Shown in pieces: positions 1 through 64,000 of a DNA stretch of 64,000 bases. A program made the position numbers and the translations under genes. The stretch comes from Treponema sp. Marseille-Q4130 (lineage in GTDB: Bacteria > Spirochaetota > Spirochaetia > Treponematales > Treponemataceae): NCBI RefSeq assembly GCF_014334325.1, contig NZ_JACSET010000014.1, forward strand, positions 1-64,000, written 5' to 3'. Each line of letters starts with the position of its first letter. The stretch's first letter is position 1. Under the pieces are notes generated by a model. The model was not told the origin of the DNA. It saw only the letters and a list, made by a program, of their open reading frames with translations, and ran no database searches.

Positions 1-2
1 AA

Positions 3-197
3 CTTCTTTCGACTGATGAATACAAACGACTTATGAAAAAACGTTCAACTGAATGTGAAACTGTGTTTGGACAGATAAAAGGCAATTTACACTTTAGGAG
101 ATTTTATCTTCGTGGGAATGAAAAAGTTGCAACTGAATGGGGATTATTGATGATTGGATATGACTTTAAGCAGCTTGCCCGAATAATGAACGCGTAA
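3..197 (+). CDS. transposase, C-terminal 64 residues only
   Basis: The frame is open from the first complete codon to a TAA at 195-197. The residues KKRSTECETVFGQIK and NLHFRRFYLRG, then EWGLLMIGYDFKQLARI, match the last part of IS1182/IS5-group transposases, where the conserved Glu of the DDE triad lies in such a 'E-x(2)-F-x-x-(I/L)-K' stretch. The N-terminal part is beyond the window edge, so whether the gene is intact cannot be told. It ends about 95 bp before the inferred right end of the element. Confidence 0.75.
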   Translation, partial: LLSTDEYKRLMKKRSTECETVFGQIKGNLHFRRFYLRGNEKVATEWGLLMIGYDFKQLARIMNA

Positions 198-249
198 AAC
201 AAAAAAACGACGTTCAAAAAAATCGAAAATCGAACCTTTCACAAAAAAA

Positions 250-290
250 GGCTGTCCTTACTGCTGTTGGCAATAACTTCTTGGACAGCC
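250..290 (-). terminator. possible rho-independent terminator within the IS end
   Basis: Read on the minus strand, GGCTGTCC pairs with GGACAGCC over a 25 nt loop and is followed directly by a run of seven T. It could end transcripts of the phosphatase gene at 430-1290, which run toward the insertion sequence. The same bases are probably part of the insertion-sequence end, so the terminator role is secondary. Confidence 0.4.
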
Positions 291-429
291 CCTTCTCCTC
301 ACGACTTCATAAAGCGATTGCGTTGCGATTATGCACGCGACTTGAAATGATTGCGTGTGCGCGCGAACCCGTTCGTATTATGTCAGCTTGTTGCGGTACG
401 CGCGTACCCCTTATCGAAATGCCACAAGA

Positions 430-1290
430 TTATTTTTCCCAAAGTCTTAAATTGTCGCGGCGGATTTTAAGCTTACCGGCCGCATCGCTTTTATAATAAT
501 CGGCGTTCAATCCTCCCTCCCAATTTCCGTAGAGCGGATTCGGCAACACGATGTATTTTACGCCGAAGTCGGCTTTGTATTTGTCGACGGCCGCGCGGCG
601 CGCATCGTTGAGCTGATGATATGTTTCTCCCGTAAAGGCGAAATCGTCCAGATTGTCGCCGATAAAGACGACGATTTCGTAGCCGGCTTTTTCGACCTGT
701 TCAAAGCGTCCCGTTTTTTTCGACTCTTTGTCTTTTAAGAGCATCGATGTCTCATCGACTCCGGTAAAGCCGAGCGCTTTTAAATTATTAACCGTCGGCT
801 GATATTCCGCACCGACGTTTCGATTCGAAACGTAAAACATTTTGCCGCCGTGCGAATTGACATAATTTGCAAATTCCACGGCTCCGGGAATGGCGCGCGC
901 CTGTTCGGCTTCGCACCACGTCGTCCAAGATGCGGGATTGTATCCCTTGTGTTCCAACAAACGGCTCGCGCCTTCGGCGGAATTATCGATCATCGTTTCG
1001 TCGAGATCGACTACGACCGCTTTTTTCATACCGTTTGCCGGAAGCGCCGCATCGAAGGCGGTTTTTGCCACATTGAACGCTTGATATGCGAGCGCGCGGT
1101 ATTCGCCCGATTGCTGCATCCAGTTGAACGCCTGCATCCCCTGTTCCGCGAGCAATACTTCGTCCGCTTCATTTTTCGCCGCAGCTGCCTGCTTCGGTTT
1201 TTCCGCCGCCCCTAAAGCGGTCGTACATAATGCGAAAAAAATCGCACCGATAAAAATTGCCGAAATCGATTTTGTTATTCGTTTCATCAT
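430..1290 (-). CDS. e(P4)-type acid phosphatase / 5'-nucleotidase (HAD superfamily)
   Basis: 286 residues. A hydrophobic signal segment covers residues about 8-28; FALC near 19-22 could be a loose spirochaetal lipobox, or ALGA a signal peptidase I site. The HAD catalytic motif DLDETMIDNS sits near residue 95, and IGDNLDDF near 212 is the acidic metal-binding motif. This set is typical of surface class C acid phosphatases that remove phosphate from nucleotides before uptake. The upstream AGGAGG supports the first Met. It lies downstream of, and on the same strand as, another exported nucleotidase, so the pair may form an outer nucleotide-salvage system. Family call is firm; substrate is inferred. 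Confidence 0.9.
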   Translation of the reverse strand: MMKRITKSISAIFIGAIFFALCTTALGAAEKPKQAAAAKNEADEVLLAEQGMQAFNWMQQSGEYRALAYQAFNVAKTAFDAALPANGMKKAVVVDLDETMIDNSAEGASRLLEHKGYNPASWTTWCEAEQARAIPGAVEFANYVNSHGGKMFYVSNRNVGAEYQPTVNNLKALGFTGVDETSMLLKDKESKKTGRFEQVEKAGYEIVVFIGDNLDDFAFTGETYHQLNDARRAAVDKYKADFGVKYIVLPNPLYGNWEGGLNADYYKSDAAGKLKIRRDNLRLWEK

Positions 1291-1343
1291 AACCTCCTGA
1301 TGTATGTAATAAAATTATACGGCTTCGATGCCGAAAAACGACG

Positions 1344-1380
1344 CCGATGCTGTAAAGAGTTTTTAATTTTACAGCACCGG
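1344..1380 (-). terminator. stem-loop behind the UshA-like gene
   Basis: The minus strand has a 13 bp stem with one mismatch (CCGGTGCTGTAAA against TTTACAGCATCGG) and an 11 nt loop, then CGTCGTTTTT. It lies between the stop of the gene at 1446-3017 and the start of the next minus-strand gene, so it probably separates the two transcripts. A TATAAT on the minus strand at 1314-1319 could start the downstream gene, but no good -35 box accompanies it. Confidence 0.6.
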
Positions 1381-1445
1381 ACGCAGTTTTGCAAGAAACT
1401 GAGAATGTTTTGATAAAAAAACGCGCAAACGTTTTCCGCGGTATG

Positions 1446-3017
1446 TCACTCGGGCAATTTTCCGCCTACAAGCGTAATGCGTCCGTCGGTCGCGGGCGTG
1501 ACCGCGCCTTGCTGCCGCTGCGCGTATTCCATGACGACCGTGCTGATGAGCATCGACGTGTTGTAGGTGTCGATCGAAGTTTTCAACACCGTGTAGCCGT
1601 CGCCGCCCTTTGCCATATAATCGTTCGTTGCAATGCGATATGTGCGGTTTTTGTCGATCGGTTTTCCGCCGATTGTCACACCGCCGATCTTTCCGTTGCC
1701 GTCCGCATCATAGGTGATCGTGTAGCGGATCTCTTTTGAAACCTGCGTAAAGGCACCGGCTCCCTGTTTGATGCTTCCGATAAAATCGAAGAGCTTAACG
1801 ACGTCTTCGCCTTTCAGCGTGAGCACGTACACATAGTTTTCAAAGGGCAAAACGGTGAGAATGTTTTCCCGCGTAACGTTGCCCGCAGGAAGCGGAGCGC
1901 GGATGCCGCCACCGTTCGTAATCGCACCGTCGACGGTTACGCCGGTCGTTTTCAGATAGTCGACCATCGCATCCGTCACGAGATCGCCGAGCGCCATTTC
2001 TTGGTAGCGAGTGAGGCGTTTTCCGAATTCGAAAGCGGCCGTCGTCTTCATAACGACTTCTTTCAGCGACGCGTTCGCTTTATCGACATAGGGTTTCAAA
2101 AGCGCTTCGACTTCGGGATCGGGCGGGAAGGCTTTGAGGGTGATCGGGACGGGTTTCCACGTAAAATCCGTTACTTTGCCGTTGACGATTGTCATGACAC
2201 CGTCGCCGACGTATTTGCCGTATTCGTTTGCGGTGACGATCGGTACGCCGTTGACGATTTTCGGTTTTTCAAAATACGAGTGCGAGTGACCGTCGACGAT
2301 CAAATCGATACCCGAAACCTGTTGAGCGATCTTTACCGATGTATTCTGCGTTTCCGTTTCCGGAACGTCGCCCAAGTGTCCGTCGATGATGACGATATCG
2401 GCTTTTTCTTTTTCACGTACGCGTTTTACCATCTGCTTTGCCGCTTCGATTTCGTCGATAAAGGTGAGACTCTTGTCGGGGCTTGCGATGACGAGCGTGC
2501 GCAGCGTCGTCAATCCGATGACCGCAACGCGGAAGCCGTCGTAATCTTTAATGATATACGGTTTGACGAGGTAGCGGCCGCCGCGCTTGATGTTCGCGGA
2601 CAGCCACGGGAATTCGGCAATTTTTATCTGCCGTTCGAGCTTTGCAAGCGTTCCGTCGAATTCGTGGTTTCCGAGTACTATCGCATCGAATCCCATTTTA
2701 TTGAAACTCATGATGTCCGGTTCCGCGTTGAACATATTCGAAAGCGCCGAACCCGTGTTTACGTCTCCCGCGTGAAGCACGAGCACGTTTTTATTTTGTG
2801 CGCGCACTTGCTTGATAAACGTCGCCATGGACACGAGTCCGCCGACACCGTCCTTTGTCGCCAAAACGGCGCCGTGCGTATCGTTTACGTGAAGGATGAC
2901 AAGCTCGTGCGCTTTGCCGTCGCTCCGGCGAGGAGAAGGCGTAGTCGCACAGCCGCTTGAAAAAAGCGCGATCGCCGCAGCTGCCGCAGCGATAATTATT
3001 CCGAATCGTTTTTTCAT
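1446..3017 (-). CDS. UshA-like 5'-nucleotidase / cyclic phosphodiesterase, lipoprotein
   Basis: 523 residues. A lipoprotein signal peptide ends in SSGC at residues 20-23, so the enzyme is anchored outside the cytoplasm. The N-terminal metallophosphoesterase domain shows all metal motifs in order: HVNDTHG, HAGDVNTGS, GNHEFDG, VDGHSHS. The C-terminal 5'-nucleotidase domain holds NGGGIRAPLP and YMAKGGDGY, which bind the substrate in UshA. The enzyme should hydrolyse nucleotides or UDP-sugars to nucleosides for uptake. Length is normal for the family. A start with GGAGG seven bases upstream supports the first Met. Confidence 0.93.
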   Translation of the reverse strand: MKKRFGIIIAAAAAAIALFSSGCATTPSPRRSDGKAHELVILHVNDTHGAVLATKDGVGGLVSMATFIKQVRAQNKNVLVLHAGDVNTGSALSNMFNAEPDIMSFNKMGFDAIVLGNHEFDGTLAKLERQIKIAEFPWLSANIKRGGRYLVKPYIIKDYDGFRVAVIGLTTLRTLVIASPDKSLTFIDEIEAAKQMVKRVREKEKADIVIIDGHLGDVPETETQNTSVKIAQQVSGIDLIVDGHSHSYFEKPKIVNGVPIVTANEYGKYVGDGVMTIVNGKVTDFTWKPVPITLKAFPPDPEVEALLKPYVDKANASLKEVVMKTTAAFEFGKRLTRYQEMALGDLVTDAMVDYLKTTGVTVDGAITNGGGIRAPLPAGNVTRENILTVLPFENYVYVLTLKGEDVVKLFDFIGSIKQGAGAFTQVSKEIRYTITYDADGNGKIGGVTIGGKPIDKNRTYRIATNDYMAKGGDGYTVLKTSIDTYNTSMLISTVVMEYAQRQQGAVTPATDGRITLVGGKLPE

Positions 3018-3075
3018 AGTACCTCCATAAGTTTACGAATAATTATGTGCCGTATTTTCTAAAAAAGCAATGATT

Positions 3076-3762
3076 TTATTTGCACAGAGAGCTCGATGCT
3101 CCGACGCCGTATGCTGCGATAAATTTTTCAAATCGCATATCCGCCCGGCGTGACGGGATGTACACGTATTCGATGCGCGTTCCGTCTGCGTTCTCGTTCG
3201 CCGATTCGACGTATTCCCGTTTTGCCCGCACGATGCGCCGGTTTACCGTCCGCTCGTCGGCAACTTCGACGATGTAAAAATGCGCCGCCTTTGTTTCGAT
3301 CACAAAATCCGGACGATACAGGCAGCGCGCGCGGGTATCGAAGTCGCGGTAAGGAATGAAAAAATCCGCCGCATCGGAAGACCGCGTTTTATCCGCAGTA
3401 CCCGGCGCTTTAACGGATGTGCCATCGTTCGGCGCTTCGGACAAGCGGCTTGCCTGCATGCCCGTGTACCAGATGTGTTCGATTGAAGCATCGTAAAAAA
3501 GATTTATGTCGAAAAATAATTTTTTTATATTTGAAGAAAAAAGATATTCGGAAAGGTGAAAACTTTTTTTGTTGCCGCTCAATTGATTGTACGGTTCGTA
3601 GAGCGGATCCGTTTCGGCGGCACAGAGGTCGCTCACGGGAAAACGGATCGCCTGCCCTTGAAGGGGCGCGCCTCTTGCAGGCGGCAGCGCTTCGGGAAAC
3701 AGAGGAGCAATATGTGCGCGGACAAAGACGGTGCGCTTCGCCGATCCGTCGATCCTATTCAT
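3076..3762 (-). CDS. uncharacterised protein with a degraded PD-(D/E)XK nuclease-like core
   Basis: 228 residues, no signal peptide. The only recognisable part is near residues 138-175: IPYRDFD, then RPDFVIETK and YIVEVADER. This pattern resembles the C-terminal nuclease domain of type III restriction subunits and related PD-(D/E)XK enzymes, where PD is followed by E-x-K. Here E-x-K reads EVA, so the catalytic Lys is missing and the nuclease is probably dead. The N-terminal 120 residues match nothing I know; the gene may be a relic of a larger restriction protein. No methylase or helicase gene is nearby. It is divergent from the XRE gene at 3859. Confidence 0.5.
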   Translation of the reverse strand: MNRIDGSAKRTVFVRAHIAPLFPEALPPARGAPLQGQAIRFPVSDLCAAETDPLYEPYNQLSGNKKSFHLSEYLFSSNIKKLFFDINLFYDASIEHIWYTGMQASRLSEAPNDGTSVKAPGTADKTRSSDAADFFIPYRDFDTRARCLYRPDFVIETKAAHFYIVEVADERTVNRRIVRAKREYVESANENADGTRIEYVYIPSRRADMRFEKFIAAYGVGASSSLCK

Positions 3763-3843
3763 ATACCGTTCCTGCGGTTTTAAAACCTTGTAAAGTTATT
3801 ATAACGCAGTAAAGTAAACAAATCTATACGGCGGAGACTTTTG

Positions 3844-3859
3844 TGATACACCTGTATCA
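3844..3859. promoter_or_regulatory. perfect palindrome touching the start codon of the XRE gene
   Basis: TGATAC-ACCT-GTATCA is a 6-4-6 inverted repeat whose last base is the A of the ATG at 3859. Such a site fits an autorepressor operator, which is inference. There is no Shine-Dalgarno sequence within 15 bases of the ATG. Confidence 0.45.
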
Positions 3860-4290
3860 TGCACCTGTTTTGGAAAAACGTGTATCGGATTATCGCTTAT
3901 CGGGAAATCAATTTAAAAACGCTTGCGACGCTTGCGGATGTCCCGTATTCGACGATCACGAACGGAAAAAATAAAGGAGAGGGGCAGCCGTCGGTCGGGA
4001 CGGCGTATAAAATCGCTTCGGCGCTCAATGTATCTATAGAATCGCTTATGCGCGATACGATAAAAACCAAAGACGAACGCGATGTTCTGATACTGGAGAA
4101 TTCGCTGCCGAAAGAAAAAACGGAACTGTACCGCAGATACGAACGCATCATCGATGCGCTTGAAACACTTCCTGTCGGAACGCGCGAATCGATCGCCGAT
4201 ATGATTTTGACCGTTGCTGCAGGGGGACAGGCAGCGGGAAGCGAAATAAAAAAATCGGCGGACAAACGGATATACCGCGTCCGCCACTGA
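3859..4290 (+). CDS. XRE-family helix-turn-helix transcriptional regulator
   Basis: 143 residues. Residues about 4-62 form a Cro/C1-type DNA-binding domain: the helices LKTLATLADVPYSTITN and SVGTAYKIASALNVSIESL are typical. The rest is charged and has no recognised domain. The gene is divergent from the damaged nuclease-like gene, and a perfect palindrome overlaps its start codon, which suggests self-repression. It could be a leftover immunity or restriction-control regulator; that link rests only on the neighbour. Confidence 0.8.
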   Translation: MHLFWKNVYRIIAYREINLKTLATLADVPYSTITNGKNKGEGQPSVGTAYKIASALNVSIESLMRDTIKTKDERDVLILENSLPKEKTELYRRYERIIDALETLPVGTRESIADMILTVAAGGQAAGSEIKKSADKRIYRVRH

Positions 4291-4505
4291 CGCCGCTGTC
4301 CTTCGAACGGCAGCCGTTTCCCTGCTTGTAAAATAACACAATAGCGATCGCCGTGCCGCAGTTATGCAAACCGATGCGGCAGAGGGCGCCGTTTCCGGCA
4401 CTCTGTGTGTCCGGCTGCGTCTTTTTACGCCCCTCCGAATCACTCGCCTTTCGTGTCTAACCGCATGTGCGTGTTTGAGCGCGTGCGACACACACTTCCG
4501 GCGCG

Positions 4506-4534
4506 TTGACATATCCTCTCCGGTCGGCTAGGAT
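4506..4534 (+). promoter_or_regulatory. sigma70-type promoter for the HAD-IIA gene
   Basis: TTGACA at 4506-4511 and TAGGAT at 4529-4534 are 17 bp apart. The inferred start of transcription near 4541 leaves a short leader with GAGG ahead of the ATG at 4555. The preceding 215 bp (4291-4505) hold no gene that I can support. Confidence 0.6.
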
Positions 4535-4554
4535 TGCGGCAATGAGGTTTTGCG

Positions 4555-5400
4555 ATGCTGAATTACAACGATCCGAAAGACGTCGAAGCGTTTAATAAAG
4601 GCATAGATCGCGCCGCGCTTGTCAATTCGTGCAAACACTTTGTGCTCGACATGGACGGCACTTTTTATCTCGGCAATACAATTTTGCCGGGCAGTCTCGA
4701 TTTTTTAAAGACACTCGAAAAAACCGGACGTGATTATTTATTTTTTACGAATAATTCGTCGAAAAGCCCCGACGTGTACATCGAAAAGCTCGCGGGCATG
4801 AACTGCGTTATTTCGCGGAAGCAAATTATGACGAGCGGAGACGTAACGATCGAATATCTGAACGCCGCGTATCCGGGAAAACGCGTATACCTCGTCGGAA
4901 CGGAAGCGCTTATCAAAAGTTTTCGCGAAGGAGGGATCGGCCTCGTCGAAGACGATCCGGATATCGTCGTCATCGGTTTCGACACGACGCTCACGTATGA
5001 AAAGATCGTAAAAGCGAGCGACTACGTTCGTGCCGGCGCCGTCTATCTTGCGACGCATCCCGACATCAACTGCCCCGTCGAAAACGGCTACATCACAGAC
5101 GTCGGCGCGTTCTGCGCGATGATTTCGCTGTCCGCCGGCGTCGGCGAAGTAAAATCTCTCGGAAAACCGAATCCCGAAACCGTCGACATGGCGATGCTCC
5201 GCGCAGGCTGGAAAAACCGCAGCGAAATCGCCTTCGTCGGCGATCGCCTTTACACCGATATAGCAGTCGGTGTAAACAACGGCGCTCACGGATTGCTCGT
5301 GCTCACCGGAGAAGCGAATATGCGCGACGTACAAAAATCCGACACGAAACCCGATGCGATTTTCCGCGACTTGAGCGAAATCGGTTTGTTCCTGAAATAA
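4555..5400 (+). CDS. HAD-IIA family (NagD-like) sugar or nucleotide phosphatase
   Basis: 281 residues. The HAD nucleophile motif VLDMDGTFYLG is at residues about 29-39, TNNSSKS follows near 64, the Lys motif GKPNPE is near 204 and VGDRLYTDI near 226. A C2-type cap (subclass IIA) lies between the second and third motifs. These proteins dephosphorylate small phosphate esters in the cytosol (4-nitrophenylphosphatase/NagD group). Only 1 bp separates it from the YesL-like gene, so the two are probably co-transcribed from the promoter at 4506. Confidence 0.9.
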   Translation: MLNYNDPKDVEAFNKGIDRAALVNSCKHFVLDMDGTFYLGNTILPGSLDFLKTLEKTGRDYLFFTNNSSKSPDVYIEKLAGMNCVISRKQIMTSGDVTIEYLNAAYPGKRVYLVGTEALIKSFREGGIGLVEDDPDIVVIGFDTTLTYEKIVKASDYVRAGAVYLATHPDINCPVENGYITDVGAFCAMISLSAGVGEVKSLGKPNPETVDMAMLRAGWKNRSEIAFVGDRLYTDIAVGVNNGAHGLLVLTGEANMRDVQKSDTKPDAIFRDLSEIGLFLK

Positions 5401-5401
5401 T

Positions 5402-6025
5402 ATGCGTTGGACTCGTCTCTTCAATCCCGAAAACAAGTTTTGGATTTTCATGGATAAGATAACCGACGTGTGTATTCTCGCGTTCTGTTGGCTCGTCGCT
5501 TCCGTGCCGCTTTTTACGTCCGGAGCGGCAACCGTCGCGCTTTTTCAATTTACGCTTAAGCAAGCGGAAGACGAAGAATCCTACGCCGTCCGATCGTTTT
5601 GCGCGTCGTTTGCCCGAAATTTCAAATCTGCGACGGCCTTGTGGCTGCTGTTCGTTTTAGGCGGCGCTTTCCTTGCGATCGATTTTTATGTCCTCTTTTT
5701 TTACGCTGTGCCGAAGCCGATCCGTATCGCCGCGTTTGCCGCAGCCGCGTGTCTTACCTTTTTATATGCCGCTTCGTTTTGCTGGGCGTTTCCGCTCATC
5801 GCGTATTTTACAATACCGGTACGGAAAGCGCTGCACGATGCTTTGATTTTGGGGATACGGCATATCGGAACGACGTTGTGCGTGTTCGCCGTGTATGCAT
5901 TTTTTGCATGGGCATCGTATATGCGGCCTTTCGCATCTCCCGTTTTGCTCGCGCTTTCGCTTTTCGTATCGTCGTATTTTTTCCGGCGCGTTTTCAATGC
6001 GCTTTCGTCCGAGGTTTCCCCGTAG
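5402..6025 (+). CDS. YesL-like (DUF624) integral membrane protein
   Basis: 207 residues with about five membrane segments. The N-terminus, with WIFMDKITDVCILAFCW followed by a second segment and FTLKQAEDEES, matches the DUF624/YesL family. Such genes commonly sit beside carbohydrate ABC transporters and YesM/YesN systems; the exact role is not known. Here it stands next to a LacI regulator and a Ugp-type importer. Its last 32 bases overlap the 3' end of the convergent LacI gene. Confidence 0.8.
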   Translation: MRWTRLFNPENKFWIFMDKITDVCILAFCWLVASVPLFTSGAATVALFQFTLKQAEDEESYAVRSFCASFARNFKSATALWLLFVLGGAFLAIDFYVLFFYAVPKPIRIAAFAAAACLTFLYAASFCWAFPLIAYFTIPVRKALHDALILGIRHIGTTLCVFAVYAFFAWASYMRPFASPVLLALSLFVSSYFFRRVFNALSSEVSP

Positions 6026-7040
6026 TCATCCTGTCGATGAGTTTGTTTTTAAATTCGAGACGGGTTAAGGCGACGTGTTCGATATCGCCGTTTTCAAGTT
6101 TCGCCTGCAAAAGCGAAAACGCGCTCTGTCCGCGCTGATTGATAAAGTGGTCGATCGTCGTAAGCGACACTCCGCTGAACTTGGACGGGTAGATGTTGTC
6201 GAAACCGCATACGCTGTAGTCGTCGGGGATACGAAACCCCTCATCGATGATTTCGTCGATGACGCCGTAGGCGACCATGTCGTTAATGGCGACGATCGCG
6301 GTAACGTCGGGATACATCCGTATGCATTTTTTCGCGAGCGCACGCCCCGTGCGGTGTTCGATTTCGACGGTCGAAAGTTCCGACATCGGATCGACGTCAC
6401 TCGTGATAAGCGATACGGTACCGAGTTTTTTAAAACTTTCACACAATCCCCTGTAGCGCAATACGCGCGAAGAATGATATTTGTTGAGCGTCGTCGAAAC
6501 GTAGCAGACGCGCTTGTGTCCGAGCGAAATCAAATGCGCTCCCATTTGATAACCCGCGTCGAAATTATTTATTTCCGCCATATCGATCCGCATCGCATCC
6601 TGTTTGTCTCCGACCGCGACGACCGGCAGACTGTCGGCCATTTTTTCAACGAGTCCGGGCTGCTGCGGTACCATCGAAAAAATCAATCCGCGCACGGCGG
6701 GGTTTTGCGCAAAGTTGAGGATTTTCTTTTCGCGTTCGATGTTCCAATACGTGTTGTAGATGATCGTCATATAGCCGTTCTTTTCGGCGGCGAGTTCCAT
6801 GCCCTGCAGCAGCGTCGCGTAGTACGGATTGATTACTGACGGACAGACAATGACGATGATGCCCGTTTTGTCGATACCGTGTTTCGGTTTATAGTTGAAT
6901 TTTCGAGCGGCGGCGTAGACGGCTTCGATCGTGTCGTCGGAAAAGCGCGAGAGATTTTTTCCTGCGAGTATCATCGAAACGGCTGCCGTTGAAACGTGAA
7001 CGGAGTCGGCGATATCCTGCAATGTCGGTTTTGCTTTCAT
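5994..7040 (-). CDS. LacI/GalR-family transcriptional regulator
   Basis: 348 residues. Residues about 5-50 form the LacI helix-turn-helix (TLQDIADSVHVSTAAVSMIL) with the hinge helix, followed by a periplasmic-binding-like sensor domain from about 60 to 335 with NPYYATLLQGME and the C-terminal CGFDNI motif. It is divergent from the ABC operon at 7187 and probably represses it. An 11 bp motif near its own start recurs in inverse form in the leader of that operon. The ligand is unknown; a glycerol-phosphate compound or sugar is inferred from the neighbours. Confidence 0.92.
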   Translation of the reverse strand: MKAKPTLQDIADSVHVSTAAVSMILAGKNLSRFSDDTIEAVYAAARKFNYKPKHGIDKTGIIVIVCPSVINPYYATLLQGMELAAEKNGYMTIIYNTYWNIEREKKILNFAQNPAVRGLIFSMVPQQPGLVEKMADSLPVVAVGDKQDAMRIDMAEINNFDAGYQMGAHLISLGHKRVCYVSTTLNKYHSSRVLRYRGLCESFKKLGTVSLITSDVDPMSELSTVEIEHRTGRALAKKCIRMYPDVTAIVAINDMVAYGVIDEIIDEGFRIPDDYSVCGFDNIYPSKFSGVSLTTIDHFINQRGQSAFSLLQAKLENGDIEHVALTRLEFKNKLIDRMTTGKPRTKAH

Positions 7041-7043
7041 TTA

Positions 7044-7080
7044 TTAAACAAAATTTAGCACGGGTTTTAAAAAAACGCAA
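7044..7080 (-). promoter_or_regulatory. promoter of the LacI gene with candidate operator
   Basis: On the minus strand TTGCGT (7075-7080) and TAAATT (7052-7057) are 17 bp apart, 11 nt before the ATG at 7040. The sequence TTAAACAAAAT at 7044-7054 overlaps the -10 box and start region, and returns with one mismatch, inverted, at 7156-7166. Binding of the regulator there would give autorepression; this is inference. Confidence 0.5.
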
Positions 7081-7087
7081 GAAAAAT

Positions 7088-7116
7088 TTGACAAGTGCGC
7101 ATTTTGGTCTTATGAT
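7088..7116 (+). promoter_or_regulatory. strong sigma70-type promoter of the ugp-like operon
   Basis: TTGACA at 7088-7093 and TATGAT at 7111-7116 are 17 bp apart, close to consensus. Transcription would start near 7123 and give a leader of about 64 nt that contains the candidate operator. Confidence 0.75.
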
Positions 7117-7155
7117 TAGGGAAAATAAGGATGAATATCCGTCAACCATTGTTTA

Positions 7156-7174
7156 ATTTTGTTGAATTATCAAC
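7156..7174. promoter_or_regulatory. candidate LacI-type operator in the operon leader
   Basis: ATTTTGTTGAA (7156-7166) is the inverse of the motif near the LacI promoter with one mismatch, and it overlaps a second inverted repeat GTTGA-ATTA-TCAAC (7161-7174). It lies downstream of the inferred transcription start, where a bound repressor would block elongation. No central CG typical of LacI operators is present, so this is tentative. Confidence 0.4.
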
Positions 7175-7186
7175 GCAGGAGGCCTT

Positions 7187-8494
7187 ATGAAAAAAACGGC
7201 GATTTCAGCGATTTTAGCGGCGGCGCTTGTACTGCCGTTGTTCGCGATGGGAGGATCGGAGCAGGAAGCGGGCAAAGCTTTTATCGGCGACACAACGGTA
7301 AAAGAACCGATTGAAATCGTATGGTGGCATGCGCTCGAAAATCAGTACAGCGATTTTGTCAAACAGATCGTAGACGATTTCAATAAGAGCCAAAAGATGA
7401 TCACCGTAAAAGCCGAGTATATCGGCAATTATTCGGCGGTGAACCAAGCGCTCGTCGCGGCCCATGCAGCGGGAACGGGGCTCCCCGCGCTGACGGTCGC
7501 AAATACGCCCTATGTCGCGCAATACGGAGCGAGCGGGCTGTGCGAAGATTTGACACCCTATGTCAAAGCGACGAAATTCGATATCGGCGACTTCGGTGAA
7601 GGCATGATCAAAGCGTCCGCATACCAAGGCAAACAGGTATCGCTGCCGTTTTTGATCTCTACGCAAGTCGTTTACTACAATAAAAACATGGCAAAGGCAA
7701 AGGGCGTTTCCATTCCGTCGCAATTTAAAGATATGAACGAATTTCTCGCCAAAGTGTCGACGTTGAATTCCGACGGGACAACAAAGGTGTGGGGGACGAT
7801 CATACCGGGCTGGGATCAGTGGTATTTCGAAACGTTTTTTATCAACAACGGCGTCAATATCATCAATAAAGACGGAACCTCTACCGATCTCGGCGGAAAA
7901 AATTCGATCAATACGACAAAGGAGATCGGCCGATGGATTAAAAACGGCTATGCGTATTTTGCGGTAGGCAAAGACGGTTCGTCGAAAATGCGCCAAAATT
8001 TTATCGAAGGCAATGCGTTTTCCGTCATCCACACGAGCAGCTTGTATAACACGTACGTGAGCAAGTGCAAAAACTTCGAAGTGGGTATGGCGTGGCTTCC
8101 CGCATCGAATACGCGGAAACAGGAAATCGGCGGTTGTGTTCTTCTGATTCCGGCAAAAAATCCGCCGGCGACGAAAATCGCGGCATGGCATTTCCTTTCA
8201 TATTTGTGCAGCAAAGATACGAATATGAAATGGGCCGAAGCAACCGGTTATATGCCGACAAGAAAATCCGTCCTCGAAACGGCGGAAGGCAAAGATTTTC
8301 TAAAACGCAAGCCCGCATTCAAATGTATCTTCGACAACCTCGACAATATCTATCCGCGTATCCAAAATAAAAACTGGAACCAGTTGGCAGAAATTTGGAA
8401 AAATTACCTTTCCGAATTTTACAACAATAACACGGATATCGACAGCAATATTAAAAAAATGGCCGATGAGATAAACGAAGTTCTCGAAGACTGA
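7187..8494 (+). CDS. extracellular solute-binding protein, UgpB-like (family 1)
   Basis: 435 residues. A signal peptide covers residues 1 to about 20 (hydrophobic stretch before AMGGSEQEAG). The mature part begins with EIVWWHALENQYSDF and has the family-1 fold with SLPFLISTQVVYYNK and the late GYMPTRKSV motif, as in binding proteins for glycerol-3-phosphate or oligosaccharides. AGGAGG lies just before the ATG. It heads an operon with two permeases and a glycerophosphodiesterase, which makes glycerol-3-phosphate or glycerophosphodiesters the likely ligand (inference). Confidence 0.9.
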   Translation: MKKTAISAILAAALVLPLFAMGGSEQEAGKAFIGDTTVKEPIEIVWWHALENQYSDFVKQIVDDFNKSQKMITVKAEYIGNYSAVNQALVAAHAAGTGLPALTVANTPYVAQYGASGLCEDLTPYVKATKFDIGDFGEGMIKASAYQGKQVSLPFLISTQVVYYNKNMAKAKGVSIPSQFKDMNEFLAKVSTLNSDGTTKVWGTIIPGWDQWYFETFFINNGVNIINKDGTSTDLGGKNSINTTKEIGRWIKNGYAYFAVGKDGSSKMRQNFIEGNAFSVIHTSSLYNTYVSKCKNFEVGMAWLPASNTRKQEIGGCVLLIPAKNPPATKIAAWHFLSYLCSKDTNMKWAEATGYMPTRKSVLETAEGKDFLKRKPAFKCIFDNLDNIYPRIQNKNWNQLAEIWKNYLSEFYNNNTDIDSNIKKMADEINEVLED

Positions 8495-8506
8495 TTTCCT
8501 GTCGAA

Positions 8507-8537
8507 AAGCGCCTGCACGTTCCATCTGCAGGCGCTT
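8507..8537 (+). terminator. hairpin after the binding-protein gene (attenuator)
   Basis: A perfect 11 bp stem (AAGCGCCTGCA against its complement) with a 9 nt loop is followed by CTTTTGGAG, which includes the ribosome site of the next gene. It can stabilise the upstream message and reduce read-through, so that more binding protein than permease is made. Confidence 0.65.
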
Positions 8538-8551
8538 CTTTTGGAGTATAC

Positions 8552-9457
8552 ATGAAACGCAGAGGCATTCACCCGAGGACATTGGATAGGCTGCAGGATT
8601 TTTCGTGCACGATTCCCGCCCTCATATTGATAATCGTCTTTACCTATTACCCGATAGCGAAACTGATACAGATCAGCTTTACGAATTGGAATTTATTAAA
8701 CGATAAGTACGAATACGTCGGATTTAAAAATTGGAAATGGCTGTTTACCGGATCCGGCACGCGCTACCTCTTAAACTCGCTCCGCGTCACGTTTGAATTT
8801 TCGATCGGCTCTCTTTTTATCACGATCGTCGGCGGATTGCTGCTCGCCTTGACGTTCAATAATATGGGCAAGGGCTTTTCCGCCATGCGTGCCGTCGTCT
8901 TTATGCCGAAATACGTCGCGATGAGTTCCGCGGCCGTCGTGTTTTTGTGGATCCTCGACACCGACTACGGTATCCTCAATTATTTTCTTTCGGAAATCGG
9001 TTTGCACCGCGTCAATTGGCTCGGAGAACGCGGAAGTGCGATGATTTCCGTGTTGATGCTGACCGGTTGGCGTGACATCGGTTACGGCATGATCGTATAC
9101 CTTGCGGCGATGCGGAGCATCCCGAACGATTATTACGAAGCGGCCGCGCTTGACGGAGCGACGTATTGCCAGCGCTTGTTTAGGATTACGCTTCCGATGC
9201 TCAGCCCGACGACGCTGTTTTTGTTCGTTACGCAGTTTATCGCATCGATGAAAGTTTTTCAAAGCATCGACATTATGACTGCAGGCGGACCTTTTCGGTC
9301 GACGGAAGTATTCGTCTATAAAATTTATCAATATGCGATGGAAGACTTCCGCATGGACAGGGCATCGGTCATGGCGCTCGCGTTTTTCGTTTTGCTGTTG
9401 ATCATTACGGCGTCGACGCTGAAATTTTCCGATCGCCGCGTCAATTACGATATGTAA
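8552..9457 (+). CDS. ABC transporter permease, UgpA-like
   Basis: 301 residues with six membrane segments. The cytoplasmic EAA loop reads EAAALDGATYCQRLFRI, followed by LPMLSPT, the contact site for the ATPase. The first part PALILIIVFTYYPIAKL is typical of the MalF/UgpA group. It is followed after 14 bp by the second permease. No ATPase gene is found in the operon or window, so a shared MsmK/UgpC-type ATPase encoded elsewhere must be assumed. Confidence 0.9.
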   Translation: MKRRGIHPRTLDRLQDFSCTIPALILIIVFTYYPIAKLIQISFTNWNLLNDKYEYVGFKNWKWLFTGSGTRYLLNSLRVTFEFSIGSLFITIVGGLLLALTFNNMGKGFSAMRAVVFMPKYVAMSSAAVVFLWILDTDYGILNYFLSEIGLHRVNWLGERGSAMISVLMLTGWRDIGYGMIVYLAAMRSIPNDYYEAAALDGATYCQRLFRITLPMLSPTTLFLFVTQFIASMKVFQSIDIMTAGGPFRSTEVFVYKIYQYAMEDFRMDRASVMALAFFVLLLIITASTLKFSDRRVNYDM

Positions 9458-9471
9458 GCCAAGGAGCAATT

Positions 9472-10344
9472 ATGGATAATCGGTTCCGCACTACGGCGTT
9501 AAAGCGTGACGATTTTCGTCGCTCTTACGGCTCGCTGCTGCAGCTACTGCTTGCGATTGTCATAACCGTCATCGCGTTTTATCCGATCTATTGGATGCTT
9601 ATTTCGTCGGTAAAAAGTCAAGATGAGATACTGCAGCTGCGCCCGACCTTTTGGCCGCGCGAATTTCACTTTGAAAATTATACGGCGGTTTTACGCAAAG
9701 GTAATTTCCCGAAATATTATTTCAATACTATCGTCATGACTTTCGGTATTTTGGCAAGTCAAATCGTAACGGGTATCTTTGCGGCGTACGGTTTTTCGAA
9801 AGGTCATTTCCCATATCGCGATAAGATATTTTTGCTTGTTCTCGGTGCGCTCATGATTCCGGTGCAGGTTACGTTTATTCCGCTGTATATCATGTTCGCC
9901 CGTTTTAATTTGACCGATACTTTTACCGGCTTGATTTTACCGTCGGCTGTCAGTCCGTACTATATCTTTATGCTGCGACAGACGTTTATGTCGATCGACG
10001 ACAGCTATATCGATGCCGCGAAAATAGACGGACTCGGAAAAGTCGGCATCATTACGCGGGTGTTGACACCGATGTGCCGTTCGACGCTGTTTACGGTAAC
10101 GCTTGTAACTTTTACGACGGGATGGAACAGCTATTTTTGGCCGAAGATCATCGCGAAAGAGGAAAGCCATCGCGTACTTACCGTCGGTCTTGCAAAACTC
10201 CGCGACACTTTTGCGGGGCAGGGTACGATGAATAATCACGAGATCATGGCCGGAGCGGTACTCGCGATTATCCCGGTTGTGGTTTTATTTTTCATATTTC
10301 AAAAATATATGCTCTCCGGCTACAGTAAAGCCGCGATGAAATAA
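9472..10344 (+). CDS. ABC transporter permease, UgpE-like
   Basis: 290 residues, six membrane segments, MalG/UgpE group. YPIYWMLISSVKS near residue 40 and the EAA-like loop DAAKIDGLGKVGIITRVL near 185 are diagnostic. It pairs with the permease just upstream to form the channel. An AAGGAG stretch precedes its ATG. A 38 bp gap leads to the glycerophosphodiesterase gene. Confidence 0.9.
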   Translation: MDNRFRTTALKRDDFRRSYGSLLQLLLAIVITVIAFYPIYWMLISSVKSQDEILQLRPTFWPREFHFENYTAVLRKGNFPKYYFNTIVMTFGILASQIVTGIFAAYGFSKGHFPYRDKIFLLVLGALMIPVQVTFIPLYIMFARFNLTDTFTGLILPSAVSPYYIFMLRQTFMSIDDSYIDAAKIDGLGKVGIITRVLTPMCRSTLFTVTLVTFTTGWNSYFWPKIIAKEESHRVLTVGLAKLRDTFAGQGTMNNHEIMAGAVLAIIPVVVLFFIFQKYMLSGYSKAAMK

Positions 10345-10382
10345 ATAAAAACAGTTGATTATTAATTATAGTAGGAGACATT

Positions 10383-11141
10383 ATGAACGTTGTTGCACAC
10401 CGCGGATACAGCGGAGTTTATCCTGAAAATACGATGCTTGCATTCCGCAAAGCCGTTGAAGCGGGTTCGGACGGTATCGAACTCGACGTACAGCTTACAA
10501 AAGACGGAACGGTCGTTGTCATACACGATGAAAAAGTCGACCGCACTACCGACGGCTCGGGCGCCGTCCGCGATTATTCATTTGCGGAGCTTCGCAAACT
10601 CGACGCGGCGAAAACGTGGAACGGAAAATATCCGAAAGAAGCGATACCGTCGTTCGAAGAATACTGCGAATGGGCGGCGACGGTAAACATAACGACGAAT
10701 ATCGAACTGAAAACGGGACTCGTGTATTATGAAGACATCGAGCAAAAAACGATCGATATTATTAATAAATATAAGCTCGAAAAAAAAGTGCTGTTTTCGT
10801 CGTTCAATCACAGTTCGCTTATCACGGCAAAAAAAATCGCGCCTTCGATTCCGGCCGGAGCGCTCGTCGAAGAAGCGGGTTTGGTAAATGCGGGTTTTTA
10901 CTGCAAAAAATACGGTTTTGAATTCTACCATCCGAGTTATAAAAATCTGAACGATGAAGCGGCGGCGGAATTGAAGCGGCACGGCATCGGCATCAACGTG
11001 TGGACGGTCAACTCGATGGCCGAACTTGAAAAGATGTACGCGTGGGATATTTTCGGCGTCATCACGAATTATCCGGCGGTATGCCGCGCATATTGCAACG
11101 GAATGTTAAAACGGGACGCTGAAATAGCGCGTCCCGTTTAA
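10383..11141 (+). CDS. ugpQ: glycerophosphodiester phosphodiesterase (UgpQ-like, cytosolic)
   Basis: 252 residues, no signal peptide. The GDPD motifs are complete: AHRGYSGVYPENT near residue 5, ELDVQLTKDG near 38 and VIHDEKVDRTT near 51, which supply the metal ligands and catalytic His. It cleaves glycerophosphodiesters such as glycerophosphocholine into glycerol-3-phosphate and an alcohol after import by the transporter encoded upstream. The final codons (from 11109) lie inside an inverted copy of the multi-hairpin repeat also found at 47.6 kb, so the C-terminal tail LKRDAEIARPV appears to be made from repeat sequence. Confidence 0.92.
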   Translation: MNVVAHRGYSGVYPENTMLAFRKAVEAGSDGIELDVQLTKDGTVVVIHDEKVDRTTDGSGAVRDYSFAELRKLDAAKTWNGKYPKEAIPSFEEYCEWAATVNITTNIELKTGLVYYEDIEQKTIDIINKYKLEKKVLFSSFNHSSLITAKKIAPSIPAGALVEEAGLVNAGFYCKKYGFEFYHPSYKNLNDEAAAELKRHGIGINVWTVNSMAELEKMYAWDIFGVITNYPAVCRAYCNGMLKRDAEIARPV

Positions 11142-11254
11142 CTGCAAGTTTGCAGGGCAAACCGTTTTCTTTTGAAAACTCGCGGATATACGTGTGCGCT
11201 TTCGCGCACTAATGCGGTATTTTCGAAAATCGATATTTTCTGCAATGCCGCATT
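11109..11254 (-). repeat. multi-hairpin repeat element, inverted copy overlapping the ugpQ stop
   Basis: Four stem-loops follow each other: AAACGGGACGC...GCGTCCCGTTT (11109-11139), the GTTTTCTTTTGAAAAC region (11164-11179), GTGCGC-TTTC-GCGCAC (about 11194-11209), and a long-loop hairpin AATGCGG...CCGCATT (11211-11254). The first three match, in inverse orientation, the 143 bp unit at 47611-47896, including the linker CGCGGATATACGT. The last hairpin keeps the layout but not the sequence. The element ends the ugpQ transcript region and its first arm is translated. Confidence 0.75.
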
Positions 11255-11269
11255 AACAAGGATGAAAGA

Positions 11270-12274
11270 ATGAAAATCAGAAAAAAAATTGTTTATATAC
11301 TTGTGGCCGTTTTTTGTCTGTCGTTTTTTTGCCGTTGTGCATCAACGCAAAAGACGGCACATGCTGCGAAGACGAACTGTCAGCAGGCGCTACAAAAAAC
11401 ATCCGAACGTGCATCTGCGGCACTGACGAACGGAAAGCTCACGATGTATTTTATCGATTTGGATGTTCCGAAGGACAGCGAAGATAAAAGCGGCGACAGC
11501 ACGCTCGTCGTTTCACCCGACGGCAAAACAATGCTCATCGATTGCGGGCACCCCGATGCCGGTAAAGACGTCATCAGGCTGCTGCGTTCGCTCGGCATCG
11601 ATAAAATCGATATCGTCGTCATTTCGCATCCGCATATCGATCACCTCGGCGCCTTTCCGCTGATCGCGCGTACGTTTCCGATTGCGCACGTGTATCGCTC
11701 GCGTTTGGAGTACGATACGCGCTATACGCGCGCATTCGATGCGGCCGTTAAAGCGCACGATATTCCGTCGTCGTATCTCGAAGCGGGAGACTCTTTTTCA
11801 TTCGGAGACAAGGTACGGGTCGATATATTCGGCCCCGCGCATGAAATCGTTTATCCGAAAAATTATCCGGCAAACGCGACACAGTTTATCAACGATTGCT
11901 CGATTTCGATGATGCTCGTCTACGGGCAATCGAAAGCGCTCTTTTGCGGAGACTTGTATCGGAGCGGCGAAACGACCGTACTTGATGCGTATGAAGCACA
12001 ATTGAAATGCGACGTTGCAAAAGCCAATCATCACGGAAACGCTACGAGCAGCAGACGGCGCTGGATTAAAGCGACGAATCCGAGCGTCATCGTCGCTATG
12101 AACGATGTACTCGGCAGTATGGATGTCGTAAACGATTACGTAAAATACGGCTCAAAATTTTATCATACGCTGTACAACGGATCGATAAAAGTGGAAATAG
12201 ACGATAAACATACCGTCACGGTGACGCCGGAAAAAGAAAGCTGGATAGAAAAACTCGCCGCGGATAAAAAATAA
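11270..12274 (+). CDS. metallo-beta-lactamase-fold hydrolase, ComEC/Rec2-like domain, lipoprotein
   Basis: 334 residues. A hydrophobic signal segment ends in FCRC (residues 20-23), a loose lipobox, so the protein is probably membrane-anchored outside. The metal motif SHPHIDHLG (HxHxDH) is near residue 125, CGDLYRSG and ANHHGNATSS near 225 and 250 complete the metal site. The fold matches the stand-alone version of the ComEC C-terminal domain. Substrate is unknown; a nucleic-acid or phosphodiester substrate is possible. It stands alone after the ugp operon. Confidence 0.85.
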   Translation: MKIRKKIVYILVAVFCLSFFCRCASTQKTAHAAKTNCQQALQKTSERASAALTNGKLTMYFIDLDVPKDSEDKSGDSTLVVSPDGKTMLIDCGHPDAGKDVIRLLRSLGIDKIDIVVISHPHIDHLGAFPLIARTFPIAHVYRSRLEYDTRYTRAFDAAVKAHDIPSSYLEAGDSFSFGDKVRVDIFGPAHEIVYPKNYPANATQFINDCSISMMLVYGQSKALFCGDLYRSGETTVLDAYEAQLKCDVAKANHHGNATSSRRRWIKATNPSVIVAMNDVLGSMDVVNDYVKYGSKFYHTLYNGSIKVEIDDKHTVTVTPEKESWIEKLAADKK

Positions 12275-12394
12275 GCGGAATGCGCTGAAAACCCGAACTT
12301 CAGCGACGGACGATTGTCAGATTGAATATTGAGTTTTGAAAAAATCGAAATAGAACCTATTGATTTCGAAAAGTATGCCGGTGTTTCGAAGCGC

Positions 12395-13309
12395 TCAGAT
12401 GCTGCGCGCGATTTCCGTGCCTTCGACGAGAGCTTCGAGCAGCGTGCATACGGGCGTCGGAATGTCGTGTGCTTTTCCGAGCTTGTTCACCGTGCCGCAA
12501 AACCACGCGTTTTCGCTTTTTCTGCCGGCTTCAAAATCCTGCAGCATGGAAGTTTTACCGTGCGCATCCAAGCCGATGATAAGCGAAAGCGTATCTTCGA
12601 ATATCGCTTGCGTGAGCGGGACGCTTTCCGCCTGAGCGACGGCGATGACTTCGCTTCCGACGCTCCGCGCAAGATCGCGCATAACGGGAGAAGAAAAAGC
12701 GCCGTACGGAGCGCGGCACAAAGCGCTCAGCGTATTGAACACGACGTTGAGCAGAAATTTTTTCCACTGCTCGAGGTGAATGTTTTCCGGTACTTCGCTT
12801 TCGATTTCCGCTCTTGTAAACAATTCTTCGACAGCTTTTACACGGTCCGTTTTTTTATTGTCCTTTTCACCGAATACGATACGGCCTTCGACGGGACAGC
12901 GGATTTGATTTTTTTCGTGAATCGAACTGATGCCGATAATAAAACTCCAGAGTATGCGCTCTTCGCCGTAAACCGCCGCGGCGTCGCGTTCGCTTTGAAT
13001 GCCGTTACAGAGTGCCATGATCGCCGTGTGAGTTCCGACGGAAGAGCGGATACTTTCGAGCGCTTCGCCGAGCTGAAGATTTTTCGTCGCGATGATTATT
13101 AAATCCGCAGGCACGGCATCTTCCGGCGTAACGCAGTTGAAATCCTGCCGCACTCCGTTGATGAAGATGCCGTCGCGCTCGTAGCGCGCTTTGCGTTCCG
13201 TGTCGGCTATGCACTGTACCTTTGCTTTACCCAAAAAAGAGGTGAGGCGGGACGCGACAACTGCTCCTACCGCACCCAATCCGACTATGGACACCGAAGC
13301 GATTTTCAT
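12395..13309 (-). CDS. panE: ketopantoate reductase (2-dehydropantoate 2-reductase)
   Basis: 304 residues. The NADP-binding motif VGLGAVGAVVASRL starts at residue 9. EQWKKFLLNVVFNTLSAL near 183 contains the catalytic Lys and the N-x-x-x-N/S motif of the ApbA/PanE family. The enzyme makes pantoate for coenzyme A, or reduces a related 2-keto acid, as the family is broad. No other pantothenate gene is close. The ATG follows a TATACT box by six bases and has no ribosome site, so the message may be leaderless. Confidence 0.85.
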   Translation of the reverse strand: MKIASVSIVGLGAVGAVVASRLTSFLGKAKVQCIADTERKARYERDGIFINGVRQDFNCVTPEDAVPADLIIIATKNLQLGEALESIRSSVGTHTAIMALCNGIQSERDAAAVYGEERILWSFIIGISSIHEKNQIRCPVEGRIVFGEKDNKKTDRVKAVEELFTRAEIESEVPENIHLEQWKKFLLNVVFNTLSALCRAPYGAFSSPVMRDLARSVGSEVIAVAQAESVPLTQAIFEDTLSLIIGLDAHGKTSMLQDFEAGRKSENAWFCGTVNKLGKAHDIPTPVCTLLEALVEGTEIARSI

Positions 13310-13315
13310 AATTTG

Positions 13316-13345
13316 AGTATATCACCGAATGCGATGTCAGGGCAA
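13316..13345 (-). promoter_or_regulatory. leaderless-type promoter of panE
   Basis: On the minus strand TATACT (13316-13321) lies six bases before the ATG, with a partial TTGCCC -35 match 18 bp upstream (13340-13345). Transcription would start at or within a base or two of the ATG. Confidence 0.5.
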
Positions 13346-13413
13346 TGACAGAGCAAGCGCACTGGAAATGGATACTCAGAAAAGAAGCATATTAATAAAA
13401 AGGCGGAACGCGA

Positions 13414-13548
13414 GGCAGCAGAACTGCCGCCGAGCCGCTCAGACCGATGGCAAGCAATCTTTTGTCAAAAAGATTGCGCAGTCCAATTCCAATCACGGTC
13501 TGCCGCGGCGAACGGCAGGGCTGCTGCCGGGAGTGCAGCCTATTTTTA
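13414..13548. repeat. GC-rich nested hairpin array in a 349 bp gene-free gap
   Basis: The gap 13310-13658 holds no convincing gene. It contains five stems: GGCAG/CTGCC (13414-13428), an outer CAGACCG/CGGTCTG (13440-13502) enclosing a perfect 10 bp hairpin GCAATCTTTT/AAAAGATTGC (13454-13477), CTGCCG/CGGCAG (13500-13518) and GGCTGC/GCAGCC (13519-13540), then TATTTTTAA. The last hairpin with its T-rich tail looks like a terminator on the plus strand, though no plus-strand gene precedes it. The order and size recall the hairpin elements elsewhere in the window, but sequence is different. It may be an unrecognised small RNA or mobile repeat. Confidence 0.5.
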
Positions 13549-13658
13549 ATGTTACATGCTATTTTTTAGAGAATATGGTTTTTGGTACGATTATTCTGTC
13601 GCACATCGCATAGACAAAGTTTCGGTAATCGCTATACAATCAATATGCGAGGTAAGCG

Positions 13659-14513
13659 ATGAAACATACGGTAAAGTTATCGAGCGGCGCGGTTGTGCCG
13701 GCGCTCGGGCAGGGTATGTGGCATATAGGAGAAGCGGCGGAGAAACGCGTGCAGGAAATCGATGCGATACGCGCGGGCATTGGGGCGGGTATGACGCTCA
13801 TCGACACGGCGGAGATGTACGGCAGCGGTTTAAGCGAAAAACTCGTCGGAGATGCGATCGCGGGCGCAGATCGGAAAAAGCTTTTTATCGTATCGAAAGT
13901 GCTGCCGTCGAATGCCGGCAAAAAAAATATGGAACACTCGTGCGATGCGACGCTCAAGCGGCTCGGCACGGATTATCTCGATCTGTATCTTTATCATTGG
14001 CGGGGAAGCGTGCCGCTTGCAGAAACGGTCGCATGTTTGGAAGATCTGAAAGCGAAGGGAAAAATCCGCGCGTGGGGCGTTTCGAATTTCGACATATCCG
14101 ATATGGAAGAACTCTTTGCGCTTCCGTCGGGGAAAAATTGCGCCGTCAATCAAGTGCTCTATCACTTGGGTTCGCGCGGCATCGAATTCGATTTACTGCC
14201 GTGGATGCGGCGGCACGGCGTCGCGCTTATGGCGTATTGCCCGCTGGCTCAAGCCGGCAGTTTGCGTCGCGGCTTATTTGAAAACGAAACGGTCGCCGCC
14301 GTTGTGGAAAAGCACGGCTGTGATGCGACGCAGGTACTGCTCGCATGGTGCATCCGCGACGGCAGCACGATCGCGATTCCGCGCAGTTCGCGAAAAGAGC
14401 ATACGCTTTTAAACGCGGGAGCGGACGCACTGATACTTGACGAAGAAGATTTTATTAATTTGGATAAAGCCTTTCCGCCGCCTTCACACAAAATGCCGCT
14501 CGACGTCGAATAA
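13659..14513 (+). CDS. aldo/keto reductase
   Basis: 284 residues, a TIM-barrel NADPH-dependent oxidoreductase. The active-site motif DTAEMYGSG holds the catalytic Asp and Tyr near residues 49-55, VSKVLPSN holds the Lys near 79, and LYLYHWRG supplies the His near 112. GVSNFDISDM and IPRSSRKEH (cofactor phosphate site) follow. It reduces an aldehyde or ketone; the substrate cannot be told. GAGGTAAG lies ahead of the ATG, and TATACAAT at about 13634 may be the -10 region. Confidence 0.9.
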   Translation: MKHTVKLSSGAVVPALGQGMWHIGEAAEKRVQEIDAIRAGIGAGMTLIDTAEMYGSGLSEKLVGDAIAGADRKKLFIVSKVLPSNAGKKNMEHSCDATLKRLGTDYLDLYLYHWRGSVPLAETVACLEDLKAKGKIRAWGVSNFDISDMEELFALPSGKNCAVNQVLYHLGSRGIEFDLLPWMRRHGVALMAYCPLAQAGSLRRGLFENETVAAVVEKHGCDATQVLLAWCIRDGSTIAIPRSSRKEHTLLNAGADALILDEEDFINLDKAFPPPSHKMPLDVE

Positions 14514-14528
14514 GCTATTCGGTGTACG

Positions 14529-14572
14529 AACGCATCGCCGCAAACTTGTCGTGCGACGTGAGGCGATGCGTT
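14529..14572. terminator. stem-loop between convergent genes
   Basis: AACGCATCGCC pairs perfectly with GGCGATGCGTT over a 22 nt loop; the right arm ends on the rpiB stop codon. On the plus strand a run of eight T follows after a gap of about a dozen bases. It may stop both converging transcripts. Confidence 0.5.
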
Positions 14573-15023
14573 ATTTGCAATATTTTTTTTCTATGTCCGA
14601 AATCATCCGTACGCGCTCGGCGTGACGGCCGCCTTGAAACTTCGCGTCGAAAAAAGAGTCGACAATCATTTTTGCCAATTCGGAACCCACGACGCGCGCG
14701 CCCATCGCGATGATATTCGCATCGTTGTGTTCTACCGTGAGCTTTGCCGTATAGGGTTCGCTGCACACCGCGGCTCTGATGCCCGGCACTTTGTTTGCGG
14801 CGAGCGAAATACCGACACCCGTTCCGCAGATGAGTACGCCTTTTTCGACTTCATTCGATTTGATCGCTTCGGCAACTTTCAAACCGTAGTCCGGATAATT
14901 TGCGCTGACATTCGGATCCGATGCGCCGTAATCGATGCATTCGAATCCTCGATTTTGCAGGTGTTCTATCAAGATACGTTTTAATTCGATCGCCGTGTGA
15001 TCGCATCCGAAACCTACTTTCAT
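14571..15023 (-). CDS. rpiB: ribose-5-phosphate isomerase B
   Basis: 150 residues, the normal length. GFGCDHTAIELK at the start, CIDYG near 35 and CGTGVGISLAANK near 66 (catalytic Cys) are characteristic of the RpiB/LacAB family. It interconverts ribose-5-phosphate and ribulose-5-phosphate in the pentose phosphate pathway. AAGGAGA precedes the ATG. In this window split transketolase, PfkB kinases and ribose-type transporters show that pentose metabolism is well represented, but this gene stands alone. Confidence 0.93.
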   Translation of the reverse strand: MKVGFGCDHTAIELKRILIEHLQNRGFECIDYGASDPNVSANYPDYGLKVAEAIKSNEVEKGVLICGTGVGISLAANKVPGIRAAVCSEPYTAKLTVEHNDANIIAMGARVVGSELAKMIVDSFFDAKFQGGRHAERVRMISDIEKKYCK

Positions 15024-15273
15024 ATACGGTCTCCTTCAGACATATATTTTGTTTTTTATTAAGGTTCAATTTCGATAAAATAATTAACAATTAACAAGTT
15101 CGCCGCGGAACAGCGAGGTACATTTTCAAAGTTACCTCCAAAAATTGCAGTTCTTGAAGGCTCCAATTTATTATAACGAAATCGTATCGATCATACAATC
15201 GACCGGTATATGTTTCCGTTCCCGTCCGCACATCCTGCCGATATATGATTTCCGTATATAAATTGCCGCGACA

Positions 15274-15302
15274 TTGACGTGTGCCGCGCCCTATGATAAA
15301 AT
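15274..15302 (+). promoter_or_regulatory. promoter of the methyltransferase-ketosynthase-acyltransferase operon
   Basis: TTGACG (15274-15279) and TAAAAT (15297-15302) are 17 bp apart. The ATG at 15316 follows by 13 bases and has no Shine-Dalgarno sequence, so the leader would be only a few bases long. Confidence 0.5.
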
Positions 15303-15315
15303 TATTTGCGTATTT

Positions 15316-16440
15316 ATGGATAAAGCACTCTATAATGCGGAAAAATTTAAAACGGACGATATCCGTGCCGTCGATGCGAAATTCGAAGCGCAAAAAATAG
15401 CGTTTGCGCCGCTCACATTTCAAGCGATCCGCGCCATGCTCAATTTGAATATTTTGCGAGCGATCGAAAGAGCGGGAGACGAAGGTATCACCAGGGCGGA
15501 ACTCGCTGCAAAGACGGGCGTTTCGGAATACGGCGTCGGCGTGCTCTGCGAAATGGCGCTCGGCATGGGTGTCATAAAGCTCACTCAGGACAGCCGAACG
15601 GACGACGGCAAAGCCGAAAAATTTATCATCGGAAAAATCGGTTGGATGCTGCTCGAAGACGATTTGACAAAGGCGAATTTCAATTTTACAAACGATATCT
15701 GTTATATGGGCGCTTACGATTTGGATGAATCGATCCGAACGGGAAAACCGGCAGGATTGAAATACTTCGGCACACAGTGGACGACGATCTACGAAGCGCT
15801 CTCTTCGCTACCCGACCGGGCAAAGCACAGCTGGTTCGCGTTCGACCACTTTTACAGCGACATCGCGTTTCCCGAAGCGTTGCCGATCGTGTTCGGCGAC
15901 AAGCCGCAGCATCTCGTCGACATCGGCGGTAACACCGCAAAGTGGGCAGTCGCATGCTGCGCGTACGACAAAGACGTACACGTGACGATCGTCGATTTAC
16001 CCGGACAGACGGCCGTCGCCGAAAAAAATGCGGCAAATGCGGGATTTGCAGACAGAATCTCCGTACATCCGTGCAACGTACTCGACGAAACGACATCCCT
16101 TCCGACAGCGCCCGATGCCGTGTGGATGAGTCAATTCCTCGACTGCTTTTCGCTTCCGCAAGTGACGAAAATTTTAACGAAAGTGCACAAAACGGCGAAG
16201 CCCGAAACGAATGTGTACGTACTCGAACCTCTGTGGGATAAACAGCGCTTTGAAGCGAGCTCGTATTCGCTGCAGGCGACATCGCTTTACTTTACGTGCA
16301 TGGCAAACGGTACGAGCAAAATGTACCGCTTCAGCGAACTCGTCGATGCCGTCGAAGCGGCAGGCTTTGCACTGAAGCGCGAACATCACAATCTCGGCTC
16401 GAACAGCTATTCGCTGCTCGTGTTCCGAAAGAAGGCCTAG
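15316..16440 (+). CDS. SAM-dependent O-methyltransferase (polyketide/aryl-polyene type)
   Basis: 374 residues from the ATG at 15316; a TTG at 15274 would add 14 residues but lies on the -35 box. An N-terminal winged-helix dimerisation domain (GITRAELAAKTGVSEYGVGVL) precedes a Rossmann domain with LVDIGGNTAKWAVACC (SAM site), VTIVDLPGQ and WMSQFLDCFS. This layout is that of small-molecule O-methyltransferases. The next two genes overlap or abut it and encode a chain-length-factor-like protein and an acyltransferase, so it probably modifies a polyene or fatty-acid-like product. Confidence 0.8.
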   Translation: MDKALYNAEKFKTDDIRAVDAKFEAQKIAFAPLTFQAIRAMLNLNILRAIERAGDEGITRAELAAKTGVSEYGVGVLCEMALGMGVIKLTQDSRTDDGKAEKFIIGKIGWMLLEDDLTKANFNFTNDICYMGAYDLDESIRTGKPAGLKYFGTQWTTIYEALSSLPDRAKHSWFAFDHFYSDIAFPEALPIVFGDKPQHLVDIGGNTAKWAVACCAYDKDVHVTIVDLPGQTAVAEKNAANAGFADRISVHPCNVLDETTSLPTAPDAVWMSQFLDCFSLPQVTKILTKVHKTAKPETNVYVLEPLWDKQRFEASSYSLQATSLYFTCMANGTSKMYRFSELVDAVEAAGFALKREHHNLGSNSYSLLVFRKKA

Positions 16441-16442
16441 AC

Positions 16443-17111
16443 GTGGCACAGATCGTCGTTTCGAATACAACAGCATGGGCGCCGGGACTCGTTTCAAACG
16501 ATGACTGGAAAAAATGGGCGCGCGGCGAAAAATCGATCGAAAAAACAGACGCTGCGCCGAAGCTCGAATACGTCGATGCGATTTTCCGAAGGCGATTCAG
16601 CCGGATAAGCAAAATGACGATCCAAGTCGTACACGACGTACTCGAAAAATCGCACTGCGGCAAAGATACGCCGCAGGTGTTCATCTCGCATCGGGGAGAA
16701 CTTGCACGCGAATTCGCCGTGAGCAAAATGATCGTCGAAGAAAAAGAGGTGTTGCCTGCTTCTTTTTCGCTTTCCGTGTTCAATACGCCGATCGCACTCG
16801 CATCGATTGCGCTCGGTCTGCACGGCGGCTATTCGGCAGTCTTTCCGTCGAAGGGCAATTTTCGAAGCGCATTCGAAGGAGCCTGTGCATCGGTGCTTTC
16901 GGGCACGGAAACGGAAGTCGTGCTCGTCTATGCCGACGAACTTGTGCCCGAAGCGTACAAATCGCTCGGTACGGAAAACTGCGATCCGTTCGCATTTGCC
17001 GCCGTTCTTTCCCTTTCAAAAAGCGGTGTCCGTATCTCCGATGTGTCCGCCGTTTCGGAAAACGCGGCGGATTTTTTAAAGGATATTATTTTAGAGGATA
17101 CGTCGTTTTGA
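16443..17111 (+). CDS. stand-alone beta-ketoacyl-synthase-like protein (chain-length-factor type)
   Basis: 222 residues from a GTG two bases after the methyltransferase stop. The protein matches the short ketoacyl-synthase family seen in aryl-polyene clusters: RRRFSRISKMTIQVVHDVL, FISHRGELAREF, FSLSVFNTPIALASI and VVLVYADELVPE in order. It has no full thiolase fold and no obvious catalytic Cys-His-His set; in these clusters it is thought to assist a true ketosynthase. The usual SLSVHN motif reads SLSVFN here. No acyl carrier protein or full ketosynthase is in the window. Confidence 0.75.
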   Translation: MAQIVVSNTTAWAPGLVSNDDWKKWARGEKSIEKTDAAPKLEYVDAIFRRRFSRISKMTIQVVHDVLEKSHCGKDTPQVFISHRGELAREFAVSKMIVEEKEVLPASFSLSVFNTPIALASIALGLHGGYSAVFPSKGNFRSAFEGACASVLSGTETEVVLVYADELVPEAYKSLGTENCDPFAFAAVLSLSKSGVRISDVSAVSENAADFLKDIILEDTSF

Positions 17112-17959
17112 GTGAATTAATAAATAATAAAATCGATTTCGACACATCCCGCAGCTCCGACGATTTGCCGCCGGTCAAAAATCCGCTCCTCTACGTATAC
17201 GGCGCAATTATGAAATTATGTATGTATGCATTTTTCGGCATCGGCAGCGTCGTCCTCGGCCTCGTCGTTTTTCCGATAGAGCGGCTCCTGATTCATCCGA
17301 AAGTACGATTTCAAAGAGCCGCGCGCGCAACCGTTTCGTTTATGTTTCGTTTTTTTATCAATGTCATGCGCACAGTCGGTGTCGTGCGTTTTCGAACGGC
17401 GGACAAAGAAAAGTTCCGCAGCCTTTCGTCGAAGATGGTCGTTGCAAATCATCCGTCCATGCTCGACGTCGTGTTCCTCATTTCGCTTATTCCGAACGCG
17501 GACTGCATCGTGCGCGGGAGCCTTGCCAATTCGCTGTACGCGAGCGTCATCAGACAGCTGTACATCGTCAATACGCTCGGCTACGAAGAGATGTTCGACC
17601 TTTGCAAAAAATCGCTTGCGACCGGAACGAACCTCATCGTATTCCCCGAAGGAACGCGCACTCCGCGCAACGGCACAAACACTTTCAAAAAAGGAGCCGC
17701 CCGTATGGCGCTCGACACGCACTGCGATATCCTGCCCGTATACATCGGCGGCAGCGATAAATACGGACTCGGCAAGCATGACGCGTTTTTTTCATACGCG
17801 CGCTCGGGGGTATACCGATACAACATCTATATGCTGGACGAAATCAAAATCGCAGATTACGAATCGCTTGAACCGCAGATCGCCGCAAAACGCATTACCA
17901 AAAAAATACATCAAACGATTGCGGATAAAGCCATGCTCGTCGACAATCGATTGATATAA
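17108..17959 (+). CDS. lysophospholipid-type acyltransferase (PlsC family)
   Basis: 283 residues from TTG at 17108, which overlaps the previous stop as TTGA and has AGAGGA ten bases upstream; coupled translation is likely. One long membrane segment (about residues 35-65) is followed by the PlsC motifs NHPSMLD (H-x4-D) near 114 and FPEGTRTPRNG near 180, then AARMALDTHCDILPVYIG. The enzyme moves an acyl chain from a carrier to a lipid or sugar acceptor at the membrane. Aryl-polyene clusters carry such an enzyme to load the polyene onto its lipid anchor, which fits the neighbours. Confidence 0.85.
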   Translation: MSELINNKIDFDTSRSSDDLPPVKNPLLYVYGAIMKLCMYAFFGIGSVVLGLVVFPIERLLIHPKVRFQRAARATVSFMFRFFINVMRTVGVVRFRTADKEKFRSLSSKMVVANHPSMLDVVFLISLIPNADCIVRGSLANSLYASVIRQLYIVNTLGYEEMFDLCKKSLATGTNLIVFPEGTRTPRNGTNTFKKGAARMALDTHCDILPVYIGGSDKYGLGKHDAFFSYARSGVYRYNIYMLDEIKIADYESLEPQIAAKRITKKIHQTIADKAMLVDNRLI

Positions 17960-18034
17960 GCCTGTTGTCGATCGTAAGCCCGTATCGATTTTTATTAAAT
18001 TTGAAACGACATATTATTAATTTTGGAGTTCAGT

Positions 18035-19405
18035 ATGGAACAGCGTGAAACCCTCAGTTCAAGGCTCGGATTTATCCTCCTCTCCGCCGGATGTGCGATC
18101 GGAATCGGAAACGTATGGAAGTTTCCGTATATCACAGGCTTTCACGGAGGCAGCGCCTTCGTACTCGTGTATTTGTTTTTCCTCGTCATCATGGGTATTC
18201 CGATATTGACGATGGAATTTTCCGTCGGACGTGCGAGCAAAAAAAGTCCGATCCACGCGTTCAACGCGCTCGAAAAGCCGGGACAAAAGTGGCACTTACA
18301 CGGTTATATGGCGCTCGCGGGAAATTACCTGCTTATGATGTTTTACACGACGGTTACCGGTTGGATGCTGCACTATTTTTATCTCAGCGTAACGGGCGCA
18401 TTCGACGGCAAAAACGTTGAGCAGGTAAGCGCCTTTTTTCCGATGATGCTCTCCCAACCCGCCGTTATGACGTTTTGGATGATCGTCGTCGTCGCCGCGG
18501 GCTTTGCAATCTGCGCCGCAGGTTTGAAAAAAGGCGTCGAAAAAATTACCAAGGTAATGATGATCGCACTCTTTGTACTGCTGCTCGTACTTGCGATCCA
18601 CAGCATATTTTTAAAAGGCGGAAGCGCCGGTTTGAAATTTTATCTCCTTCCCGACTTCGAACGGATGAAAGAAACGGGCATCGTCGCAACCGTCGTCGCT
18701 GCGATGAATCAGTCGTTTTTTACGCTGAGCCTCGGCATCGGCGCTATGGCGATTTTCGGCAGCTATATCGGAAAAGAACATTCGCTGTTCGGCGAATCGA
18801 TACGCGTCGCCGCCCTCGATACCTTTATCGCATTTTTTGCCGGCCTCATCATATTTCCGGCGTGTTCGGCGTTCGGCGTCGATGCGGGAAGCGGCCCGAA
18901 CCTGCTGTTTATTACGCTGCCGAATATCTTCAACAATATGGCAGGCGGACGAATTTGGGGCAGCCTCTTTTTTATCTTTATGGCCTTTGCGGCTTTTTCC
19001 ACCGTCATCGCCGTCTTCGAAACGATCATTGCGTGTAATATCGATTTGACCGGCCGGTCCCGGAAAAAAATCGCGCTCACCAACACATTCATACTGATAG
19101 CTCTTTCACTTCCGTGCGTGCTCGGCTTCAATGTGCTTTCGGGCGTACAGCCGCTCGGCAAAGGTTCAGGCATCCTCGACTTGGAAGATTTTTTAGTCAG
19201 CAATATCGCGCTTCCGCTCGGCTCGCTCGTCTACCTTTTGTTCTGTGTGTCGAAGCGCGGCTGGGGATGGAAAAATTTTACCGAAGAAGCGAACGCCGGA
19301 GACGGCGCAAAGCTTCCGAATTGGCTGCGGTTTTATACGACGTATATTTTGCCCGTCATCATCGTGTCGATATTTATCATCGGCATAAAGGATAAATTTT
19401 TCTGA
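18035..19405 (+). CDS. neurotransmitter:sodium symporter (SNF) family amino-acid transporter
   Basis: 456 residues from ATG 18035, with TTGGAG seven bases upstream. About eleven to twelve membrane segments. The signature GCAIGIGNVWKFPYITGFHGGSAF near residue 21 (shown only in part: GIGNVWKFPY) holds the sodium and substrate site of segment 1, and MEFSVGRASKKSP follows. The protein imports an amino acid or related solute with Na+. It follows the lipid-type operon by 75 bp and may be transcribed separately. Confidence 0.92.
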   Translation: MEQRETLSSRLGFILLSAGCAIGIGNVWKFPYITGFHGGSAFVLVYLFFLVIMGIPILTMEFSVGRASKKSPIHAFNALEKPGQKWHLHGYMALAGNYLLMMFYTTVTGWMLHYFYLSVTGAFDGKNVEQVSAFFPMMLSQPAVMTFWMIVVVAAGFAICAAGLKKGVEKITKVMMIALFVLLLVLAIHSIFLKGGSAGLKFYLLPDFERMKETGIVATVVAAMNQSFFTLSLGIGAMAIFGSYIGKEHSLFGESIRVAALDTFIAFFAGLIIFPACSAFGVDAGSGPNLLFITLPNIFNNMAGGRIWGSLFFIFMAFAAFSTVIAVFETIIACNIDLTGRSRKKIALTNTFILIALSLPCVLGFNVLSGVQPLGKGSGILDLEDFLVSNIALPLGSLVYLLFCVSKRGWGWKNFTEEANAGDGAKLPNWLRFYTTYILPVIIVSIFIIGIKDKFF

Positions 19406-19431
19406 ACGGGTTTCATTTGTCTTATTCCGCC

Positions 19432-19477
19432 CGTCGTACTTGAAGCGTTCGGCGGAAGGGCATCGAAAAGTACGACG
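19432..19477 (+). terminator. weak stem-loop behind the symporter gene
   Basis: CGTCGTACTT pairs with AAGTACGACG over a loop of about 26 bases, but only a short T/C-rich stretch follows. It may end the symporter transcript before the kinase gene at 19568. Confidence 0.3.
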
Positions 19478-19567
19478 TTCTCTGCTGTTTCGATCGGTAC
19501 TTCCGTATTCAAACGCCGGTGTTGTAAAAACCGTAAGAACGCAGCATAATAATTTTCGGAGGATCAT

Positions 19568-20488
19568 ATGAAAATTGTCAATTTCGGTTCGCTGAACATC
19601 GATCATGTCTATACGGTGCCGCATTTCGTGCGTCCGGGAGAAACGCTTGCGGCCGTGCGGCGCGACATATTTCCCGGCGGCAAAGGATTGAATCAGACGA
19701 CGGCGCTTACCCGTGCGCTCGGCAAAGCGTCCGGTATTGAAATCTGCATTGCGGGCGGGATCGGCAAAAACGACGGAGCGATTTTAAAACAGGCCATCAT
19801 CGATATGAACGTCGACACGGCATTGCTCGGAGAATACGATGCGCCGTCGGGACACACGTTTATACAAGTGGACGCATCGGGGCAAAACAGCATCGTCTAT
19901 TACGCCGGAACGAACAAAATGCAGACGAAAGATTTCATCGACGGCGTGCTCGCTCATTTTTCAAAAGGCGATTTTATTATCCTCCAAAACGAAATCAATA
20001 TGCTCGATTACATCATTGAAAAAGCGCACGAGCGCGGACTCGTGATTTTTTTCAATCCGTCGCCGTTCGAAAAAAGCATTCTCGATCTGCCGCTGCACTA
20101 CGTCGATTGTTTTCTCGTAAACGAAGTGGAAGCCGCCGATATTGCGGGGGTGCCCGTCGGAAACGGCGATGAACTCCTTCGCGCCGTGACACAAAAATTC
20201 AGCAGCGCGTCGGTCGTGCTGACGCTCGGAAAACACGGCGTCGCCTACAAAGATGCGAGCGGCACGTACCGCCACGGAGTTTACGACGTGGACGTTGTCG
20301 ACACGACGGCGGCGGGAGATACGTTTACCGGCTATTTTATCGTGTGCCGCGCGCTCGGCATGCCCGTCGAAAAAGCGCTCGAATACGCATCGAAAGCGTC
20401 GTCCATTGCGGTGTCGCGAAAAGGCGCATCCCCGTCGATTCCGACATTCGACGAAGTTGAGCGCTGTACGCTCGCGCTGAAAAACTGA
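19568..20488 (+). CDS. PfkB-family sugar kinase, ribokinase-like
   Basis: 306 residues. The first signature GGKGLNQTTALTRALG is near residue 37, and the second, DTTAAGDTFTGYF, near 241 holds the catalytic Asp and the anion hole. GSLNIDHVYTVPH near the start is typical for ribokinase. It phosphorylates ribose or another sugar or nucleoside with ATP in the cytosol. CGGAGGATC stands before the ATG. It converges on the response-regulator gene. Confidence 0.85.
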   Translation: MKIVNFGSLNIDHVYTVPHFVRPGETLAAVRRDIFPGGKGLNQTTALTRALGKASGIEICIAGGIGKNDGAILKQAIIDMNVDTALLGEYDAPSGHTFIQVDASGQNSIVYYAGTNKMQTKDFIDGVLAHFSKGDFIILQNEINMLDYIIEKAHERGLVIFFNPSPFEKSILDLPLHYVDCFLVNEVEAADIAGVPVGNGDELLRAVTQKFSSASVVLTLGKHGVAYKDASGTYRHGVYDVDVVDTTAAGDTFTGYFIVCRALGMPVEKALEYASKASSIAVSRKGASPSIPTFDEVERCTLALKN

Positions 20489-20559
20489 TCCCTTCCCGGA
20501 CAATATGAAATAATAATTAGCCGGGCCTTTCCTAGCATCCGACCGGGTTTTAGAAACGC

Positions 20560-22188
20560 TCAGCCGTTATCCGAAACCGAGCCGGATTGCCGCGGTGCGT
20601 ATGTATCGTTTGCCGGATCGGCTCGGTATTCGCGCGGCGAAAGCCCGGTCACTTTTTTGAAAATAAAACTGAAGTAGTGCGGATCGTTGAAACCTGTTTT
20701 GTATGCGATGTCCGCGCTTTTCATATCGGTCGATTTTAATAATTTTTTTGCGCGGGCGATCCGTACCCCCGTTAAATATTCGATAAATGTCGTATTGCAT
20801 TCCTGTGAAAATATCGTGCTGAAATGATTCGGACTGAAATGCACTGCGTCCGCAACCGAACGCAGGCAAATGTCGGGGTCTGCAAAATTCGTGTCGATAT
20901 ATTTTTTTGCGCGCAGGATGACGTCGGCGTAGTGTCCGCGTACGTGCTCGTTGCGGTAGCGCAGCACGGAAGCGAGCACTTTTTCGATTTCCGCGATAAA
21001 GGTTTTTTCGTTCTGCACGGCGGCATCGATAAACGCATGCGTGAGGATTTCCGGCATAACGCTTTGAATGTTTCCGCCGAACTGTTCGATTATCTTCGAC
21101 ACCGCCATGATCACGTCGACGAGAAGATAGGATGCGATGATCGAAAAGCGCTCCCGATTGTCGCCGAGCAGCGCTATGTATTCCCGTATGATTTGATCGA
21201 TTTCGCTTTCGTCGGCATAATTGAGGCGTTCGACCAGCGGATCGTTTTCCTGCAGCACGATGGAATTGTTTTGCGATGCGTCGATATCGCCCGCACTTAT
21301 TATTTTATTTTTGTCCGAAATGCGGCAGCGTTTTAAAATCGACGATGCGTCCTGAAACGAATTGACGATGTGCGATATGTGTTCGGCGACCGAACCGATC
21401 GCAGTGATAATCGTACACGCCGTGTTTTTTGCGATTTCATGCCGGATCGTGTCGGCGATGTTGAACGCCGCCTCTTCGCACGATTCTTTTGCGCCGCTTT
21501 TGATGATCGAAACGAAGGTATCGGGCGCGATAAAAAATCCGATGCTGTCGGGCATGCTTGCGCTTACCGACAGGACAATCGATTTTGCGGCGATCAACGC
21601 ATCGACCGTATCGTCCGCGCTTGCGATCGTGCTGACGCTTACGATATAAAAGCGCGCGACGAGATCGATGCCGAGCGCTTCCGCTTTTTGGATGGCCGTA
21701 TGCGTATCGAGTGCGCCGAGTACGATATCCGAACAAAGCTTTTCGCGAGCGAGCACGATATTCGATTCGAGTTCCGCTTTCATCCGCGAGATGTCGGTAA
21801 ATTGCCGGCGCTCCAGGTCGAGCTTTTCGGCAACGCGGTTTAAGCAGCGAAGAATTTCATCGAGCGTAAACGGTTTTAAAATATAATCTTCCACACCGAT
21901 CGAAATCGCTTTTTTTGCGTAATCGAATTCGTCGTGTCCGGACAGGATGACGATCGATATTTTCGGCTGCAATTTTTTTACCGCCTGCGCGAGTTCGAGC
22001 CCGTCCATAAACGGCATTTTGATATCGGTGATGAGGATGTCCGGCTTTATATCCTGTATCATCGAAAGCGCGATTTCTCCGTCGCCCGCTTCGCCTGCAA
22101 ACGAAAAGCGCGACTTTTCCCAATCGATTTTTGTGCGGAGACCTTCGCGGACGATCATTTCATCGTCGACGATAAAGACGCTGTACAT
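20560..22188 (-). CDS. YesN-type response regulator with AraC DNA-binding domain
   Basis: 542 residues. The receiver domain is at residues 1-120: VFIVDDE at the start, the phospho-acceptor D55 in DILITDIKMPF, and ILSGHDEFDYAKKA then ILKPF. A long linker follows, and a C-terminal AraC domain (about 425-530) with ADVILRAKKYIDTNF, SVADAVHFSPNHFSTIF and SADIAYKTGFNDPHYF. It starts one base after the kinase gene, so the two form a two-component pair. It probably controls the sugar transporter upstream on the same strand. Confidence 0.92.
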   Translation of the reverse strand: MYSVFIVDDEMIVREGLRTKIDWEKSRFSFAGEAGDGEIALSMIQDIKPDILITDIKMPFMDGLELAQAVKKLQPKISIVILSGHDEFDYAKKAISIGVEDYILKPFTLDEILRCLNRVAEKLDLERRQFTDISRMKAELESNIVLAREKLCSDIVLGALDTHTAIQKAEALGIDLVARFYIVSVSTIASADDTVDALIAAKSIVLSVSASMPDSIGFFIAPDTFVSIIKSGAKESCEEAAFNIADTIRHEIAKNTACTIITAIGSVAEHISHIVNSFQDASSILKRCRISDKNKIISAGDIDASQNNSIVLQENDPLVERLNYADESEIDQIIREYIALLGDNRERFSIIASYLLVDVIMAVSKIIEQFGGNIQSVMPEILTHAFIDAAVQNEKTFIAEIEKVLASVLRYRNEHVRGHYADVILRAKKYIDTNFADPDICLRSVADAVHFSPNHFSTIFSQECNTTFIEYLTGVRIARAKKLLKSTDMKSADIAYKTGFNDPHYFSFIFKKVTGLSPREYRADPANDTYAPRQSGSVSDNG

Positions 22189-22189
22189 A

Positions 22190-23644
22190 TTATCCCCCGC
22201 TCCCGTACGTTTCGACAGGCACCGTAAACGAAACGCGCGTCCCTTTGCCGCGTTCGCTCGTTATCGAAAGCGACACCGACGTATCGTAATACAGATTGAG
22301 GCGCTTGTTCACATTGTACAGACCGTATGTGTGCAGGTTTTCCGCAGGAGACGTTTGCAGCAACTCATCGCGGATGATTTTAAGCCGCTCTTCCGTAAAT
22401 CCTATGCCGTTATCTTCGACGGTAAATCGTATGCGCGTATCGCCGCCGTCCGCTGCCGCAGTTTTTTTTGCCGTTACCGAGATAATCCCCCGCCCTCGTT
22501 TATTTTTGATGCCGTGATAGATCGCGTTTTCGACGAGCGGCTGCAAAACCAATTTAAGGACGGGGATGTCGCCGATCCCTTCGTCGGCGTCGAGCGTATA
22601 GTCGAGGATGTCGGCATAGCGGATACGCTGGATCGTCAGGTAATTCCGCACGTGATCGAGCTCCTGCGCGATCGTTATCCACTCGTGTCCCTTGCTCAGC
22701 GAAATGCGAAAAAAATCCGAAAACGCGCGCGTTATTTTTATGACGGCGTCTTTTTTTTCCGATTCGGCGAGCCAGATAATCGTATCGAATGTATTGTATA
22801 AAAAGTGCGGTGTAATCTGCGCCTGCAGCGTTTTCATTTCCGCCTTTTGCAGATTTTGCTGCTCTTTAATATTTTCATCGATGAGGTCGGTTATCTTTCC
22901 CGCCATAATGTTAAGGTTGAGCGCAAGGTTGTCGAGCTCTTCTACATAGGGCTTTTCCGCACGCGCGCTCAAGTCTCCGTTCGCGATGCGCGACGACAGT
23001 ATTTCCATGTCGTGGATCGGACGCCGTATGTTTTCCGATACCGAAGTGAACGCGTACACGGAAATCATAATAATAATTATTATGATGCCGATCTGTATAT
23101 ACATAAGCGTGATCGACGAGTGTTTTAAACTTTCGTTCGTATTCGTCGACGATTCGATTTCCGCAACGATGTAATCCTGCAAAATGTCGTAGATGAGCGA
23201 TGATACGCCGCGTATTTCATCCATCGTCTTTTCGTTTTCGGCGACCGTTGTGCCCGAGTCGATTTGCCTGCCGAGCATATCGACGTAATTTTCAAGCGTT
23301 TTTTCCGCCCGCGAAACGACGACAAGCAGCTGCCGGTTGTCATCGCGTATCGTCGAGCGCGCGATCTCGGCGATGCCCGACCGTATGCGTTCGAGTATGA
23401 CGTATTGCCGTCCTTCGGCAAAATCGACTTTTCCCGCAACGATGTCCCATATTTCGTCGGAAATTTCGGTTTTGACGATTTGGCTCAGCCTGTTCGCACG
23501 ACTCACGTTGGTAATGATTTTATCGTATTGCAGCGTGTACATGCGCTGCGCAATTATGGAATAAGCCGTCGGTATGATCATGAGGACGATGATGAAGATA
23601 TAGGAAAAGCTCAAGTGCTTTTTTATGCTGTTCGTTTTTTGCAT
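22190..23644 (-). CDS. YesM-type sensor histidine kinase
   Basis: 484 residues. Two membrane segments (about 13-32 and 178-202) flank an extracytoplasmic helical sensor region. A HAMP linker (RRPIHDMEILSSRIANGDLS, near 208) leads to the His_kinase domain with QAQITPHFLYNTF, phospho-acceptor about H280, and the ATPase domain with LVENAIYHG and VEDNGIGF. The gene is nine bases downstream of a lipoprotein-type sugar-binding protein and directly upstream of the response regulator, which suggests that the binding protein presents the ligand to this kinase. Confidence 0.92.
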   Translation of the reverse strand: MQKTNSIKKHLSFSYIFIIVLMIIPTAYSIIAQRMYTLQYDKIITNVSRANRLSQIVKTEISDEIWDIVAGKVDFAEGRQYVILERIRSGIAEIARSTIRDDNRQLLVVVSRAEKTLENYVDMLGRQIDSGTTVAENEKTMDEIRGVSSLIYDILQDYIVAEIESSTNTNESLKHSSITLMYIQIGIIIIIIMISVYAFTSVSENIRRPIHDMEILSSRIANGDLSARAEKPYVEELDNLALNLNIMAGKITDLIDENIKEQQNLQKAEMKTLQAQITPHFLYNTFDTIIWLAESEKKDAVIKITRAFSDFFRISLSKGHEWITIAQELDHVRNYLTIQRIRYADILDYTLDADEGIGDIPVLKLVLQPLVENAIYHGIKNKRGRGIISVTAKKTAAADGGDTRIRFTVEDNGIGFTEERLKIIRDELLQTSPAENLHTYGLYNVNKRLNLYYDTSVSLSITSERGKGTRVSFTVPVETYGSGG

Positions 23645-23653
23645 GATCGTATA

Positions 23654-24640
23654 TCAATAACCTCGCGGCGGCACATCATCGAGATTGTCGTTTTCAGTAA
23701 ACACCCGCTCGGGTATATCGGTACGACGCGGAATGGATTTTCCCTCCGCCAAAAGCTTGACGAGTTCCATAACACGCTCACCGCTGTCGGGATTGCATTC
23801 GACGACACAGTTGATCTCTCCCGCCTTCAGCCTATCGAGCGCTTCCTGTTCCGCATCGTAGCTTACGACGACGATGTCCTTTCCCGTTCGGATCCCGTGT
23901 TCGCGGAGCACATCCAAAAAACCGAGCGTCATCCCGTCGTTGTTGGAGACGATTATATCGATCGGCTTTCCGTCTATTGAAAGGGAGCCGTTCGCCGCTA
24001 AAATCGTCTTTGCGATCTCTTTTCCCCGCGACCGGATAAAGTCTCCGCTTTCGCTGTATACGATCGAAAAGCGGTCATCGTCCCCGAGCACTTCCCGAAA
24101 ACCGCTTGAGCGGCCGTCCGATGCGGATGATCCGTCGGTACCGCGTATTTCGAGGATATTGAAGGGGCCGCTTTTGTTTCTAAATTTACCGAGCAAAAAG
24201 CGTGCGGCGGCGCGTCCTTCTTCAACGCTGTCCGTTCCGATGTATCCGGCATAGAGGTCTTCGTTCGATACGGTGAGCTTTCTGTCGCACACGATGACGG
24301 GAATTCCCGCGTCTTTCGCTTCGCGCAATACATTGTCCCAGCCGTCCTGCACGATCGGAACGAAAACGATGACATCGACTTGATAAACTATAAACGAACG
24401 GATCGCTTTGATTTGATTTTCCTGCTTTTGTTCGGCATTTTCATACAGGAGCCGGATACCTGAGCGTTCGGCGGCAAGGCGCATCGATTTTGTATTGAAC
24501 GTGCGCCATGCGCTTTCCGCGCCGATCTGCGAAAATCCGAGTATGATACTGCTTTGTGCCCGCTCTTCGTTTGCTTTTTTTGTACAGCCGGAGAGCGCAC
24601 ACAAAAACGCGGCTCCGATACAAAGGCCTATATTACGCAT
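23654..24640 (-). CDS. sugar-binding lipoprotein, YtfQ-like, probable sensor partner
   Basis: 328 residues if it starts at 24640 (GGAAAG seven bases upstream); an in-frame ATG at 24661 or further upstream would add residues. The signal peptide ends in ALSGC, a good lipobox. The mature part is a periplasmic-binding fold of type 1 starting with ILGFSQIGAESAWR, close in pattern to the transporter's own binding protein at 28495 (TVGYAQVGAESDWR). It sits between the permease gene yjfF and the kinase gene, not at the head of the operon, so a sensing role is more likely than transport. This is inference. Confidence 0.85.
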   Translation of the reverse strand: MRNIGLCIGAAFLCALSGCTKKANEERAQSSIILGFSQIGAESAWRTFNTKSMRLAAERSGIRLLYENAEQKQENQIKAIRSFIVYQVDVIVFVPIVQDGWDNVLREAKDAGIPVIVCDRKLTVSNEDLYAGYIGTDSVEEGRAAARFLLGKFRNKSGPFNILEIRGTDGSSASDGRSSGFREVLGDDDRFSIVYSESGDFIRSRGKEIAKTILAANGSLSIDGKPIDIIVSNNDGMTLGFLDVLREHGIRTGKDIVVVSYDAEQEALDRLKAGEINCVVECNPDSGERVMELVKLLAEGKSIPRRTDIPERVFTENDNLDDVPPRGY

Positions 24641-24730
24641 AATACTTTCCGTATAGCGCATTATACACCGTAACGGCTGCAAACACAAACGATGCGGACA
24701 TACCGAACGCGCCGACGCGCGCATTTACAC

Positions 24731-25762
24731 TTACTGCCGCCTTTGATTTTTCATCATGATAAATACGCTCTGCAGCACGATGAAAAAACAGAGCAGTGCG
24801 GACAGCACGATTTTATTCCACCACGACGAAAGCGTTCCGTTGCACCGGATATAGGTTTCGATCGTCGCTTTGATGAGCACGCCGAAAAAGGTTCCGATAA
24901 CGGTGCCGACGCCGCCGGTAAGCATCGTACCGCCGATAACCGCCGATGCGATGGCATCCATTTCAAAGCCGCGCGCCTGTTCGACGAAACCGCTCGTCGT
25001 GTTGAGACAAAAGACGAATCCCGCAAGAGAGGCGAGAAATCCGTTGAGCATATACGCGAGGAATTTCGTTTTGCGCACATTGATACCCATGAGCAGAGCC
25101 GACTGTTCGTTGCCGCCGACCGCAAAAAGATTGCGTCCGAATTTCGTATACTTGCAAACGTACCAGATGACGGCCATTGCGGCGAGCGCGATGATAACGC
25201 TCGGATGGATAAACGGATACATCTTTACACCGCGTCTGTTTACCGTCGCGCCGATAAGCAGATGGATATCTTTATTCGCGATGGCGAGAAAGGTTCGGTT
25301 TTCGGTGATGGCGATTTGGTTGACGCTGATGATCGCCGTCAGCCCGCGGCAAAAAAACATTCCCGCGAGCGTGATGATAAAGGGCTGCAGCTTCATATAG
25401 GCGACGAGAAATCCCTGAACCGCTCCGAATACGACACCGAACAGCAGCACGAAAAAAATCGCAGCCCACGCATTCATCCCCATGTTTTGCATGGAATACG
25501 CGAGCATCATACACACAAGGCCGACGACCGAACCGATGGAAATATCGATGCCGCCGGTGATCATGATGATCGTCATACCTGAAGCGGCGATTATCAATCC
25601 TGCATTGTCGATAAGCATATTGCAAAACGTTTGAAATTTACCGAAACCCGCATCGGCAAAGATGATGCAGCCTGCGATATACATTATGACGAACAGAACG
25701 ATCGTAACGAAGAGCAAAAAATTGCTGCCGTCGAGTTTTCGTTTGAACAGCTGAGTTTTCAT
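24731..25762 (-). CDS. yjfF: sugar ABC transporter permease, YjfF-like
   Basis: 343 residues, about ten membrane segments, RbsC/YjfF family. GMTIIMITGGIDISIGSVVGL near residue 58 and MGINVRKTKF near 215, then the late stretch VIGGTMLTGGVGTVIGTFFG, are conserved in this group. Its start overlaps the end of the other permease by 4 bp (ATGA), so translation is coupled. Together they form a channel for a furanose-type sugar; galactofuranose is the known ligand of the E. coli set. Confidence 0.88.
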   Translation of the reverse strand: MKTQLFKRKLDGSNFLLFVTIVLFVIMYIAGCIIFADAGFGKFQTFCNMLIDNAGLIIAASGMTIIMITGGIDISIGSVVGLVCMMLAYSMQNMGMNAWAAIFFVLLFGVVFGAVQGFLVAYMKLQPFIITLAGMFFCRGLTAIISVNQIAITENRTFLAIANKDIHLLIGATVNRRGVKMYPFIHPSVIIALAAMAVIWYVCKYTKFGRNLFAVGGNEQSALLMGINVRKTKFLAYMLNGFLASLAGFVFCLNTTSGFVEQARGFEMDAIASAVIGGTMLTGGVGTVIGTFFGVLIKATIETYIRCNGTLSSWWNKIVLSALLCFFIVLQSVFIMMKNQRRQ

Positions 25763-26847
25763 TGTGATGCCTCCATCGTTGCGCTGCGGGCATGTCTGCG
25801 CTTCAGCTTATACATCGCACGGATCCGTTTGAACTCCTCCGACTGCAGCGTCACGATGAGAACGACGACGATCGCTTTATATACGGGAAGCTGATCCGCC
25901 GAAACGCCCACGGCATAGAGTCCCGTCGTAAGCGCTTGAATCGTAATCGCGCCGATGACGGAACCGGCAAGATTGAATTTACCGCCGCCGAGACTGTTGC
26001 CGCCGAGGGCTACCGCGAGGATCGCATCGAGCTCCATGTAGAGTCCGATATTGTTTGCATCGCTCGAATAGATACGGCTCGACGAGATGAGGCCTGCGAG
26101 ACCCGATGCGAGTCCGCAAAACACATAGCAAAAAAAGATGACGAGCGTCGAATTGATGCCGACGAGCCGACCCGCTTTCGGATTTATGCCGACCGTTTCA
26201 ATATACATACCGAGCGCGGTTTTTCTGAGCAGCAGCGTCGTCGCGATGACGAAAGCGGCAGCGATAAAAACGGGCGTGGGAATGACGACGCCCGGAATAA
26301 AACCTCCGATGTATTTAAACGATTCCATACGCACATAGAGAATTTGACCGGGCACCATGACGCCGTTGATCTCCCGCGCGCTCAACAACTGCGCGATGCC
26401 GCGCCCTGCGGTAAACAGGATAAGTGTGGCGATCATCGGTTGTATACGAAGGCGAGCCACGAGAAACCCGTTGAACGCGCCGCACGCGACGCCTGCAATC
26501 AGACACATCACCGCCGCGAATGCGAAAGGGACGGCATACGCGTCATAGCTTGAACCGAGCAGGCGGACGCAGACTGCGGCAGCGACCGCTTCGACCGCAC
26601 CTACGGAGATATCCGTACCGCGCGAAGAAGCGACGGCGAGCGTCATGCCGATCGACAAAATGACCAATTCGCACGCACGGTTTAAGATATCGATCGTATA
26701 GCCGTACAGCACACCGTTTTGAATGGATATTTTAAAAAACGACGGCGTGATGATTACGTTTACGCAAAGCATGATGATAAGCGCGGCGACCGGCAGCAGC
26801 AGAGGATTGCGCGCTAACGATTGCCGCAGCGATTTATTCGTTGCCAT
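25759..26847 (-). CDS. ytfT: sugar ABC transporter permease, YtfT-like
   Basis: 362 residues, about ten membrane segments, RbsC-type. LVILSIGMTLAVASSRGTDI near residue 62 and GINPKAGRLVGIN near 220, then LAVALGGNSLGGGKFNLAGS, match YtfT-type permeases. It overlaps ytfR by 14 bp and yjfF by 4 bp. The order ytfQ-ytfR-ytfT-yjfF equals that in E. coli, which makes the assignment of both permeases good. Confidence 0.88.
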   Translation of the reverse strand: MATNKSLRQSLARNPLLLPVAALIIMLCVNVIITPSFFKISIQNGVLYGYTIDILNRACELVILSIGMTLAVASSRGTDISVGAVEAVAAAVCVRLLGSSYDAYAVPFAFAAVMCLIAGVACGAFNGFLVARLRIQPMIATLILFTAGRGIAQLLSAREINGVMVPGQILYVRMESFKYIGGFIPGVVIPTPVFIAAAFVIATTLLLRKTALGMYIETVGINPKAGRLVGINSTLVIFFCYVFCGLASGLAGLISSSRIYSSDANNIGLYMELDAILAVALGGNSLGGGKFNLAGSVIGAITIQALTTGLYAVGVSADQLPVYKAIVVVLIVTLQSEEFKRIRAMYKLKRRHARSATMEASQ

Positions 26848-28363
26848 TGTTTTCTCCTCCGGCTATCGCCGCCATAACGTCGTGCTGCGTGAGGTCGTCG
26901 TTTTCAAGTTCGCCGACTTTTTTTCCGTCGCGAAGTACACACAGACGGTTCACCGTACGGAGCATTTCGTCGATTTCGGAACTGATAAACATAATAGTCA
27001 TGCCTTGCCCTGCAAGCTGAACGATAAGTTTTTGAATTTCCGTTTTTGTTCCGACATCGATGCCGCGCGTCGGTTCGTCGAGAATCAAAAAATCCGGATG
27101 CGTTATAAGCCATCGCCCGATGATCACTTTTTGCTGATTTCCGCCCGACAGCTGACGAACGAGCGTTTCCGGTGACGGCGTTTTAATATTGAGCGCTTTG
27201 ATGTACCGTTCGGCAAGTTCGTTTTGCTTCGCCGCCGGCAGCAGTTTGAAAACGCCGGTTTTAGCCTGCAGCGCGATTATTAAATTTTCTCGCACCGACA
27301 GATCGGCGATGATGCTTTCATCTTTGCGGTCTTCCGGCAAAAAAGCCATTCCCGCGCGCATGGAGTCGATCGGTTCCGACGCTTTCAGTTTTTCGTTTTT
27401 GAAAAACAGCGTACCGGTATCGACTTTGTCCGCACCGTACAGGGTGCGCGCAAGCTCCGAGCGGCCGGAGCCGAGCAATCCCGTCAGCCCGACGACTTCG
27501 CCCTGCTTGATTGTGATATCGAACGGCTTTATCGTACCCGTGTGAGAGAGTCCGACCGCACGAACGACTTCCGCTGCGTGATCGGAACGATCGCCGCCCT
27601 GCGTATTGCTGCGGATGGACGCGAGCTCGTCGAATTCGTGGCCGAGCATCGTCGCAACGAGTTTGACACGCGGCAGTTCGCCGATAGGAAATTCGCCTTC
27701 GAGCTCCCCGTTGCGAAGCACGGTAATTCTGTCGCACACTTCGTATACTTGTTCGAGAAAGTGCGTAACGAACACGATACCCGTTCCCTGCGATTTTAAT
27801 TTTTTCATAACCGCAAAGAGATTTGCGACTTCACGGTCGTCGAGCGAACTCGTCGGCTCGTCGAGGATGAGCACTTTGCAGTTGAAGTTGACCGCGCGCG
27901 CGATGGCGATCATCTGCTGGATCGCGACGGAGTATTTGCCGAGCGCGCGCGTTACATCGATATGCGAAAGTCCGACATTACCGAGAATTTCTTTTGCCGT
28001 CTCGTTCATCTTTTTCCAATCGATGGCAAAATGTTTTTTCGGCTGATGGCCGACGAAAATATTTTCGGCAACGGAAAGATTCGGACAAAGATTTACTTCC
28101 TGATATACGGTGCTGATGCCGTTTTGCAGCGCTTCTTCGGGCGAACGATTGTCGATCTCTTTACCGTCGAGCAGTATCGTCCCCTCGTCCCGCGTATGTA
28201 CTCCGGTGAGAACTTTGATAAGCGTACTTTTTCCGGCGCCGTTTTCTCCCATCAGCGCGTGTATTTCTCCGCGGCGCAGCGTGAAATCGACATGCTGAAG
28301 CGCTTTTACGCCCGGAAAAGTTATGGAGATATTTTTCATGGAAAGCAAAACGTCGCTTTTCAT
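26834..28363 (-). CDS. ytfR: sugar ABC transporter ATP-binding protein, YtfR-like
   Basis: 509 residues from ATG 28363, which has GGAGGAGCC directly upstream; an earlier in-frame Met would run through a hairpin region. Two ABC domains: the first has GENGAGKSTLIKVL, a weak signature AIQQMIAIARAV and LILDEPTSSLD; the second has a degenerate Walker A GLLGSGRSELARTL but a full LSGGNQQKVIIGRWL and LILDEPTRGID. This is the usual asymmetry of RbsA/YtfR proteins. It powers import by YtfT/YjfF. Confidence 0.92.
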   Translation of the reverse strand: MKSDVLLSMKNISITFPGVKALQHVDFTLRRGEIHALMGENGAGKSTLIKVLTGVHTRDEGTILLDGKEIDNRSPEEALQNGISTVYQEVNLCPNLSVAENIFVGHQPKKHFAIDWKKMNETAKEILGNVGLSHIDVTRALGKYSVAIQQMIAIARAVNFNCKVLILDEPTSSLDDREVANLFAVMKKLKSQGTGIVFVTHFLEQVYEVCDRITVLRNGELEGEFPIGELPRVKLVATMLGHEFDELASIRSNTQGGDRSDHAAEVVRAVGLSHTGTIKPFDITIKQGEVVGLTGLLGSGRSELARTLYGADKVDTGTLFFKNEKLKASEPIDSMRAGMAFLPEDRKDESIIADLSVRENLIIALQAKTGVFKLLPAAKQNELAERYIKALNIKTPSPETLVRQLSGGNQQKVIIGRWLITHPDFLILDEPTRGIDVGTKTEIQKLIVQLAGQGMTIMFISSEIDEMLRTVNRLCVLRDGKKVGELENDDLTQHDVMAAIAGGENNGNE

Positions 28364-28390
28364 GGCTCCTCCGCTGTTGCAATAAGGCAT

Positions 28391-28424
28391 CTTGAAAAAC
28401 TCGCTTTTAGCGATTTTTTCGAGA
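28391..28424 (-). repeat. imperfect hairpin repeat (copy 1) between ytfQ and ytfR
   Basis: CTTGAAAAACTCGCT faces AGCGATTTTTTCGAG, pairing at 13 of 15 positions. A near-identical stretch lies at 45401-45432 behind the ROK kinase gene. Its AGTTTTT/AAAAACT arms recall the hairpin in the larger repeat family. Confidence 0.5.
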
Positions 28425-28442
28425 TTTCGACTAATTGAAAAT

Positions 28443-28466
28443 GCCGGAAACGCACGGGTTTCCGGC
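28443..28466 (-). terminator. hairpin after ytfQ (attenuator / mRNA stabiliser)
   Basis: GCCGGAAAC and GTTTCCGGC form a perfect 9 bp stem with a 6 nt loop, 29 bases after the ytfQ stop. No T-run follows, so partial read-through into ytfR is expected, which favours high binding-protein levels. Confidence 0.5.
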
Positions 28467-28494
28467 GTTCCGGCAAATTTATTAATTATCGAGA

Positions 28495-29463
28495 TCAATA
28501 TTTACGGTTCGGCAATTCTTTTGCAGCATTCGCCTGATCGAATACGCCTTCGACAACGTACTGAATCTTTTCAACCTTTTCACCCTTTTCAAGTTTTTGA
28601 ATGATTTCGGCGATACGCGGTCCGTGAAGCGGATTGCATTCGACCGCGCAGTTGAGCTCTCCTGCGATCATTTTATTAAACGCTTCGTGAACGGCGTCGA
28701 ACGAAATGATGATGATGTCTTTGCCCGGGCGTTTGCCGGCGGCTTTGATGGCATCGATTGCACCGAACGCTTCGTTGTCGTTTTCACAGAATACGACGTC
28801 GATTTTCGGATATGCTTTTAAGAACGATTCCATCACTTCCTGTCCTTTAGCCTGCGTGAATTCGCCGGATTGTTTTGCAAGCAGATGATATTTGGGATTT
28901 TTTGCGAGTCCTTCGGTGATGCCCTGCGTGCGTCCGACTTGCGCGGAAGAACCGATCGTTCCCTGAATGAGGACGACATTCAAATCGTCTTTATCGCGAC
29001 CGATTTTTTTCAAATATCCGTTGAGCCACGCGACCGCATCGTTTCCTTCTTTGACGAAATTTCCGCCGACCCAGCAGACGTACAAGCTGTTGTCGGAAAC
29101 TTTCATTTGACGATCGGAAAGCAAAACGGGGATGCCTGCGCGCTTGGCTTCGTTGAGAACCGTTTCCCATCCCGTTTCAACGACGGGAGCGACGACGATG
29201 TAATCGACATCCTGTTGGATAAAATTGCGGATCGCTTTGATTTGATTTTCCTGTTTTTGCTGCGCATCGTCGAAGATCAGTTTATAGCCGTTCGCTTTGG
29301 TGAACGTGCTTTTAAAAGATTCCGTGTTCGCCGTTCGCCAATCCGATTCGGCGCCGACCTGCGCATAACCGACCGTGATGACACCCTTCGGTCCGGCTGC
29401 AAACGCACCGGCCATGCAGATGCTTGCCGCTACGATGCAGCTTATCGTTTTAATCAATTTCAT
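28495..29463 (-). CDS. ytfQ: sugar-binding protein of the YtfQ type
   Basis: 322 residues. Signal peptide at 1-23 with an AFA-AG type cleavage site. The mature protein starts ITVGYAQVGAESDWRTANTES and contains DDAQQKQENQIKAIRNFI and LSDRQMKVSDNSLYVCWVGGNF, typical of YtfQ. It captures a sugar (galactofuranose in E. coli) and hands it to YtfRT/YjfF. AAGGAGG precedes the ATG. It heads the minus-strand operon that ends with the two-component system. Confidence 0.92.
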   Translation of the reverse strand: MKLIKTISCIVAASICMAGAFAAGPKGVITVGYAQVGAESDWRTANTESFKSTFTKANGYKLIFDDAQQKQENQIKAIRNFIQQDVDYIVVAPVVETGWETVLNEAKRAGIPVLLSDRQMKVSDNSLYVCWVGGNFVKEGNDAVAWLNGYLKKIGRDKDDLNVVLIQGTIGSSAQVGRTQGITEGLAKNPKYHLLAKQSGEFTQAKGQEVMESFLKAYPKIDVVFCENDNEAFGAIDAIKAAGKRPGKDIIIISFDAVHEAFNKMIAGELNCAVECNPLHGPRIAEIIQKLEKGEKVEKIQYVVEGVFDQANAAKELPNRKY

Positions 29464-29647
29464 AAAGTTCCTCCTTTTCTATAAGAACCGATGAATCGAT
29501 TGTACGGCGGTATTTTAAAAAAGTACATAAATAATTTTATCGATTTCGGTTTAAGTTTTTTTGAACGGAAGCCGATATCCGTACGATCGCGGCGGCGCGG
29601 CGAGAAAGTTCGTTTTTTTCCGAAATAAGGTAGATAATTTAACGCTC

Positions 29648-29854
29648 TTACTTCCCCGTCTCCGATTCTTTTTGCAGCCCCTCGTTTGCGGCTTCCGCTT
29701 TGTCGAAATCAATCGGCGCAAAAGGCATCGCGAGTGCGTCGGTCGCTTCCTGTGCCGCTTTTTCCGAAGATTTTACGGTACACGATGCGGGAAAAAATGC
29801 GAACGCAAGCGCGCAGAGTACGGAAAGCGGCAAAACGATCTTTTTAATAATCAT
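29648..29854 (-). CDS. small lipoprotein of unknown function
   Basis: 68 residues from ATG 29854, which has AAGGAGG eight bases upstream; upstream Met codons in frame lack a ribosome site. A hydrophobic segment ends in FPASC near residue 24, a loose lipobox. The mature part is short, acidic and Ala/Glu-rich (KAAQEATDALAMPF). No family is recognised. It stands alone between the ytf operon and the divergent alcohol dehydrogenase gene. Confidence 0.6.
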   Translation of the reverse strand: MIIKKIVLPLSVLCALAFAFFPASCTVKSSEKAAQEATDALAMPFAPIDFDKAEAANEGLQKESETGK

Positions 29855-29938
29855 ACCGGCCTCCTTTTTCATCATAACACAAGCGTGCAGTGCAATCAAT
29901 GTACGGACAATTTTTCAAAAGCGACGAAAAAAAACTTA

Positions 29939-29967
29939 TTGCACGTACCGCGTCGTCGATATATAAT
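29939..29967 (+). promoter_or_regulatory. sigma70-type promoter of the alcohol dehydrogenase gene
   Basis: TTGCAC (29939-29944) and a consensus TATAAT (29962-29967) are 17 bp apart. The inferred start near 29974 leaves a 28 nt leader with CAGGAG before the ATG at 30002. Confidence 0.7.
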
Positions 29968-30001
29968 TGACATATCGAATACAAAAGAGACAGGAGTCTG
30001 T

Positions 30002-31183
30002 ATGTTCAATTTTACATATTTTACACCGACGAAAGTCGTTTTCGGAAAAGAGACGGAAAAGCAAATCGGTGCGCTCGTCGCGGAACAAAAATGCAAAAAG
30101 GTACTCATCCATTACGGGAGCGGAAGCGTACAAAAATCGGGACTCCTCGACCGCATAAAAAAATCGCTCGATGAAATGCATATCTCATATATCGAACTCG
30201 GCGGCGTCGTACCGAACCCTCGCCTTTCGCTCGTATATAAAGGCATCGATCTTGTTAAAAAAGAAAACGTCGATTTTATCCTTGCAGTCGGCGGCGGCAG
30301 CGTTATCGATTCGGCAAAAGCAATCGGCTACGGCGTTGCAAACGAAGGCGACGTGTGGGATTTCTATGAACACACTCGCCTGCCGGAAGCGTGTATGCCG
30401 ATCGGCGTTGTAGTGACGATTGCAGCGGCCGGAAGCGAAATGAGCAACAGTACGGTTATCACCAAAGAAGAAGGGCAGGTAAAGCGCGGCTGCAATACGG
30501 ATTTTTGTCGTCCGAAATTTGCGATAATGAATCCCGAATTGACGATGACGCTTCCCGATTATCAAACCGCGTGCGGCTGTACCGATATCCTTATGCATAC
30601 GATGGAGCGCTATTTTACGAACGGCGGCAATATGGAAATCACCGACGGCATCGCCGAAGCGCTTATGCGCACGGTTATGATAAATGCGCGGATACTGCGT
30701 GACGAGCCGCAAAATTACGATGCGCGCGCAGAGATCATGTGGGCGGGAAGCCTTTCACACAACGGGCTCACCGGCTGCGGTAACGATCGCGGCGGCGATT
30801 GGTCGTCGCACGCGCTCGAACACGAATTGAGCGGTATGTTCGACGTCGCGCACGGCGCAGGACTCGCGGCGATTTGGGGAAGCTGGGCGCGCTACGTGTA
30901 TAAGGATTGTCTGCCGCGTTTCCATAAGTTTGCAGTCAACGTCATGGGGATTGCGGACGGTAATCCGGAAGAGATCGCACTGCGCGGTATTCAAGCGATG
31001 GAAAAATTTTTCCGAAAAATAAAAATGCCGACGAACCTCAAAGAACTCGGCATCAGTCTTTCCGAAGAGCAGATAAAAACGCTCGCGCACAAATGCAGCC
31101 TCGCAACGGGCGGCAAGCGCGGTTCTGCAAAAGTGTTATACGAAGCGGATATGTTCGAAATTTATAAAATGGCAAATCAATAG
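30002..31183 (+). CDS. iron-containing alcohol dehydrogenase (butanol dehydrogenase-like)
   Basis: 393 residues from ATG 30002 with AGGAG upstream. The NAD(P)-binding GGGSVIDSAKAIGYG is near residue 97, and the metal site GGDWSSHALEHELSGMFDVAHGAGLA-type region (ALEHELSGMFDVAHGAG) near 275 holds His ligands. This is the YqhD/BdhA branch, usually NADPH-dependent and acting on aldehydes. Its role may be ethanol or butanol formation, or aldehyde detoxification. Its last 7 bp overlap the convergent ZnuA-like gene. Confidence 0.92.
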   Translation: MFNFTYFTPTKVVFGKETEKQIGALVAEQKCKKVLIHYGSGSVQKSGLLDRIKKSLDEMHISYIELGGVVPNPRLSLVYKGIDLVKKENVDFILAVGGGSVIDSAKAIGYGVANEGDVWDFYEHTRLPEACMPIGVVVTIAAAGSEMSNSTVITKEEGQVKRGCNTDFCRPKFAIMNPELTMTLPDYQTACGCTDILMHTMERYFTNGGNMEITDGIAEALMRTVMINARILRDEPQNYDARAEIMWAGSLSHNGLTGCGNDRGGDWSSHALEHELSGMFDVAHGAGLAAIWGSWARYVYKDCLPRFHKFAVNVMGIADGNPEEIALRGIQAMEKFFRKIKMPTNLKELGISLSEEQIKTLAHKCSLATGGKRGSAKVLYEADMFEIYKMANQ

Positions 31184-31989
31184 CATAAACCCGCATCAAG
31201 TAAATTGTTAGAGCCCTTCATCAGCGCGGCGATATTTTCCTGTACGACGTGCAGCAGCGCGTTCCGTTCGACTTTGTCGGGAAAGTTCCGCCACACGACG
31301 TATACCGCTTTCGGCGCGACTTCGGCAAGCGGGCTGCCGACGGGGTTGTGCACGTTGTCGATGATTATATCGTAGCCGCCGCTTTTCGCATCCGCGATTT
31401 GATTCGCCGTCACTCCCTCCGCTCCGAATATCGCCGCAACGGTAAACCCCAAATCGGCGGCGAGATAGCGCTGATGCGTGTGGCACAGAACTTTTGCATT
31501 CGATTTTCCTCTGCGCTCGATTTCCGCTTTCGCTTCCCGTATTGCGTTTACGTAGAGCGCGAGGCGCGCTTCGTTTTCTTTTTCCGTACCCAGCTTTTCC
31601 GCGATTTTTGCTGTTTCGCTCGTCACAGTCGCAATCGAATTGTTGTTCGCAATCCGTATCATCTGCACAGTGCCGACGGAAGTGCCGAGTGTTTTCATCA
31701 TACGCTCAAAACCGGCGTAGACGAAAAAATCGCTCGCTGCGATTTTTTGAATGTCGCTCACCGTCACTTCGTATTCCGGCGGATGGCGGAGGTTTGCGGG
31801 TGCGATCGTTTCGACGCCGTCCGCTCCTGCGATATCGGCAAAGGCGGCCGTCCACGACGTCGACGCAACGACGCGCGGTTTCGTTTCGGACACACTTCGT
31901 ACAGGAGAGCGCTCTCCGGTTTTTTCATTTGCAAAAAGTACCGCCCCTGCAAATGCGAGCAGTATGAAATTAATAAATTTTTTCATCAT
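31177..31989 (-). CDS. orphan metal ABC transporter substrate-binding protein (ZnuA/TroA-like)
   Basis: 270 residues, signal peptide at 1-20. The cluster-9 binding-protein pattern is present: VVASTSWTAAFADIAG, the metal-site region LRHPPEYEVTVSDI with His near 74, ADFFVYAGFERMM and LCHTHQRYLAADLGF with a His pair near 170. It should bind Zn or Mn outside the cytoplasm. No permease or ATPase is adjacent, so it must use a transporter encoded elsewhere or act in metal sensing. GGAGG lies before the ATG. Confidence 0.8.
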   Translation of the reverse strand: MMKKFINFILLAFAGAVLFANEKTGERSPVRSVSETKPRVVASTSWTAAFADIAGADGVETIAPANLRHPPEYEVTVSDIQKIAASDFFVYAGFERMMKTLGTSVGTVQMIRIANNNSIATVTSETAKIAEKLGTEKENEARLALYVNAIREAKAEIERRGKSNAKVLCHTHQRYLAADLGFTVAAIFGAEGVTANQIADAKSGGYDIIIDNVHNPVGSPLAEVAPKAVYVVWRNFPDKVERNALLHVVQENIAALMKGSNNLLDAGLCY

Positions 31990-32113
31990 GTAAAGTCCTC
32001 CAAATATATTCAGACAAAACCGGTTTGCCGTCCCTTAAAATTACACAGGCGGCGTCCAAAAACTTCAGTTTATGGACAGTTTCCTTGATTTAATGCAATT
32101 TTTTGCGGGCCGC

Positions 32114-32698
32114 TTATTTGCAGCTCATCCGCTTGAGTTCTCGCCCATCCATATCGTACAGTGCGATTTCACCCTTTTCGTATACGGCAAATCCCGCAGG
32201 TGAGCCGTTTTTCGGAAGGGACGTCGAACCGGGATTGCATACAAGCACGCCTTCTTGCGTTTTATATAAATGCTGTTCGTGGATGTGACCGAACAGTTCG
32301 ATATCGTTCGGCGAAAGCGGCGGAATTTTGCTTCCGGCGACGACCGCTTCGTCCGACGTTTTTTTCGCCGGAGAATAGATATGTCCGTGCGATGCGAAAA
32401 TCCTCACACCGTCATCGGCGATGCAGGCGTAATCCGCAGAAATCGGAAAGGCGAGCACCATCTGATCGACTTCGGCGTCGCAGTTTCCGCGGCACGCGAT
32501 TATCTTATGTGCAAGCGGATTGAGCATTTGCGCGACAAGAGCGGGCGCATAGTTTTCCGGCAGCGGATTTCTCGGTCCGTGATACAGCACGTCGCCGAGT
32601 AAAATAATTTTATTGCATTTTAGCGCATGAAAGTGTGCGAGCGCTTTTTCACAAGCCGCGGCGCTTCCGTGAATATCGGACATGATAAAGTATTTCAT
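32114..32698 (-). CDS. yfcE: YfcE-type phosphodiesterase (calcineurin-like)
   Basis: 194 residues from ATG 32698, which fits the family start MKYFIMSDIHGS; the longer frame to 32734 would read through a promoter. Motifs in order: MSDIHGS, LLGDVLYHGPRN, CRGNCDAEVDQ, FASHGHIYSP and GHIHEQH, all for a di-metal phosphoesterase. The in vivo substrate of YfcE is not established. There is no Shine-Dalgarno sequence and the -10 box ends seven bases before the ATG. Confidence 0.9.
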   Translation of the reverse strand: MKYFIMSDIHGSAAACEKALAHFHALKCNKIILLGDVLYHGPRNPLPENYAPALVAQMLNPLAHKIIACRGNCDAEVDQMVLAFPISADYACIADDGVRIFASHGHIYSPAKKTSDEAVVAGSKIPPLSPNDIELFGHIHEQHLYKTQEGVLVCNPGSTSLPKNGSPAGFAVYEKGEIALYDMDGRELKRMSCK

Positions 32699-32705
32699 AA
32701 TACGA

Positions 32706-32734
32706 ATCATAACGCGCTTAGCGTCTTTTGACAA
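32706..32734 (-). promoter_or_regulatory. leaderless-type promoter of yfcE
   Basis: Minus strand TTGTCA (32729-32734), 17 bp, TATGAT (32706-32711), then seven bases to the ATG. The inferred transcription start coincides with the start codon. Confidence 0.6.
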
Positions 32735-32749
32735 TGTTTTGAAAATATC

Positions 32750-33577
32750 TCATTCGGGACAACAACATCGGAAATCATATTTCCCGTCCCGCATCAGCGC
32801 GGACGGCTGCGTTTTTTGCAGTTCGTACAATATGACCGATGCCGCCTGCGCGACGTTTAAACTCTGTATCGCAGGTTCGGCTCCTTCGGCAAACCCTGCA
32901 AAGGGAATAATGACGCACTCATCGCAGTTTTTACGCACGTCGTCGGAGATGCCGTCTTCTTCGTTGCCGAGCACGATGAGCAGAGGTTTTACGCCGCACA
33001 TACCGGCGATTTCCGCAAGCGTTTTTTTTGCACGCAAATCGGTGCCGATCCGCATCATGCGTCCGCGTACCGCTTCCATAAAACGCGCGATGGAATTCGC
33101 CGAATAGATATCGACGAATTCCATGCCTCCCTGGGCGATGCGGTAACTGCTCGTCGTAATGGCCGACTGCGATTCATCTGCAGGGATGACGATGTTTTTC
33201 ATACCGAAAAAAGCTGCGCTCCTGACGATTGCGCCGAAATTATTCGCGTTGCCGATACGGTCGAGCACGAGCACGTTTTCGCCGTTTGCGATCCACTCGT
33301 CCGAGACGTCGGAATCGAGCGGTATGATTTTCGGCATAAAGATCATCGCGACGACGCCCTGATGATGCACGGTTCCGGAAAGTTTTTCCAAATCGGCCGA
33401 CTCGACCAAATTGTATATGCCGCGATTTTCCGCAAGCTTTTTACATAAGCCTCCGAAAAACGGCGCGGTTTCTTTTGTAAAATACAATCGGCGGATTTTT
33501 TTCCAATCTTTTTTTTCGAGCTTTTTTACGGCGGAAAGTCCGCACACCGCGAGTTCGTCGTTTTGTTTATTGCGCAT
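32750..33577 (-). CDS. TrmH/SpoU-family RNA 2'-O-methyltransferase
   Basis: 275 residues. An N-terminal L30e-like substrate domain (about 1-95) precedes the SPOUT knot with LDRIGNANNFGAIVRSAAFFG, IVLGNEEDGISDD and LNVAQAASVILYEL, the three SpoU motifs. It methylates a ribose in rRNA or tRNA; which site cannot be told. The C-terminus carries an unusual CCC cluster. The start codon follows a TACAAT box by six bases and has no ribosome site. It overlaps neither neighbour. Confidence 0.88.
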   Translation of the reverse strand: MRNKQNDELAVCGLSAVKKLEKKDWKKIRRLYFTKETAPFFGGLCKKLAENRGIYNLVESADLEKLSGTVHHQGVVAMIFMPKIIPLDSDVSDEWIANGENVLVLDRIGNANNFGAIVRSAAFFGMKNIVIPADESQSAITTSSYRIAQGGMEFVDIYSANSIARFMEAVRGRMMRIGTDLRAKKTLAEIAGMCGVKPLLIVLGNEEDGISDDVRKNCDECVIIPFAGFAEGAEPAIQSLNVAQAASVILYELQKTQPSALMRDGKYDFRCCCPE

Positions 33578-33583
33578 GAATTT

Positions 33584-33612
33584 ATTGTAGCCGATTGCGC
33601 TCCATGTGACAA
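33584..33612 (-). promoter_or_regulatory. leaderless-type promoter of the TrmH-family gene
   Basis: Minus strand TTGTCA (33607-33612), 17 bp, TACAAT (33584-33589), then six bases to the ATG at 33577. Same architecture as the yfcE promoter. Confidence 0.6.
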
Positions 33613-33635
33613 CGGATCTTTATTTGGATCTTTAT

Positions 33636-33689
33636 TCGTGCGGAGGGTTTAATACCCCGGCACTCTGCGTCGGGGTTGTTGATTCAGCT
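33636..33689. repeat. GTTTAATACCCC-type intergenic repeat, copy 1
   Basis: GTGCGGAGGGTTTAATACCC, a CCCCG/CGGGG hairpin with CACTCTGCGT-like loop, and TTGATTC. The same pattern returns at 35466-35515 and, more degraded, at 35325-35372, on the other side of the isomerase gene. Confidence 0.6.
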
Positions 33690-33720
33690 TAAATGTCGAG
33701 ATCGAAAGTCCCGACATTTA
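33690..33720 (-). terminator. stem-loop behind the isomerase-like gene
   Basis: TAAATGTCG pairs perfectly with CGACATTTA over a 13 nt loop, six bases after the stop of the minus-strand gene at 33726. No long T-run follows on the minus strand, so it may act with the adjacent CCCCG hairpin. Confidence 0.4.
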
Positions 33721-33725
33721 TGTTG

Positions 33726-35237
33726 TCAATTTTCAAACGGATTTTCATCGCAGTACAACTGCCCGGCAGGCTTGTTGTATGAAATGTCCTGCACGCCCAG
33801 ATAACTGAATACGGTGAACAGCGCTTTGCCCGCGTGTCCGAAGGCTACCGCTCCGTGATGCGGGTACCGTTTTGAAATGAGCACGTGACGGTAAAATCTG
33901 CCCATTTCGGGGATCGCAAACACGCCGATGCCGCCGAAGGAACGCGTCGCGACGGGAAGCACTTCGCCCTGCGCGATGTACGCGTGCAGCGTCGTGTCCG
34001 CAGCACTCTGCAACCGGAAAAACGTAATATCGCCGGAATCGATGTCGCCTTCGAGCGTGCCCCGCGTAAAGTCGGGCTCACTGCCGGACGGTTCGAGCAG
34101 ACGGTGCTGAATGAGCTGGTATTTGACGGCGGGTTTGCTTTTCGGATTCAAACGACAGAACGGCGTATTGCCGCAGTGAAATCCCATAAACACGTCCGTC
34201 GCTTTGTAGGCGTAGGGGAATTTCCCTTTGATATCGTTTTCGTACATATCGGCCGGCACGGAATTGTTGATATCGAGCAGCGTAACCGGAGCGCCCGTCA
34301 CACAGGTACCGATATATTCGCTGAGCGCGCCGTAGATATCGACTTCGCACGCGACCGGAATGCCGCGCGTCGCAAGACGACTGTTTACATAACAGGGTTC
34401 AAAACCGAATTCTTTCGGAAACGCCGGCCAGCACTTGTTTGCGAACGCGACGTATTTTTTCGCACCCTTGTTCGCTTCCGCCCAATCGAGCAGCGTGAGT
34501 TCAAACTGCGCCATACGCGGGAGCAGATCGGGAAATCGATTGCCTTCCGTACCGAGTTCGCGTTCCATATCTTTTACGACTTCGGGAATGCGGCTGTCGT
34601 CTTTGTGCGCGCGGTACGACACGAGCAGGTCGAGCTCCGAGTTTTCCTGGATTTCGACGCCGATATCGTACAACCCTTTGATCGGCGCATTGCATGCGAA
34701 AAAATCCTGAGGGCGAGGACCGAACGTAATGATTTTCAAATTTGCGATACCGATGCACGCACGTGCGACCGGAATAAAATCGTGCAACATCTTTGCAATG
34801 TCACAGGCGGTTCCGACCGGATATTCGGGAATGACAGCATCGAGTTTTCGCAGTCCGAGATTGTACGAACAGTTGAGCATACCGCAGTACGCGTCTCCTC
34901 TTCCGTCGATTAAATCACCCGAGCGCTCTTCCGCCGCAGCGGCGTACATCACGGGGCCGTCGAATTCTTTTGCGATGAGCGTTTCAGGCGTTTCGGGTCC
35001 GAAGTTTCCGAGAAATACACAGAGCGCGTTGCAGCCCGCCTGTTTTACTTCGTCGACGGCTTTCAACATATCGGCCTCGTTTTCGACCGTCGTCTTCGCT
35101 TCGTAAATCGTACCGTACTGCGAAAAGGATTCCACGATCGCTTTGCGCCTCCGCTCCGAAAGCGAGATGACAAAACAGTCGCGGCTGACCGCGATGATCC
35201 CGAGTTTTACTTCGGGGACGTTTGTGATTTTTTCCAT
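33726..35237 (-). CDS. L-fucose/L-arabinose isomerase family protein
   Basis: 503 residues. The fold of the FucI/AraA superfamily is suggested by KLGIIAVSRDCF at the start, GNFGPETPET near 77, FGPRPQDFFACNAPIKGLYD near 185 (shown in part), CEVDIYGALSEYIG near 302 with an acidic metal ligand, and FHCGNTPFC near 350. It would interconvert an aldose and a ketose using Mn2+. The exact sugar is unknown; many such proteins in treponemes and clostridia are unassigned. It stands alone between two copies of an intergenic repeat. Confidence 0.8.
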   Translation of the reverse strand: MEKITNVPEVKLGIIAVSRDCFVISLSERRRKAIVESFSQYGTIYEAKTTVENEADMLKAVDEVKQAGCNALCVFLGNFGPETPETLIAKEFDGPVMYAAAAEERSGDLIDGRGDAYCGMLNCSYNLGLRKLDAVIPEYPVGTACDIAKMLHDFIPVARACIGIANLKIITFGPRPQDFFACNAPIKGLYDIGVEIQENSELDLLVSYRAHKDDSRIPEVVKDMERELGTEGNRFPDLLPRMAQFELTLLDWAEANKGAKKYVAFANKCWPAFPKEFGFEPCYVNSRLATRGIPVACEVDIYGALSEYIGTCVTGAPVTLLDINNSVPADMYENDIKGKFPYAYKATDVFMGFHCGNTPFCRLNPKSKPAVKYQLIQHRLLEPSGSEPDFTRGTLEGDIDSGDITFFRLQSAADTTLHAYIAQGEVLPVATRSFGGIGVFAIPEMGRFYRHVLISKRYPHHGAVAFGHAGKALFTVFSYLGVQDISYNKPAGQLYCDENPFEN

Positions 35238-35632
35238 AGCTGTGTTCTCCTGTTTACGGAATGGATATATATTATTGTATTATACTCTCTGCTCACGCAG
35301 CCTATTCCATACGCCAGTTTGATTCGTGTCGGGGTTCAATACCTCACGCTCTGCTGCGAATTGATCGACTGTTTACCGCTATTTCGATTTTATCATCGTT
35401 TATAGTTTTCGGACAACCCCTTTTTTTCTCTGCAAAGTCGTGGCGCGCCTCCTCGTCCGCTTGTTTTTATTTGTGCGGATGGTTTAATAATCCCGTGCTC
35501 TGATTCGGGGTCTTGATTCGGGACGAAACTTTTTTGCGATCCGCCCTTCCGCCGCTTGCTCACGCGCGGCGTCCTCGCTCCGCTGCGGTCGCTGCCTTCG
35601 GCACGGCTCCACGGCGGCGTAGGCGTATCGTA
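35238..35632. other. 395 bp gene-free gap with degenerate repeats
   Basis: No gene is supported here; short open frames lack ribosome sites. It holds two copies of the GTTTAATACC-type repeat (35325-35372 and 35466-35515) and a GC-rich stretch with GGCTCCACGGCGGCGTAGGC (about 35604-35624), which resembles GTGCTCCACGCGGGCGTAAG at 48074-48096. Confidence 0.5.
35466..35515. repeat. GTTTAATACCCC-type intergenic repeat, copy 2
   Basis: TTTATTTGTGCGGATGGTTT is followed by AATAATCCCG, CTCTGATTCGGGG and CTTGATTC, aligning with copy 1 at 33636 with about ten differences by eye. Confidence 0.55.
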
Positions 35633-35662
35633 TTGCGAACGTCTATCGGCACGCGATATAAT
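35633..35662 (+). promoter_or_regulatory. leaderless-type promoter of queH
   Basis: TTGCGA (35633-35638), 18 bp, TATAAT (35657-35662), then eight bases to the ATG at 35671. No ribosome site is possible in so short a leader. Confidence 0.6.
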
Positions 35663-35670
35663 CGAAAACG

Positions 35671-36339
35671 ATGAAGCGGAATTATCAATCGGAACTCGAC
35701 GGCATCCTCGACCGCATTACAATAAGACCGACAGCGGAAGCGCCTGCGGTAAAACCTTCGCTCCTTCTTCACGCATGCTGCGCCCCGTGTTCGTCTTACG
35801 TCATCGAATACCTCGCATCGTATTTCGATATTTCGATTTATTATTACAATCCGAATATCCATCCCCGACAAGAATACGAACGGCGTCTGCACGAACTCGA
35901 ATCCTTTTTACCGCGTTTTCCCCCGGCGCTCGAAAACCGCGTTCGGCTCATACGTGCGAATTATGACGTGCGCGAATTCGAAGACGCAGTGCGCATAACG
36001 GAAAATCCCGAACTTGCATCCGAAGCCGAACGCGGAGAGCGGTGCAGACGATGCTACGAACTGCGTATAAAACACGCATACGAATACGCAAGAGAACATT
36101 CTTTCGATTGGTTTACGACAACGCTTTCGATCAGTCCGTTTAAAGACGCCGATAAAATCAACGACATCGGTGAAAAACTGGAAGCGTCCGGCGGACCCCG
36201 TTTCCTCACTGGCGATTTTAAAAAGCGAAACGGTTTTAAGCGCAGCCTCGAAATCAGCAAAGAATACGGCATGTATCGGCAGGAATACTGCGGCTGTAAA
36301 TATTCACTCGTTAAAATGCAACAACTGAACAAAGTATGA
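35671..36339 (+). CDS. queH: epoxyqueuosine reductase QueH
   Basis: 222 residues. LLHACCAPCSSYVIEYL near residue 29 holds the paired Cys and CxxC of QueH; NPNIHPRQEYERRL, ERCRRCYELRI, TTLSISPFKDADKI and YCGCKYSL follow in the family order. The enzyme reduces epoxyqueuosine to queuosine, the last step of tRNA wobble-base modification, as the non-orthologous replacement of QueG. No other que gene is adjacent. Confidence 0.95.
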   Translation: MKRNYQSELDGILDRITIRPTAEAPAVKPSLLLHACCAPCSSYVIEYLASYFDISIYYYNPNIHPRQEYERRLHELESFLPRFPPALENRVRLIRANYDVREFEDAVRITENPELASEAERGERCRRCYELRIKHAYEYAREHSFDWFTTTLSISPFKDADKINDIGEKLEASGGPRFLTGDFKKRNGFKRSLEISKEYGMYRQEYCGCKYSLVKMQQLNKV

Positions 36340-36400
36340 ACTTTGGAAGTTGTTGCATTCGTGCGCGCGCCGCGCTTGCAAAAATTATTTTTAAACGCTT

Positions 36401-36431
36401 TTGACTTAAAGTTCACTTTAACTTGTAGAGT
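36401..36431 (+). promoter_or_regulatory. MerR-type promoter with 19 bp spacer and operator
   Basis: TTGACT (36401-36406) and TAGAGT (36426-36431) are 19 bp apart, the stretched spacing typical of MerR-controlled promoters. Between them TTAAAGT-TC-ACTTTAA (36406-36421) is a perfect inverted repeat. The regulator encoded at 36467 most likely binds here and activates its own transcription by twisting the DNA. Confidence 0.75.
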
Positions 36432-36466
36432 AAGCGTATTACGACCGAAACAGACAGGAGAACACA

Positions 36467-36919
36467 ATGAAATACACGATAAGTGAAGCTGCGGAATATC
36501 TGCACACGACGCCGTCCGCTCTGCGGTACTACGAAAAAGCGGGGATTTTACCTTTTGTAAAACGCACGAAGGGCGGCAAACGCGTATTCGACGAAAGCGA
36601 TTTTGAATGGCTTGCGATTATCAATTGCTTAAAAAAAACGGGATTATCGATAAAACAGATACGCAATTTCGTTTTGCTCGTACGGCAAGGCGATAAAACC
36701 ATTTTGAAACGCAAAGAACTCTTTTATCGTCAACGGGAAGAAGTCGAAAACCGCATCGTCGATTTGAAAAAAAATCTTGCGCTTTTGGAGTACAAGTGCT
36801 GGTTTTATGAAACGGCTGAAAAAGCGGGTACGCTCGATGCGCTTTCGCAGCTGCGGCGGGAAGACCTTCCGCCGCGTTTCCGCTCCCTTCATAAAAAACT
36901 GAAAGACGGTCGTTTATAG
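36467..36919 (+). CDS. MerR-family transcriptional regulator
   Basis: 150 residues. The MerR winged helix is at residues 1-70: YTISEAAEYLHTTPSALRYYEKAGILPF and GKRVFDESDFEWL (shown in part: SALRYYEKAGILPF), then a coiled-coil (about 80-120) for dimerisation. The C-terminal effector region is short and has one Cys (YKCWF), no obvious metal site. It resembles aldehyde- or stress-responsive MerR proteins. No target gene follows; its own promoter has the 19 bp MerR architecture. GGAG precedes the ATG. Confidence 0.9.
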   Translation: MKYTISEAAEYLHTTPSALRYYEKAGILPFVKRTKGGKRVFDESDFEWLAIINCLKKTGLSIKQIRNFVLLVRQGDKTILKRKELFYRQREEVENRIVDLKKNLALLEYKCWFYETAEKAGTLDALSQLRREDLPPRFRSLHKKLKDGRL

Positions 36920-36962
36920 CGATAAGCGCGGCACGCGTCAATCTTCAGACCGGAAATGTTCA

Positions 36963-36987
36963 GATCGTAAATCGCGATCGTTTTTTT
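36963..36987 (+). terminator. short terminator behind merR
   Basis: GATCG/CGATC with a 7 nt loop is followed by G and seven T, 44 bases after the merR stop. The stem is short. The following 36988-37200 is AT-rich and shows no gene. Confidence 0.45.
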
Positions 36988-37200
36988 CACGGAATTTATA
37001 AAAGCATCGGATGAACATCGCATTTTCAAAGGTATCTGTAAAAATTTCAGTTTTTAGCGGCTCTCAATTATCATCTGCAACTTCGTTTGAATGATTTCTT
37101 AGCTTCTGCTTTCAAAAGTTTACATTTATGCCGAATATAATTTTTTGTTATATTTATGTAATTTATTATAATACAAAAATTTAGACAGTGAAAAAATTAT

Positions 37201-37229
37201 TTGACAGATCGAAATTCTCGTGCTAGCAT
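37201..37229 (+). promoter_or_regulatory. promoter of the DeoR-DhaK-ABC-ROK gene set
   Basis: TTGACA (37201-37206), 17 bp, TAGCAT (37224-37229). The inferred start near 37236 leaves a leader of about 39 nt before the deoR-type ATG at 37275. No clear operator repeat is visible. Confidence 0.65.
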
Positions 37230-37274
37230 TCCATTAACGAAAGAAATCGAAAGTAATCGGAAAAAACTGAAACC

Positions 37275-38060
37275 ATGCTGTACGAAGAAAGACTTACAAA
37301 GATCGTCGACTTTGTAAACAAAAAGAAATCCGCATCCGTTTCCGAAATCAAAGATTTGGTACAGGTGTCCGAAGTGACGGTGCGCAAAGAACTCGCAGCC
37401 CTCGACAAAAAAGGCGTGATCAGACGGACGCGCGGCGGCGCGGTGAGTCTTTCTTCGCTCGTTCTCGAGTATACGGAAATCGAAAAGGAGCAGCTCAACA
37501 GCGCACAAAAACGCGCGATCGCGGAGCGCGCATACGAGATGATTCAGGATTCGCAGACTGTGTTTTTGGACGCGGGTTCTACGACGTTTGAACTTGCGCG
37601 CTGTATTTGCCGGGGTACGAGGCGCGGCATCATCGTCGTGACGAATTCATTTAAAATTATCAACGAACTGCTGCGCCGTCCCGACATCGAACTCGTGTTC
37701 GCCGGCGGCTGCGTGCGCAACAAAATGATGTCGTGCGTCGGCTCCATTACGGAAGATATCATCACATCGCTGTGCTACGATATTTCGTTTATCGGAGCGA
37801 ACGCGGTGAGCATCGAAGACGGAATTTCGACGCCGAATTTATTCGAAGCGACGATTAAAAAAAAGATGGTCGATTCCGCCGAACGGGCCATTTTGCTGTG
37901 CGATTCGTCGAAATTCGATTCCACGTCGATGGCGAAAATTTGTCCGCTCGGCAGATTCGAATTGCTGATCACCGACGACGGAATTTCCTCATCGTTTGCA
38001 AAACGATGCAAAGCGATCGGTTTGGACGTCGTCGTTGTCGAAACGGGGAAACATGAATAA
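37275..38060 (+). CDS. DeoR-family regulator of the sugar operon
   Basis: 261 residues. The N-terminal winged helix reads ERLTKIVDFVNKKKSASVSE and VSEVTVRKELAALDKKGVIRR, ending with the RTRGGAV motif. The C-terminal sensor (about 75-250) contains FLDAGSTTFELAR and NSFKIINEL, the sugar-phosphate site of DeoR proteins. The kinase gene starts within its last 8 bp (ATG at 38053). It probably senses a phosphorylated intermediate made by the downstream kinases and represses the operon. Confidence 0.92.
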   Translation: MLYEERLTKIVDFVNKKKSASVSEIKDLVQVSEVTVRKELAALDKKGVIRRTRGGAVSLSSLVLEYTEIEKEQLNSAQKRAIAERAYEMIQDSQTVFLDAGSTTFELARCICRGTRRGIIVVTNSFKIINELLRRPDIELVFAGGCVRNKMMSCVGSITEDIITSLCYDISFIGANAVSIEDGISTPNLFEATIKKKMVDSAERAILLCDSSKFDSTSMAKICPLGRFELLITDDGISSSFAKRCKAIGLDVVVVETGKHE

Positions 38061-39063
38061 GCTTATCAATAAGCCGGAAGATATGATTTCGGAAATGCTC
38101 GACGGATATCTCGCCGTGTATCCGGGTTTGTACGAAAAGATACCCGACAATTCCGGACGCTATTTGGGATTGACCGTAAAAGAGCGCAAAGATAAAGTTT
38201 CCGTCGTCACGGGCGGCGGCAGCGGCAACGAACCGTGGATCATCGGCTACGTCGGACCGGGTCTTGCGGACGGTGCGGCGCTCGGTCAAGTGTATACGGC
38301 TCCCGCGGCAAATGCGGTTTTGGCGGTGTCGCGCTGCGTGCCGAATGCGAAAGGTATCGTGTACGTTGCGACGAATCACGCGGGCGACGTGCTCAATTTC
38401 GAACTCGTCCGCGAACTTGCCGGCATGGAGGGCATCGATGCGAAGTGCGTGTTCGTCTGCGACGACGTGACGACGGCTCCTAAAGAAAAGCGGGATGAAA
38501 GGCGCGGCGTTGCCGGAGTCGCGTTTGCGATAAAGATCGCGGGTGCGGCTTCCGAAAGCGGCGCGCCGCTCGACGATGTGTATCGCCTCACCGAAAAAGC
38601 GGTACGCAATCTATCGACCTGCAGTTTAACGACGTCCCCGGGCTATATGCCTTCGACCGGCAAAGCGATGTGCGATTTGCCCGACGGAGAAGTCGCGTAC
38701 GGCATGGGATTCAACGGGGAATCTCCCGTGCTGCAGACGCCGCTTCCGACGGCCGACGAAGCCGCTCGTACGCTGATGTCGTACCTTACGGGTGAAATCG
38801 AAGCCGGCGATGAAGTTGCGGTGATGGTCAACGGTTTCGGTTTTACGTCGCGCCTTGAATTGTGCATTGCGGCGCGGGCGATCAAGCGGCTTTTGGACGA
38901 GCACGGCGTGCGCGTATACGATATGTTCATCGACGAATTGTTTTGCCCGCAAGGGACGGGCGGTTTTTCGGTGAGTATTTTAAAACTCGACGACGAGTTG
39001 AAAGCGCTGTATGCGATGCCTGCCTGTTCGCCGTTTTATAAAGCATTTGCACGGAGCCGGTAA
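38053..39063 (+). CDS. dhaK: DhaK-like kinase domain with both catalytic His replaced by Asn
   Basis: 336 residues from ATG 38053, overlapping the regulator gene by 8 bp. It aligns along its length with DhaK of dihydroxyacetone kinases: MNKLINKPEDM, GGGSGNEP, NHAGDVLNFE, DDVTTAPKEKRDERRG, YGMGFNGESP and TGFSVSILKLDDEL-type end. E. coli DhaK has His56 in GSGHEP (base) and His218 in GIHGEPG (covalent bond to dihydroxyacetone); here both are Asn (N59 and N221). Asp109 is kept as D112. Without His218 no hemiaminal can form, so substrate or mechanism must differ. The DhaL partner follows after 1 bp. Confidence 0.85.
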   Translation: MNKLINKPEDMISEMLDGYLAVYPGLYEKIPDNSGRYLGLTVKERKDKVSVVTGGGSGNEPWIIGYVGPGLADGAALGQVYTAPAANAVLAVSRCVPNAKGIVYVATNHAGDVLNFELVRELAGMEGIDAKCVFVCDDVTTAPKEKRDERRGVAGVAFAIKIAGAASESGAPLDDVYRLTEKAVRNLSTCSLTTSPGYMPSTGKAMCDLPDGEVAYGMGFNGESPVLQTPLPTADEAARTLMSYLTGEIEAGDEVAVMVNGFGFTSRLELCIAARAIKRLLDEHGVRVYDMFIDELFCPQGTGGFSVSILKLDDELKALYAMPACSPFYKAFARSR

Positions 39064-39064
39064 T

Positions 39065-39712
39065 ATGAAAAACGATTTGAACGCGGCCGATCTCAAAAAG
39101 ATGTTCCTCTTTACGGCGCAAAAGATCGTGGACAGCGAACCGTATTTGACGGAAATCGATTCGGTCATCGGCGACGGCGATCACGGCACGGGCATGGCGC
39201 TCGGTTTTTCGTACGTCATCAAAGAGCTGCCGCAAAAAAAATGCGAGAGCGCGGAAGACGTCGTTTCCTCCGTCGGTTTGATTTTGATCGATACGATGGG
39301 CGGCGCGTCGGGCGTGTTGTTCGGCACGATGTTCATCAGCGGGATTGTCGATCGCGAAAAACACGAAACGCTCGATCTCTGTGGTTTTGCAGAAATTTTC
39401 AGAAAGTCGCTCGACGCGCTCAAAAAGCGAGGCAAAGCGAAGGTCGGCGACAAAACGATGATCGATGCGTTCGAACCCGCCGTCTGCGGATTGGAAGAGG
39501 CGGCGGCAAAACGGCGGAGCCTCGCCGACGGATTTGCGCTTGCGGCGCAAAAAGCGGAAGCGGGTGCCGAATACACGAAAACCGTTCGAGCGAAATTCGG
39601 CCGCGCAAAATATTACGGCGACAAATCGATAGGCTTACAGGATCCGGGCGCCGTGTCCGTTCGGATAATTTTTCAAGCGATGAGCGAGTGGATACAAAAC
39701 TATGCAGCATAA
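39065..39712 (+). CDS. dhaL: DhaL-like nucleotide-binding kinase subunit
   Basis: 215 residues from ATG 39065, one base after the dhaK-like stop. The metal/ATP motifs are intact: IGDGDHGTGMALGF near residue 35, GGASGVLFGTMF near 79, VGDKTMIDAFEP near 127 and SIGLQDPGAVS near 190. In ATP-dependent enzymes this part is fused to DhaK, and in PTS-dependent ones it takes phosphate from DhaM; no DhaM is here, so the phosphate source is open. Its intact active site suggests that the pair is a working kinase in spite of the changed DhaK site. Overlaps the next gene by 11 bp. Confidence 0.88.
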   Translation: MKNDLNAADLKKMFLFTAQKIVDSEPYLTEIDSVIGDGDHGTGMALGFSYVIKELPQKKCESAEDVVSSVGLILIDTMGGASGVLFGTMFISGIVDREKHETLDLCGFAEIFRKSLDALKKRGKAKVGDKTMIDAFEPAVCGLEEAAAKRRSLADGFALAAQKAEAGAEYTKTVRAKFGRAKYYGDKSIGLQDPGAVSVRIIFQAMSEWIQNYAA

Positions 39713-40643
39713 ACCGATTATCACAGTTACCTTAAATCCGTGCTACGACAGAACGGTGAACATCGCACGATTCGAATACGGCGGAACGAATGCGGTGCTG
39801 TCCGTTCAGCGGGATACGTCGGGCAAGGGAATCAACGTGAGTACCGTCTTAAATCACTTGGGCTACGATACTGTATGCATGGGACTCATGTATTCGAAAG
39901 GCAAAGACGATTTTAATAAATTTTTTGCCGACGAAAAACTCCGAAGCGATTTTGTCGAAGTGCCGGGCAGCGTTCGGGAAAACATAAAGATATTCGACGA
40001 AAGTGCAAAAACGATGACCGAGTTCAACGAAAAAGGAAGCGTCGCCGCCGAAGAAACCGTGCGGGCGGTTATGAAAAAAATCGAAAGCGCCGTTGCGTCG
40101 TCATCCCTTGTCGTGCTGAGCGGCAGCGTTCCGCCGGGCTTTCCGAAAACGATATACGCGGAGCTTATACGAAAGTGCGGCGATGCGGGAGTGCGCGTTA
40201 TCCTCGATGCGTCGAAAGAATTTTTGCTCGAAGGGATACGCGAAAAACCCTTTTTAATAAAACCGAATATCGACGAATTGCAGACTATCGTGGCAAAAAA
40301 AATCGAAAGCGAAGACGAGGTCATCGCCGAAGCGAAAAAGATAAGCGAAGCGGGTATAGCCTATGTGTGCGTTTCACTCGGAAAAGAGGGCTGCATCCTC
40401 GTGAGCGGAAATCGCGCGTTTAAAGCTCCTGCAATGGATATCGAAGAGGCGGGGATCCAAGGCGCGGGCGACTCCCTTGTAGCGGGGCTGTGTGCGGCGA
40501 TCACGGACGGAGCCGCCGAAGAGGACTATCTCCGTTATGCGACGGCTGCTGCGAGCGCTTCGATCATGCTGCCGGGTACGCAGTTGTGTTTGAAAAAAGA
40601 TTTCGACGAGCTGTTTCCGCGCGCAGCGGTACAGCGGCTTTGA
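39702..40643 (+). CDS. PfkB-family sugar-phosphate kinase (FruK/LacC-like)
   Basis: 313 residues. ITVTLNPCYDRTVNIARFEYG at the start (in part: TLNPCYDRTVNI), SGKGINVSTVLNHLG near 47, SGSVPPGFP near 140 and GAGDSLVAGLCAA near 262, with the catalytic Asp, match the 1-phosphofructokinase / tagatose-6-phosphate kinase branch, which adds a second phosphate to a ketose phosphate. It could act after the DhaK/DhaL or ROK kinase. No aldolase gene follows, so the split of the product must be done by an enzyme encoded elsewhere. Confidence 0.88.
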   Translation: MQHKPIITVTLNPCYDRTVNIARFEYGGTNAVLSVQRDTSGKGINVSTVLNHLGYDTVCMGLMYSKGKDDFNKFFADEKLRSDFVEVPGSVRENIKIFDESAKTMTEFNEKGSVAAEETVRAVMKKIESAVASSSLVVLSGSVPPGFPKTIYAELIRKCGDAGVRVILDASKEFLLEGIREKPFLIKPNIDELQTIVAKKIESEDEVIAEAKKISEAGIAYVCVSLGKEGCILVSGNRAFKAPAMDIEEAGIQGAGDSLVAGLCAAITDGAAEEDYLRYATAAASASIMLPGTQLCLKKDFDELFPRAAVQRL

Positions 40644-40683
40644 TGAACGGTGATAAATCGGCAGCGGTGCCGAATTTATAGGC

Positions 40684-40701
40684 GGATAACGTATGTTATC
40701 C
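40684..40701. promoter_or_regulatory. inverted repeat upstream of the binding-protein gene
   Basis: GGATAAC-GTAT-GTTATCC is a perfect 7-4-7 palindrome 26 bases before the ATG at 40728. It could be an operator for the DeoR protein or a small RNA hairpin ahead of the ribosome site CAGGAGGAAAG. Confidence 0.4.
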
Positions 40702-40727
40702 CCAGATTATTTTCAGGAGGAAAGAAT

Positions 40728-41657
40728 ATGAAAAACGCAGTAAAAGTTTTTTTTGTTCTTTTAGGATTAACCCTTGCCTCTTCCTCTGTCTTTGCATCAG
40801 GCGGCAGCGATAAGCAAAAGGTAGGGTTTATCGTCGGTTCTCGCCAGCACGTTTTTTATACCCTGATCGAAAAAGGTATAAAAGCCGAAGCTCAGGCGCA
40901 GGGTATCAATGCGATCGTCCTCGACGGCGAATTGGACGGAAACGTTACGTCGGATCACATCAACAATCTCGTCGCCGAAGGCTGCAAAGCGATCGCGCTT
41001 TCGTGCAACGATCCGGGCGGAACGACACCGGCGATGGAAGCGGCCGATAAAGACGGGGTGCCGGTATTTACGTTCGACTGTACGAGCCGGACGACGAAAG
41101 TCATCAAATGTTTTGTCGGTACCGACAACGTTGAAGGCGGACGGCTCGGCGGCAAAGAAACGGTGCGCCTTGCGAACAAGGGCGATAAAGTCGGCCTTAT
41201 CAATTTCGACGAACCGCAGTCGTGCATCGATCGGCGAAAGGGCTGGGAAGAAATCGTCAAAGCTTCTGATAAAAATCTTAAGATCGTTGAAATCGGAAAT
41301 TACGCCGGCGATGCGTCGAAAGCGGAACAGCTGATGACGGACGCTTTGACGGCGAATCCCGATTTGGCGGTCGTGTTCTGCGTCGGCGATCCTGCCGCTG
41401 CGGGCGCGCTTGCCGCAATCAAAGTCGCCGGTGCTTCGACGAAGATCATCGGGTTCGACGGAAATCCCGAAGCGAAAGACGCGATCCGCGATGCGACCAA
41501 CGGAAAATTCTGGGTGTCTGAAATTGCGCAAAATCCCGAAAAAATCGGTTCCGAAATAACGAAACAGATTACGAAGTATTTGACGACCGGCAAAGTCGAT
41601 CAGCCGGTTATCATGATCGCTCCGTATATCATTACCAAAGAAAATGTCGGTAAATAA
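40728..41657 (+). CDS. ribose-type sugar-binding protein (RbsB-like)
   Basis: 309 residues from ATG 40728, which has AGGAGGAAAG upstream. Signal peptide with cleavage after VFA near residue 23. The mature protein is a type-1 periplasmic-binding fold: KVGFIVGSRQHVFYTLIEKG, ALSCNDPGGTTPAMEAA, FVGTDNVEGGRLGGKE and VGDPAAAGALAAIKVAG. It captures an unknown sugar or polyol for the transporter below. It lies in the kinase operon, which implies that the ligand is phosphorylated after entry. Confidence 0.9.
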   Translation: MKNAVKVFFVLLGLTLASSSVFASGGSDKQKVGFIVGSRQHVFYTLIEKGIKAEAQAQGINAIVLDGELDGNVTSDHINNLVAEGCKAIALSCNDPGGTTPAMEAADKDGVPVFTFDCTSRTTKVIKCFVGTDNVEGGRLGGKETVRLANKGDKVGLINFDEPQSCIDRRKGWEEIVKASDKNLKIVEIGNYAGDASKAEQLMTDALTANPDLAVVFCVGDPAAAGALAAIKVAGASTKIIGFDGNPEAKDAIRDATNGKFWVSEIAQNPEKIGSEITKQITKYLTTGKVDQPVIMIAPYIITKENVGK

Positions 41658-41716
41658 GGGAACGTGTGCGTTCTCGCATATCATAACCGTATAGCGGAAT
41701 ATTGATTTTTTTGCAA

Positions 41717-41743
41717 AGCCGGGCGGATGCGTTCCGTCCGGCT
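41717..41743 (+). terminator. hairpin between binding-protein and ATPase genes
   Basis: AGCCGGGCGGA pairs with TCCGTCCGGCT (10 of 11, one G-T) over a 5 nt loop. A second imperfect stem AAAAAGCGG...CCGCTGCTTTTT (41760-41796) precedes the ATPase ATG. Neither is followed by a clean T-run at once; both may lower read-through. The 150 bp gap has no gene. Confidence 0.5.
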
Positions 41744-41807
41744 TGTAAGGAAGAGGATAAAAAGCGGTGTCTGAAACAGCGCCGCTGCTTTTTATAGGGG
41801 AAAATGT

Positions 41808-43316
41808 ATGGCGCCTTTTTTACAGGTAAAAAACATTTCGAAAGAATTTGCCGGTGTTAAAGCCCTGACCGATATTTCGATCGATTTTAATAAAGGCGAA
41901 GTTCACGCGCTGCTCGGCGAAAACGGAGCGGGAAAATCGACACTGATAAAGATAATTTCCGGCGTATACGCGCCGACCTCCGGTTCCGTTTTGCTCGACG
42001 GCAAAGCGTGCCGCTTTCACAATCCGCGCCAAGCGCTCGATCGGGGCATCGTCGTCATACATCAGGAGCTGAGCATCGCAAACGATTTAACCGTCGCCGA
42101 AAATATCTATCTCGGCTGCGAACCGCGGATACAAAACGGTTTTTTTCTCGACAGAAAAAAAATGGAAGCCGATGCGCAAGCCATCCTCGATTTTATGGAA
42201 GTCGATATCCGCTCGACGGCAGTCGCTCGGCATTTGACCGCCGCACAGCAGCAGATGGTCGAAATAGCAAAGGTCATTTCAAAAAATGCACAAGTCGTCA
42301 TCATGGATGAACCGACTTCATCGCTTTCCGAACACGAAATCAACGCGCTGTTTAAGCAGATACGGATTCTGCAAAAAAACAATATCGCGATCATATATAT
42401 AACGCACCGGCTGAAAGAGCTGTTTGAAATCGCCGACCGCGTAACTGTCCTGCGCGACGGCTGCAAAGTTAACACGTTTTCGATGAAAGACGTCGATGAA
42501 AAAACGCTCGTGACGAGTATGGTCGGGCGCGAAATGAAAGATTACTACAACCGGCAAAAGCATACGCCGGGAAAAGAACTTTTGCGGATCGAACACTTGT
42601 CGCGCGACGGAGAGTTTTCCGATATTTCGTTTGCCGTGCATGCCGGAGAGATACTCGGCATTTCGGGGCTTATCGGCGCGGGGCGTACTGAAGTGATGGA
42701 AACGATTTTCGGCGCGCGAAAACCCGCATCGGGGAAAATATTCGTCGAAGGAAAAGAGTGCGCATTTAGTTCGCCGAAACAGGCGATCGATGCGAAGATC
42801 GGCATGGTTACCGAAGACCGCCGCAGGACGGGTTTGATGCTCAACGCGATGATAAAGGACAACACGGTGCTGCCGAGTTTACCCGCGCACCACAAAAAAT
42901 TCGGCATCCTCGACTTAAAGTGGGAAACGGAATCGAGCAAAAAATACGTCGACAAACTTGCGGTCAAAACACCCGGCATTTATACGGTCATATCGACGCT
43001 CTCCGGCGGCAATCAGCAAAAAGTCATTTTAGCAAAATGGCTGCTTGCCAATTCGAAAATTCTTATTCTCGACGAACCGACGCGCGGCATCGACGTAAAC
43101 GCGAAGTCGGAATTCTACGGCTTGATGAACGAATTCGTTGCGCAGGGCGGCGCGATCATCATGGTTTCTTCAGAGCTGCCGGAGATCATCGGCATCAGCG
43201 ACAGAATTTTGGTGATGTGCGAGGGGCATGTGAGCGGCGAACTCGATTATACGGAAGCGACGGAAGAAAAGATCATGGCTTTTGCGAGCGTAAAAGGCGG
43301 TATGCAAACCGCATAA
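41808..43316 (+). CDS. sugar ABC transporter ATP-binding protein (RbsA-like)
   Basis: 502 residues with two ABC domains. First: GENGAGKSTLIKII, weak signature LTAAQQQMVEIAKVI, VIMDEPTSSLS. Second: degenerate Walker A GLIGAGRTEVMETIFG, full signature LSGGNQQKVILAKWL, LILDEPTRGID. This is the ribose/galactose type. Together with the permease at 43384 it imports the sugar bound by the protein at 40728. GGGGAAAA precedes the ATG. Confidence 0.93.
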   Translation: MAPFLQVKNISKEFAGVKALTDISIDFNKGEVHALLGENGAGKSTLIKIISGVYAPTSGSVLLDGKACRFHNPRQALDRGIVVIHQELSIANDLTVAENIYLGCEPRIQNGFFLDRKKMEADAQAILDFMEVDIRSTAVARHLTAAQQQMVEIAKVISKNAQVVIMDEPTSSLSEHEINALFKQIRILQKNNIAIIYITHRLKELFEIADRVTVLRDGCKVNTFSMKDVDEKTLVTSMVGREMKDYYNRQKHTPGKELLRIEHLSRDGEFSDISFAVHAGEILGISGLIGAGRTEVMETIFGARKPASGKIFVEGKECAFSSPKQAIDAKIGMVTEDRRRTGLMLNAMIKDNTVLPSLPAHHKKFGILDLKWETESSKKYVDKLAVKTPGIYTVISTLSGGNQQKVILAKWLLANSKILILDEPTRGIDVNAKSEFYGLMNEFVAQGGAIIMVSSELPEIIGISDRILVMCEGHVSGELDYTEATEEKIMAFASVKGGMQTA

Positions 43317-43383
43317 AAAATTGTGCGGCATGAAAAGTCGTACGGATCGGCTGCAATACAAAGTTTTTAATAAGGGGCAAAAG

Positions 43384-44370
43384 ATGGATAAGGTCAAAGT
43401 GCAATCGTGGATAAAAAAGAATATCGTTTTTATATTTTTGATTTTTATGTGTACGGTGTTCGGTCTGTTGAATAAAACGTTTTTGACGTCGAAAAACATA
43501 TTTAACTTAACGTCGCAGATGTCCATCAACGCGCTGCTTGCGACGGGTCTAACCTATGTCATCATTTTAGGCGGTATCGATATTTCCGTCGGTTCCGTCG
43601 CCGCTCTCGCCGGCGTATGCGCTGCGATGATAGGTTTGCGGATTCCGAACTTGAACACCGCTTCGGGCGTCATCGTTCTGCTCGGTTCGGCGATCGTTAT
43701 CGGCGGTGTTTGCGGCACATTCAACGGCATCATGATAACGAGATTCAAAGTCGTGCCGATGATCGCAACCCTTGCGATGATGACGATTGCGCGCGGTATT
43801 ACATACATCATCACCGGAGGAGTCGCTGTGTTCGGTTTGCCAGCGTCTTTTTCGTGGCTCGGTGCAGGGCGGCTGTTTAAATCGGTCGGCAACCCGAACG
43901 GCATCATCCCCATCGTTTCGATCTTTACGATTGTCGTAGTCGTCATCTTTCACTTGCTGTTGTCGAAAACCGTTTTCGGCCGCCACGTCTATGCCGTCGG
44001 CTCGAATGTGAACGTCGCGCATTTGAGCGGCATCAATATCGCGCGGGTAACGCTGACAGGCTATATCCTGTGTTCCGTTACGGCGGCGCTCGGCGGTGTA
44101 CTCGTCGCCTCCAAACTGCAAAACGGTCAACCGGCCGCGTGCGAAGGCTACGAAATGTATGCGATCGCATCGACCGTGTTGGGCGGTACGAGTCTAACCG
44201 GAGGCAGCGGTTCCGTCGGACGCGCCATGTTCGGAGTTGCCATCATCGCCGTCATCAACAACGGCATGAACCTCTTGCACATTTCGTCGTATTGGCAAAA
44301 AGTCGTTATCGGCTCGATCATCCTGCTCGCCGTCATCCTCGATATGGCGCAGAAGAAAAAGAACGCGTAA
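43384..44370 (+). CDS. sugar ABC transporter permease (RbsC-like)
   Basis: 328 residues from ATG 43384 with AAGGGG upstream; an earlier in-frame start would put a charged, non-membrane stretch first. About nine to ten membrane segments; LATGLTYVIILGGIDISVGS near residue 52 and LSGINIARVTLTGY near 215, then STVLGGTSLTGGSGSVGRAMF (in part: LGGTSLTGGSGS), are diagnostic. A single permease gene suggests a homodimer, unlike the ytfT/yjfF pair. Confidence 0.9.
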   Translation: MDKVKVQSWIKKNIVFIFLIFMCTVFGLLNKTFLTSKNIFNLTSQMSINALLATGLTYVIILGGIDISVGSVAALAGVCAAMIGLRIPNLNTASGVIVLLGSAIVIGGVCGTFNGIMITRFKVVPMIATLAMMTIARGITYIITGGVAVFGLPASFSWLGAGRLFKSVGNPNGIIPIVSIFTIVVVVIFHLLLSKTVFGRHVYAVGSNVNVAHLSGINIARVTLTGYILCSVTAALGGVLVASKLQNGQPAACEGYEMYAIASTVLGGTSLTGGSGSVGRAMFGVAIIAVINNGMNLLHISSYWQKVVIGSIILLAVILDMAQKKKNA

Positions 44371-44374
44371 GCTT

Positions 44375-45340
44375 ATGAGCGCGTATTTTCTTGCACTCGA
44401 TATCGGCGGTACGAAAACGTCGGGCGCGCTGTTTACCGAAAACTGCGAACTCGTAGACGACTATGTATACACCGCTCCGTCCCAAACGTTTAAGGGCGAA
44501 GAAGCCGTCTATCAAAATACGAAAAACGTTTTGGAAACGGTGCTCGAACATTTTTCGCTGTCCGTAAACGACGTCCGCGGCATCGGCGTCGGAAGTCCCG
44601 GTCCGCTCGATTCGAAGCGCGGTATCATTATCCATGCGCCGCTGATGGGTTGGAAAAATTTTCCGATCGTCGCTCGATTAAAAAACGATTTTCATACGGA
44701 TGTCCTGATCGATAACGACGGCAACTTGGGCGCATTCGCCGAACAGCGCTGCGGCGTCGCAAAGGGACTGCAAAACGTCGCCTATATGACCGTGAGCACC
44801 GGCTGCGGCGGCGGGCTTGTTATCGGAGGAAAAATCCATCACGGCAAACACGACGGTGCCGGAGAAGTGGGGCACGTTTCTATCGACAAGAACGGCCTGC
44901 CCTGTCCCTGCGGCAGCAGAGGATGCTTTGAACTGTATGCGTCGGGGAGCGCGATGAATCGGATCATGAGAGAAGATATGCGCAAGGGTATACGGAGCCG
45001 CGTTTTCGAATTTGCCGAATACGATGAAAATGCAGTCAACGGAAAAATTCTCGACCGGGCTGCAGCCGAAAACGACGAGTATGCGCTGTCGCTGTTCGAA
45101 AAAGAAGGAGAACTGCTCGGTTTCGGTATGGCGCACATCTTCAACCTTTTCGATCCCGACGTTTTCGTTTTGGGCGGCGGCGTCACGAAATCAAAACGCT
45201 ATTTTCACGAAGCTCTGATGCGGACTTTGCGCGCGTATTCCATCCAGCCGATAGACGACGAGTCGGTACGCTATTCGATTATGAACGACCGCGTCGTTTT
45301 GTTCGGTGCCTGTTATATGATACGGGAAGCGCTCGGTTGA
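44375..45340 (+). CDS. ROK-family sugar kinase
   Basis: 321 residues. The ATP motif LALDIGGTKTSGALF is at the N-terminus, IDNDGNLGAFAEQR near 110 holds the catalytic Asp, and the zinc motif GHVSIDKNG then CPCGSRGCFELYASG near 170 is complete. There is no helix-turn-helix, so it is a kinase (glucose, fructose or N-acetyl-sugar type) and not a repressor. It is the third kinase of the operon and starts 4 bp after the permease. Confidence 0.92.
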   Translation: MSAYFLALDIGGTKTSGALFTENCELVDDYVYTAPSQTFKGEEAVYQNTKNVLETVLEHFSLSVNDVRGIGVGSPGPLDSKRGIIIHAPLMGWKNFPIVARLKNDFHTDVLIDNDGNLGAFAEQRCGVAKGLQNVAYMTVSTGCGGGLVIGGKIHHGKHDGAGEVGHVSIDKNGLPCPCGSRGCFELYASGSAMNRIMREDMRKGIRSRVFEFAEYDENAVNGKILDRAAAENDEYALSLFEKEGELLGFGMAHIFNLFDPDVFVLGGGVTKSKRYFHEALMRTLRAYSIQPIDDESVRYSIMNDRVVLFGACYMIREALG

Positions 45341-45400
45341 CGACCGCCGGCTGCGGCAGGCGTAAGTGTTTGAAAAACGTGCCGTCTTATTTAGGGTATC

Positions 45401-45432
45401 TCGGAAAACTCACCTTTAGCGATTTTTTCGGG
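45401..45432. repeat. imperfect hairpin repeat (copy 2)
   Basis: TCGGAAAACTCACC, TTTAGCGATTTTTTCGGG: matches 28391-28426 at nearly all positions. It lies between the ROK kinase gene and the broken rpn gene; a related, weaker stretch is near 37030. Confidence 0.5.
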
Positions 45433-45720
45433 TGTCAATAGTATTGCGTAATGAAATGCTGCGCTCATGGAAGCATAAATGTTGCAGTGCGCATCGGCTT
45501 ACAGCTTTTCGACTTCTTCTTTTGAGAGACCGGTAGCTTCCGTGATAATACTTACGGAAACACCGAGCCGCTTGAGGTTCCGTGCATCTTCGAGCGCTTT
45601 TTGATGCGCACCGGCGGAAAATCCTTGTGCTTCGCCTTCTTTCAATGCGATTTCCCGCTCTTCTTCCCGCTGTACGGCGATGTCCACGTCGTAATCATAT
45701 TCGGCAATTAACATATTCAT

Positions 45721-45864
45721 TCCTTGCAAAAAACTTTTGCAGGAAGTTGCAACTTCCGAAAAAGTTTTTTCTGTGCGCAAGAGTGCACACGTTCAATAGT
45801 CGAGTTTGCGTTGCAAACTCGAGATAACAAGCAGAGGCGCAATTTCAGCCGATGCTTGTTATCG
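45721..45864 (-). repeat. 144 bp multi-hairpin insert in rpn (element B)
   Basis: Six stem-loops in a row: CCTTGCAAAA/TTTTGCAGG (45722-45743), the perfect palindrome GGAAGTTGCAACTTCC (45742-45757), GAAAAA/TTTTTC (45758-45771), TGTGC/GCACA (45772-45789), TCGAGTTTGC-GTT-GCAAACTCGA (45800-45822) and the long-loop GATAACAAGC/GCTTGTTATC (45823-45863). Removing it joins GAG GTA to ATG AAT in frame. Length is a multiple of three, and no clear target duplication is seen. Confidence 0.8.
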
Positions 45865-46296
45865 TACCTCCTTTGACTTCCGCTGTAAGTACTCCCGCAG
45901 AATGTCGTTTCGTATGCATTCTTTGATCGCGTTCTTAAAACCGTTTTCGCTGTCGAGCTTCGTATGTTTCCGCACGGTTTCTACGAACAGCGTGTACTCT
46001 TTCAGTGGTTTACAGGCACTCAGCAATTTACTGCTTTTATTATAATTGATATTTATCACGCTGACAACGAGTTCGAGGCTCGGTTCGAGGCTCGGTTTTG
46101 CAGGCTGCACGATAAAAGCATCTGACAGTTTTAATGTCACCCGTTCGGGATACTCTTCTTCGCCGTTGTAGAACACGTAAAACTCAGGTGTCGGAATCTT
46201 TTTCAGACGCCTCAGATAGCGGTCGCGCGGGTTTTGGATGCGCTCGTAGAGGCGTACAACGTACTGTAAAAATCGCAGCGGCATATTGGCGTTGAC

Positions 46297-46456
46297 TTCA
46301 TTGAAATTAATCGGCGAGTAATTTTTCAAAATTACGAGTTGATTAATTATGCTGTTTCGTAATGTAATGAGAAACAGCAATGGATATGCGACGTTTGTCT
46401 GAAAGACAAACTCGACGTTACTCATATCCGGCACTATTTGGACGGGTATGAGTAAC
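46297..46456 (-). repeat. 160 bp multi-hairpin insert in rpn (element A)
   Basis: Four stem-loops: GTAATTTT/AAAATTAC (46318-46335), GCTGTTTC/GAAACAGC (46351-46378), GTTTGTCT/AGACAAAC (46393-46411) and the long-loop GTTACTCATA/TATGAGTAAC (46417-46456). The dinucleotide AC flanks both ends (46295-46296 and 46455-46456), like a 2 bp target duplication. Deleting the 160 bp joins ACC to GTC AAC and restores ...STVNANMPLR. Layout matches element B: long-loop hairpin at the rpn-5' side, then a CGAGTTTG hairpin. Confidence 0.8.
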
Positions 46457-46864
46457 GGTGGATTGGTGCTCCGCAAGTATGATGATTTTACCGTCGACGA
46501 GGCAGGCGACATCGTTGCAAAATGCCATGTACATGACCTGTTCGAGGCGAAGCGGTTCGAGTTTTGTAGCCGCATCAAACGTTGTGCCGTGAAGCGCATT
46601 GTAGAGAGAAAGGAACTTTTCTTTCGCATTTTTGTCTTCTCCGAAGAGATCGACAAAGACCGAGTCTTTATACCGGCGATTGTGTTTTGGCATGAAATAC
46701 CTCCGTATATATATCGCGGAAATGTTGCAATTTCGGAGTTTTTATTTTGTGCGACCGGTACCGCCCTTAGTTATAATGCAATGATAATTATTTTTATGAC
46801 AAAATCCGACACTGCGCCCATTCAGTGCTGTCGTATTCTTTTCCATTTTTTTCGTTTTTCCCTC

Positions 46865-46893
46865 TTGACAAAGCTCAATTTATAGCCTATATT
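46865..46893 (+). promoter_or_regulatory. consensus sigma70-type promoter of the peroxiredoxin gene
   Basis: TTGACA (46865-46870), 17 bp, TATATT (46888-46893). The start near 46900 falls directly at a palindromic operator. Confidence 0.75.
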
Positions 46894-46900
46894 TCATTTA

Positions 46901-46926
46901 TGTAATTATTACAATTATATAATTAC
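46901..46926. promoter_or_regulatory. PerR/Fur-type operator at the peroxiredoxin transcription start
   Basis: TGTAAT-T-ATTACA (46901-46913) is a perfect 6-1-6 palindrome containing TAATTATTA, the core of Fur/PerR boxes. A second overlapping inverted repeat GTAATTAT...ATAATTAC runs to 46926. A peroxide-sensing repressor bound here would block transcription. The regulator itself is not in the window. Confidence 0.6.
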
Positions 46927-46961
46927 TTTAATTTTTATTACCACATTTTATAGGAGATTTT

Positions 46962-47612
46962 ATGGAACAAACGACAATGCACATGCCCCTCTTGGGCGAT
47001 GATTTTCCCGAATTGAGCGTAACGACGACGCTGGGCAAAATGAATATTCCCGGCGATTTGAAAGGCAGCTGGTTTGTGCTGTTCAGCCACCCCGCCGATT
47101 TTACACCCGTCTGCACGACCGAATTTGCCGCGTTTCAAAAGCTCGTTCCCGAGTTTGAAAAGCTCGGCGTCAAATTGATCGGCCTTTCAATCGATCAGCT
47201 GCAAAGCCATCTGAAGTGGATCGAATGGATCAAAGAAAAACTCGGAATCGAAATCACCTTCCCCGTCATCGCGGCGAACGATACGGTTGCGAATAAACTC
47301 GGACTTCTGCATCCCGGAAAAGGCACGAACACCGTGCGTGCGGTCTTTATCGGCGATCCGAACGGCAAAGTGCGCCTCGTCCTCTATTATCCGCAGGAAG
47401 TCGGCCGCAATATGAAAGAAGTTTTACGCGCCGTCAAAGTACTCCAGATTTCCGATGCGAACGGCGTCGCGATGCCCGCCGATTGGCCTGAAAACGGTTT
47501 GATCGGCGACAGCGTCATCATCCCGCCGCCGGGAAGCAAAGCCGAAGCCGACAAGCGCCTTTCCGAATACGACGGTTACGACTTTTGGTTTTGCCACAAA
47601 AAACTTCATTAA
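46962..47612 (+). CDS. peroxiredoxin of the Prx6 / 1-Cys type
   Basis: 216 residues. The peroxidatic Cys is C51 in [14 protein letters not shown]. The length, [33 protein letters not shown] and the C-terminal arm ending in [12 protein letters not shown] are typical for the Prx6 branch; a further Cys lies five residues from the end. It reduces hydrogen or alkyl peroxides in the cytosol. TAGGAG stands before the ATG. A strong promoter overlaps a PerR-like operator. The stop codon region is shared with the first unit of a tandem repeat. Confidence 0.93.
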
Positions 47613-47926
47613 AATCGTACGGCGAGTAAATCTTCGGATTTAGGAGCTGTACGATCAGTGGGCGAAAGCGCATACGTATATCCGCGAGTTTTCGAAAGAA
47701 AACTCGAAGTTAAACGGGACACGCTATTTCAGTGTCCCGTTTAAACTTTCATTAAAATCGTACAGCCAGTAAATTTTCGGATTTAGGAGCTGTACGATCA
47801 GTGCGCGAAAGCGCACACGTATATCTGTGAGTTTTCGAAAGAAAACTCGAAATTAAACGGGACACGCTATTTCAGTGTCCCGTTTAAACTTTCATTAAAA
47901 TCGTACGGCGAGTAAATCTTCGGATT
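47601..47926 (+). repeat. tandem 143 bp multi-hairpin repeat behind the peroxiredoxin gene
   Basis: Units start at 47611, 47754 and 47897 (third only 30 bp). Units 1 and 2 differ at about eight positions. Each holds four stem-loops: ATCGTAC/GTACGAT with a loop that itself folds as AAATC-TTCG-GATTT; GTGCGC-GAAA-GCGCAC (intact in unit 2); CGAGTTTTC-GAAA-GAAAACTCG; and TAAACGGGACAC/GTGTCCCGTTTA. Each unit border reads AAACTTTCATTAAAATCG, almost the same as the 3' end of the peroxiredoxin gene. An inverted copy overlaps the ugpQ stop at 11109. Confidence 0.85.
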
Positions 47927-47945
47927 AAAAAACGCTATGCAGAAG

Positions 47946-47984
47946 GGGCGCCGGCAGCCGAAAGGTAGGTCGGCGCTCTTTTTA
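47946..47984 (+). terminator. rho-independent terminator after the tandem repeat
   Basis: GGGCGCCGGC pairs fully with GTCGGCGCTC (two G-T pairs) and is followed by TTTTT. It is the first good terminator behind the peroxiredoxin gene, so its mRNA would carry the hairpin repeats. The following 47985-48248 shows no gene; it has a GC-rich stretch similar to one near 35604. Confidence 0.7.
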
Positions 47985-48248
47985 TTATGATAAATACATT
48001 CTTTTTTCGGACGGCGCGGATCGGAAGAACCCGCCTTCCGCACTTCGGTAACCCTCATCCGCGCGCGGGCGCGGACGCTTCGCGGTGCTCCACGCGGGCG
48101 TAAGCGGGTCGCGTACAATAAACATATTTTTTAATAATTTTTCACAATGCATAATGTGTTTTCCCCCTACTCACAAGTATACTTTTCATCGGCCGCTGAA
48201 AGCTGCACATTTGCCTGTAAAACGTAAAATAAATGTAAAAAAAAGCGC

Positions 48249-48277
48249 TTGCTCTAATCGCTGCGCGGTGCTATACT
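48249..48277 (+). promoter_or_regulatory. promoter of the argJBD operon
   Basis: TTGCTC (48249-48254), 17 bp, TATACT (48272-48277), then AGGAG before the ATG at 48311. No ARG-box repeat is recognised. Confidence 0.6.
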
Positions 48278-48310
48278 GATTGTATATTTATGTACTAGGA
48301 GTGTATAAAT

Positions 48311-49615
48311 ATGCAATCAAACCATCCGAGCGATATGCGCTTTGTCGACGGCGGAGTGACCGCTCCGCAGGGCTTTACGGCAAACGGCGTTTTGTGCGGC
48401 ATAAAAGCGAGCCGCAAAACTCCCGATACGGCGCTCATCTTTTCCGAAACCCGCTGCACTGCCGCCGCCGTCTTTACGCAAAACCGCGTGCAGGCAGAAT
48501 GCGTAAAATTAACAAAAGAACATATCGCTTCGGGATTTTCGCAGGCGGTGATCGCAAACAGCGGAAACGCGAACGCGTGTACGGGCGATCAGGGTGCGAA
48601 AGCCGCACGGCGTATGGCTTCAGCCGCCGCAAATGCGCTCGGCATCGAGGTGCGCGACGTGATCGTGTGTTCGACCGGCGTTATCGGTCAACAACTTCCC
48701 GTCGAAAAAATCGAAGCGAAAATCGATGAGCTGAAAAACGGCCTCTCGAAAAAAAATCACGAAAAGGCGCGCGAAGCGATTATGACGACCGACACGCAGT
48801 ATAAAGAATGTGCCGTACAATTTACGCTCGGCGGAAAAACGGTGACGATCGGCGCCATGTGTAAAGGCAGCGGCATGATTCACATCAATATGGGAACGAT
48901 GCTCGGCTTTATCACGACCGACTGTGCCGTCTCTCAAGCGATGCTTCATAAAGCGCTTTTCGAAAGCGCACGCGCGACGTATAATTGCGTGTCCGTCGAC
49001 GGAGACACGAGTACGAACGACACGCTCGCGATTTTGGCAAACGGCATGGCGGGCAACGCTACGATCGAGCGGGAGGGCGGCGATTACGACATATTTTATT
49101 CGGCGCTCACCGCATTGAACACGGTTATGGCAAAAAAAATCGCAGCCGACGGCGAAGGGGCGAGCCGGCTCATCGAATGCACGGTCACGGGCGCAAAAGA
49201 TATCGATACGGCGCGCACGCTCGCAAAAAGCGTGATTTCATCGAATCTCGTAAAAGCTGCAATGTTCGGCCGCGATGCGAATTGGGGGCGGGTTTTGTGC
49301 GCGCTCGGCTATTCGGGTGCGGAATTTACGGCGGAAAAAACGTCGGTATATTTTTCGAGTGCGCCCGGCGCAAAATCCTCATCGGATCCGCGCGAATGTG
49401 ATGCGGCGGGCGGCGAAGCGGAGGGCAGCCGAAAGATCGCCGTATTTGAAAACGGCGTTCCCTTAAACTTCGACGAAGCGCTCGCAAAAAAAATACTCGG
49501 TGAAAAAGAAGTCAAAATCCTCGTCAAACTGCAGGACGGAAAAGCCGAAGGCCGCGCGTGGGGATGCGACTTAACTTACGATTATGTTAAAATAAACGGC
49601 GATTATCGGACATGA
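48311..49615 (+). CDS. argJ: ArgJ: glutamate N-acetyltransferase / amino-acid acetyltransferase
   Basis: 434 residues. The autocleavage and nucleophile site reads GSGMIHINMGTMLGFITTD, where the usual form has ATML; the catalytic Thr is kept. NSGNANACTGDQG, CSTGVIGQ and SVDGDTSTNDT are further ArgJ motifs. The enzyme transfers acetyl from N-acetylornithine to glutamate in the cyclic arginine pathway and may also use acetyl-CoA. It is the first gene of argJ-argB-argD; argC is not in the window. Confidence 0.95.
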   Translation: MQSNHPSDMRFVDGGVTAPQGFTANGVLCGIKASRKTPDTALIFSETRCTAAAVFTQNRVQAECVKLTKEHIASGFSQAVIANSGNANACTGDQGAKAARRMASAAANALGIEVRDVIVCSTGVIGQQLPVEKIEAKIDELKNGLSKKNHEKAREAIMTTDTQYKECAVQFTLGGKTVTIGAMCKGSGMIHINMGTMLGFITTDCAVSQAMLHKALFESARATYNCVSVDGDTSTNDTLAILANGMAGNATIEREGGDYDIFYSALTALNTVMAKKIAADGEGASRLIECTVTGAKDIDTARTLAKSVISSNLVKAAMFGRDANWGRVLCALGYSGAEFTAEKTSVYFSSAPGAKSSSDPRECDAAGGEAEGSRKIAVFENGVPLNFDEALAKKILGEKEVKILVKLQDGKAEGRAWGCDLTYDYVKINGDYRT

Positions 49616-49700
49616 GCGAAAATGTGCGGTGCAATCCAAGCCCGCAAACGAAAGCGCGGTGCAACCGACGTTGCGCACGCGAGGTGAAAGAGAGGAAGCT

Positions 49701-50627
49701 ATGACGACTGATACGGCAAACAATTCGGCAGATGAACGGCAGCGCTGCGAAAATCGCGACCGCCCGCTCGACAATGCGCACTGGGCGGATGTGCTTGTGC
49801 AGGCGATGCCGTATTTTAAAAAGTGGGTCGGCAAAGTCGTCGTCGTAAAGTACGGCGGCAACGCGATGCTCAACGACGAACTGAAAGCGGCGGTTATGAA
49901 AGACCTCGTGCTGCTCAATACGATCGGCGTACACGTCGTACTCGTACACGGCGGCGGTCCCGAAATCAACAAAATGCTCGATCGCGTCGGAAAAGAAAGC
50001 AAATTCGTTGACGGCTTGCGCTGTACCGACGCCGACACGATGGAAATCGTCGAAATGGTTCTGTCCGGAAAACTCAACAAAGAGATCGTCGGTATGCTGC
50101 TGCGCGAAGGCGGTAAAGCCGTCGGTTTGAGCGGCGTCGACGGCGGTTTGATCCGCGCAAAAAAAATCAATAACGATAAAATCGATTACGGCTATACGGG
50201 CGAAGTGACGGAAGTGCGTCCCGACATCGCCGCTTCCCTTTTGTCTCAAGGATTTATCCCCGTCATTTCGACCGTCGCAGTCGGAGAAGACGGGGACACG
50301 AATCGATACAATATCAACGCGGATACCGCCGCCGCCAAAATCGCCGTTGCGCTGCATGCGGAAAAATTCGTACAGCTTACGAACGTGCCCGGCATTTTGC
50401 GCGACACCGGCGACTCGTCTTCTCTCATCGCCCGCGTATCGAAAGCGGAACTCGAAGCACTTGTAAATGACGGCATCGTCGCCGGCGGCATGATCCCGAA
50501 AGTGGAGTGCTGCATAACGGCGCTTGCGGGAGGAGTTGAACGGACGCATATCATCGACGGACGGGTGCCGCATTCGCTCCTCATCGAAATGTTCAGCGAC
50601 CGCGGTATCGGTACAATGATTTATTGA
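49701..50627 (+). CDS. argB: acetylglutamate kinase
   Basis: 308 residues from ATG 49701, with GAGAGGAAG upstream; a GTG at 49629 would extend it by 24 residues without a ribosome site. VVKYGGNAM near residue 52, VLVHGGGPEINKML near 83 and LNKEIVGML, then AGGMIPKVECC, are the ATP and substrate motifs. It phosphorylates N-acetylglutamate in arginine synthesis. The N-terminal helix (ADVLVQAMPYFKKW) is like that of arginine-sensitive hexameric forms, so feedback inhibition is possible. Confidence 0.95.
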   Translation: MTTDTANNSADERQRCENRDRPLDNAHWADVLVQAMPYFKKWVGKVVVVKYGGNAMLNDELKAAVMKDLVLLNTIGVHVVLVHGGGPEINKMLDRVGKESKFVDGLRCTDADTMEIVEMVLSGKLNKEIVGMLLREGGKAVGLSGVDGGLIRAKKINNDKIDYGYTGEVTEVRPDIAASLLSQGFIPVISTVAVGEDGDTNRYNINADTAAAKIAVALHAEKFVQLTNVPGILRDTGDSSSLIARVSKAELEALVNDGIVAGGMIPKVECCITALAGGVERTHIIDGRVPHSLLIEMFSDRGIGTMIY

Positions 50628-50651
50628 TAATAGTAAAACAAGGAGCTGATT

Positions 50652-51821
50652 ATGGATAAAAAAATTGTTAATAATTACGGAAGCTTCGATGTCGTTTTTG
50701 TAAAAGGCGAGGGTGCCGTTCTCTTCGACGCGGAAGGAAAGCGGTATATCGACTTTATCGCAGGCATCGGCGTAAACTCTCTCGGGCACAACTATGCGCC
50801 GCTCGTCGAAGCCGTGCAAAAACAGGCTGCGCGTGAAATCCATATTTCGAATTATTATCTGTCGGATGCGGGTATCGCATTTGCGGACGAACTGCTTTCG
50901 GCGACGGGATTTTCCGGAGGCTTTTTCGGCAACAGCGGTGCGGAAGCGAACGAAGCTGCGATCAAGCTTGCGCGGAAATACGGCTATATGAACGGCGGAG
51001 AAAAGCGCCGCACGATCTATACGCTTGAACAATCGTTTCACGGCAGAACGCTTGCGACGCTCACCGCAACGGGACAGGAAAAATTTCATCCGCCGTATTT
51101 TGCTCCCTATGTCGCCGATTTTAAAACGATCAAAGCGAACGATTGGAGCGCGGTCGAAACGGCGTTCGACGATACGACAGCCGCGCTGCTCATAGAATGT
51201 GTGCAGGGCGAAGGCGGCGTAAATCTCGTCGATGCCGAATGGGCGTGCGCAGCATCCGATGCCGTGCGCAAAGCGGGAGCGATCGTTATGGCCGACGAAG
51301 TGCAAACCGGCATGGGGCGCTGCGGTACGCTTTTGGCAAGCGAACGGCTCGGCTTTTGTCCCGACGTCGTCACGCTTGCAAAGGGAATCGCAGGCGGTAT
51401 TCCTATGGGTGCCTGTCTTTTCCGCGGTAAAGCCGACAAAGTGTTTTCCTCAGGCGACCATCAATCGACCTTTGCGGGAAATCCGCTTGCGTGCAGCGCA
51501 GGCCGCGTCGTGCTCAAAACGCTTTCCGCTCCCGGATTTTTGGACGACGTAAATCGGAAAGGCGATTATATCAGAAACAGTATTTCCGGCTGGAAGATTC
51601 CGATCGTCACCGACGTGCGCGGGCTCGGCCTCATGATCGGCACGGAAATTGCGGGAAAGATAAAACCCTTCGATGTGGAAAAGCGCTGCCTTGAAAAAGG
51701 ATTGTGTGTATCGATCGCGGGTACGAACGTGATCCGCTTTTTGCCGCCGCTTACGATCACGGACGAAGAGATGGACGCAGGGCTTGCAATATTCCGGAGC
51801 GTGCTCGAAGAGTATGTTTGA
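50652..51821 (+). CDS. argD: acetylornithine aminotransferase
   Basis: 389 residues, PLP-dependent class III. GIGVNSLGHNYAPL near 34, FFGNSGAEANEAAIKLAR near 95, ADEVQTGMGRCG near 215 and TLAKGIAGGIPMG near 240, with the PLP Lys, are typical. It makes N-acetylornithine from the semialdehyde and may also act in lysine synthesis. AAGGAG precedes the ATG. It is the last gene of the arginine operon. Confidence 0.94.
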   Translation: MDKKIVNNYGSFDVVFVKGEGAVLFDAEGKRYIDFIAGIGVNSLGHNYAPLVEAVQKQAAREIHISNYYLSDAGIAFADELLSATGFSGGFFGNSGAEANEAAIKLARKYGYMNGGEKRRTIYTLEQSFHGRTLATLTATGQEKFHPPYFAPYVADFKTIKANDWSAVETAFDDTTAALLIECVQGEGGVNLVDAEWACAASDAVRKAGAIVMADEVQTGMGRCGTLLASERLGFCPDVVTLAKGIAGGIPMGACLFRGKADKVFSSGDHQSTFAGNPLACSAGRVVLKTLSAPGFLDDVNRKGDYIRNSISGWKIPIVTDVRGLGLMIGTEIAGKIKPFDVEKRCLEKGLCVSIAGTNVIRFLPPLTITDEEMDAGLAIFRSVLEEYV

Positions 51822-51885
51822 AAGTTTTAGGAATAAAATCCGATAATTTATTGTATTTTGTGAGTTTTTGGAATATAATAAAGAT

Positions 51886-53109
51886 ATGGAAGCGGAATGT
51901 AAATTTGATGTAGAAAGAGTAAATCGCAGAGAATATCTTGAGCGATTGAATAATTTAAGGCATAAAAAACTTATAAAAATCGTTACCGGAATCAGGCGTT
52001 GCGGAAAGTCTACGATTCTGGAGATGTTTCGTGACCGGCTTTTGCAGGACGGAGTTGAAGAAAAGCAAATCATCTTTATCAATTTTGAAGATTATGAAAA
52101 TAAAGAACTACGGGATCCCGATAACTTATACAAGTACATAAAAAAACGCTTAACGTCAAAAATGAATTACATCATCCTTGATGAAATTCAGAGGGTTCAA
52201 GATTTTCCGGATGTTGTGGACAGTCTTTACATCAAGAAAAATACGGATTTGTATCTTACAGGTTCTAACTCTTCTTTGCTTTCGAGTGAGATTGCAACTC
52301 TCATAAGCGGTCGTTATGTCGAAATAAAGATGCTGCCTTTTTCGTTCAAAGAATTTGTGGATGCAACAAAACAAGGCGATAATCTTGCAAAAGCCTACAG
52401 ACAATATGTGACTACCAGTTCTTTTCCGTATGTGCTGGAACTTTTAGAGACTTCGCAGGAAATAAATCCGTATCTTGAAGGAATCTATAATACAATTTTG
52501 GTAAAAGATATCATCGACAGAAAAAAGATTTCCGACACGACGGTACTAACGAGCGTAACTCAATTTTTGTTTGACAATATCGGGCTGGAGTTTTCTTCCA
52601 AAAAGATTGCAGATACCCTCATATCAAATAACAGAAAATCGGATCCTAAAACAATTGAAAAATATGTGAATGCACTTGAAGAAAGTTTTATTGTTTACTG
52701 TGCAGGCCGCTACAATATCAAAGGTAAAGAATATCTCAAGAGTCTTGAAAAATACTATGTTCCAGACATCGGTCTTCGTAATTTTATGCTCGGAAAAAAG
52801 GCGATGGATGTGGGACATATCTTAGAAAATATAATCTATTTTGAACTTTTACGACGAGGTTATGATGTTTATATCGGTAAAATCGATACATCTGAAGTTG
52901 ATTTTGTCGCACAGACGCAAGACGGCAACACCTATATACAGGTTGCTTCAAGCGTTCGTGATGAACAGGTACTGGAAAGAGAATTAAGACCGCTGAAATT
53001 AATAAAAGACAACTATCCGAAAATGATTTTGACATTAGACGACGACCCCATCGGAGACTATGACGGAATAATACGGAAAAACGCTTTGGATTGGCTGATG
53101 GAAAATTGA
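51886..53109 (+). CDS. AAA ATPase with DUF4143 domain
   Basis: 407 residues from ATG 51886 (TTG at 51868 is possible). Walker A GIRRCGKSTIL near residue 33, Walker B NYIILDEIQRV near 97, sensor motif LYLTGSNSSLL near 124. The C-terminal part has the DUF4143 nuclease-like pattern FELLRRGYDVYIGK and SEVDFVAQ with YIQVASSV. These ATPases are widespread in mobile or defence-like contexts, function unknown. The gene is clearly more AT-rich than its neighbours and lies between two core operons, which suggests transfer. No good ribosome site is seen. Confidence 0.88.
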   Translation: MEAECKFDVERVNRREYLERLNNLRHKKLIKIVTGIRRCGKSTILEMFRDRLLQDGVEEKQIIFINFEDYENKELRDPDNLYKYIKKRLTSKMNYIILDEIQRVQDFPDVVDSLYIKKNTDLYLTGSNSSLLSSEIATLISGRYVEIKMLPFSFKEFVDATKQGDNLAKAYRQYVTTSSFPYVLELLETSQEINPYLEGIYNTILVKDIIDRKKISDTTVLTSVTQFLFDNIGLEFSSKKIADTLISNNRKSDPKTIEKYVNALEESFIVYCAGRYNIKGKEYLKSLEKYYVPDIGLRNFMLGKKAMDVGHILENIIYFELLRRGYDVYIGKIDTSEVDFVAQTQDGNTYIQVASSVRDEQVLERELRPLKLIKDNYPKMILTLDDDPIGDYDGIIRKNALDWLMEN

Positions 53110-53145
53110 AAATCAGAAGAAAATAAATTTTTGCATTGCGCATTG

Positions 53146-53174
53146 TTGTTCATTTTCACAAAATCCGCTAAAAT
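53146..53174 (+). promoter_or_regulatory. leaderless-type promoter of gatCAB
   Basis: TTGTTC (53146-53151), 17 bp, TAAAAT (53169-53174), then eight bases to the gatC ATG at 53183. No Shine-Dalgarno sequence is present. Confidence 0.6.
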
Positions 53175-53182
53175 GACCCATC

Positions 53183-53491
53183 ATGGCTACACATACGACG
53201 ATCGATGAAGATACGCTCGAAAAGCTGCTGTATCTTTCCAGGCTTTCGCCCGAAAGCACCAATTTAACGATATTAAAAAAGCAGGTCGATGAAATCATCG
53301 GCTATTTCGAACTGCTGTCGAAGTACGACGACAGCGAAAATCCCTACGATGCCTATCCTTCGACGGAAGCGGATAAGCTGCGCAAAGACGAAGTTGTGGC
53401 GGGCTTGGCTATGAGCGACGTAAAAAAGATTTCGAAAGATTTTATGGACGGCTATTTTCAAGTGCCGAAAGTGCTGGGTGAGGGCGCGTGA
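53183..53491 (+). CDS. gatC: Asp/Glu-tRNA amidotransferase subunit C
   Basis: 102 residues. TIDEDTLEKLLYLSRLSPE and LKKQVDEIIGYFELLSKYDD form the GatC helices, and YDAYPSTEADKLRKDEV the typical late motif. GatC wraps around GatA and holds the GatCAB complex that turns Glu-tRNA(Gln) or Asp-tRNA(Asn) into the amide form. Its TGA overlaps the gatA ATG by one base. The mRNA start appears to coincide with its ATG. Confidence 0.93.
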   Translation: MATHTTIDEDTLEKLLYLSRLSPESTNLTILKKQVDEIIGYFELLSKYDDSENPYDAYPSTEADKLRKDEVVAGLAMSDVKKISKDFMDGYFQVPKVLGEGA

Positions 53492-54993
53492 TGAATTGTA
53501 CGATACGTGATATGCGCGCGGCGCTGAAAGAAGGATCTGCGACGAGCGCGGACATTATTAAAAAATCGGCGGCGGCTTTCGAAGCGGATAAAAAATCGGC
53601 CGCTCCTCTCAACGCATTTCTTGAAATATATGAAGATGCGCTTACAAAAGCCGAAGCGGCGGACGCGGAAATCGCGAGTGCGCGCAGTTCCGGCACGCTC
53701 GACGCGCTTTTTTCGGAAAAGCCGCTTTTGGGTTTGCCGTTTGCGAACAAAGACAATATTTCGGCGAAAGGCAAGCGCTTAACCTGCGCGAGTAAAATCC
53801 TCGAAGGCTATGTCGCTCCCTACGATGCGACGGTGATCGCGCGCCTCGAAAAAGCGGGCGCCGTTCCGCTCGGCCGCTGCAATCAGGACGAATTTGCGAT
53901 GGGTTCTTCGACCGAGTATTCGATCTACGGGGCGACGAGAAATCCCGTAAACCGCGATTATGTTTCAGGCGGTTCGTCGGGCGGTTCGACCGCCGCCGTC
54001 GCCGCGAATCAGGCGGTTTTCGGACTCGGTACCGAAACGGGCGGCTCGGTGCGCTTGCCGGCGAGTTATTGCGGCGTGTACGGGTTAAAGCCGACGTACG
54101 GCGTTTTGAGCAGGTGGGGTGTCGTTGCATACGGCAGCTCTCTCGATCAAGTCGGCATCCTCGCGCATACGCCGTCGGATATCGCCGAAGCGCTTTACGC
54201 GATGTGCGGCGCCGATATGTACGACGATACGAGCGCGGATTTGCCTGAAAAAGAAAAATTATTAAATCTCAAACCCTGCGGAGATGCGCCGTTTTCGTCT
54301 TTGAAAATTGCGCTCATCCGTCAATTCCTCGAAAACAAGGGGCTCGATGCGGACGTCGGAAAAGTCTTCGACGAAACGCGTAAGTGGTTTGAAAGCAGGG
54401 GCGCGAAAATCGAAGTCGTCGATATGCCGGTCATGGATGCCTCCGTCGCAAGTTATTACGTACTCGCGCTTGCCGAAGCCGCGTCGAATTTGAGCCGCTT
54501 TGACGGCATCCGTTACGGCCGCCGCGTCGATACGGGAGAAGGCTACGACGAGCTGTACGTGCATACGAGAAGCGAAGGCTTCGGGGCGGAAGTAAAGCGC
54601 AGAATCGTCATCGGCAATTACGTTTTATCCGAGCAGTTTTCGGGCGACACGTATAAAAAAGGCATGACGGTGCGCGCACGCATTCAGCGCGAAATGGCCG
54701 CTCTCTTTAAAACGTACGATGCGGTGCTCTGTCCCGTCTGTCCGACACCGGCGTTTAAGCTCGGTCAAAAAACGGACAATCCGCTCGAAATGTATTTGAG
54801 CGATCTCTTCGTCAACTTCGTAAACCTCGCGCGCATCACCTCTCTTTCGGTACCGGCCGGTATCACAAAGGGGGGACTGCCCGTCGGTATTCAATTCGTC
54901 GGGCCGATGTTCGGTGAAGCGAAGATACTTGAGATAGCCGAGGCGTGGGAAGCCGATCATCCCGGCTGCGGCGTACCGCTCGGTACTAAGTGA
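53491..54993 (+). CDS. gatA: Asp/Glu-tRNA amidotransferase subunit A
   Basis: 500 residues from ATG 53491. The amidase-signature triad is visible: Lys in GLPFANKDNIS near residue 88, the cis-Ser in GGSSGGSTAA near 166 and the nucleophile Ser in LGTETGGSVRLPAS near 185. GatA releases ammonia from glutamine and channels it to GatB. Normal length. It is translated in overlap with gatC and followed 53 bp later by gatB. Confidence 0.95.
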   Translation: MNCTIRDMRAALKEGSATSADIIKKSAAAFEADKKSAAPLNAFLEIYEDALTKAEAADAEIASARSSGTLDALFSEKPLLGLPFANKDNISAKGKRLTCASKILEGYVAPYDATVIARLEKAGAVPLGRCNQDEFAMGSSTEYSIYGATRNPVNRDYVSGGSSGGSTAAVAANQAVFGLGTETGGSVRLPASYCGVYGLKPTYGVLSRWGVVAYGSSLDQVGILAHTPSDIAEALYAMCGADMYDDTSADLPEKEKLLNLKPCGDAPFSSLKIALIRQFLENKGLDADVGKVFDETRKWFESRGAKIEVVDMPVMDASVASYYVLALAEAASNLSRFDGIRYGRRVDTGEGYDELYVHTRSEGFGAEVKRRIVIGNYVLSEQFSGDTYKKGMTVRARIQREMAALFKTYDAVLCPVCPTPAFKLGQKTDNPLEMYLSDLFVNFVNLARITSLSVPAGITKGGLPVGIQFVGPMFGEAKILEIAEAWEADHPGCGVPLGTK

Positions 54994-55046
54994 AATTATT
55001 AATTATATCGGCAGATCGCCCGAGTGCGGTTTTTTAGGAATGATGT

Positions 55047-56576
55047 ATGGCAATCGATAAATACGAAATCGTAATAGGCTGCGAAATACATACGCAGCTT
55101 TTAACAAAGACAAAAGCGTTTTGCGCGTGCGAAAACCGCTACGGCGGCATGCCCGATACGCGCGTTTGTCCCGTGTGTCTCGGACTTCCCGGTGCGATGC
55201 CACGCGTAAGTGAAGGCTACGTCGAACTCGGCGCCGTTGCGGGGCAGGCGCTCAACTGCCGCATCGCGCGCTTTACGAAATTCGACCGTAAGCATTATTT
55301 TTATCCGGATTTGGCAAAGGGCTATCAGATTACGCAGTACGATATTCCGCTGTGCGCCGACGGGTACGTCGATTTGCCGTTTATCCATTATCCGGAAGAC
55401 GAACGCCCCGGCGGAGCGAAGTGCCGTACGGTGAATTTCAAAGGCGAAAACTGCATCGTCGACAACCGATACCGCCGCGTGCGGATCGAGCGCATTCACC
55501 TCGAAGAAGACGTCGGTAAATCGCTGCACCTCGAAGGTGCGCATTCGTATATCGACTACAACCGATGCGGTACTCCGCTTATCGAAATCGTAACGAAGCC
55601 CGATATCACCGGTCCCGAAGAAGCGGCTCTCTTTATGCAGACCGTGCAGGAGATCCTCCGCTATGTTAAAGTGACGAAGGGAAATCTCGAAGAAGGCAAT
55701 ATGCGCTGCGACGCGAATATCAATTTGAACGTGTGGGAAAACGGCACGCTGTATCATACGCCCATTTCCGAAATCAAAAACCTGAATTCGTTCCGCGCGA
55801 TAAAAGACGCGTGTACCTATGAGGCGAAACGCCAGCTCAAAGAATTCGAAACCGATCGGCAGCCCTTTAACGCGGGTTTTAAAGTGACGATGGGCTGGGA
55901 CGAAGCGAAAGGCGAAACGGTCGTTCAGCGTACGAAGAATTCATTCGTCGATTACCGCTTTGTCGTCGAACCGGACATCAAACCTTTCAGCGTCAGCGAA
56001 GCGCTTATCGCTCGGGCAAAAGAAGCGGTCGGCGAGCTGCCCGAAACGAAGCGCGTGCGTTTTATGAAAGAATACTCTCTTTCTTCGTTCGATGCGGAAA
56101 CGCTGACTGCGACGCGTGAGCTTGCACTGTGGTTCGAAGAAGCCGCAAAAAAATCGAAGAGCCCGAAGCGCGTCGCAAACCTCATCCTCACCGAACTGCT
56201 CGCAGTTTTAAACGAAAAGCAGGAAACGATAGATTCCGTTTCGATTACGCCGCTGCACATTGCAGAACTTGCGGACGCGCTTGAAGCCGATAAGATCACG
56301 AGCAAGCAGGGAAAGGTCGTTTTCGAAAAGATGCTTGCAACGAAAAAGCTGCCGTCTGAAATTATTAAAGAAGAAGGCATGGAGCAGGTAAACGATACCG
56401 GCGCGATCGAAAAGATCGTCGAAAGCGTGCTTGCCGCGAATCCGCAGGCTGTCGCCGATTTTAAAAACGGCAAGACGAATGCGCTCGGCTGGCTTATGGG
56501 GCAAGTGATGAAAGAGTCGCACGGAAAAGCGAACCCGAAACAGGCGACGGAACTGCTCAAGGAAAGACTTTCGTAA
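55047..56576 (+). CDS. gatB: Asp/Glu-tRNA amidotransferase subunit B
   Basis: 509 residues. EIVIGCEIHTQLLTKTKAFC at the start and CVCPVCLG-like motif RVCPVCLGLPGAMP near 38 give the four zinc Cys. KGYQITQYDIPLC, RIHLEEDVGKSLH and GNLEEGNMRCDANI belong to the kinase-like core, and the C-terminal YqeY-like tRNA-binding domain ends with NALGWLMGQVMKES. It activates the tRNA-bound acid with ATP. AGGA precedes the ATG. Confidence 0.95.
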   Translation: MAIDKYEIVIGCEIHTQLLTKTKAFCACENRYGGMPDTRVCPVCLGLPGAMPRVSEGYVELGAVAGQALNCRIARFTKFDRKHYFYPDLAKGYQITQYDIPLCADGYVDLPFIHYPEDERPGGAKCRTVNFKGENCIVDNRYRRVRIERIHLEEDVGKSLHLEGAHSYIDYNRCGTPLIEIVTKPDITGPEEAALFMQTVQEILRYVKVTKGNLEEGNMRCDANINLNVWENGTLYHTPISEIKNLNSFRAIKDACTYEAKRQLKEFETDRQPFNAGFKVTMGWDEAKGETVVQRTKNSFVDYRFVVEPDIKPFSVSEALIARAKEAVGELPETKRVRFMKEYSLSSFDAETLTATRELALWFEEAAKKSKSPKRVANLILTELLAVLNEKQETIDSVSITPLHIAELADALEADKITSKQGKVVFEKMLATKKLPSEIIKEEGMEQVNDTGAIEKIVESVLAANPQAVADFKNGKTNALGWLMGQVMKESHGKANPKQATELLKERLS

Positions 56577-56675
56577 AAGGCGGGATCAACGCGCAGCGTC
56601 AGCGTGCGTGCGGCGGTTTTGTCGAAGCGTGTATATACTGTAAAGGACGCTGTGGCGGAGCCGGTCTTTTTTCGC

Positions 56676-56681
56676 TATACT
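56676..56681 (+). promoter_or_regulatory. -10 box seven bases before the ATG of an unknown gene
   Basis: TATACT lies seven bases before the ATG at 56689; the -35 region is poor. Start of transcription would be at the A of the ATG. Confidence 0.45.
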
Positions 56682-56688
56682 GTTTATA

Positions 56689-57486
56689 ATGGCATCGATC
56701 GATTTTTTGGCATCGGAAATAACAAAGCGCTGCGGCACCGTGCAGCGCGCTCGCGGCTGCTTTTTATATACGCGGAAAGGCGTGCGCCTCACCGACCTCT
56801 ATCGGGAAGGAGGGCGGGCGATACTCGGCTGGAAGGGAGGCGCGGCGCTGAAAGTTTTTAAAAATACGCTCGACCGCGGACTTGTCGGAAGTTTCGATAC
56901 GGATTATGAGGGGCGCATTGCAAGAGCGGTGAGTTCGCTTATCGGGGATGAGCGCATCGTCTACGTATATACCGACCGTACTTCAGCGCTGAAAACGGCG
57001 TTGATGTTTTCGGAGAGCAGTACCGCTTTTTGGAAGCCGTGGAATCCGAATGTTTTCGACTATCGAAAAATCGACTGTGTTATCGTAACGCCGCCGTTTC
57101 CGTGGGCGTCCGCGCTGTATTTTGTCGCAGTCCGTCCGTCCGTCCGTCAGGAGCGTATCGATGCGGGCATTATTCCGGCGGCATGCGAGCGCATTCCGGC
57201 AGCCCTTGCGGCAGCTGCGGTGAGGGCGATCTATGATTGTATCGCTTCGGAAAATCGCTTCGGAGAAAAAGATTGGTTTATCTACGATACGGTTTTAACA
57301 AAATACTGGACGCGTGAAGGACCCTACCTCTATCCGAAAATCGCGGAAGCGTGCTATGCCGATTTTTTGCTGCACTGCCTTGACTGCGAGGTAGTCGTAA
57401 GCTGCGACTATAATGTGCCCTCGATCGTTCCGTTCGGTGCGGACAGGGGCGTATTTACGAAGCTGAAAAATACTCCGTTCGAGTAA
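56689..57486 (+). CDS. conserved-looking protein of unknown function
   Basis: 265 residues, no signal peptide or membrane segment. Codon use is like the neighbours', so it is a real gene. RGCFLYTRKGVRLTDLYREG and GGRAILGWKGG near the start faintly resemble the N-terminal cofactor-side part of class III aminotransferases, but no PLP Lys motif can be found. The end contains several Cys (CYADFLLHCLDCEVVVSC). I do not recognise a family. It may be translated from a leaderless mRNA. Two small membrane-protein genes follow. Confidence 0.7.
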   Translation: MASIDFLASEITKRCGTVQRARGCFLYTRKGVRLTDLYREGGRAILGWKGGAALKVFKNTLDRGLVGSFDTDYEGRIARAVSSLIGDERIVYVYTDRTSALKTALMFSESSTAFWKPWNPNVFDYRKIDCVIVTPPFPWASALYFVAVRPSVRQERIDAGIIPAACERIPAALAAAAVRAIYDCIASENRFGEKDWFIYDTVLTKYWTREGPYLYPKIAEACYADFLLHCLDCEVVVSCDYNVPSIVPFGADRGVFTKLKNTPFE

Positions 57487-57513
57487 CTGCAAATCGATTG
57501 TTGGGGAAAAACA

Positions 57514-57807
57514 ATGGCGCAAGGGGATATAATACTGTCGATTATTAAACTCGCGTTGGGCGGCATTTCGGCGTTTTGTGCGATCATGCTGTGGTCGAAA
57601 ACGCGGGATGCCGCATGGATGTCGCTCGCTGCGGGTGTCGTAACGTCGTATGCGAGTTTTGTGTACGACATGATGACTGAACTCGGCGTCATTCTTCCGA
57701 ATGCGTTGACCGTTGCGGGCATTCCGCTTCCGACGTTTTTGTTCGCCGTCGTGCCGAGCTGTTTTTTTATCGTCGCGTTTATCCTCATGATCAGACGGAA
57801 CCGGTGA
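57514..57807 (+). CDS. small membrane protein, three predicted helices
   Basis: 97 residues. Hydrophobic segments at about 7-28, 33-54 and 68-92, ending in the positive tail IRRNR. No family is recognised. It begins 27 bp after the previous gene with GGGGAAAA upstream of the ATG and may share its transcript. Confidence 0.65.
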   Translation: MAQGDIILSIIKLALGGISAFCAIMLWSKTRDAAWMSLAAGVVTSYASFVYDMMTELGVILPNALTVAGIPLPTFLFAVVPSCFFIVAFILMIRRNR

Positions 57808-57940
57808 CATTAGGCGCGCATTTTATGAATTTCGCATTGTTGAACAGGTCAAATTATTAATTAATAATTTAATGAAAGTCGCTGAAAACGGAAGTTTCGG
57901 GAACTTTCAATTATTATTAAATATCTTAGGAGGTATCGGT

Positions 57941-58357
57941 ATGGCAACGGCAGAACGGCATTCGATCGGGTATATGCTTACTCAGATCGCGCTCGGTTTG
58001 TATTTTTTTGTGACGGGGATTTGGACGCTGCAGGGCGGCAACGGCAACGAAATCGCGGCTGCTGTAAAATCGGTGATGAACGGGGACACGGCGAGGATCA
58101 TCTGTCTCGTGTTCGGGATCATCGAAGTGCTTGCGGGGCTTTTTTTGCTGCTTCGCATATTCGTGACGTTCAGTTCTCCGATCGACACGATCCTTATGGT
58201 CATCATTATGATCGCGTGGATCGCGGCGATCGTGCTGCTCGATTTTATCGGTAAGGGCGCACTGCCGTCGGGAAGCATCGATTCGGTTTTGCGCTGGCTC
58301 AGTACGCTTTCGCGGCACTTGCTCGTACTCGGCGGGATCGTTATCGTAAAAAATTAA
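57941..58357 (+). CDS. small membrane protein, about four predicted helices
   Basis: 138 residues from ATG 57941, which has TAGGAGG upstream; an ATG at 57872 in frame lacks a ribosome site. Hydrophobic segments near 9-30, 50-76, 80-103 and 120-136. IGYMLTQIALGLYFFVTGIW suggests a DoxX-like or DUF-type fold, but no motif fixes this. Function unknown. The following 58358-58548 contains nested inverted repeats (ACGGCGT/ACGCCGT at 58379-58404) and no gene. Confidence 0.65.
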   Translation: MATAERHSIGYMLTQIALGLYFFVTGIWTLQGGNGNEIAAAVKSVMNGDTARIICLVFGIIEVLAGLFLLLRIFVTFSSPIDTILMVIIMIAWIAAIVLLDFIGKGALPSGSIDSVLRWLSTLSRHLLVLGGIVIVKN

Positions 58358-58548
58358 TCGTAAGCCTAGACGGTGTTGACGGCGTTATCCGACGGGTACG
58401 CCGTGTAGACCTGCCCGTCTTATCGTCAGCGGCGGACAATGAAAGGCGTTCCGCTGCGGTATGCGGTGACGACGGAAGTCGTCTGCACTCACAAAGGCGG
58501 CGCTTTGAGAGGAATGTTAGCTTGTTTGAAGGGCGGCTTAGGCTCTTG

Positions 58549-59250
58549 TTAAGATGCTTCGACGTTGATAGTGATATCCGGATGTTCGTTAAAAAAAGCG
58601 GAAATATTTTCTATTGTCGATAACAAGTGTGCTTCCATCGCTTTTTCCGCTTCCGTGCGGTTATGCGTCTGCATCGTTTCGAGCAGGATTTTATGGTACT
58701 TGATTCCGAGTGCCGCGCCTAAAATGCTCACGATGCTTTTCATAAGCGGCAGCATATGATCTTGCATTGTACTTTGCTGAATAAGGATGAGCGGGTTCTT
58801 TGTGAATTTTCCCAAAAGCATATGAAATTTGAAATCGGCCTCGGCATGGCGCGGTATATTGTTTGTCGTTGAAAGCATTTCGTCGTAGCAGGCTTGAAGT
58901 TCTGCAATCTCTTCGTCGGTTATGCGTTCAGCGGCAAGACCGGCAATGCCGCGCTCGAAAATCATACGCGATTCCAGTGCCGAAAGAATATATTCTTTGC
59001 TGTATACGGTCTGCGGAGGTATAAGAGCGAGCGATGTACCGTTCCGAGAAATAACGACCGCTCTTTTTCCCTGAGCTATTTTGATAAATCCCTTGCTTTC
59101 CAAATCCTGCAGCGCCGATCGGATTGTCGTTTTACTTACGTGATATTCGCTGCAAAGCTGACTTTCGGCGGGGATAGCGGAATGCAAGCTCCATTTTCCG
59201 CAGAGTATTTTATGTTCCATGTCTTTTGCAATGCGCTGTCGTAACATCAT
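58549..59250 (-). CDS. GntR-family regulator, FadR (FCD) subgroup
   Basis: 233 residues. The winged helix at 1-70 reads LRQRIAKDMEHKILCGKW, AIPAESQLCSEYHVSKTTIR and ALQDLESKGFIKI. The all-helical FCD sensor (about 85-225) shows SRMIFERGIAGLAAERITDEE, with the metal-binding Asp/His pattern HAEADFKFHMLL. It is divergent from a catabolic operon for a sugar or sugar acid, so its ligand is probably the substrate or an early product. Palindromes of the GTTAT/ATAAC type lie in the gap. Confidence 0.92.
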   Translation of the reverse strand: MMLRQRIAKDMEHKILCGKWSLHSAIPAESQLCSEYHVSKTTIRSALQDLESKGFIKIAQGKRAVVISRNGTSLALIPPQTVYSKEYILSALESRMIFERGIAGLAAERITDEEIAELQACYDEMLSTTNNIPRHAEADFKFHMLLGKFTKNPLILIQQSTMQDHMLPLMKSIVSILGAALGIKYHKILLETMQTHNRTEAEKAMEAHLLSTIENISAFFNEHPDITINVEAS

Positions 59251-59320
59251 TTTTCTTTTAATTTCTTTTGTTATTTCACTATAATAATTTTTTTCTCCGT
59301 TTATGTCCAGTCTGTAATCA

Positions 59321-59340
59321 TGTTATTTATGATTATAACA
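59321..59340. promoter_or_regulatory. candidate GntR operator 1
   Basis: TGTTAT-TTATGATT-ATAACA in the AT-rich 292 bp gap between the divergent genes. The half-sites recur at 59507-59517 over the operon's -10 box. Confidence 0.4.
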
Positions 59341-59485
59341 TATAATATATGTTTGAGGAATCATATTGTATGATAAAATAAGATAAGCAATTCATGTTTC
59401 AATAATTTAATGGAATTATCCGAATATTATTGTAAAAACTTATATAATTTCTTGTAATATAATAAATTATAAAGTAAAAAAAATC

Positions 59486-59517
59486 TTGACAGGTGGTATA
59501 TCGTATGTTATCATAAC
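59486..59517 (+). promoter_or_regulatory. promoter of the dehydrogenase-transketolase operon with overlapping operator
   Basis: TTGACA (59486-59491), 17 bp, TATCAT (59509-59514). GTTAT-C-ATAAC (59507-59517) is a perfect palindrome covering the -10 box, the right place for repression by the divergent GntR protein. Confidence 0.6.
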
Positions 59518-59542
59518 TTATAATCTAATTAGGGGTGCATAT

Positions 59543-60577
59543 ATGAAAGCGTTGTATTTTACGGCCGATAAAATGATGGAATTGCGTGATATCGCTGTAC
59601 CGGTGCCGAAAAAAGGGCAGTACCTCATTCAAGTAAAGGTGTGCGGTATATGCGGTTCCGATTTTGAAGGTTATATGGGTAAAACGGGGCGCAGAACGCC
59701 TCCGATGATTATGGGACACGAATTTGCGGGCGTTATAACCGAAGCGCCGGAGGGCGGAAAATTTAAAAAAGGTCAAAGCGTCGTCGTATTTCCGAAGCCG
59801 TTTTGCGGAACCTGCGAATACTGTAAAAAAGGGCTCGTAAATGTGTGTACTTCCGGAATCTGTATGGGTGTACTTTCGGCGGACGGCGCGATGTGCGAAT
59901 ACGTTGCCGTTGATGAAAAATATTTGATTCCGTTTTCACCGGAAAAGCTTCCGTACGATATCGCATCTATGACGGAGCCCCTTTCGGTCGCATACCGTGC
60001 CGTTTATAAAATCAGCGACAAAGAACTCCAAGCGAGCGATCATATTGTCGTCATCGGCGCCGGTACTATCGGCTTGCTCGTGACGGCCATGCTCGCCCAT
60101 CGGAAGGCTAAACACATTATCGTGAGCGATACGCAGGAATTCCGTTTGGAAACAGCGAAAAAGATGGGTGCGCATACGGTCGTGAACCCCGCTTTCGGCG
60201 ATTTCGAAGAAGCAATCAAAAAGGCGACGGACGGGAAAAAATGCGATTTTTCAATCGAAGCCGTGGGAATCTCCGCTACGGCGGAATCTTCTCTCGATGC
60301 GTTGAAAATCGGCGGTACGGCTATTTGGATCGGCAATGCACAAAAGATCGTTTCAATCAATATGCAAAAAATCGTTACGACCGAGCTTTCCGTCCGCGGC
60401 AGCTACGTATACGATTTCAACGGTTTTAAAAAATGCGTGGAATTGCTCCAAAATAAAGTCATCGATGTATCGTCGATGATCACGAATACGTATAAATTGC
60501 AGGACGGTGTGGCGGCATTTAAAGCGCTCGAAAACAATACAGACGGTAAAATGCTCAAAGTTATGCTGGAGGTGTAA
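59543..60577 (+). CDS. zinc-dependent medium-chain polyol/sugar dehydrogenase
   Basis: 344 residues from ATG 59543 with AGGGG upstream. Catalytic zinc ligands in VCGICGSDFEGYMG and GHEFAGVI, structural zinc ligands in CGTCEYCKKGLVNVC, and the NAD-binding VIGAGTIGLLVTAML near 180. It belongs to the sorbitol / galactitol-1-phosphate dehydrogenase group and oxidises a secondary alcohol to a ketone. First gene of the operon controlled by GntR; it ends 1 bp before the next gene. Confidence 0.92.
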   Translation: MKALYFTADKMMELRDIAVPVPKKGQYLIQVKVCGICGSDFEGYMGKTGRRTPPMIMGHEFAGVITEAPEGGKFKKGQSVVVFPKPFCGTCEYCKKGLVNVCTSGICMGVLSADGAMCEYVAVDEKYLIPFSPEKLPYDIASMTEPLSVAYRAVYKISDKELQASDHIVVIGAGTIGLLVTAMLAHRKAKHIIVSDTQEFRLETAKKMGAHTVVNPAFGDFEEAIKKATDGKKCDFSIEAVGISATAESSLDALKIGGTAIWIGNAQKIVSINMQKIVTTELSVRGSYVYDFNGFKKCVELLQNKVIDVSSMITNTYKLQDGVAAFKALENNTDGKMLKVMLEV

Positions 60578-60578
60578 C

Positions 60579-61334
60579 ATGAGCGTAAGCGGAAAAACGA
60601 TACTGATCACCGGAGGTGCGGGCGGACTCGGATTTGCGATGACCGAAGTTTTGCTTAAAAATAAAGCGAATGTCGTTATGCTCGATGTTGCAGCCGATGT
60701 CGGAGATAAAAAACTCGAAGAGCTTAAACGGACGGGATATGAAGCCGTTTCGTTTATGCAAACCGATGTGACGAAAGAAGAAGATTGGAAGCGCGTCGTC
60801 GATGCTTCAGTCGAACGATACGGCAGGATAGACGTCCTCGTCAATAACGCGGGTATCAATATCAGAAAGCCGATCGAAGAGATGAACATTTCCGAATGGA
60901 ATACGATGATGTCGGTCAATACGGGTTCCGTTTTTCTCGGATGCAAATACGTTATTCCTATAATGAAAAAGCAGGGCGGCGGCGCGATCATCAATACGTC
61001 TTCGGTGTGCGGCCTTATAGGGCATAAATATACGCCTGAAGCGTATACGGCTTCAAAAGGCGCAGTGACGTTGCTGACAAAAGCCATCGCATCGCGTTAT
61101 GCACAGTTCGGCATACGCTGCAATTCGATCCATCCGAGTACGGTCGACACGCCGCTTGTGCAGACACTTTTTAAAGATCCCGCGCGCAAAGCGGAAAGAC
61201 TCGGCGAAGTACCGCTCGGCAGGCTTTGTTCGGCACAGGATGTTGCAAATGCGGTTTTATTTCTTTCGGGAGATGATGCGTCGTTTATAAACGGGCTTGC
61301 GATGACGGTAGACGGCGGAGTTACCTGTTATTAA
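60579..61334 (+). CDS. short-chain dehydrogenase/reductase (SDR)
   Basis: 251 residues from ATG 60579 with GGAGGTG upstream. TGGAGGLGFAMTEVL near residue 11 binds NAD(P), VNNAGINIRKP near 89, the catalytic Ser lies in NTSSVCGLIG and Tyr-Lys in YTASKGAV near 157. It resembles gluconate 5-dehydrogenase-like SDRs. With the Zn enzyme it may perform two oxidations or an oxidation-reduction shuttle on one sugar skeleton. Confidence 0.92.
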   Translation: MSVSGKTILITGGAGGLGFAMTEVLLKNKANVVMLDVAADVGDKKLEELKRTGYEAVSFMQTDVTKEEDWKRVVDASVERYGRIDVLVNNAGINIRKPIEEMNISEWNTMMSVNTGSVFLGCKYVIPIMKKQGGGAIINTSSVCGLIGHKYTPEAYTASKGAVTLLTKAIASRYAQFGIRCNSIHPSTVDTPLVQTLFKDPARKAERLGEVPLGRLCSAQDVANAVLFLSGDDASFINGLAMTVDGGVTCY

Positions 61335-61353
61335 ATAATTTTTAGGAGGCTGT

Positions 61354-62202
61354 ATGAGGTCTGATGTTGATGTGAAAAAATTGAAACTGATGGCTGCAAA
61401 AATGCGGGGGAATGTCGTTGAAATGATTCCTCCCGGAAAAGTCGGCCATCTCGGCGGCAGTTCGTCGATCTGCGATATTCTGTCGGTATTGTATTTTTAC
61501 CGCATGAAAAATCTCGATCCGAAAAATCCCAAAAAGAAAAATCGCGATCGTCTTTTGCTGAGCAAAGGCCACGCCGTACTCGCCCAATATGCCGCGCTCG
61601 TTGAGCTCGGATATTTCGGGCGCGCGGAGCTCAAAAAAGTAAAAACTTTCGGCGGTATGCTGCAAGGACATCCCGACATTGATAAAACGCCCGGGCTTGA
61701 AGCGGTAACCGGTTCGCTCGGTCAAGGCTTAAGTATTTCGGCAGGGATCGCTTCCGCACTTAAACTCGATAAAAGCGGCGCGAAAGTATTTTGCGTGTGC
61801 GGCGACGGCGAACTTGCCGAAGGACAAATTTGGGAAGCGGCGATGAGCGCCGCAAATTACAAACTCGATAATCTCTGTCTCTTTATCGACAAAAACGATG
61901 TGCAGGCGACCGATACCGTACGTGCCGTATTTCCGATGACAACCATATCGGGTAAATTTGCGGCGTTCGGATGGCATGTTATAGAAATCGACGGGCACGA
62001 TATCAGTCAGATACTCGATGCCGTCGATGAAGCCGATTCCGTAAAAGGGGTGCCGACCGTTATCGTTGCAAATACCGTCAAAGGCAAGGGTTTCCCCTTT
62101 GCAGAAGGCAAGGCGCAGTTCCACAATGCCGCGCTCGACGAAAAACTGTACAAAGAAGCGCTGAACTGTGTTGAAATTATGAAAAAGGAGGCTTCAAAAT
62201 GA
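61354..62202 (+). CDS. transketolase, N-terminal (TPP) subunit
   Basis: 282 residues. SKGHAVLAQYAALVELGY near residue 68, GSLGQGLSISAGIA near 118 and GDGELAEGQIWEAAMSA near 148, with the bound diphosphate and Mg2+ ligands, are typical of the split transketolase found in many anaerobes. AGGAGG precedes the ATG. It overlaps the C-terminal subunit gene by 4 bp. The partner subunits together move a two-carbon ketol unit. Confidence 0.94.
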   Translation: MRSDVDVKKLKLMAAKMRGNVVEMIPPGKVGHLGGSSSICDILSVLYFYRMKNLDPKNPKKKNRDRLLLSKGHAVLAQYAALVELGYFGRAELKKVKTFGGMLQGHPDIDKTPGLEAVTGSLGQGLSISAGIASALKLDKSGAKVFCVCGDGELAEGQIWEAAMSAANYKLDNLCLFIDKNDVQATDTVRAVFPMTTISGKFAAFGWHVIEIDGHDISQILDAVDEADSVKGVPTVIVANTVKGKGFPFAEGKAQFHNAALDEKLYKEALNCVEIMKKEASK

Positions 62203-63131
62203 AAATTGAAAGTTTGCGGAAAGCCTACGGCGATGCTCTCGTCGCTTTGGGCGATAAAGACAATCGCATTGTAGCTCTTGAAGCCGATCTCGGAAAATCG
62301 ACGATGAGCATTTCTTTCGGCAAAAAATATCCCGACCGTTATTTTCAAATGGGAATTGCCGAACAGAATATGATATCGACGGCGGCGGGTCTTGCGCTCA
62401 CGGGAAAGATTCCGTTCGCGAGTTCGTTTGCGGTTTTTTCTTCCGGGCGGCCCTATGATCAAATACGTTCGTCGATCGCGATTCCGAATTTGCATGTTAT
62501 TATCTGCGGTTCTTCAGCCGGTTTATCAGATTACGGCGACGGGAAAACGCATCAAAGCATCGACGATATAGCGCTCATGCGCGTTCTTCCACACATGACG
62601 GTTTTGTGTCCCTGTGATGCGCACGAAGTACATCGGATGATGAAAGCGGCGCTCACCTGCAAGGGGCCGGTCTATATCAGAATTTGCCGCGCAGATCTGC
62701 CCGTACTTACCGAATCCGAAACGAGCTATTCCATCGGTAAGATGACCGAGCTTCGAAGTGGAAAAGACATCGTTATTTTCGCATGCGGCGTCATGGTTTC
62801 ACAAAGTCTTAAAGCGGCGGAAATTTTGGCAAAACAAAATATCGACGCGAAAGTTGTCAATCTGTCGACGATTAAGCCGCTCGACGTTAAGCGATTGAAA
62901 GCTTATGTGAAAGGTATGAAAGCCGTTATAACGGCGGAAGAACACAATAAATACTGCGGTATGGGTTCGGCCGTTGCAGAAGTTTTGTGTGAAACGGGAA
63001 TTCCGATCGGTATGGTTGCCGTAGACGATCGCTTCGGCACGAGCGCCGAAGATTACGACAAACTGCTTGCTGCCTATCACCTGATGCCGGAAGATATCGT
63101 TACCAAAGCGCTTTCGATGCTGCGTAAGTGA
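62199..63131 (+). CDS. transketolase, C-terminal subunit
   Basis: 310 residues. RKAYGDALVALGDKDNRIVAL at the start (in part), EADLGKSTMS, GIAEQNMISTAAGLAL with the catalytic Glu, SSAGLSDYGDGKTHQSIDD and the C-terminal lipoyl-transferase-like domain with LSTIKPLD and VDDRFGTSAEDYDKL. It completes the split transketolase. The start ATG overlaps the TGA of the upstream gene. Confidence 0.94.
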   Translation: MKIESLRKAYGDALVALGDKDNRIVALEADLGKSTMSISFGKKYPDRYFQMGIAEQNMISTAAGLALTGKIPFASSFAVFSSGRPYDQIRSSIAIPNLHVIICGSSAGLSDYGDGKTHQSIDDIALMRVLPHMTVLCPCDAHEVHRMMKAALTCKGPVYIRICRADLPVLTESETSYSIGKMTELRSGKDIVIFACGVMVSQSLKAAEILAKQNIDAKVVNLSTIKPLDVKRLKAYVKGMKAVITAEEHNKYCGMGSAVAEVLCETGIPIGMVAVDDRFGTSAEDYDKLLAAYHLMPEDIVTKALSMLRK

Positions 63132-63175
63132 AAAAATATTCGATTCGGAGATAAAAACCTTTTATGGGGGATATT

Positions 63176-64000
63176 ATGAAAATAGGATTTATCGGGCTCG
63201 GCATTATGGGAAAGCCGATGGTCAAAAATCTTTTAAAAGCGGGGCATGAAGTCGTCGTTTACGATATCGTTGCCGAAAATCTGCAGGCGGCCGTGTGCGA
63301 TGGAGCAAAAGCAGGAAAAAATGCCGCTGCAATTGCAGCGGAATGTCCCGTCGTTATTACGATGCTGCCCAATTCTCCGCATGTTAAAGCCGTTGTTATG
63401 GAAAAAGACGGTGTGCTTCAAGGAGCAAAAGAGGGTCTCATCCTTATCGATATGTCTTCGATCGCTCCGCTTGCCAGCAAAGAGATCTGTGAAGCCTGTA
63501 AGAAAAAAGGCGTCCGTATGCTCGACGCTCCTGTTTCCGGAGGAGAACCGAAAGCCATAGACGGAAGTCTTTCGATTATGGTCGGCGGCGATAAAGCCTT
63601 GTTCGAAGAGATGGAACCGATCCTTTCGTGTATGGGTGCTTCAATCGTTTTGTGCGGAGATGTCGGCGCCGGCAATACCACAAAACTTGCAAATCAAATG
63701 ATCGTTGCGGGCAATATCGCGGTTTTGGCGGAAGCGCTTACACTTGCAAAAAAAGCGGGTGTTGATCCCGAAACGGTTTTTCAGGCGATCAAAGGCGGTC
63801 TTGCCGGCTCGACGGTTATGAACGCAAAGGCACCGATGATGATCGAAGGAAATTTCAAGCCGGGATTCAGAATAGATCTGCACATTAAAGATTTGAATAA
63901 CGCGCTTGAGACGGGTCACAAAGTAGGAGCGCCTATGCTCCTTACGGCGAACGTGCAGGAAATGTTCGAAATCCTCCATGCGGACGGATGCGGTTCGGAC
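63176..64000 (+). CDS. beta-hydroxyacid dehydrogenase (GarR / 3-hydroxyisobutyrate dehydrogenase type), cut by window end
   Basis: The first 275 residues from ATG 63176 (TATGGGGG upstream) are open to the window edge. NAD(P) motif GFIGLGIMGKPMVKNL at residue 4, DAPVSGGEPKAIDGSLSIMVGG near 120 and the catalytic Lys in GNTTKLANQMIVAGN near 170 are present; DLNNALETG follows. Family members reduce tartronate semialdehyde, succinic semialdehyde, 3-hydroxyisobutyrate or 3-sulfolactaldehyde. Here it may reduce a short aldehyde released in the transketolase pathway; the exact one is open. Only the last 20-25 residues should be missing. Confidence 0.92.
   Translation, partial: MKIGFIGLGIMGKPMVKNLLKAGHEVVVYDIVAENLQAAVCDGAKAGKNAAAIAAECPVVITMLPNSPHVKAVVMEKDGVLQGAKEGLILIDMSSIAPLASKEICEACKKKGVRMLDAPVSGGEPKAIDGSLSIMVGGDKALFEEMEPILSCMGASIVLCGDVGAGNTTKLANQMIVAGNIAVLAEALTLAKKAGVDPETVFQAIKGGLAGSTVMNAKAPMMIEGNFKPGFRIDLHIKDLNNALETGHKVGAPMLLTANVQEMFEILHADGCGSD

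Follow-up and report, generated by a model that had tools for sequence, protein, structure and literature searches.

Hairpin inserts in a split Treponema rpn gene as probable copies of TD-1, an element found beside Shine-Dalgarno sequences

In the window, the whole stretch of 64,000 nucleotides of Treponema DNA that was analysed, the rpn gene at 45499-46693 on the minus strand is split by two hairpin blocks, insert A (160 nt) and insert B (144 nt). We consider it quite likely from the comparisons below that both inserts are copies of the Rfam element TD-1, that their presence varies between relatives, and that insert B has become a new leader of the predicted RpnS (antitoxin) frame. The two inserts in one rpn gene had been noticed in the initial annotation, and their coordinates and lengths were confirmed.

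The split rpn gene and its uninterrupted relatives

The closest named relative of the rpn tail was locus L117 of Treponema socranskii subsp. socranskii ATCC 35536. This locus is syntenic with the window, the aligned blocks are 94-97% identical, and it has an undivided rpn that lacks both inserts. Apart from one in-frame 12-nt length difference, the window exceeds it in this alignment by stretches of exactly 160 and 144 nt. Within the genome of the window itself, four rpn paralogues (C1, C2, C11 and C13) are likewise intact and uninterrupted across both junctions. These natural copies demonstrate that rpn is continuous without the inserts, which bears out the single frame proposed from the window alone, and the empty orthologues do align across both junctions. 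The parts of the locus, in the direction of the gene, are as follows (SD, Shine-Dalgarno sequence).

rpn piece N, 46457..46693, minus strand: first part of the nuclease region, as far as the invariant EHQST block (79 codons), 100% identity to the L117 rpn
Insert A, 46297..46456, minus strand: TD-1-like, divergent copy of class II, 160 nt, four stem-loops; TD-1 match 46299-46423; empty in L117 and the four paralogues
Insert A hairpin 1, 46417..46456, minus strand: long loop, from the fold
Insert A hairpin 2, 46388..46416, minus strand: CGAGTTT type, from the fold
Insert A middle hairpin, 46350..46379, minus strand: loop CTCATTACATTACG, from the fold, as in other treponemes (compare L096 and L104)
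Insert A hairpin 3, 46305..46348, minus strand: from the fold of 46290-46420
rpn piece M, 45865..46296, minus strand: remainder of the RpnL-specific part, with the internal SD AAGGAGGT at its end, 95% identity to L117
Insert B, 45721..45864, minus strand: TD-1-like copy of class I, 144 nt, with the internal SD before it and the start codon behind it; TD-1 match 45722-45829; empty in L117 and the four paralogues
Insert B hairpin 1, 45823..45863, minus strand: long loop GGCTGAAATTGCGCC, from the fold
Insert B hairpin 2, 45800..45822, minus strand: CGAGTTTGC...GCAAACTCG, from the fold
Insert B small hairpin, 45773..45790, minus strand: GTGTGCAC...GCGCAC, from the fold
Insert B hairpin 3, 45728..45770, minus strand: right-end hairpin, from the fold; right-end motif found at 30 scored loci
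rpn piece C, 45499..45720, minus strand: predicted RpnS (antitoxin) frame, ATG behind insert B, 96% identity to L117

The description of the inserts as mostly stem-loops agreed with the folding, which was far beyond chance. For insert A, 146 of the 160 nt folded at -42.1 kcal/mol (z -6.4); insert B folded at -56.8 (z -6.5), and for either insert 0 of 200 shuffles was as good. Insert A interrupts the nuclease region directly behind EHQST, a block invariant across 12 of 12 aligned Rpn proteins, and shifts the rpn frame because its length is 160 = 3 x 53 + 1. Its site has no SD and no clear target duplication. In insert B, a stop codon near the 5' end terminates the upstream rpn frame, and the 3' end carries an SD-like AAGGA six bases ahead of the conserved ATG. 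Of the SDs that flank insert B, the right one (CAAGGA) is an inexact repeat of the left one (AAAGGAGGT).

The intact orthologue L117 scored 27.1 bits with Pfam PF04754 (Rpn, Transposase_31), above the cut-off of 21, and the broken rpn pieces on their own fell below this cut-off. The scores with PF12784 (17.5, with 27.4 required) and TIGR01784 (43.1, with 52.1 required) were too low. A PADLOC search with the rpn orthologue and a phmmer search of it against the PDB gave no match.

Translational bypassing elements and self-splicing introns are structured inserts within an otherwise continuous gene. The initial annotation had offered an RNA element that is removed or skipped as one reading, in which the inserts leave the mRNA or are passed over by ribosomes and full-length Rpn is still made. 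The strong hairpins and the frame, continuous without the inserts as in the orthologue, would suit such an element. However, insert B, unlike these elements, holds a stop followed by a fresh SD-ATG. The gene also occurs in whole copies, and the TD-1 family lies mainly outside coding sequence. In addition, no intron model of Rfam matched at 45400-46800, where up to E 5 only TD-1 and TD-2 were found. Splicing or bypassing was rejected on account of the stop and restart signals at insert B and the missing intron match, and we now regard this reading as very improbable.

TD-1 copies at Shine-Dalgarno sites

Inserts A and B match TD-1 over the full model, with E values of 1.6e-8 and 4.6e-8. Their scores (58.1 and 56.0 bits) do not reach the TD-1 gathering score of 64.5 bits, and they were filed as TD-1-like. 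The genome of the window holds at least 66 TD-1 matches at E <= 1e-3, six of them above the gathering score; the count is a lower bound, as 150 of 358 candidates were scored. Further copies of the element, for which a search of the genome had been proposed, therefore exist. Like MITEs, they are dispersed and without coding capacity, and most cover about 110-180 nt over the model. In a survey of the genus with stricter filters than those of the own-genome count, TD-1 was found in 36 of 98 sampled genomes (own included) and in 0 of 14 control genomes.

TD-2 matches the two inserts weakly on the strand opposite to that of TD-1 (45772-45867 and 46356-46432, plus strand). Since the two models match opposite strands of the same elements, this suggests that Rfam TD-1 and TD-2 describe one DNA repeat. 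Judged by their sequences, inserts A and B belong to one family but have diverged within it, and are not duplicates of a single sequence. A DNA search found no second copy of insert A in its own genome; among the loci compared, its nearest relatives lie in other Treponema genomes, and its middle hairpin resembles those of L096, L104 and L094 there. Some elements are longer and carry extra sequence inside hairpin 2 or 3, like nested elements (L037, L044, L045, L046, C13:174966 and C12:323896).

The copies fall into two classes. In class I the order is an SD-like AGGAGG, the left hairpin, the CGAGTTT hairpin, the small hairpin, the right hairpin ending GTTTTTAT, GGGAG and the start codon. Class-II copies have the 3' end TTTTAAGG or similar. 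Class-II copies elsewhere in the window are listed here.

TD-1/TD-2-type tandem pair of class II, 47605-47890 (47752..47858 and about 47605-47744), minus strand: just past the ORF at 46962-47612
TD-1/TD-2-type copy of class II, 11136..11259 (within 11117-11262), plus strand: 10 nt ahead of a start codon

Insert B sits between the internal SD and the ATG, places AAGGA before that ATG and stops the upstream frame near its own 5' end. It is thus a class-I copy that entered a ribosome-binding site, in this case one located within a gene, and its intragenic position is no oddity.

In the window's genome, 27 of 31 class-I copies end at most 16 nt from a sense start codon (ORF of at least 60 codons), compared with 7 of 35 class-II copies. 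In 6 of the 27 class-I hits the first counted codon falls in the last six bases of the element, and the ATG then lies in the leader. The four class-I exceptions are two tandem copies and two rpn tails, one short and one with an early stop. The right-hand hairpin motif was scored at 30 loci drawn from 68 motif matches; 19 of the 30 loci are also in the TD-1 list. An SD-like motif was present at 30/30 of these loci, and at 25/30 there was a start codon with an ORF of 50 codons or more; for the 11 loci outside the TD-1 list, the counts were 11/11 and 9/11, respectively. At most 24-26% of the AGGAG or GGAGG sites in the window stand ahead of an ORF start, so the motif alone does not predict the placement of class I. 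It may be that the context of the start is recognised, or else that selection removes insertions at other places.

In other Treponema genomes, and with a loose rule for class I, a start codon lay behind 43 of 54 class-I copies and 3 of 12 class-II copies. The left-end control gave 12/66, which is generous because five offsets were tried per locus. This count covered 66 of 69 loci and left out L098 (uncertain place), L111 (not element-like) and L324 (cut off). Of the 11 class-I misses, three stand before another element (L330, L335 and L104), one is without a 50-codon frame (L100), and seven have class-II-like ends.

The flanks of 23 of the 31 class-I elements were searched against two T. socranskii genomes, and 30 of 40 matches were retrieved for comparison. 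Junctions were examined for 11 class-I elements whose counterpart seemed to be empty; in 9 of these 11, the SD core flanks the element on both sides and occurs once in the empty site. For example, the empty site of C14:13296 reads AGGAGtttttATG, and the filled site reads AGGAG-element-AGGAGtttttATG. GAGAGGA stands on both sides of the element at C11:106674, and TGGAGGT on both sides of that at C12:97201. C3:59631 and C17:33082 gave no clean comparison, and among the nine clean cases there are two (C15:186434 and C15:139538) in which the second relative reads differently. The overlap is of variable length (4 to 7 nt and beyond), an odd feature if a simple transposase is at work. The site C15:106606 is filled in T. 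socranskii subsp. paredis and empty in ATCC 35536, and C12:97201 is filled in ATCC 35536 and empty in paredis. For class II, 24 elements were queried and 11 compared; C11:359460 lies at a clear SD, and the remaining compared sites were unclear, filled in the relative, or elsewhere. The 66 matches and the sites filled in one T. socranskii genome and empty in another support the earlier proposal of a small mobile element.

These data also bear on the view that TD-1 is truly a cis-regulatory leader RNA, whose seeming mobility comes from being copied together with genes. Rfam types TD-1 as Cis-reg, the class-I copies are leaders beside SDs, and the hairpins are conserved, all of which would be expected of such an RNA. 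However, the downstream genes are unrelated, close relatives are without the element at the same gene, tandem copies occur, and two copies lie inside a coding sequence. We believe this explanation to be unlikely. The paper that first described TD-1 reportedly already remarks its closeness to SD sequences, so the SD adjacency may be known already; the empty sites and the doubled SD are new here. A literature search of titles and abstract openings found no published account of an SD-targeting mobile element or of TD-1 mobility.

Possible exchange among rpn copies and the predicted fate of the locus

The site of insert B is also filled in C10 and C16 of the window's own genome and in T. socranskii subsp. 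paredis. In paredis, the filled internal site of rpn has GAGAGGT on both sides, and the empty copy has GAGAGGT once. The rpn loci share one TD-1 subfamily, which is found at the main start (C13 and C1) and at the internal start (C5, C10, C16, C7 and one paredis locus). An element that likes this gene had been suggested; the shared subfamily agrees with this, but most class-I copies lie at the ribosome-binding sites of other genes. In C13:220288-220862 (L079) and C1:41079-41605 (L062), rpn is followed by an extra copy of the C-terminal tail with its own SD and ATG, and in the latter the extra tail comes after an apparent remnant of a TD-1 right end.

Repeats of this kind can break assemblies, and some TD-1 matches of ATCC 35536 lie at contig ends. 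The inserts might then be repeats misplaced inside rpn by the assembly. However, the sequences that fill the internal site in C10, C16 and paredis differ, and insert A is without a second genomic copy from which it could have been misplaced. An assembly artefact is the least probable of the explanations considered, and we give it hardly any weight.

The window and L117 differ by 30 coding substitutions, of which 21 are located no more than 60 nt from one or other insert site (p 1.4e-6), and the substitution tracts at these sites resemble different rpn paralogues. The clustering of substitutions at both sites makes it likely that the inserts arrived, or in L117 were lost, by short-tract recombination between rpn copies. 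Gene conversion with other rpn copies, and not fresh transposition, would then have delivered the inserts (or they were lost from ATCC 35536). The filled internal sites in C10, C16 and paredis also favor this route, but an exact donor was not found, and the window's genome yielded no other copy of insert A. We put its chance a little below even. It concerns the route only and is compatible with TD-1 as a mobile element.

As described in PMC10327210, an rpn gene can hold a second gene: translation that begins internally yields the C-terminal tail alone, RpnS, which blocks the full-length toxin. In E. coli RpnA, where RpnS starts internally, mutations that abolish RpnS alter Lys-Glu and Met (PMC10327210). 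In the rpn studied here, the Lys-Glu codons AAG GAG constitute the internal SD. An SD-like motif was present at the internal start of 56 of 61 Rpn tails among the fetched loci (Treponema and others). The rpn of the window has the internal SD AAGGAGGT and then an ATG ahead of its C-terminal tail, as an RpnS-type organisation requires. The tail, a putative antitoxin, gave a weak profile match to the RpnA structure 7th0_A (E 0.019).

RpnL is likely dead at the locus in the window, and the predicted RpnS is likely still made from its own leader as an orphan antitoxin with no toxin. A comparable state is seen in C10, where a truncated nuclease region, an element and a tail follow one another, resembling an antitoxin without toxin. 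C16 consists of an element and a tail with an early stop. At C7 (L285, C7:4419) there is an rpn-like leader with an SD, a composite TD-1 element and an RpnS-like frame of ~90 codons, with no nuclease. C7 looks as if one element had stood at the main start and another at the internal start, and the stretch between the two had been deleted.

Proposed mechanism and comparison with known systems

The class-I copies stand in sense upstream of start codons, with an SD core at both ends and one SD when the site is empty. With an SD core at both element ends, the downstream gene keeps an SD. We lean slightly towards the wider view that TD-1 homes to the SD in sense, duplicates it and becomes the 5' leader, and that the map of its copies would mark true starts, including hidden internal ones like that of the antitoxin frame in rpn. 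In this mechanism, an enzyme would insert TD-1 at SD motifs and duplicate the SD, and an insertion at a true start site would therefore do little harm. In rpn, the element would have inserted at the internal start, which serves the antitoxin in E. coli, and insertion B would have turned a single toxin-with-antitoxin gene into a pair of cistrons. The nuclease frame behind EHQST was broken separately, by insert A. The predicted outcome is an antitoxin without toxin, like C10 and C7. The rpn copies of TD-1 would likely have moved by short-tract recombination as well as by transposition.

The right-end pattern, with up to 2 mismatches allowed, occurred 68 times (control, 6), and the left-end loop pattern gave 30 matches (control, 2). 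The 11 right-end loci and 7 left-end loci inspected included no copy that carries a transposase. By eye, the element ends have only ATAAAAA-like tips in common. A search for Y1 transposases gave one partial match, in a 115-aa frame without known link to TD-1. Rpn itself was rejected as the mobilising enzyme: PMC10327210 deems a transposase function highly unlikely, and nothing here links Rpn to TD-1 movement. At L263, L275, L276 and L280, the right end of the element alone seems to be kept, still beside an SD and a start codon. Such apparent 5' truncation, the 3' end being intact, would be compatible with target-primed reverse transcription, although it is no more than a hint.

If the proposed mechanism is true, a 'regulatory RNA' of Rfam would be a selfish repeat with an unusual target, the SD. 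By targeting the SD, TD-1 could multiply in a densely packed bacterial genome and do little damage, and the positions of TD-1 would flag real start sites. The rpn case would be a toxin gene with a nested antitoxin that is decaying into an orphan antitoxin. Other high-copy 'cis-regulatory' motifs confined to one genus would then deserve a second look.

Both inserts share with the Rfam families RF03155 (TD-1) and RF03162 (TD-2) of clan CL00124 the full-model match, the hairpin series and the SD adjacency. Rfam files TD-1 under cis-regulatory RNAs and TD-2 as an sRNA gene, whereas the element here behaves like a repeat that is scattered through the genome, has empty counterparts and is flanked by an SD at either end. 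MITEs and the Rickettsia palindromic elements described in PMC10969869 resemble TD-1 in being about 150 bp long, gene-less, hairpin-rich and present in many copies, some of them intragenic. TD-1 differs in its target, the SD in sense orientation, and a matching transposase was not found. The Rickettsia elements insert in-frame within ORFs (PMC10969869), whereas the TD-1 inserts here are not in-frame. The rpn of the window shares with the Rpn/RpnS system of PMC10327210 the internal SD and ATG ahead of the C-terminal tail. Unlike in that system, an inserted element here separates off the nested frame, and the frame of the nuclease is no longer intact.
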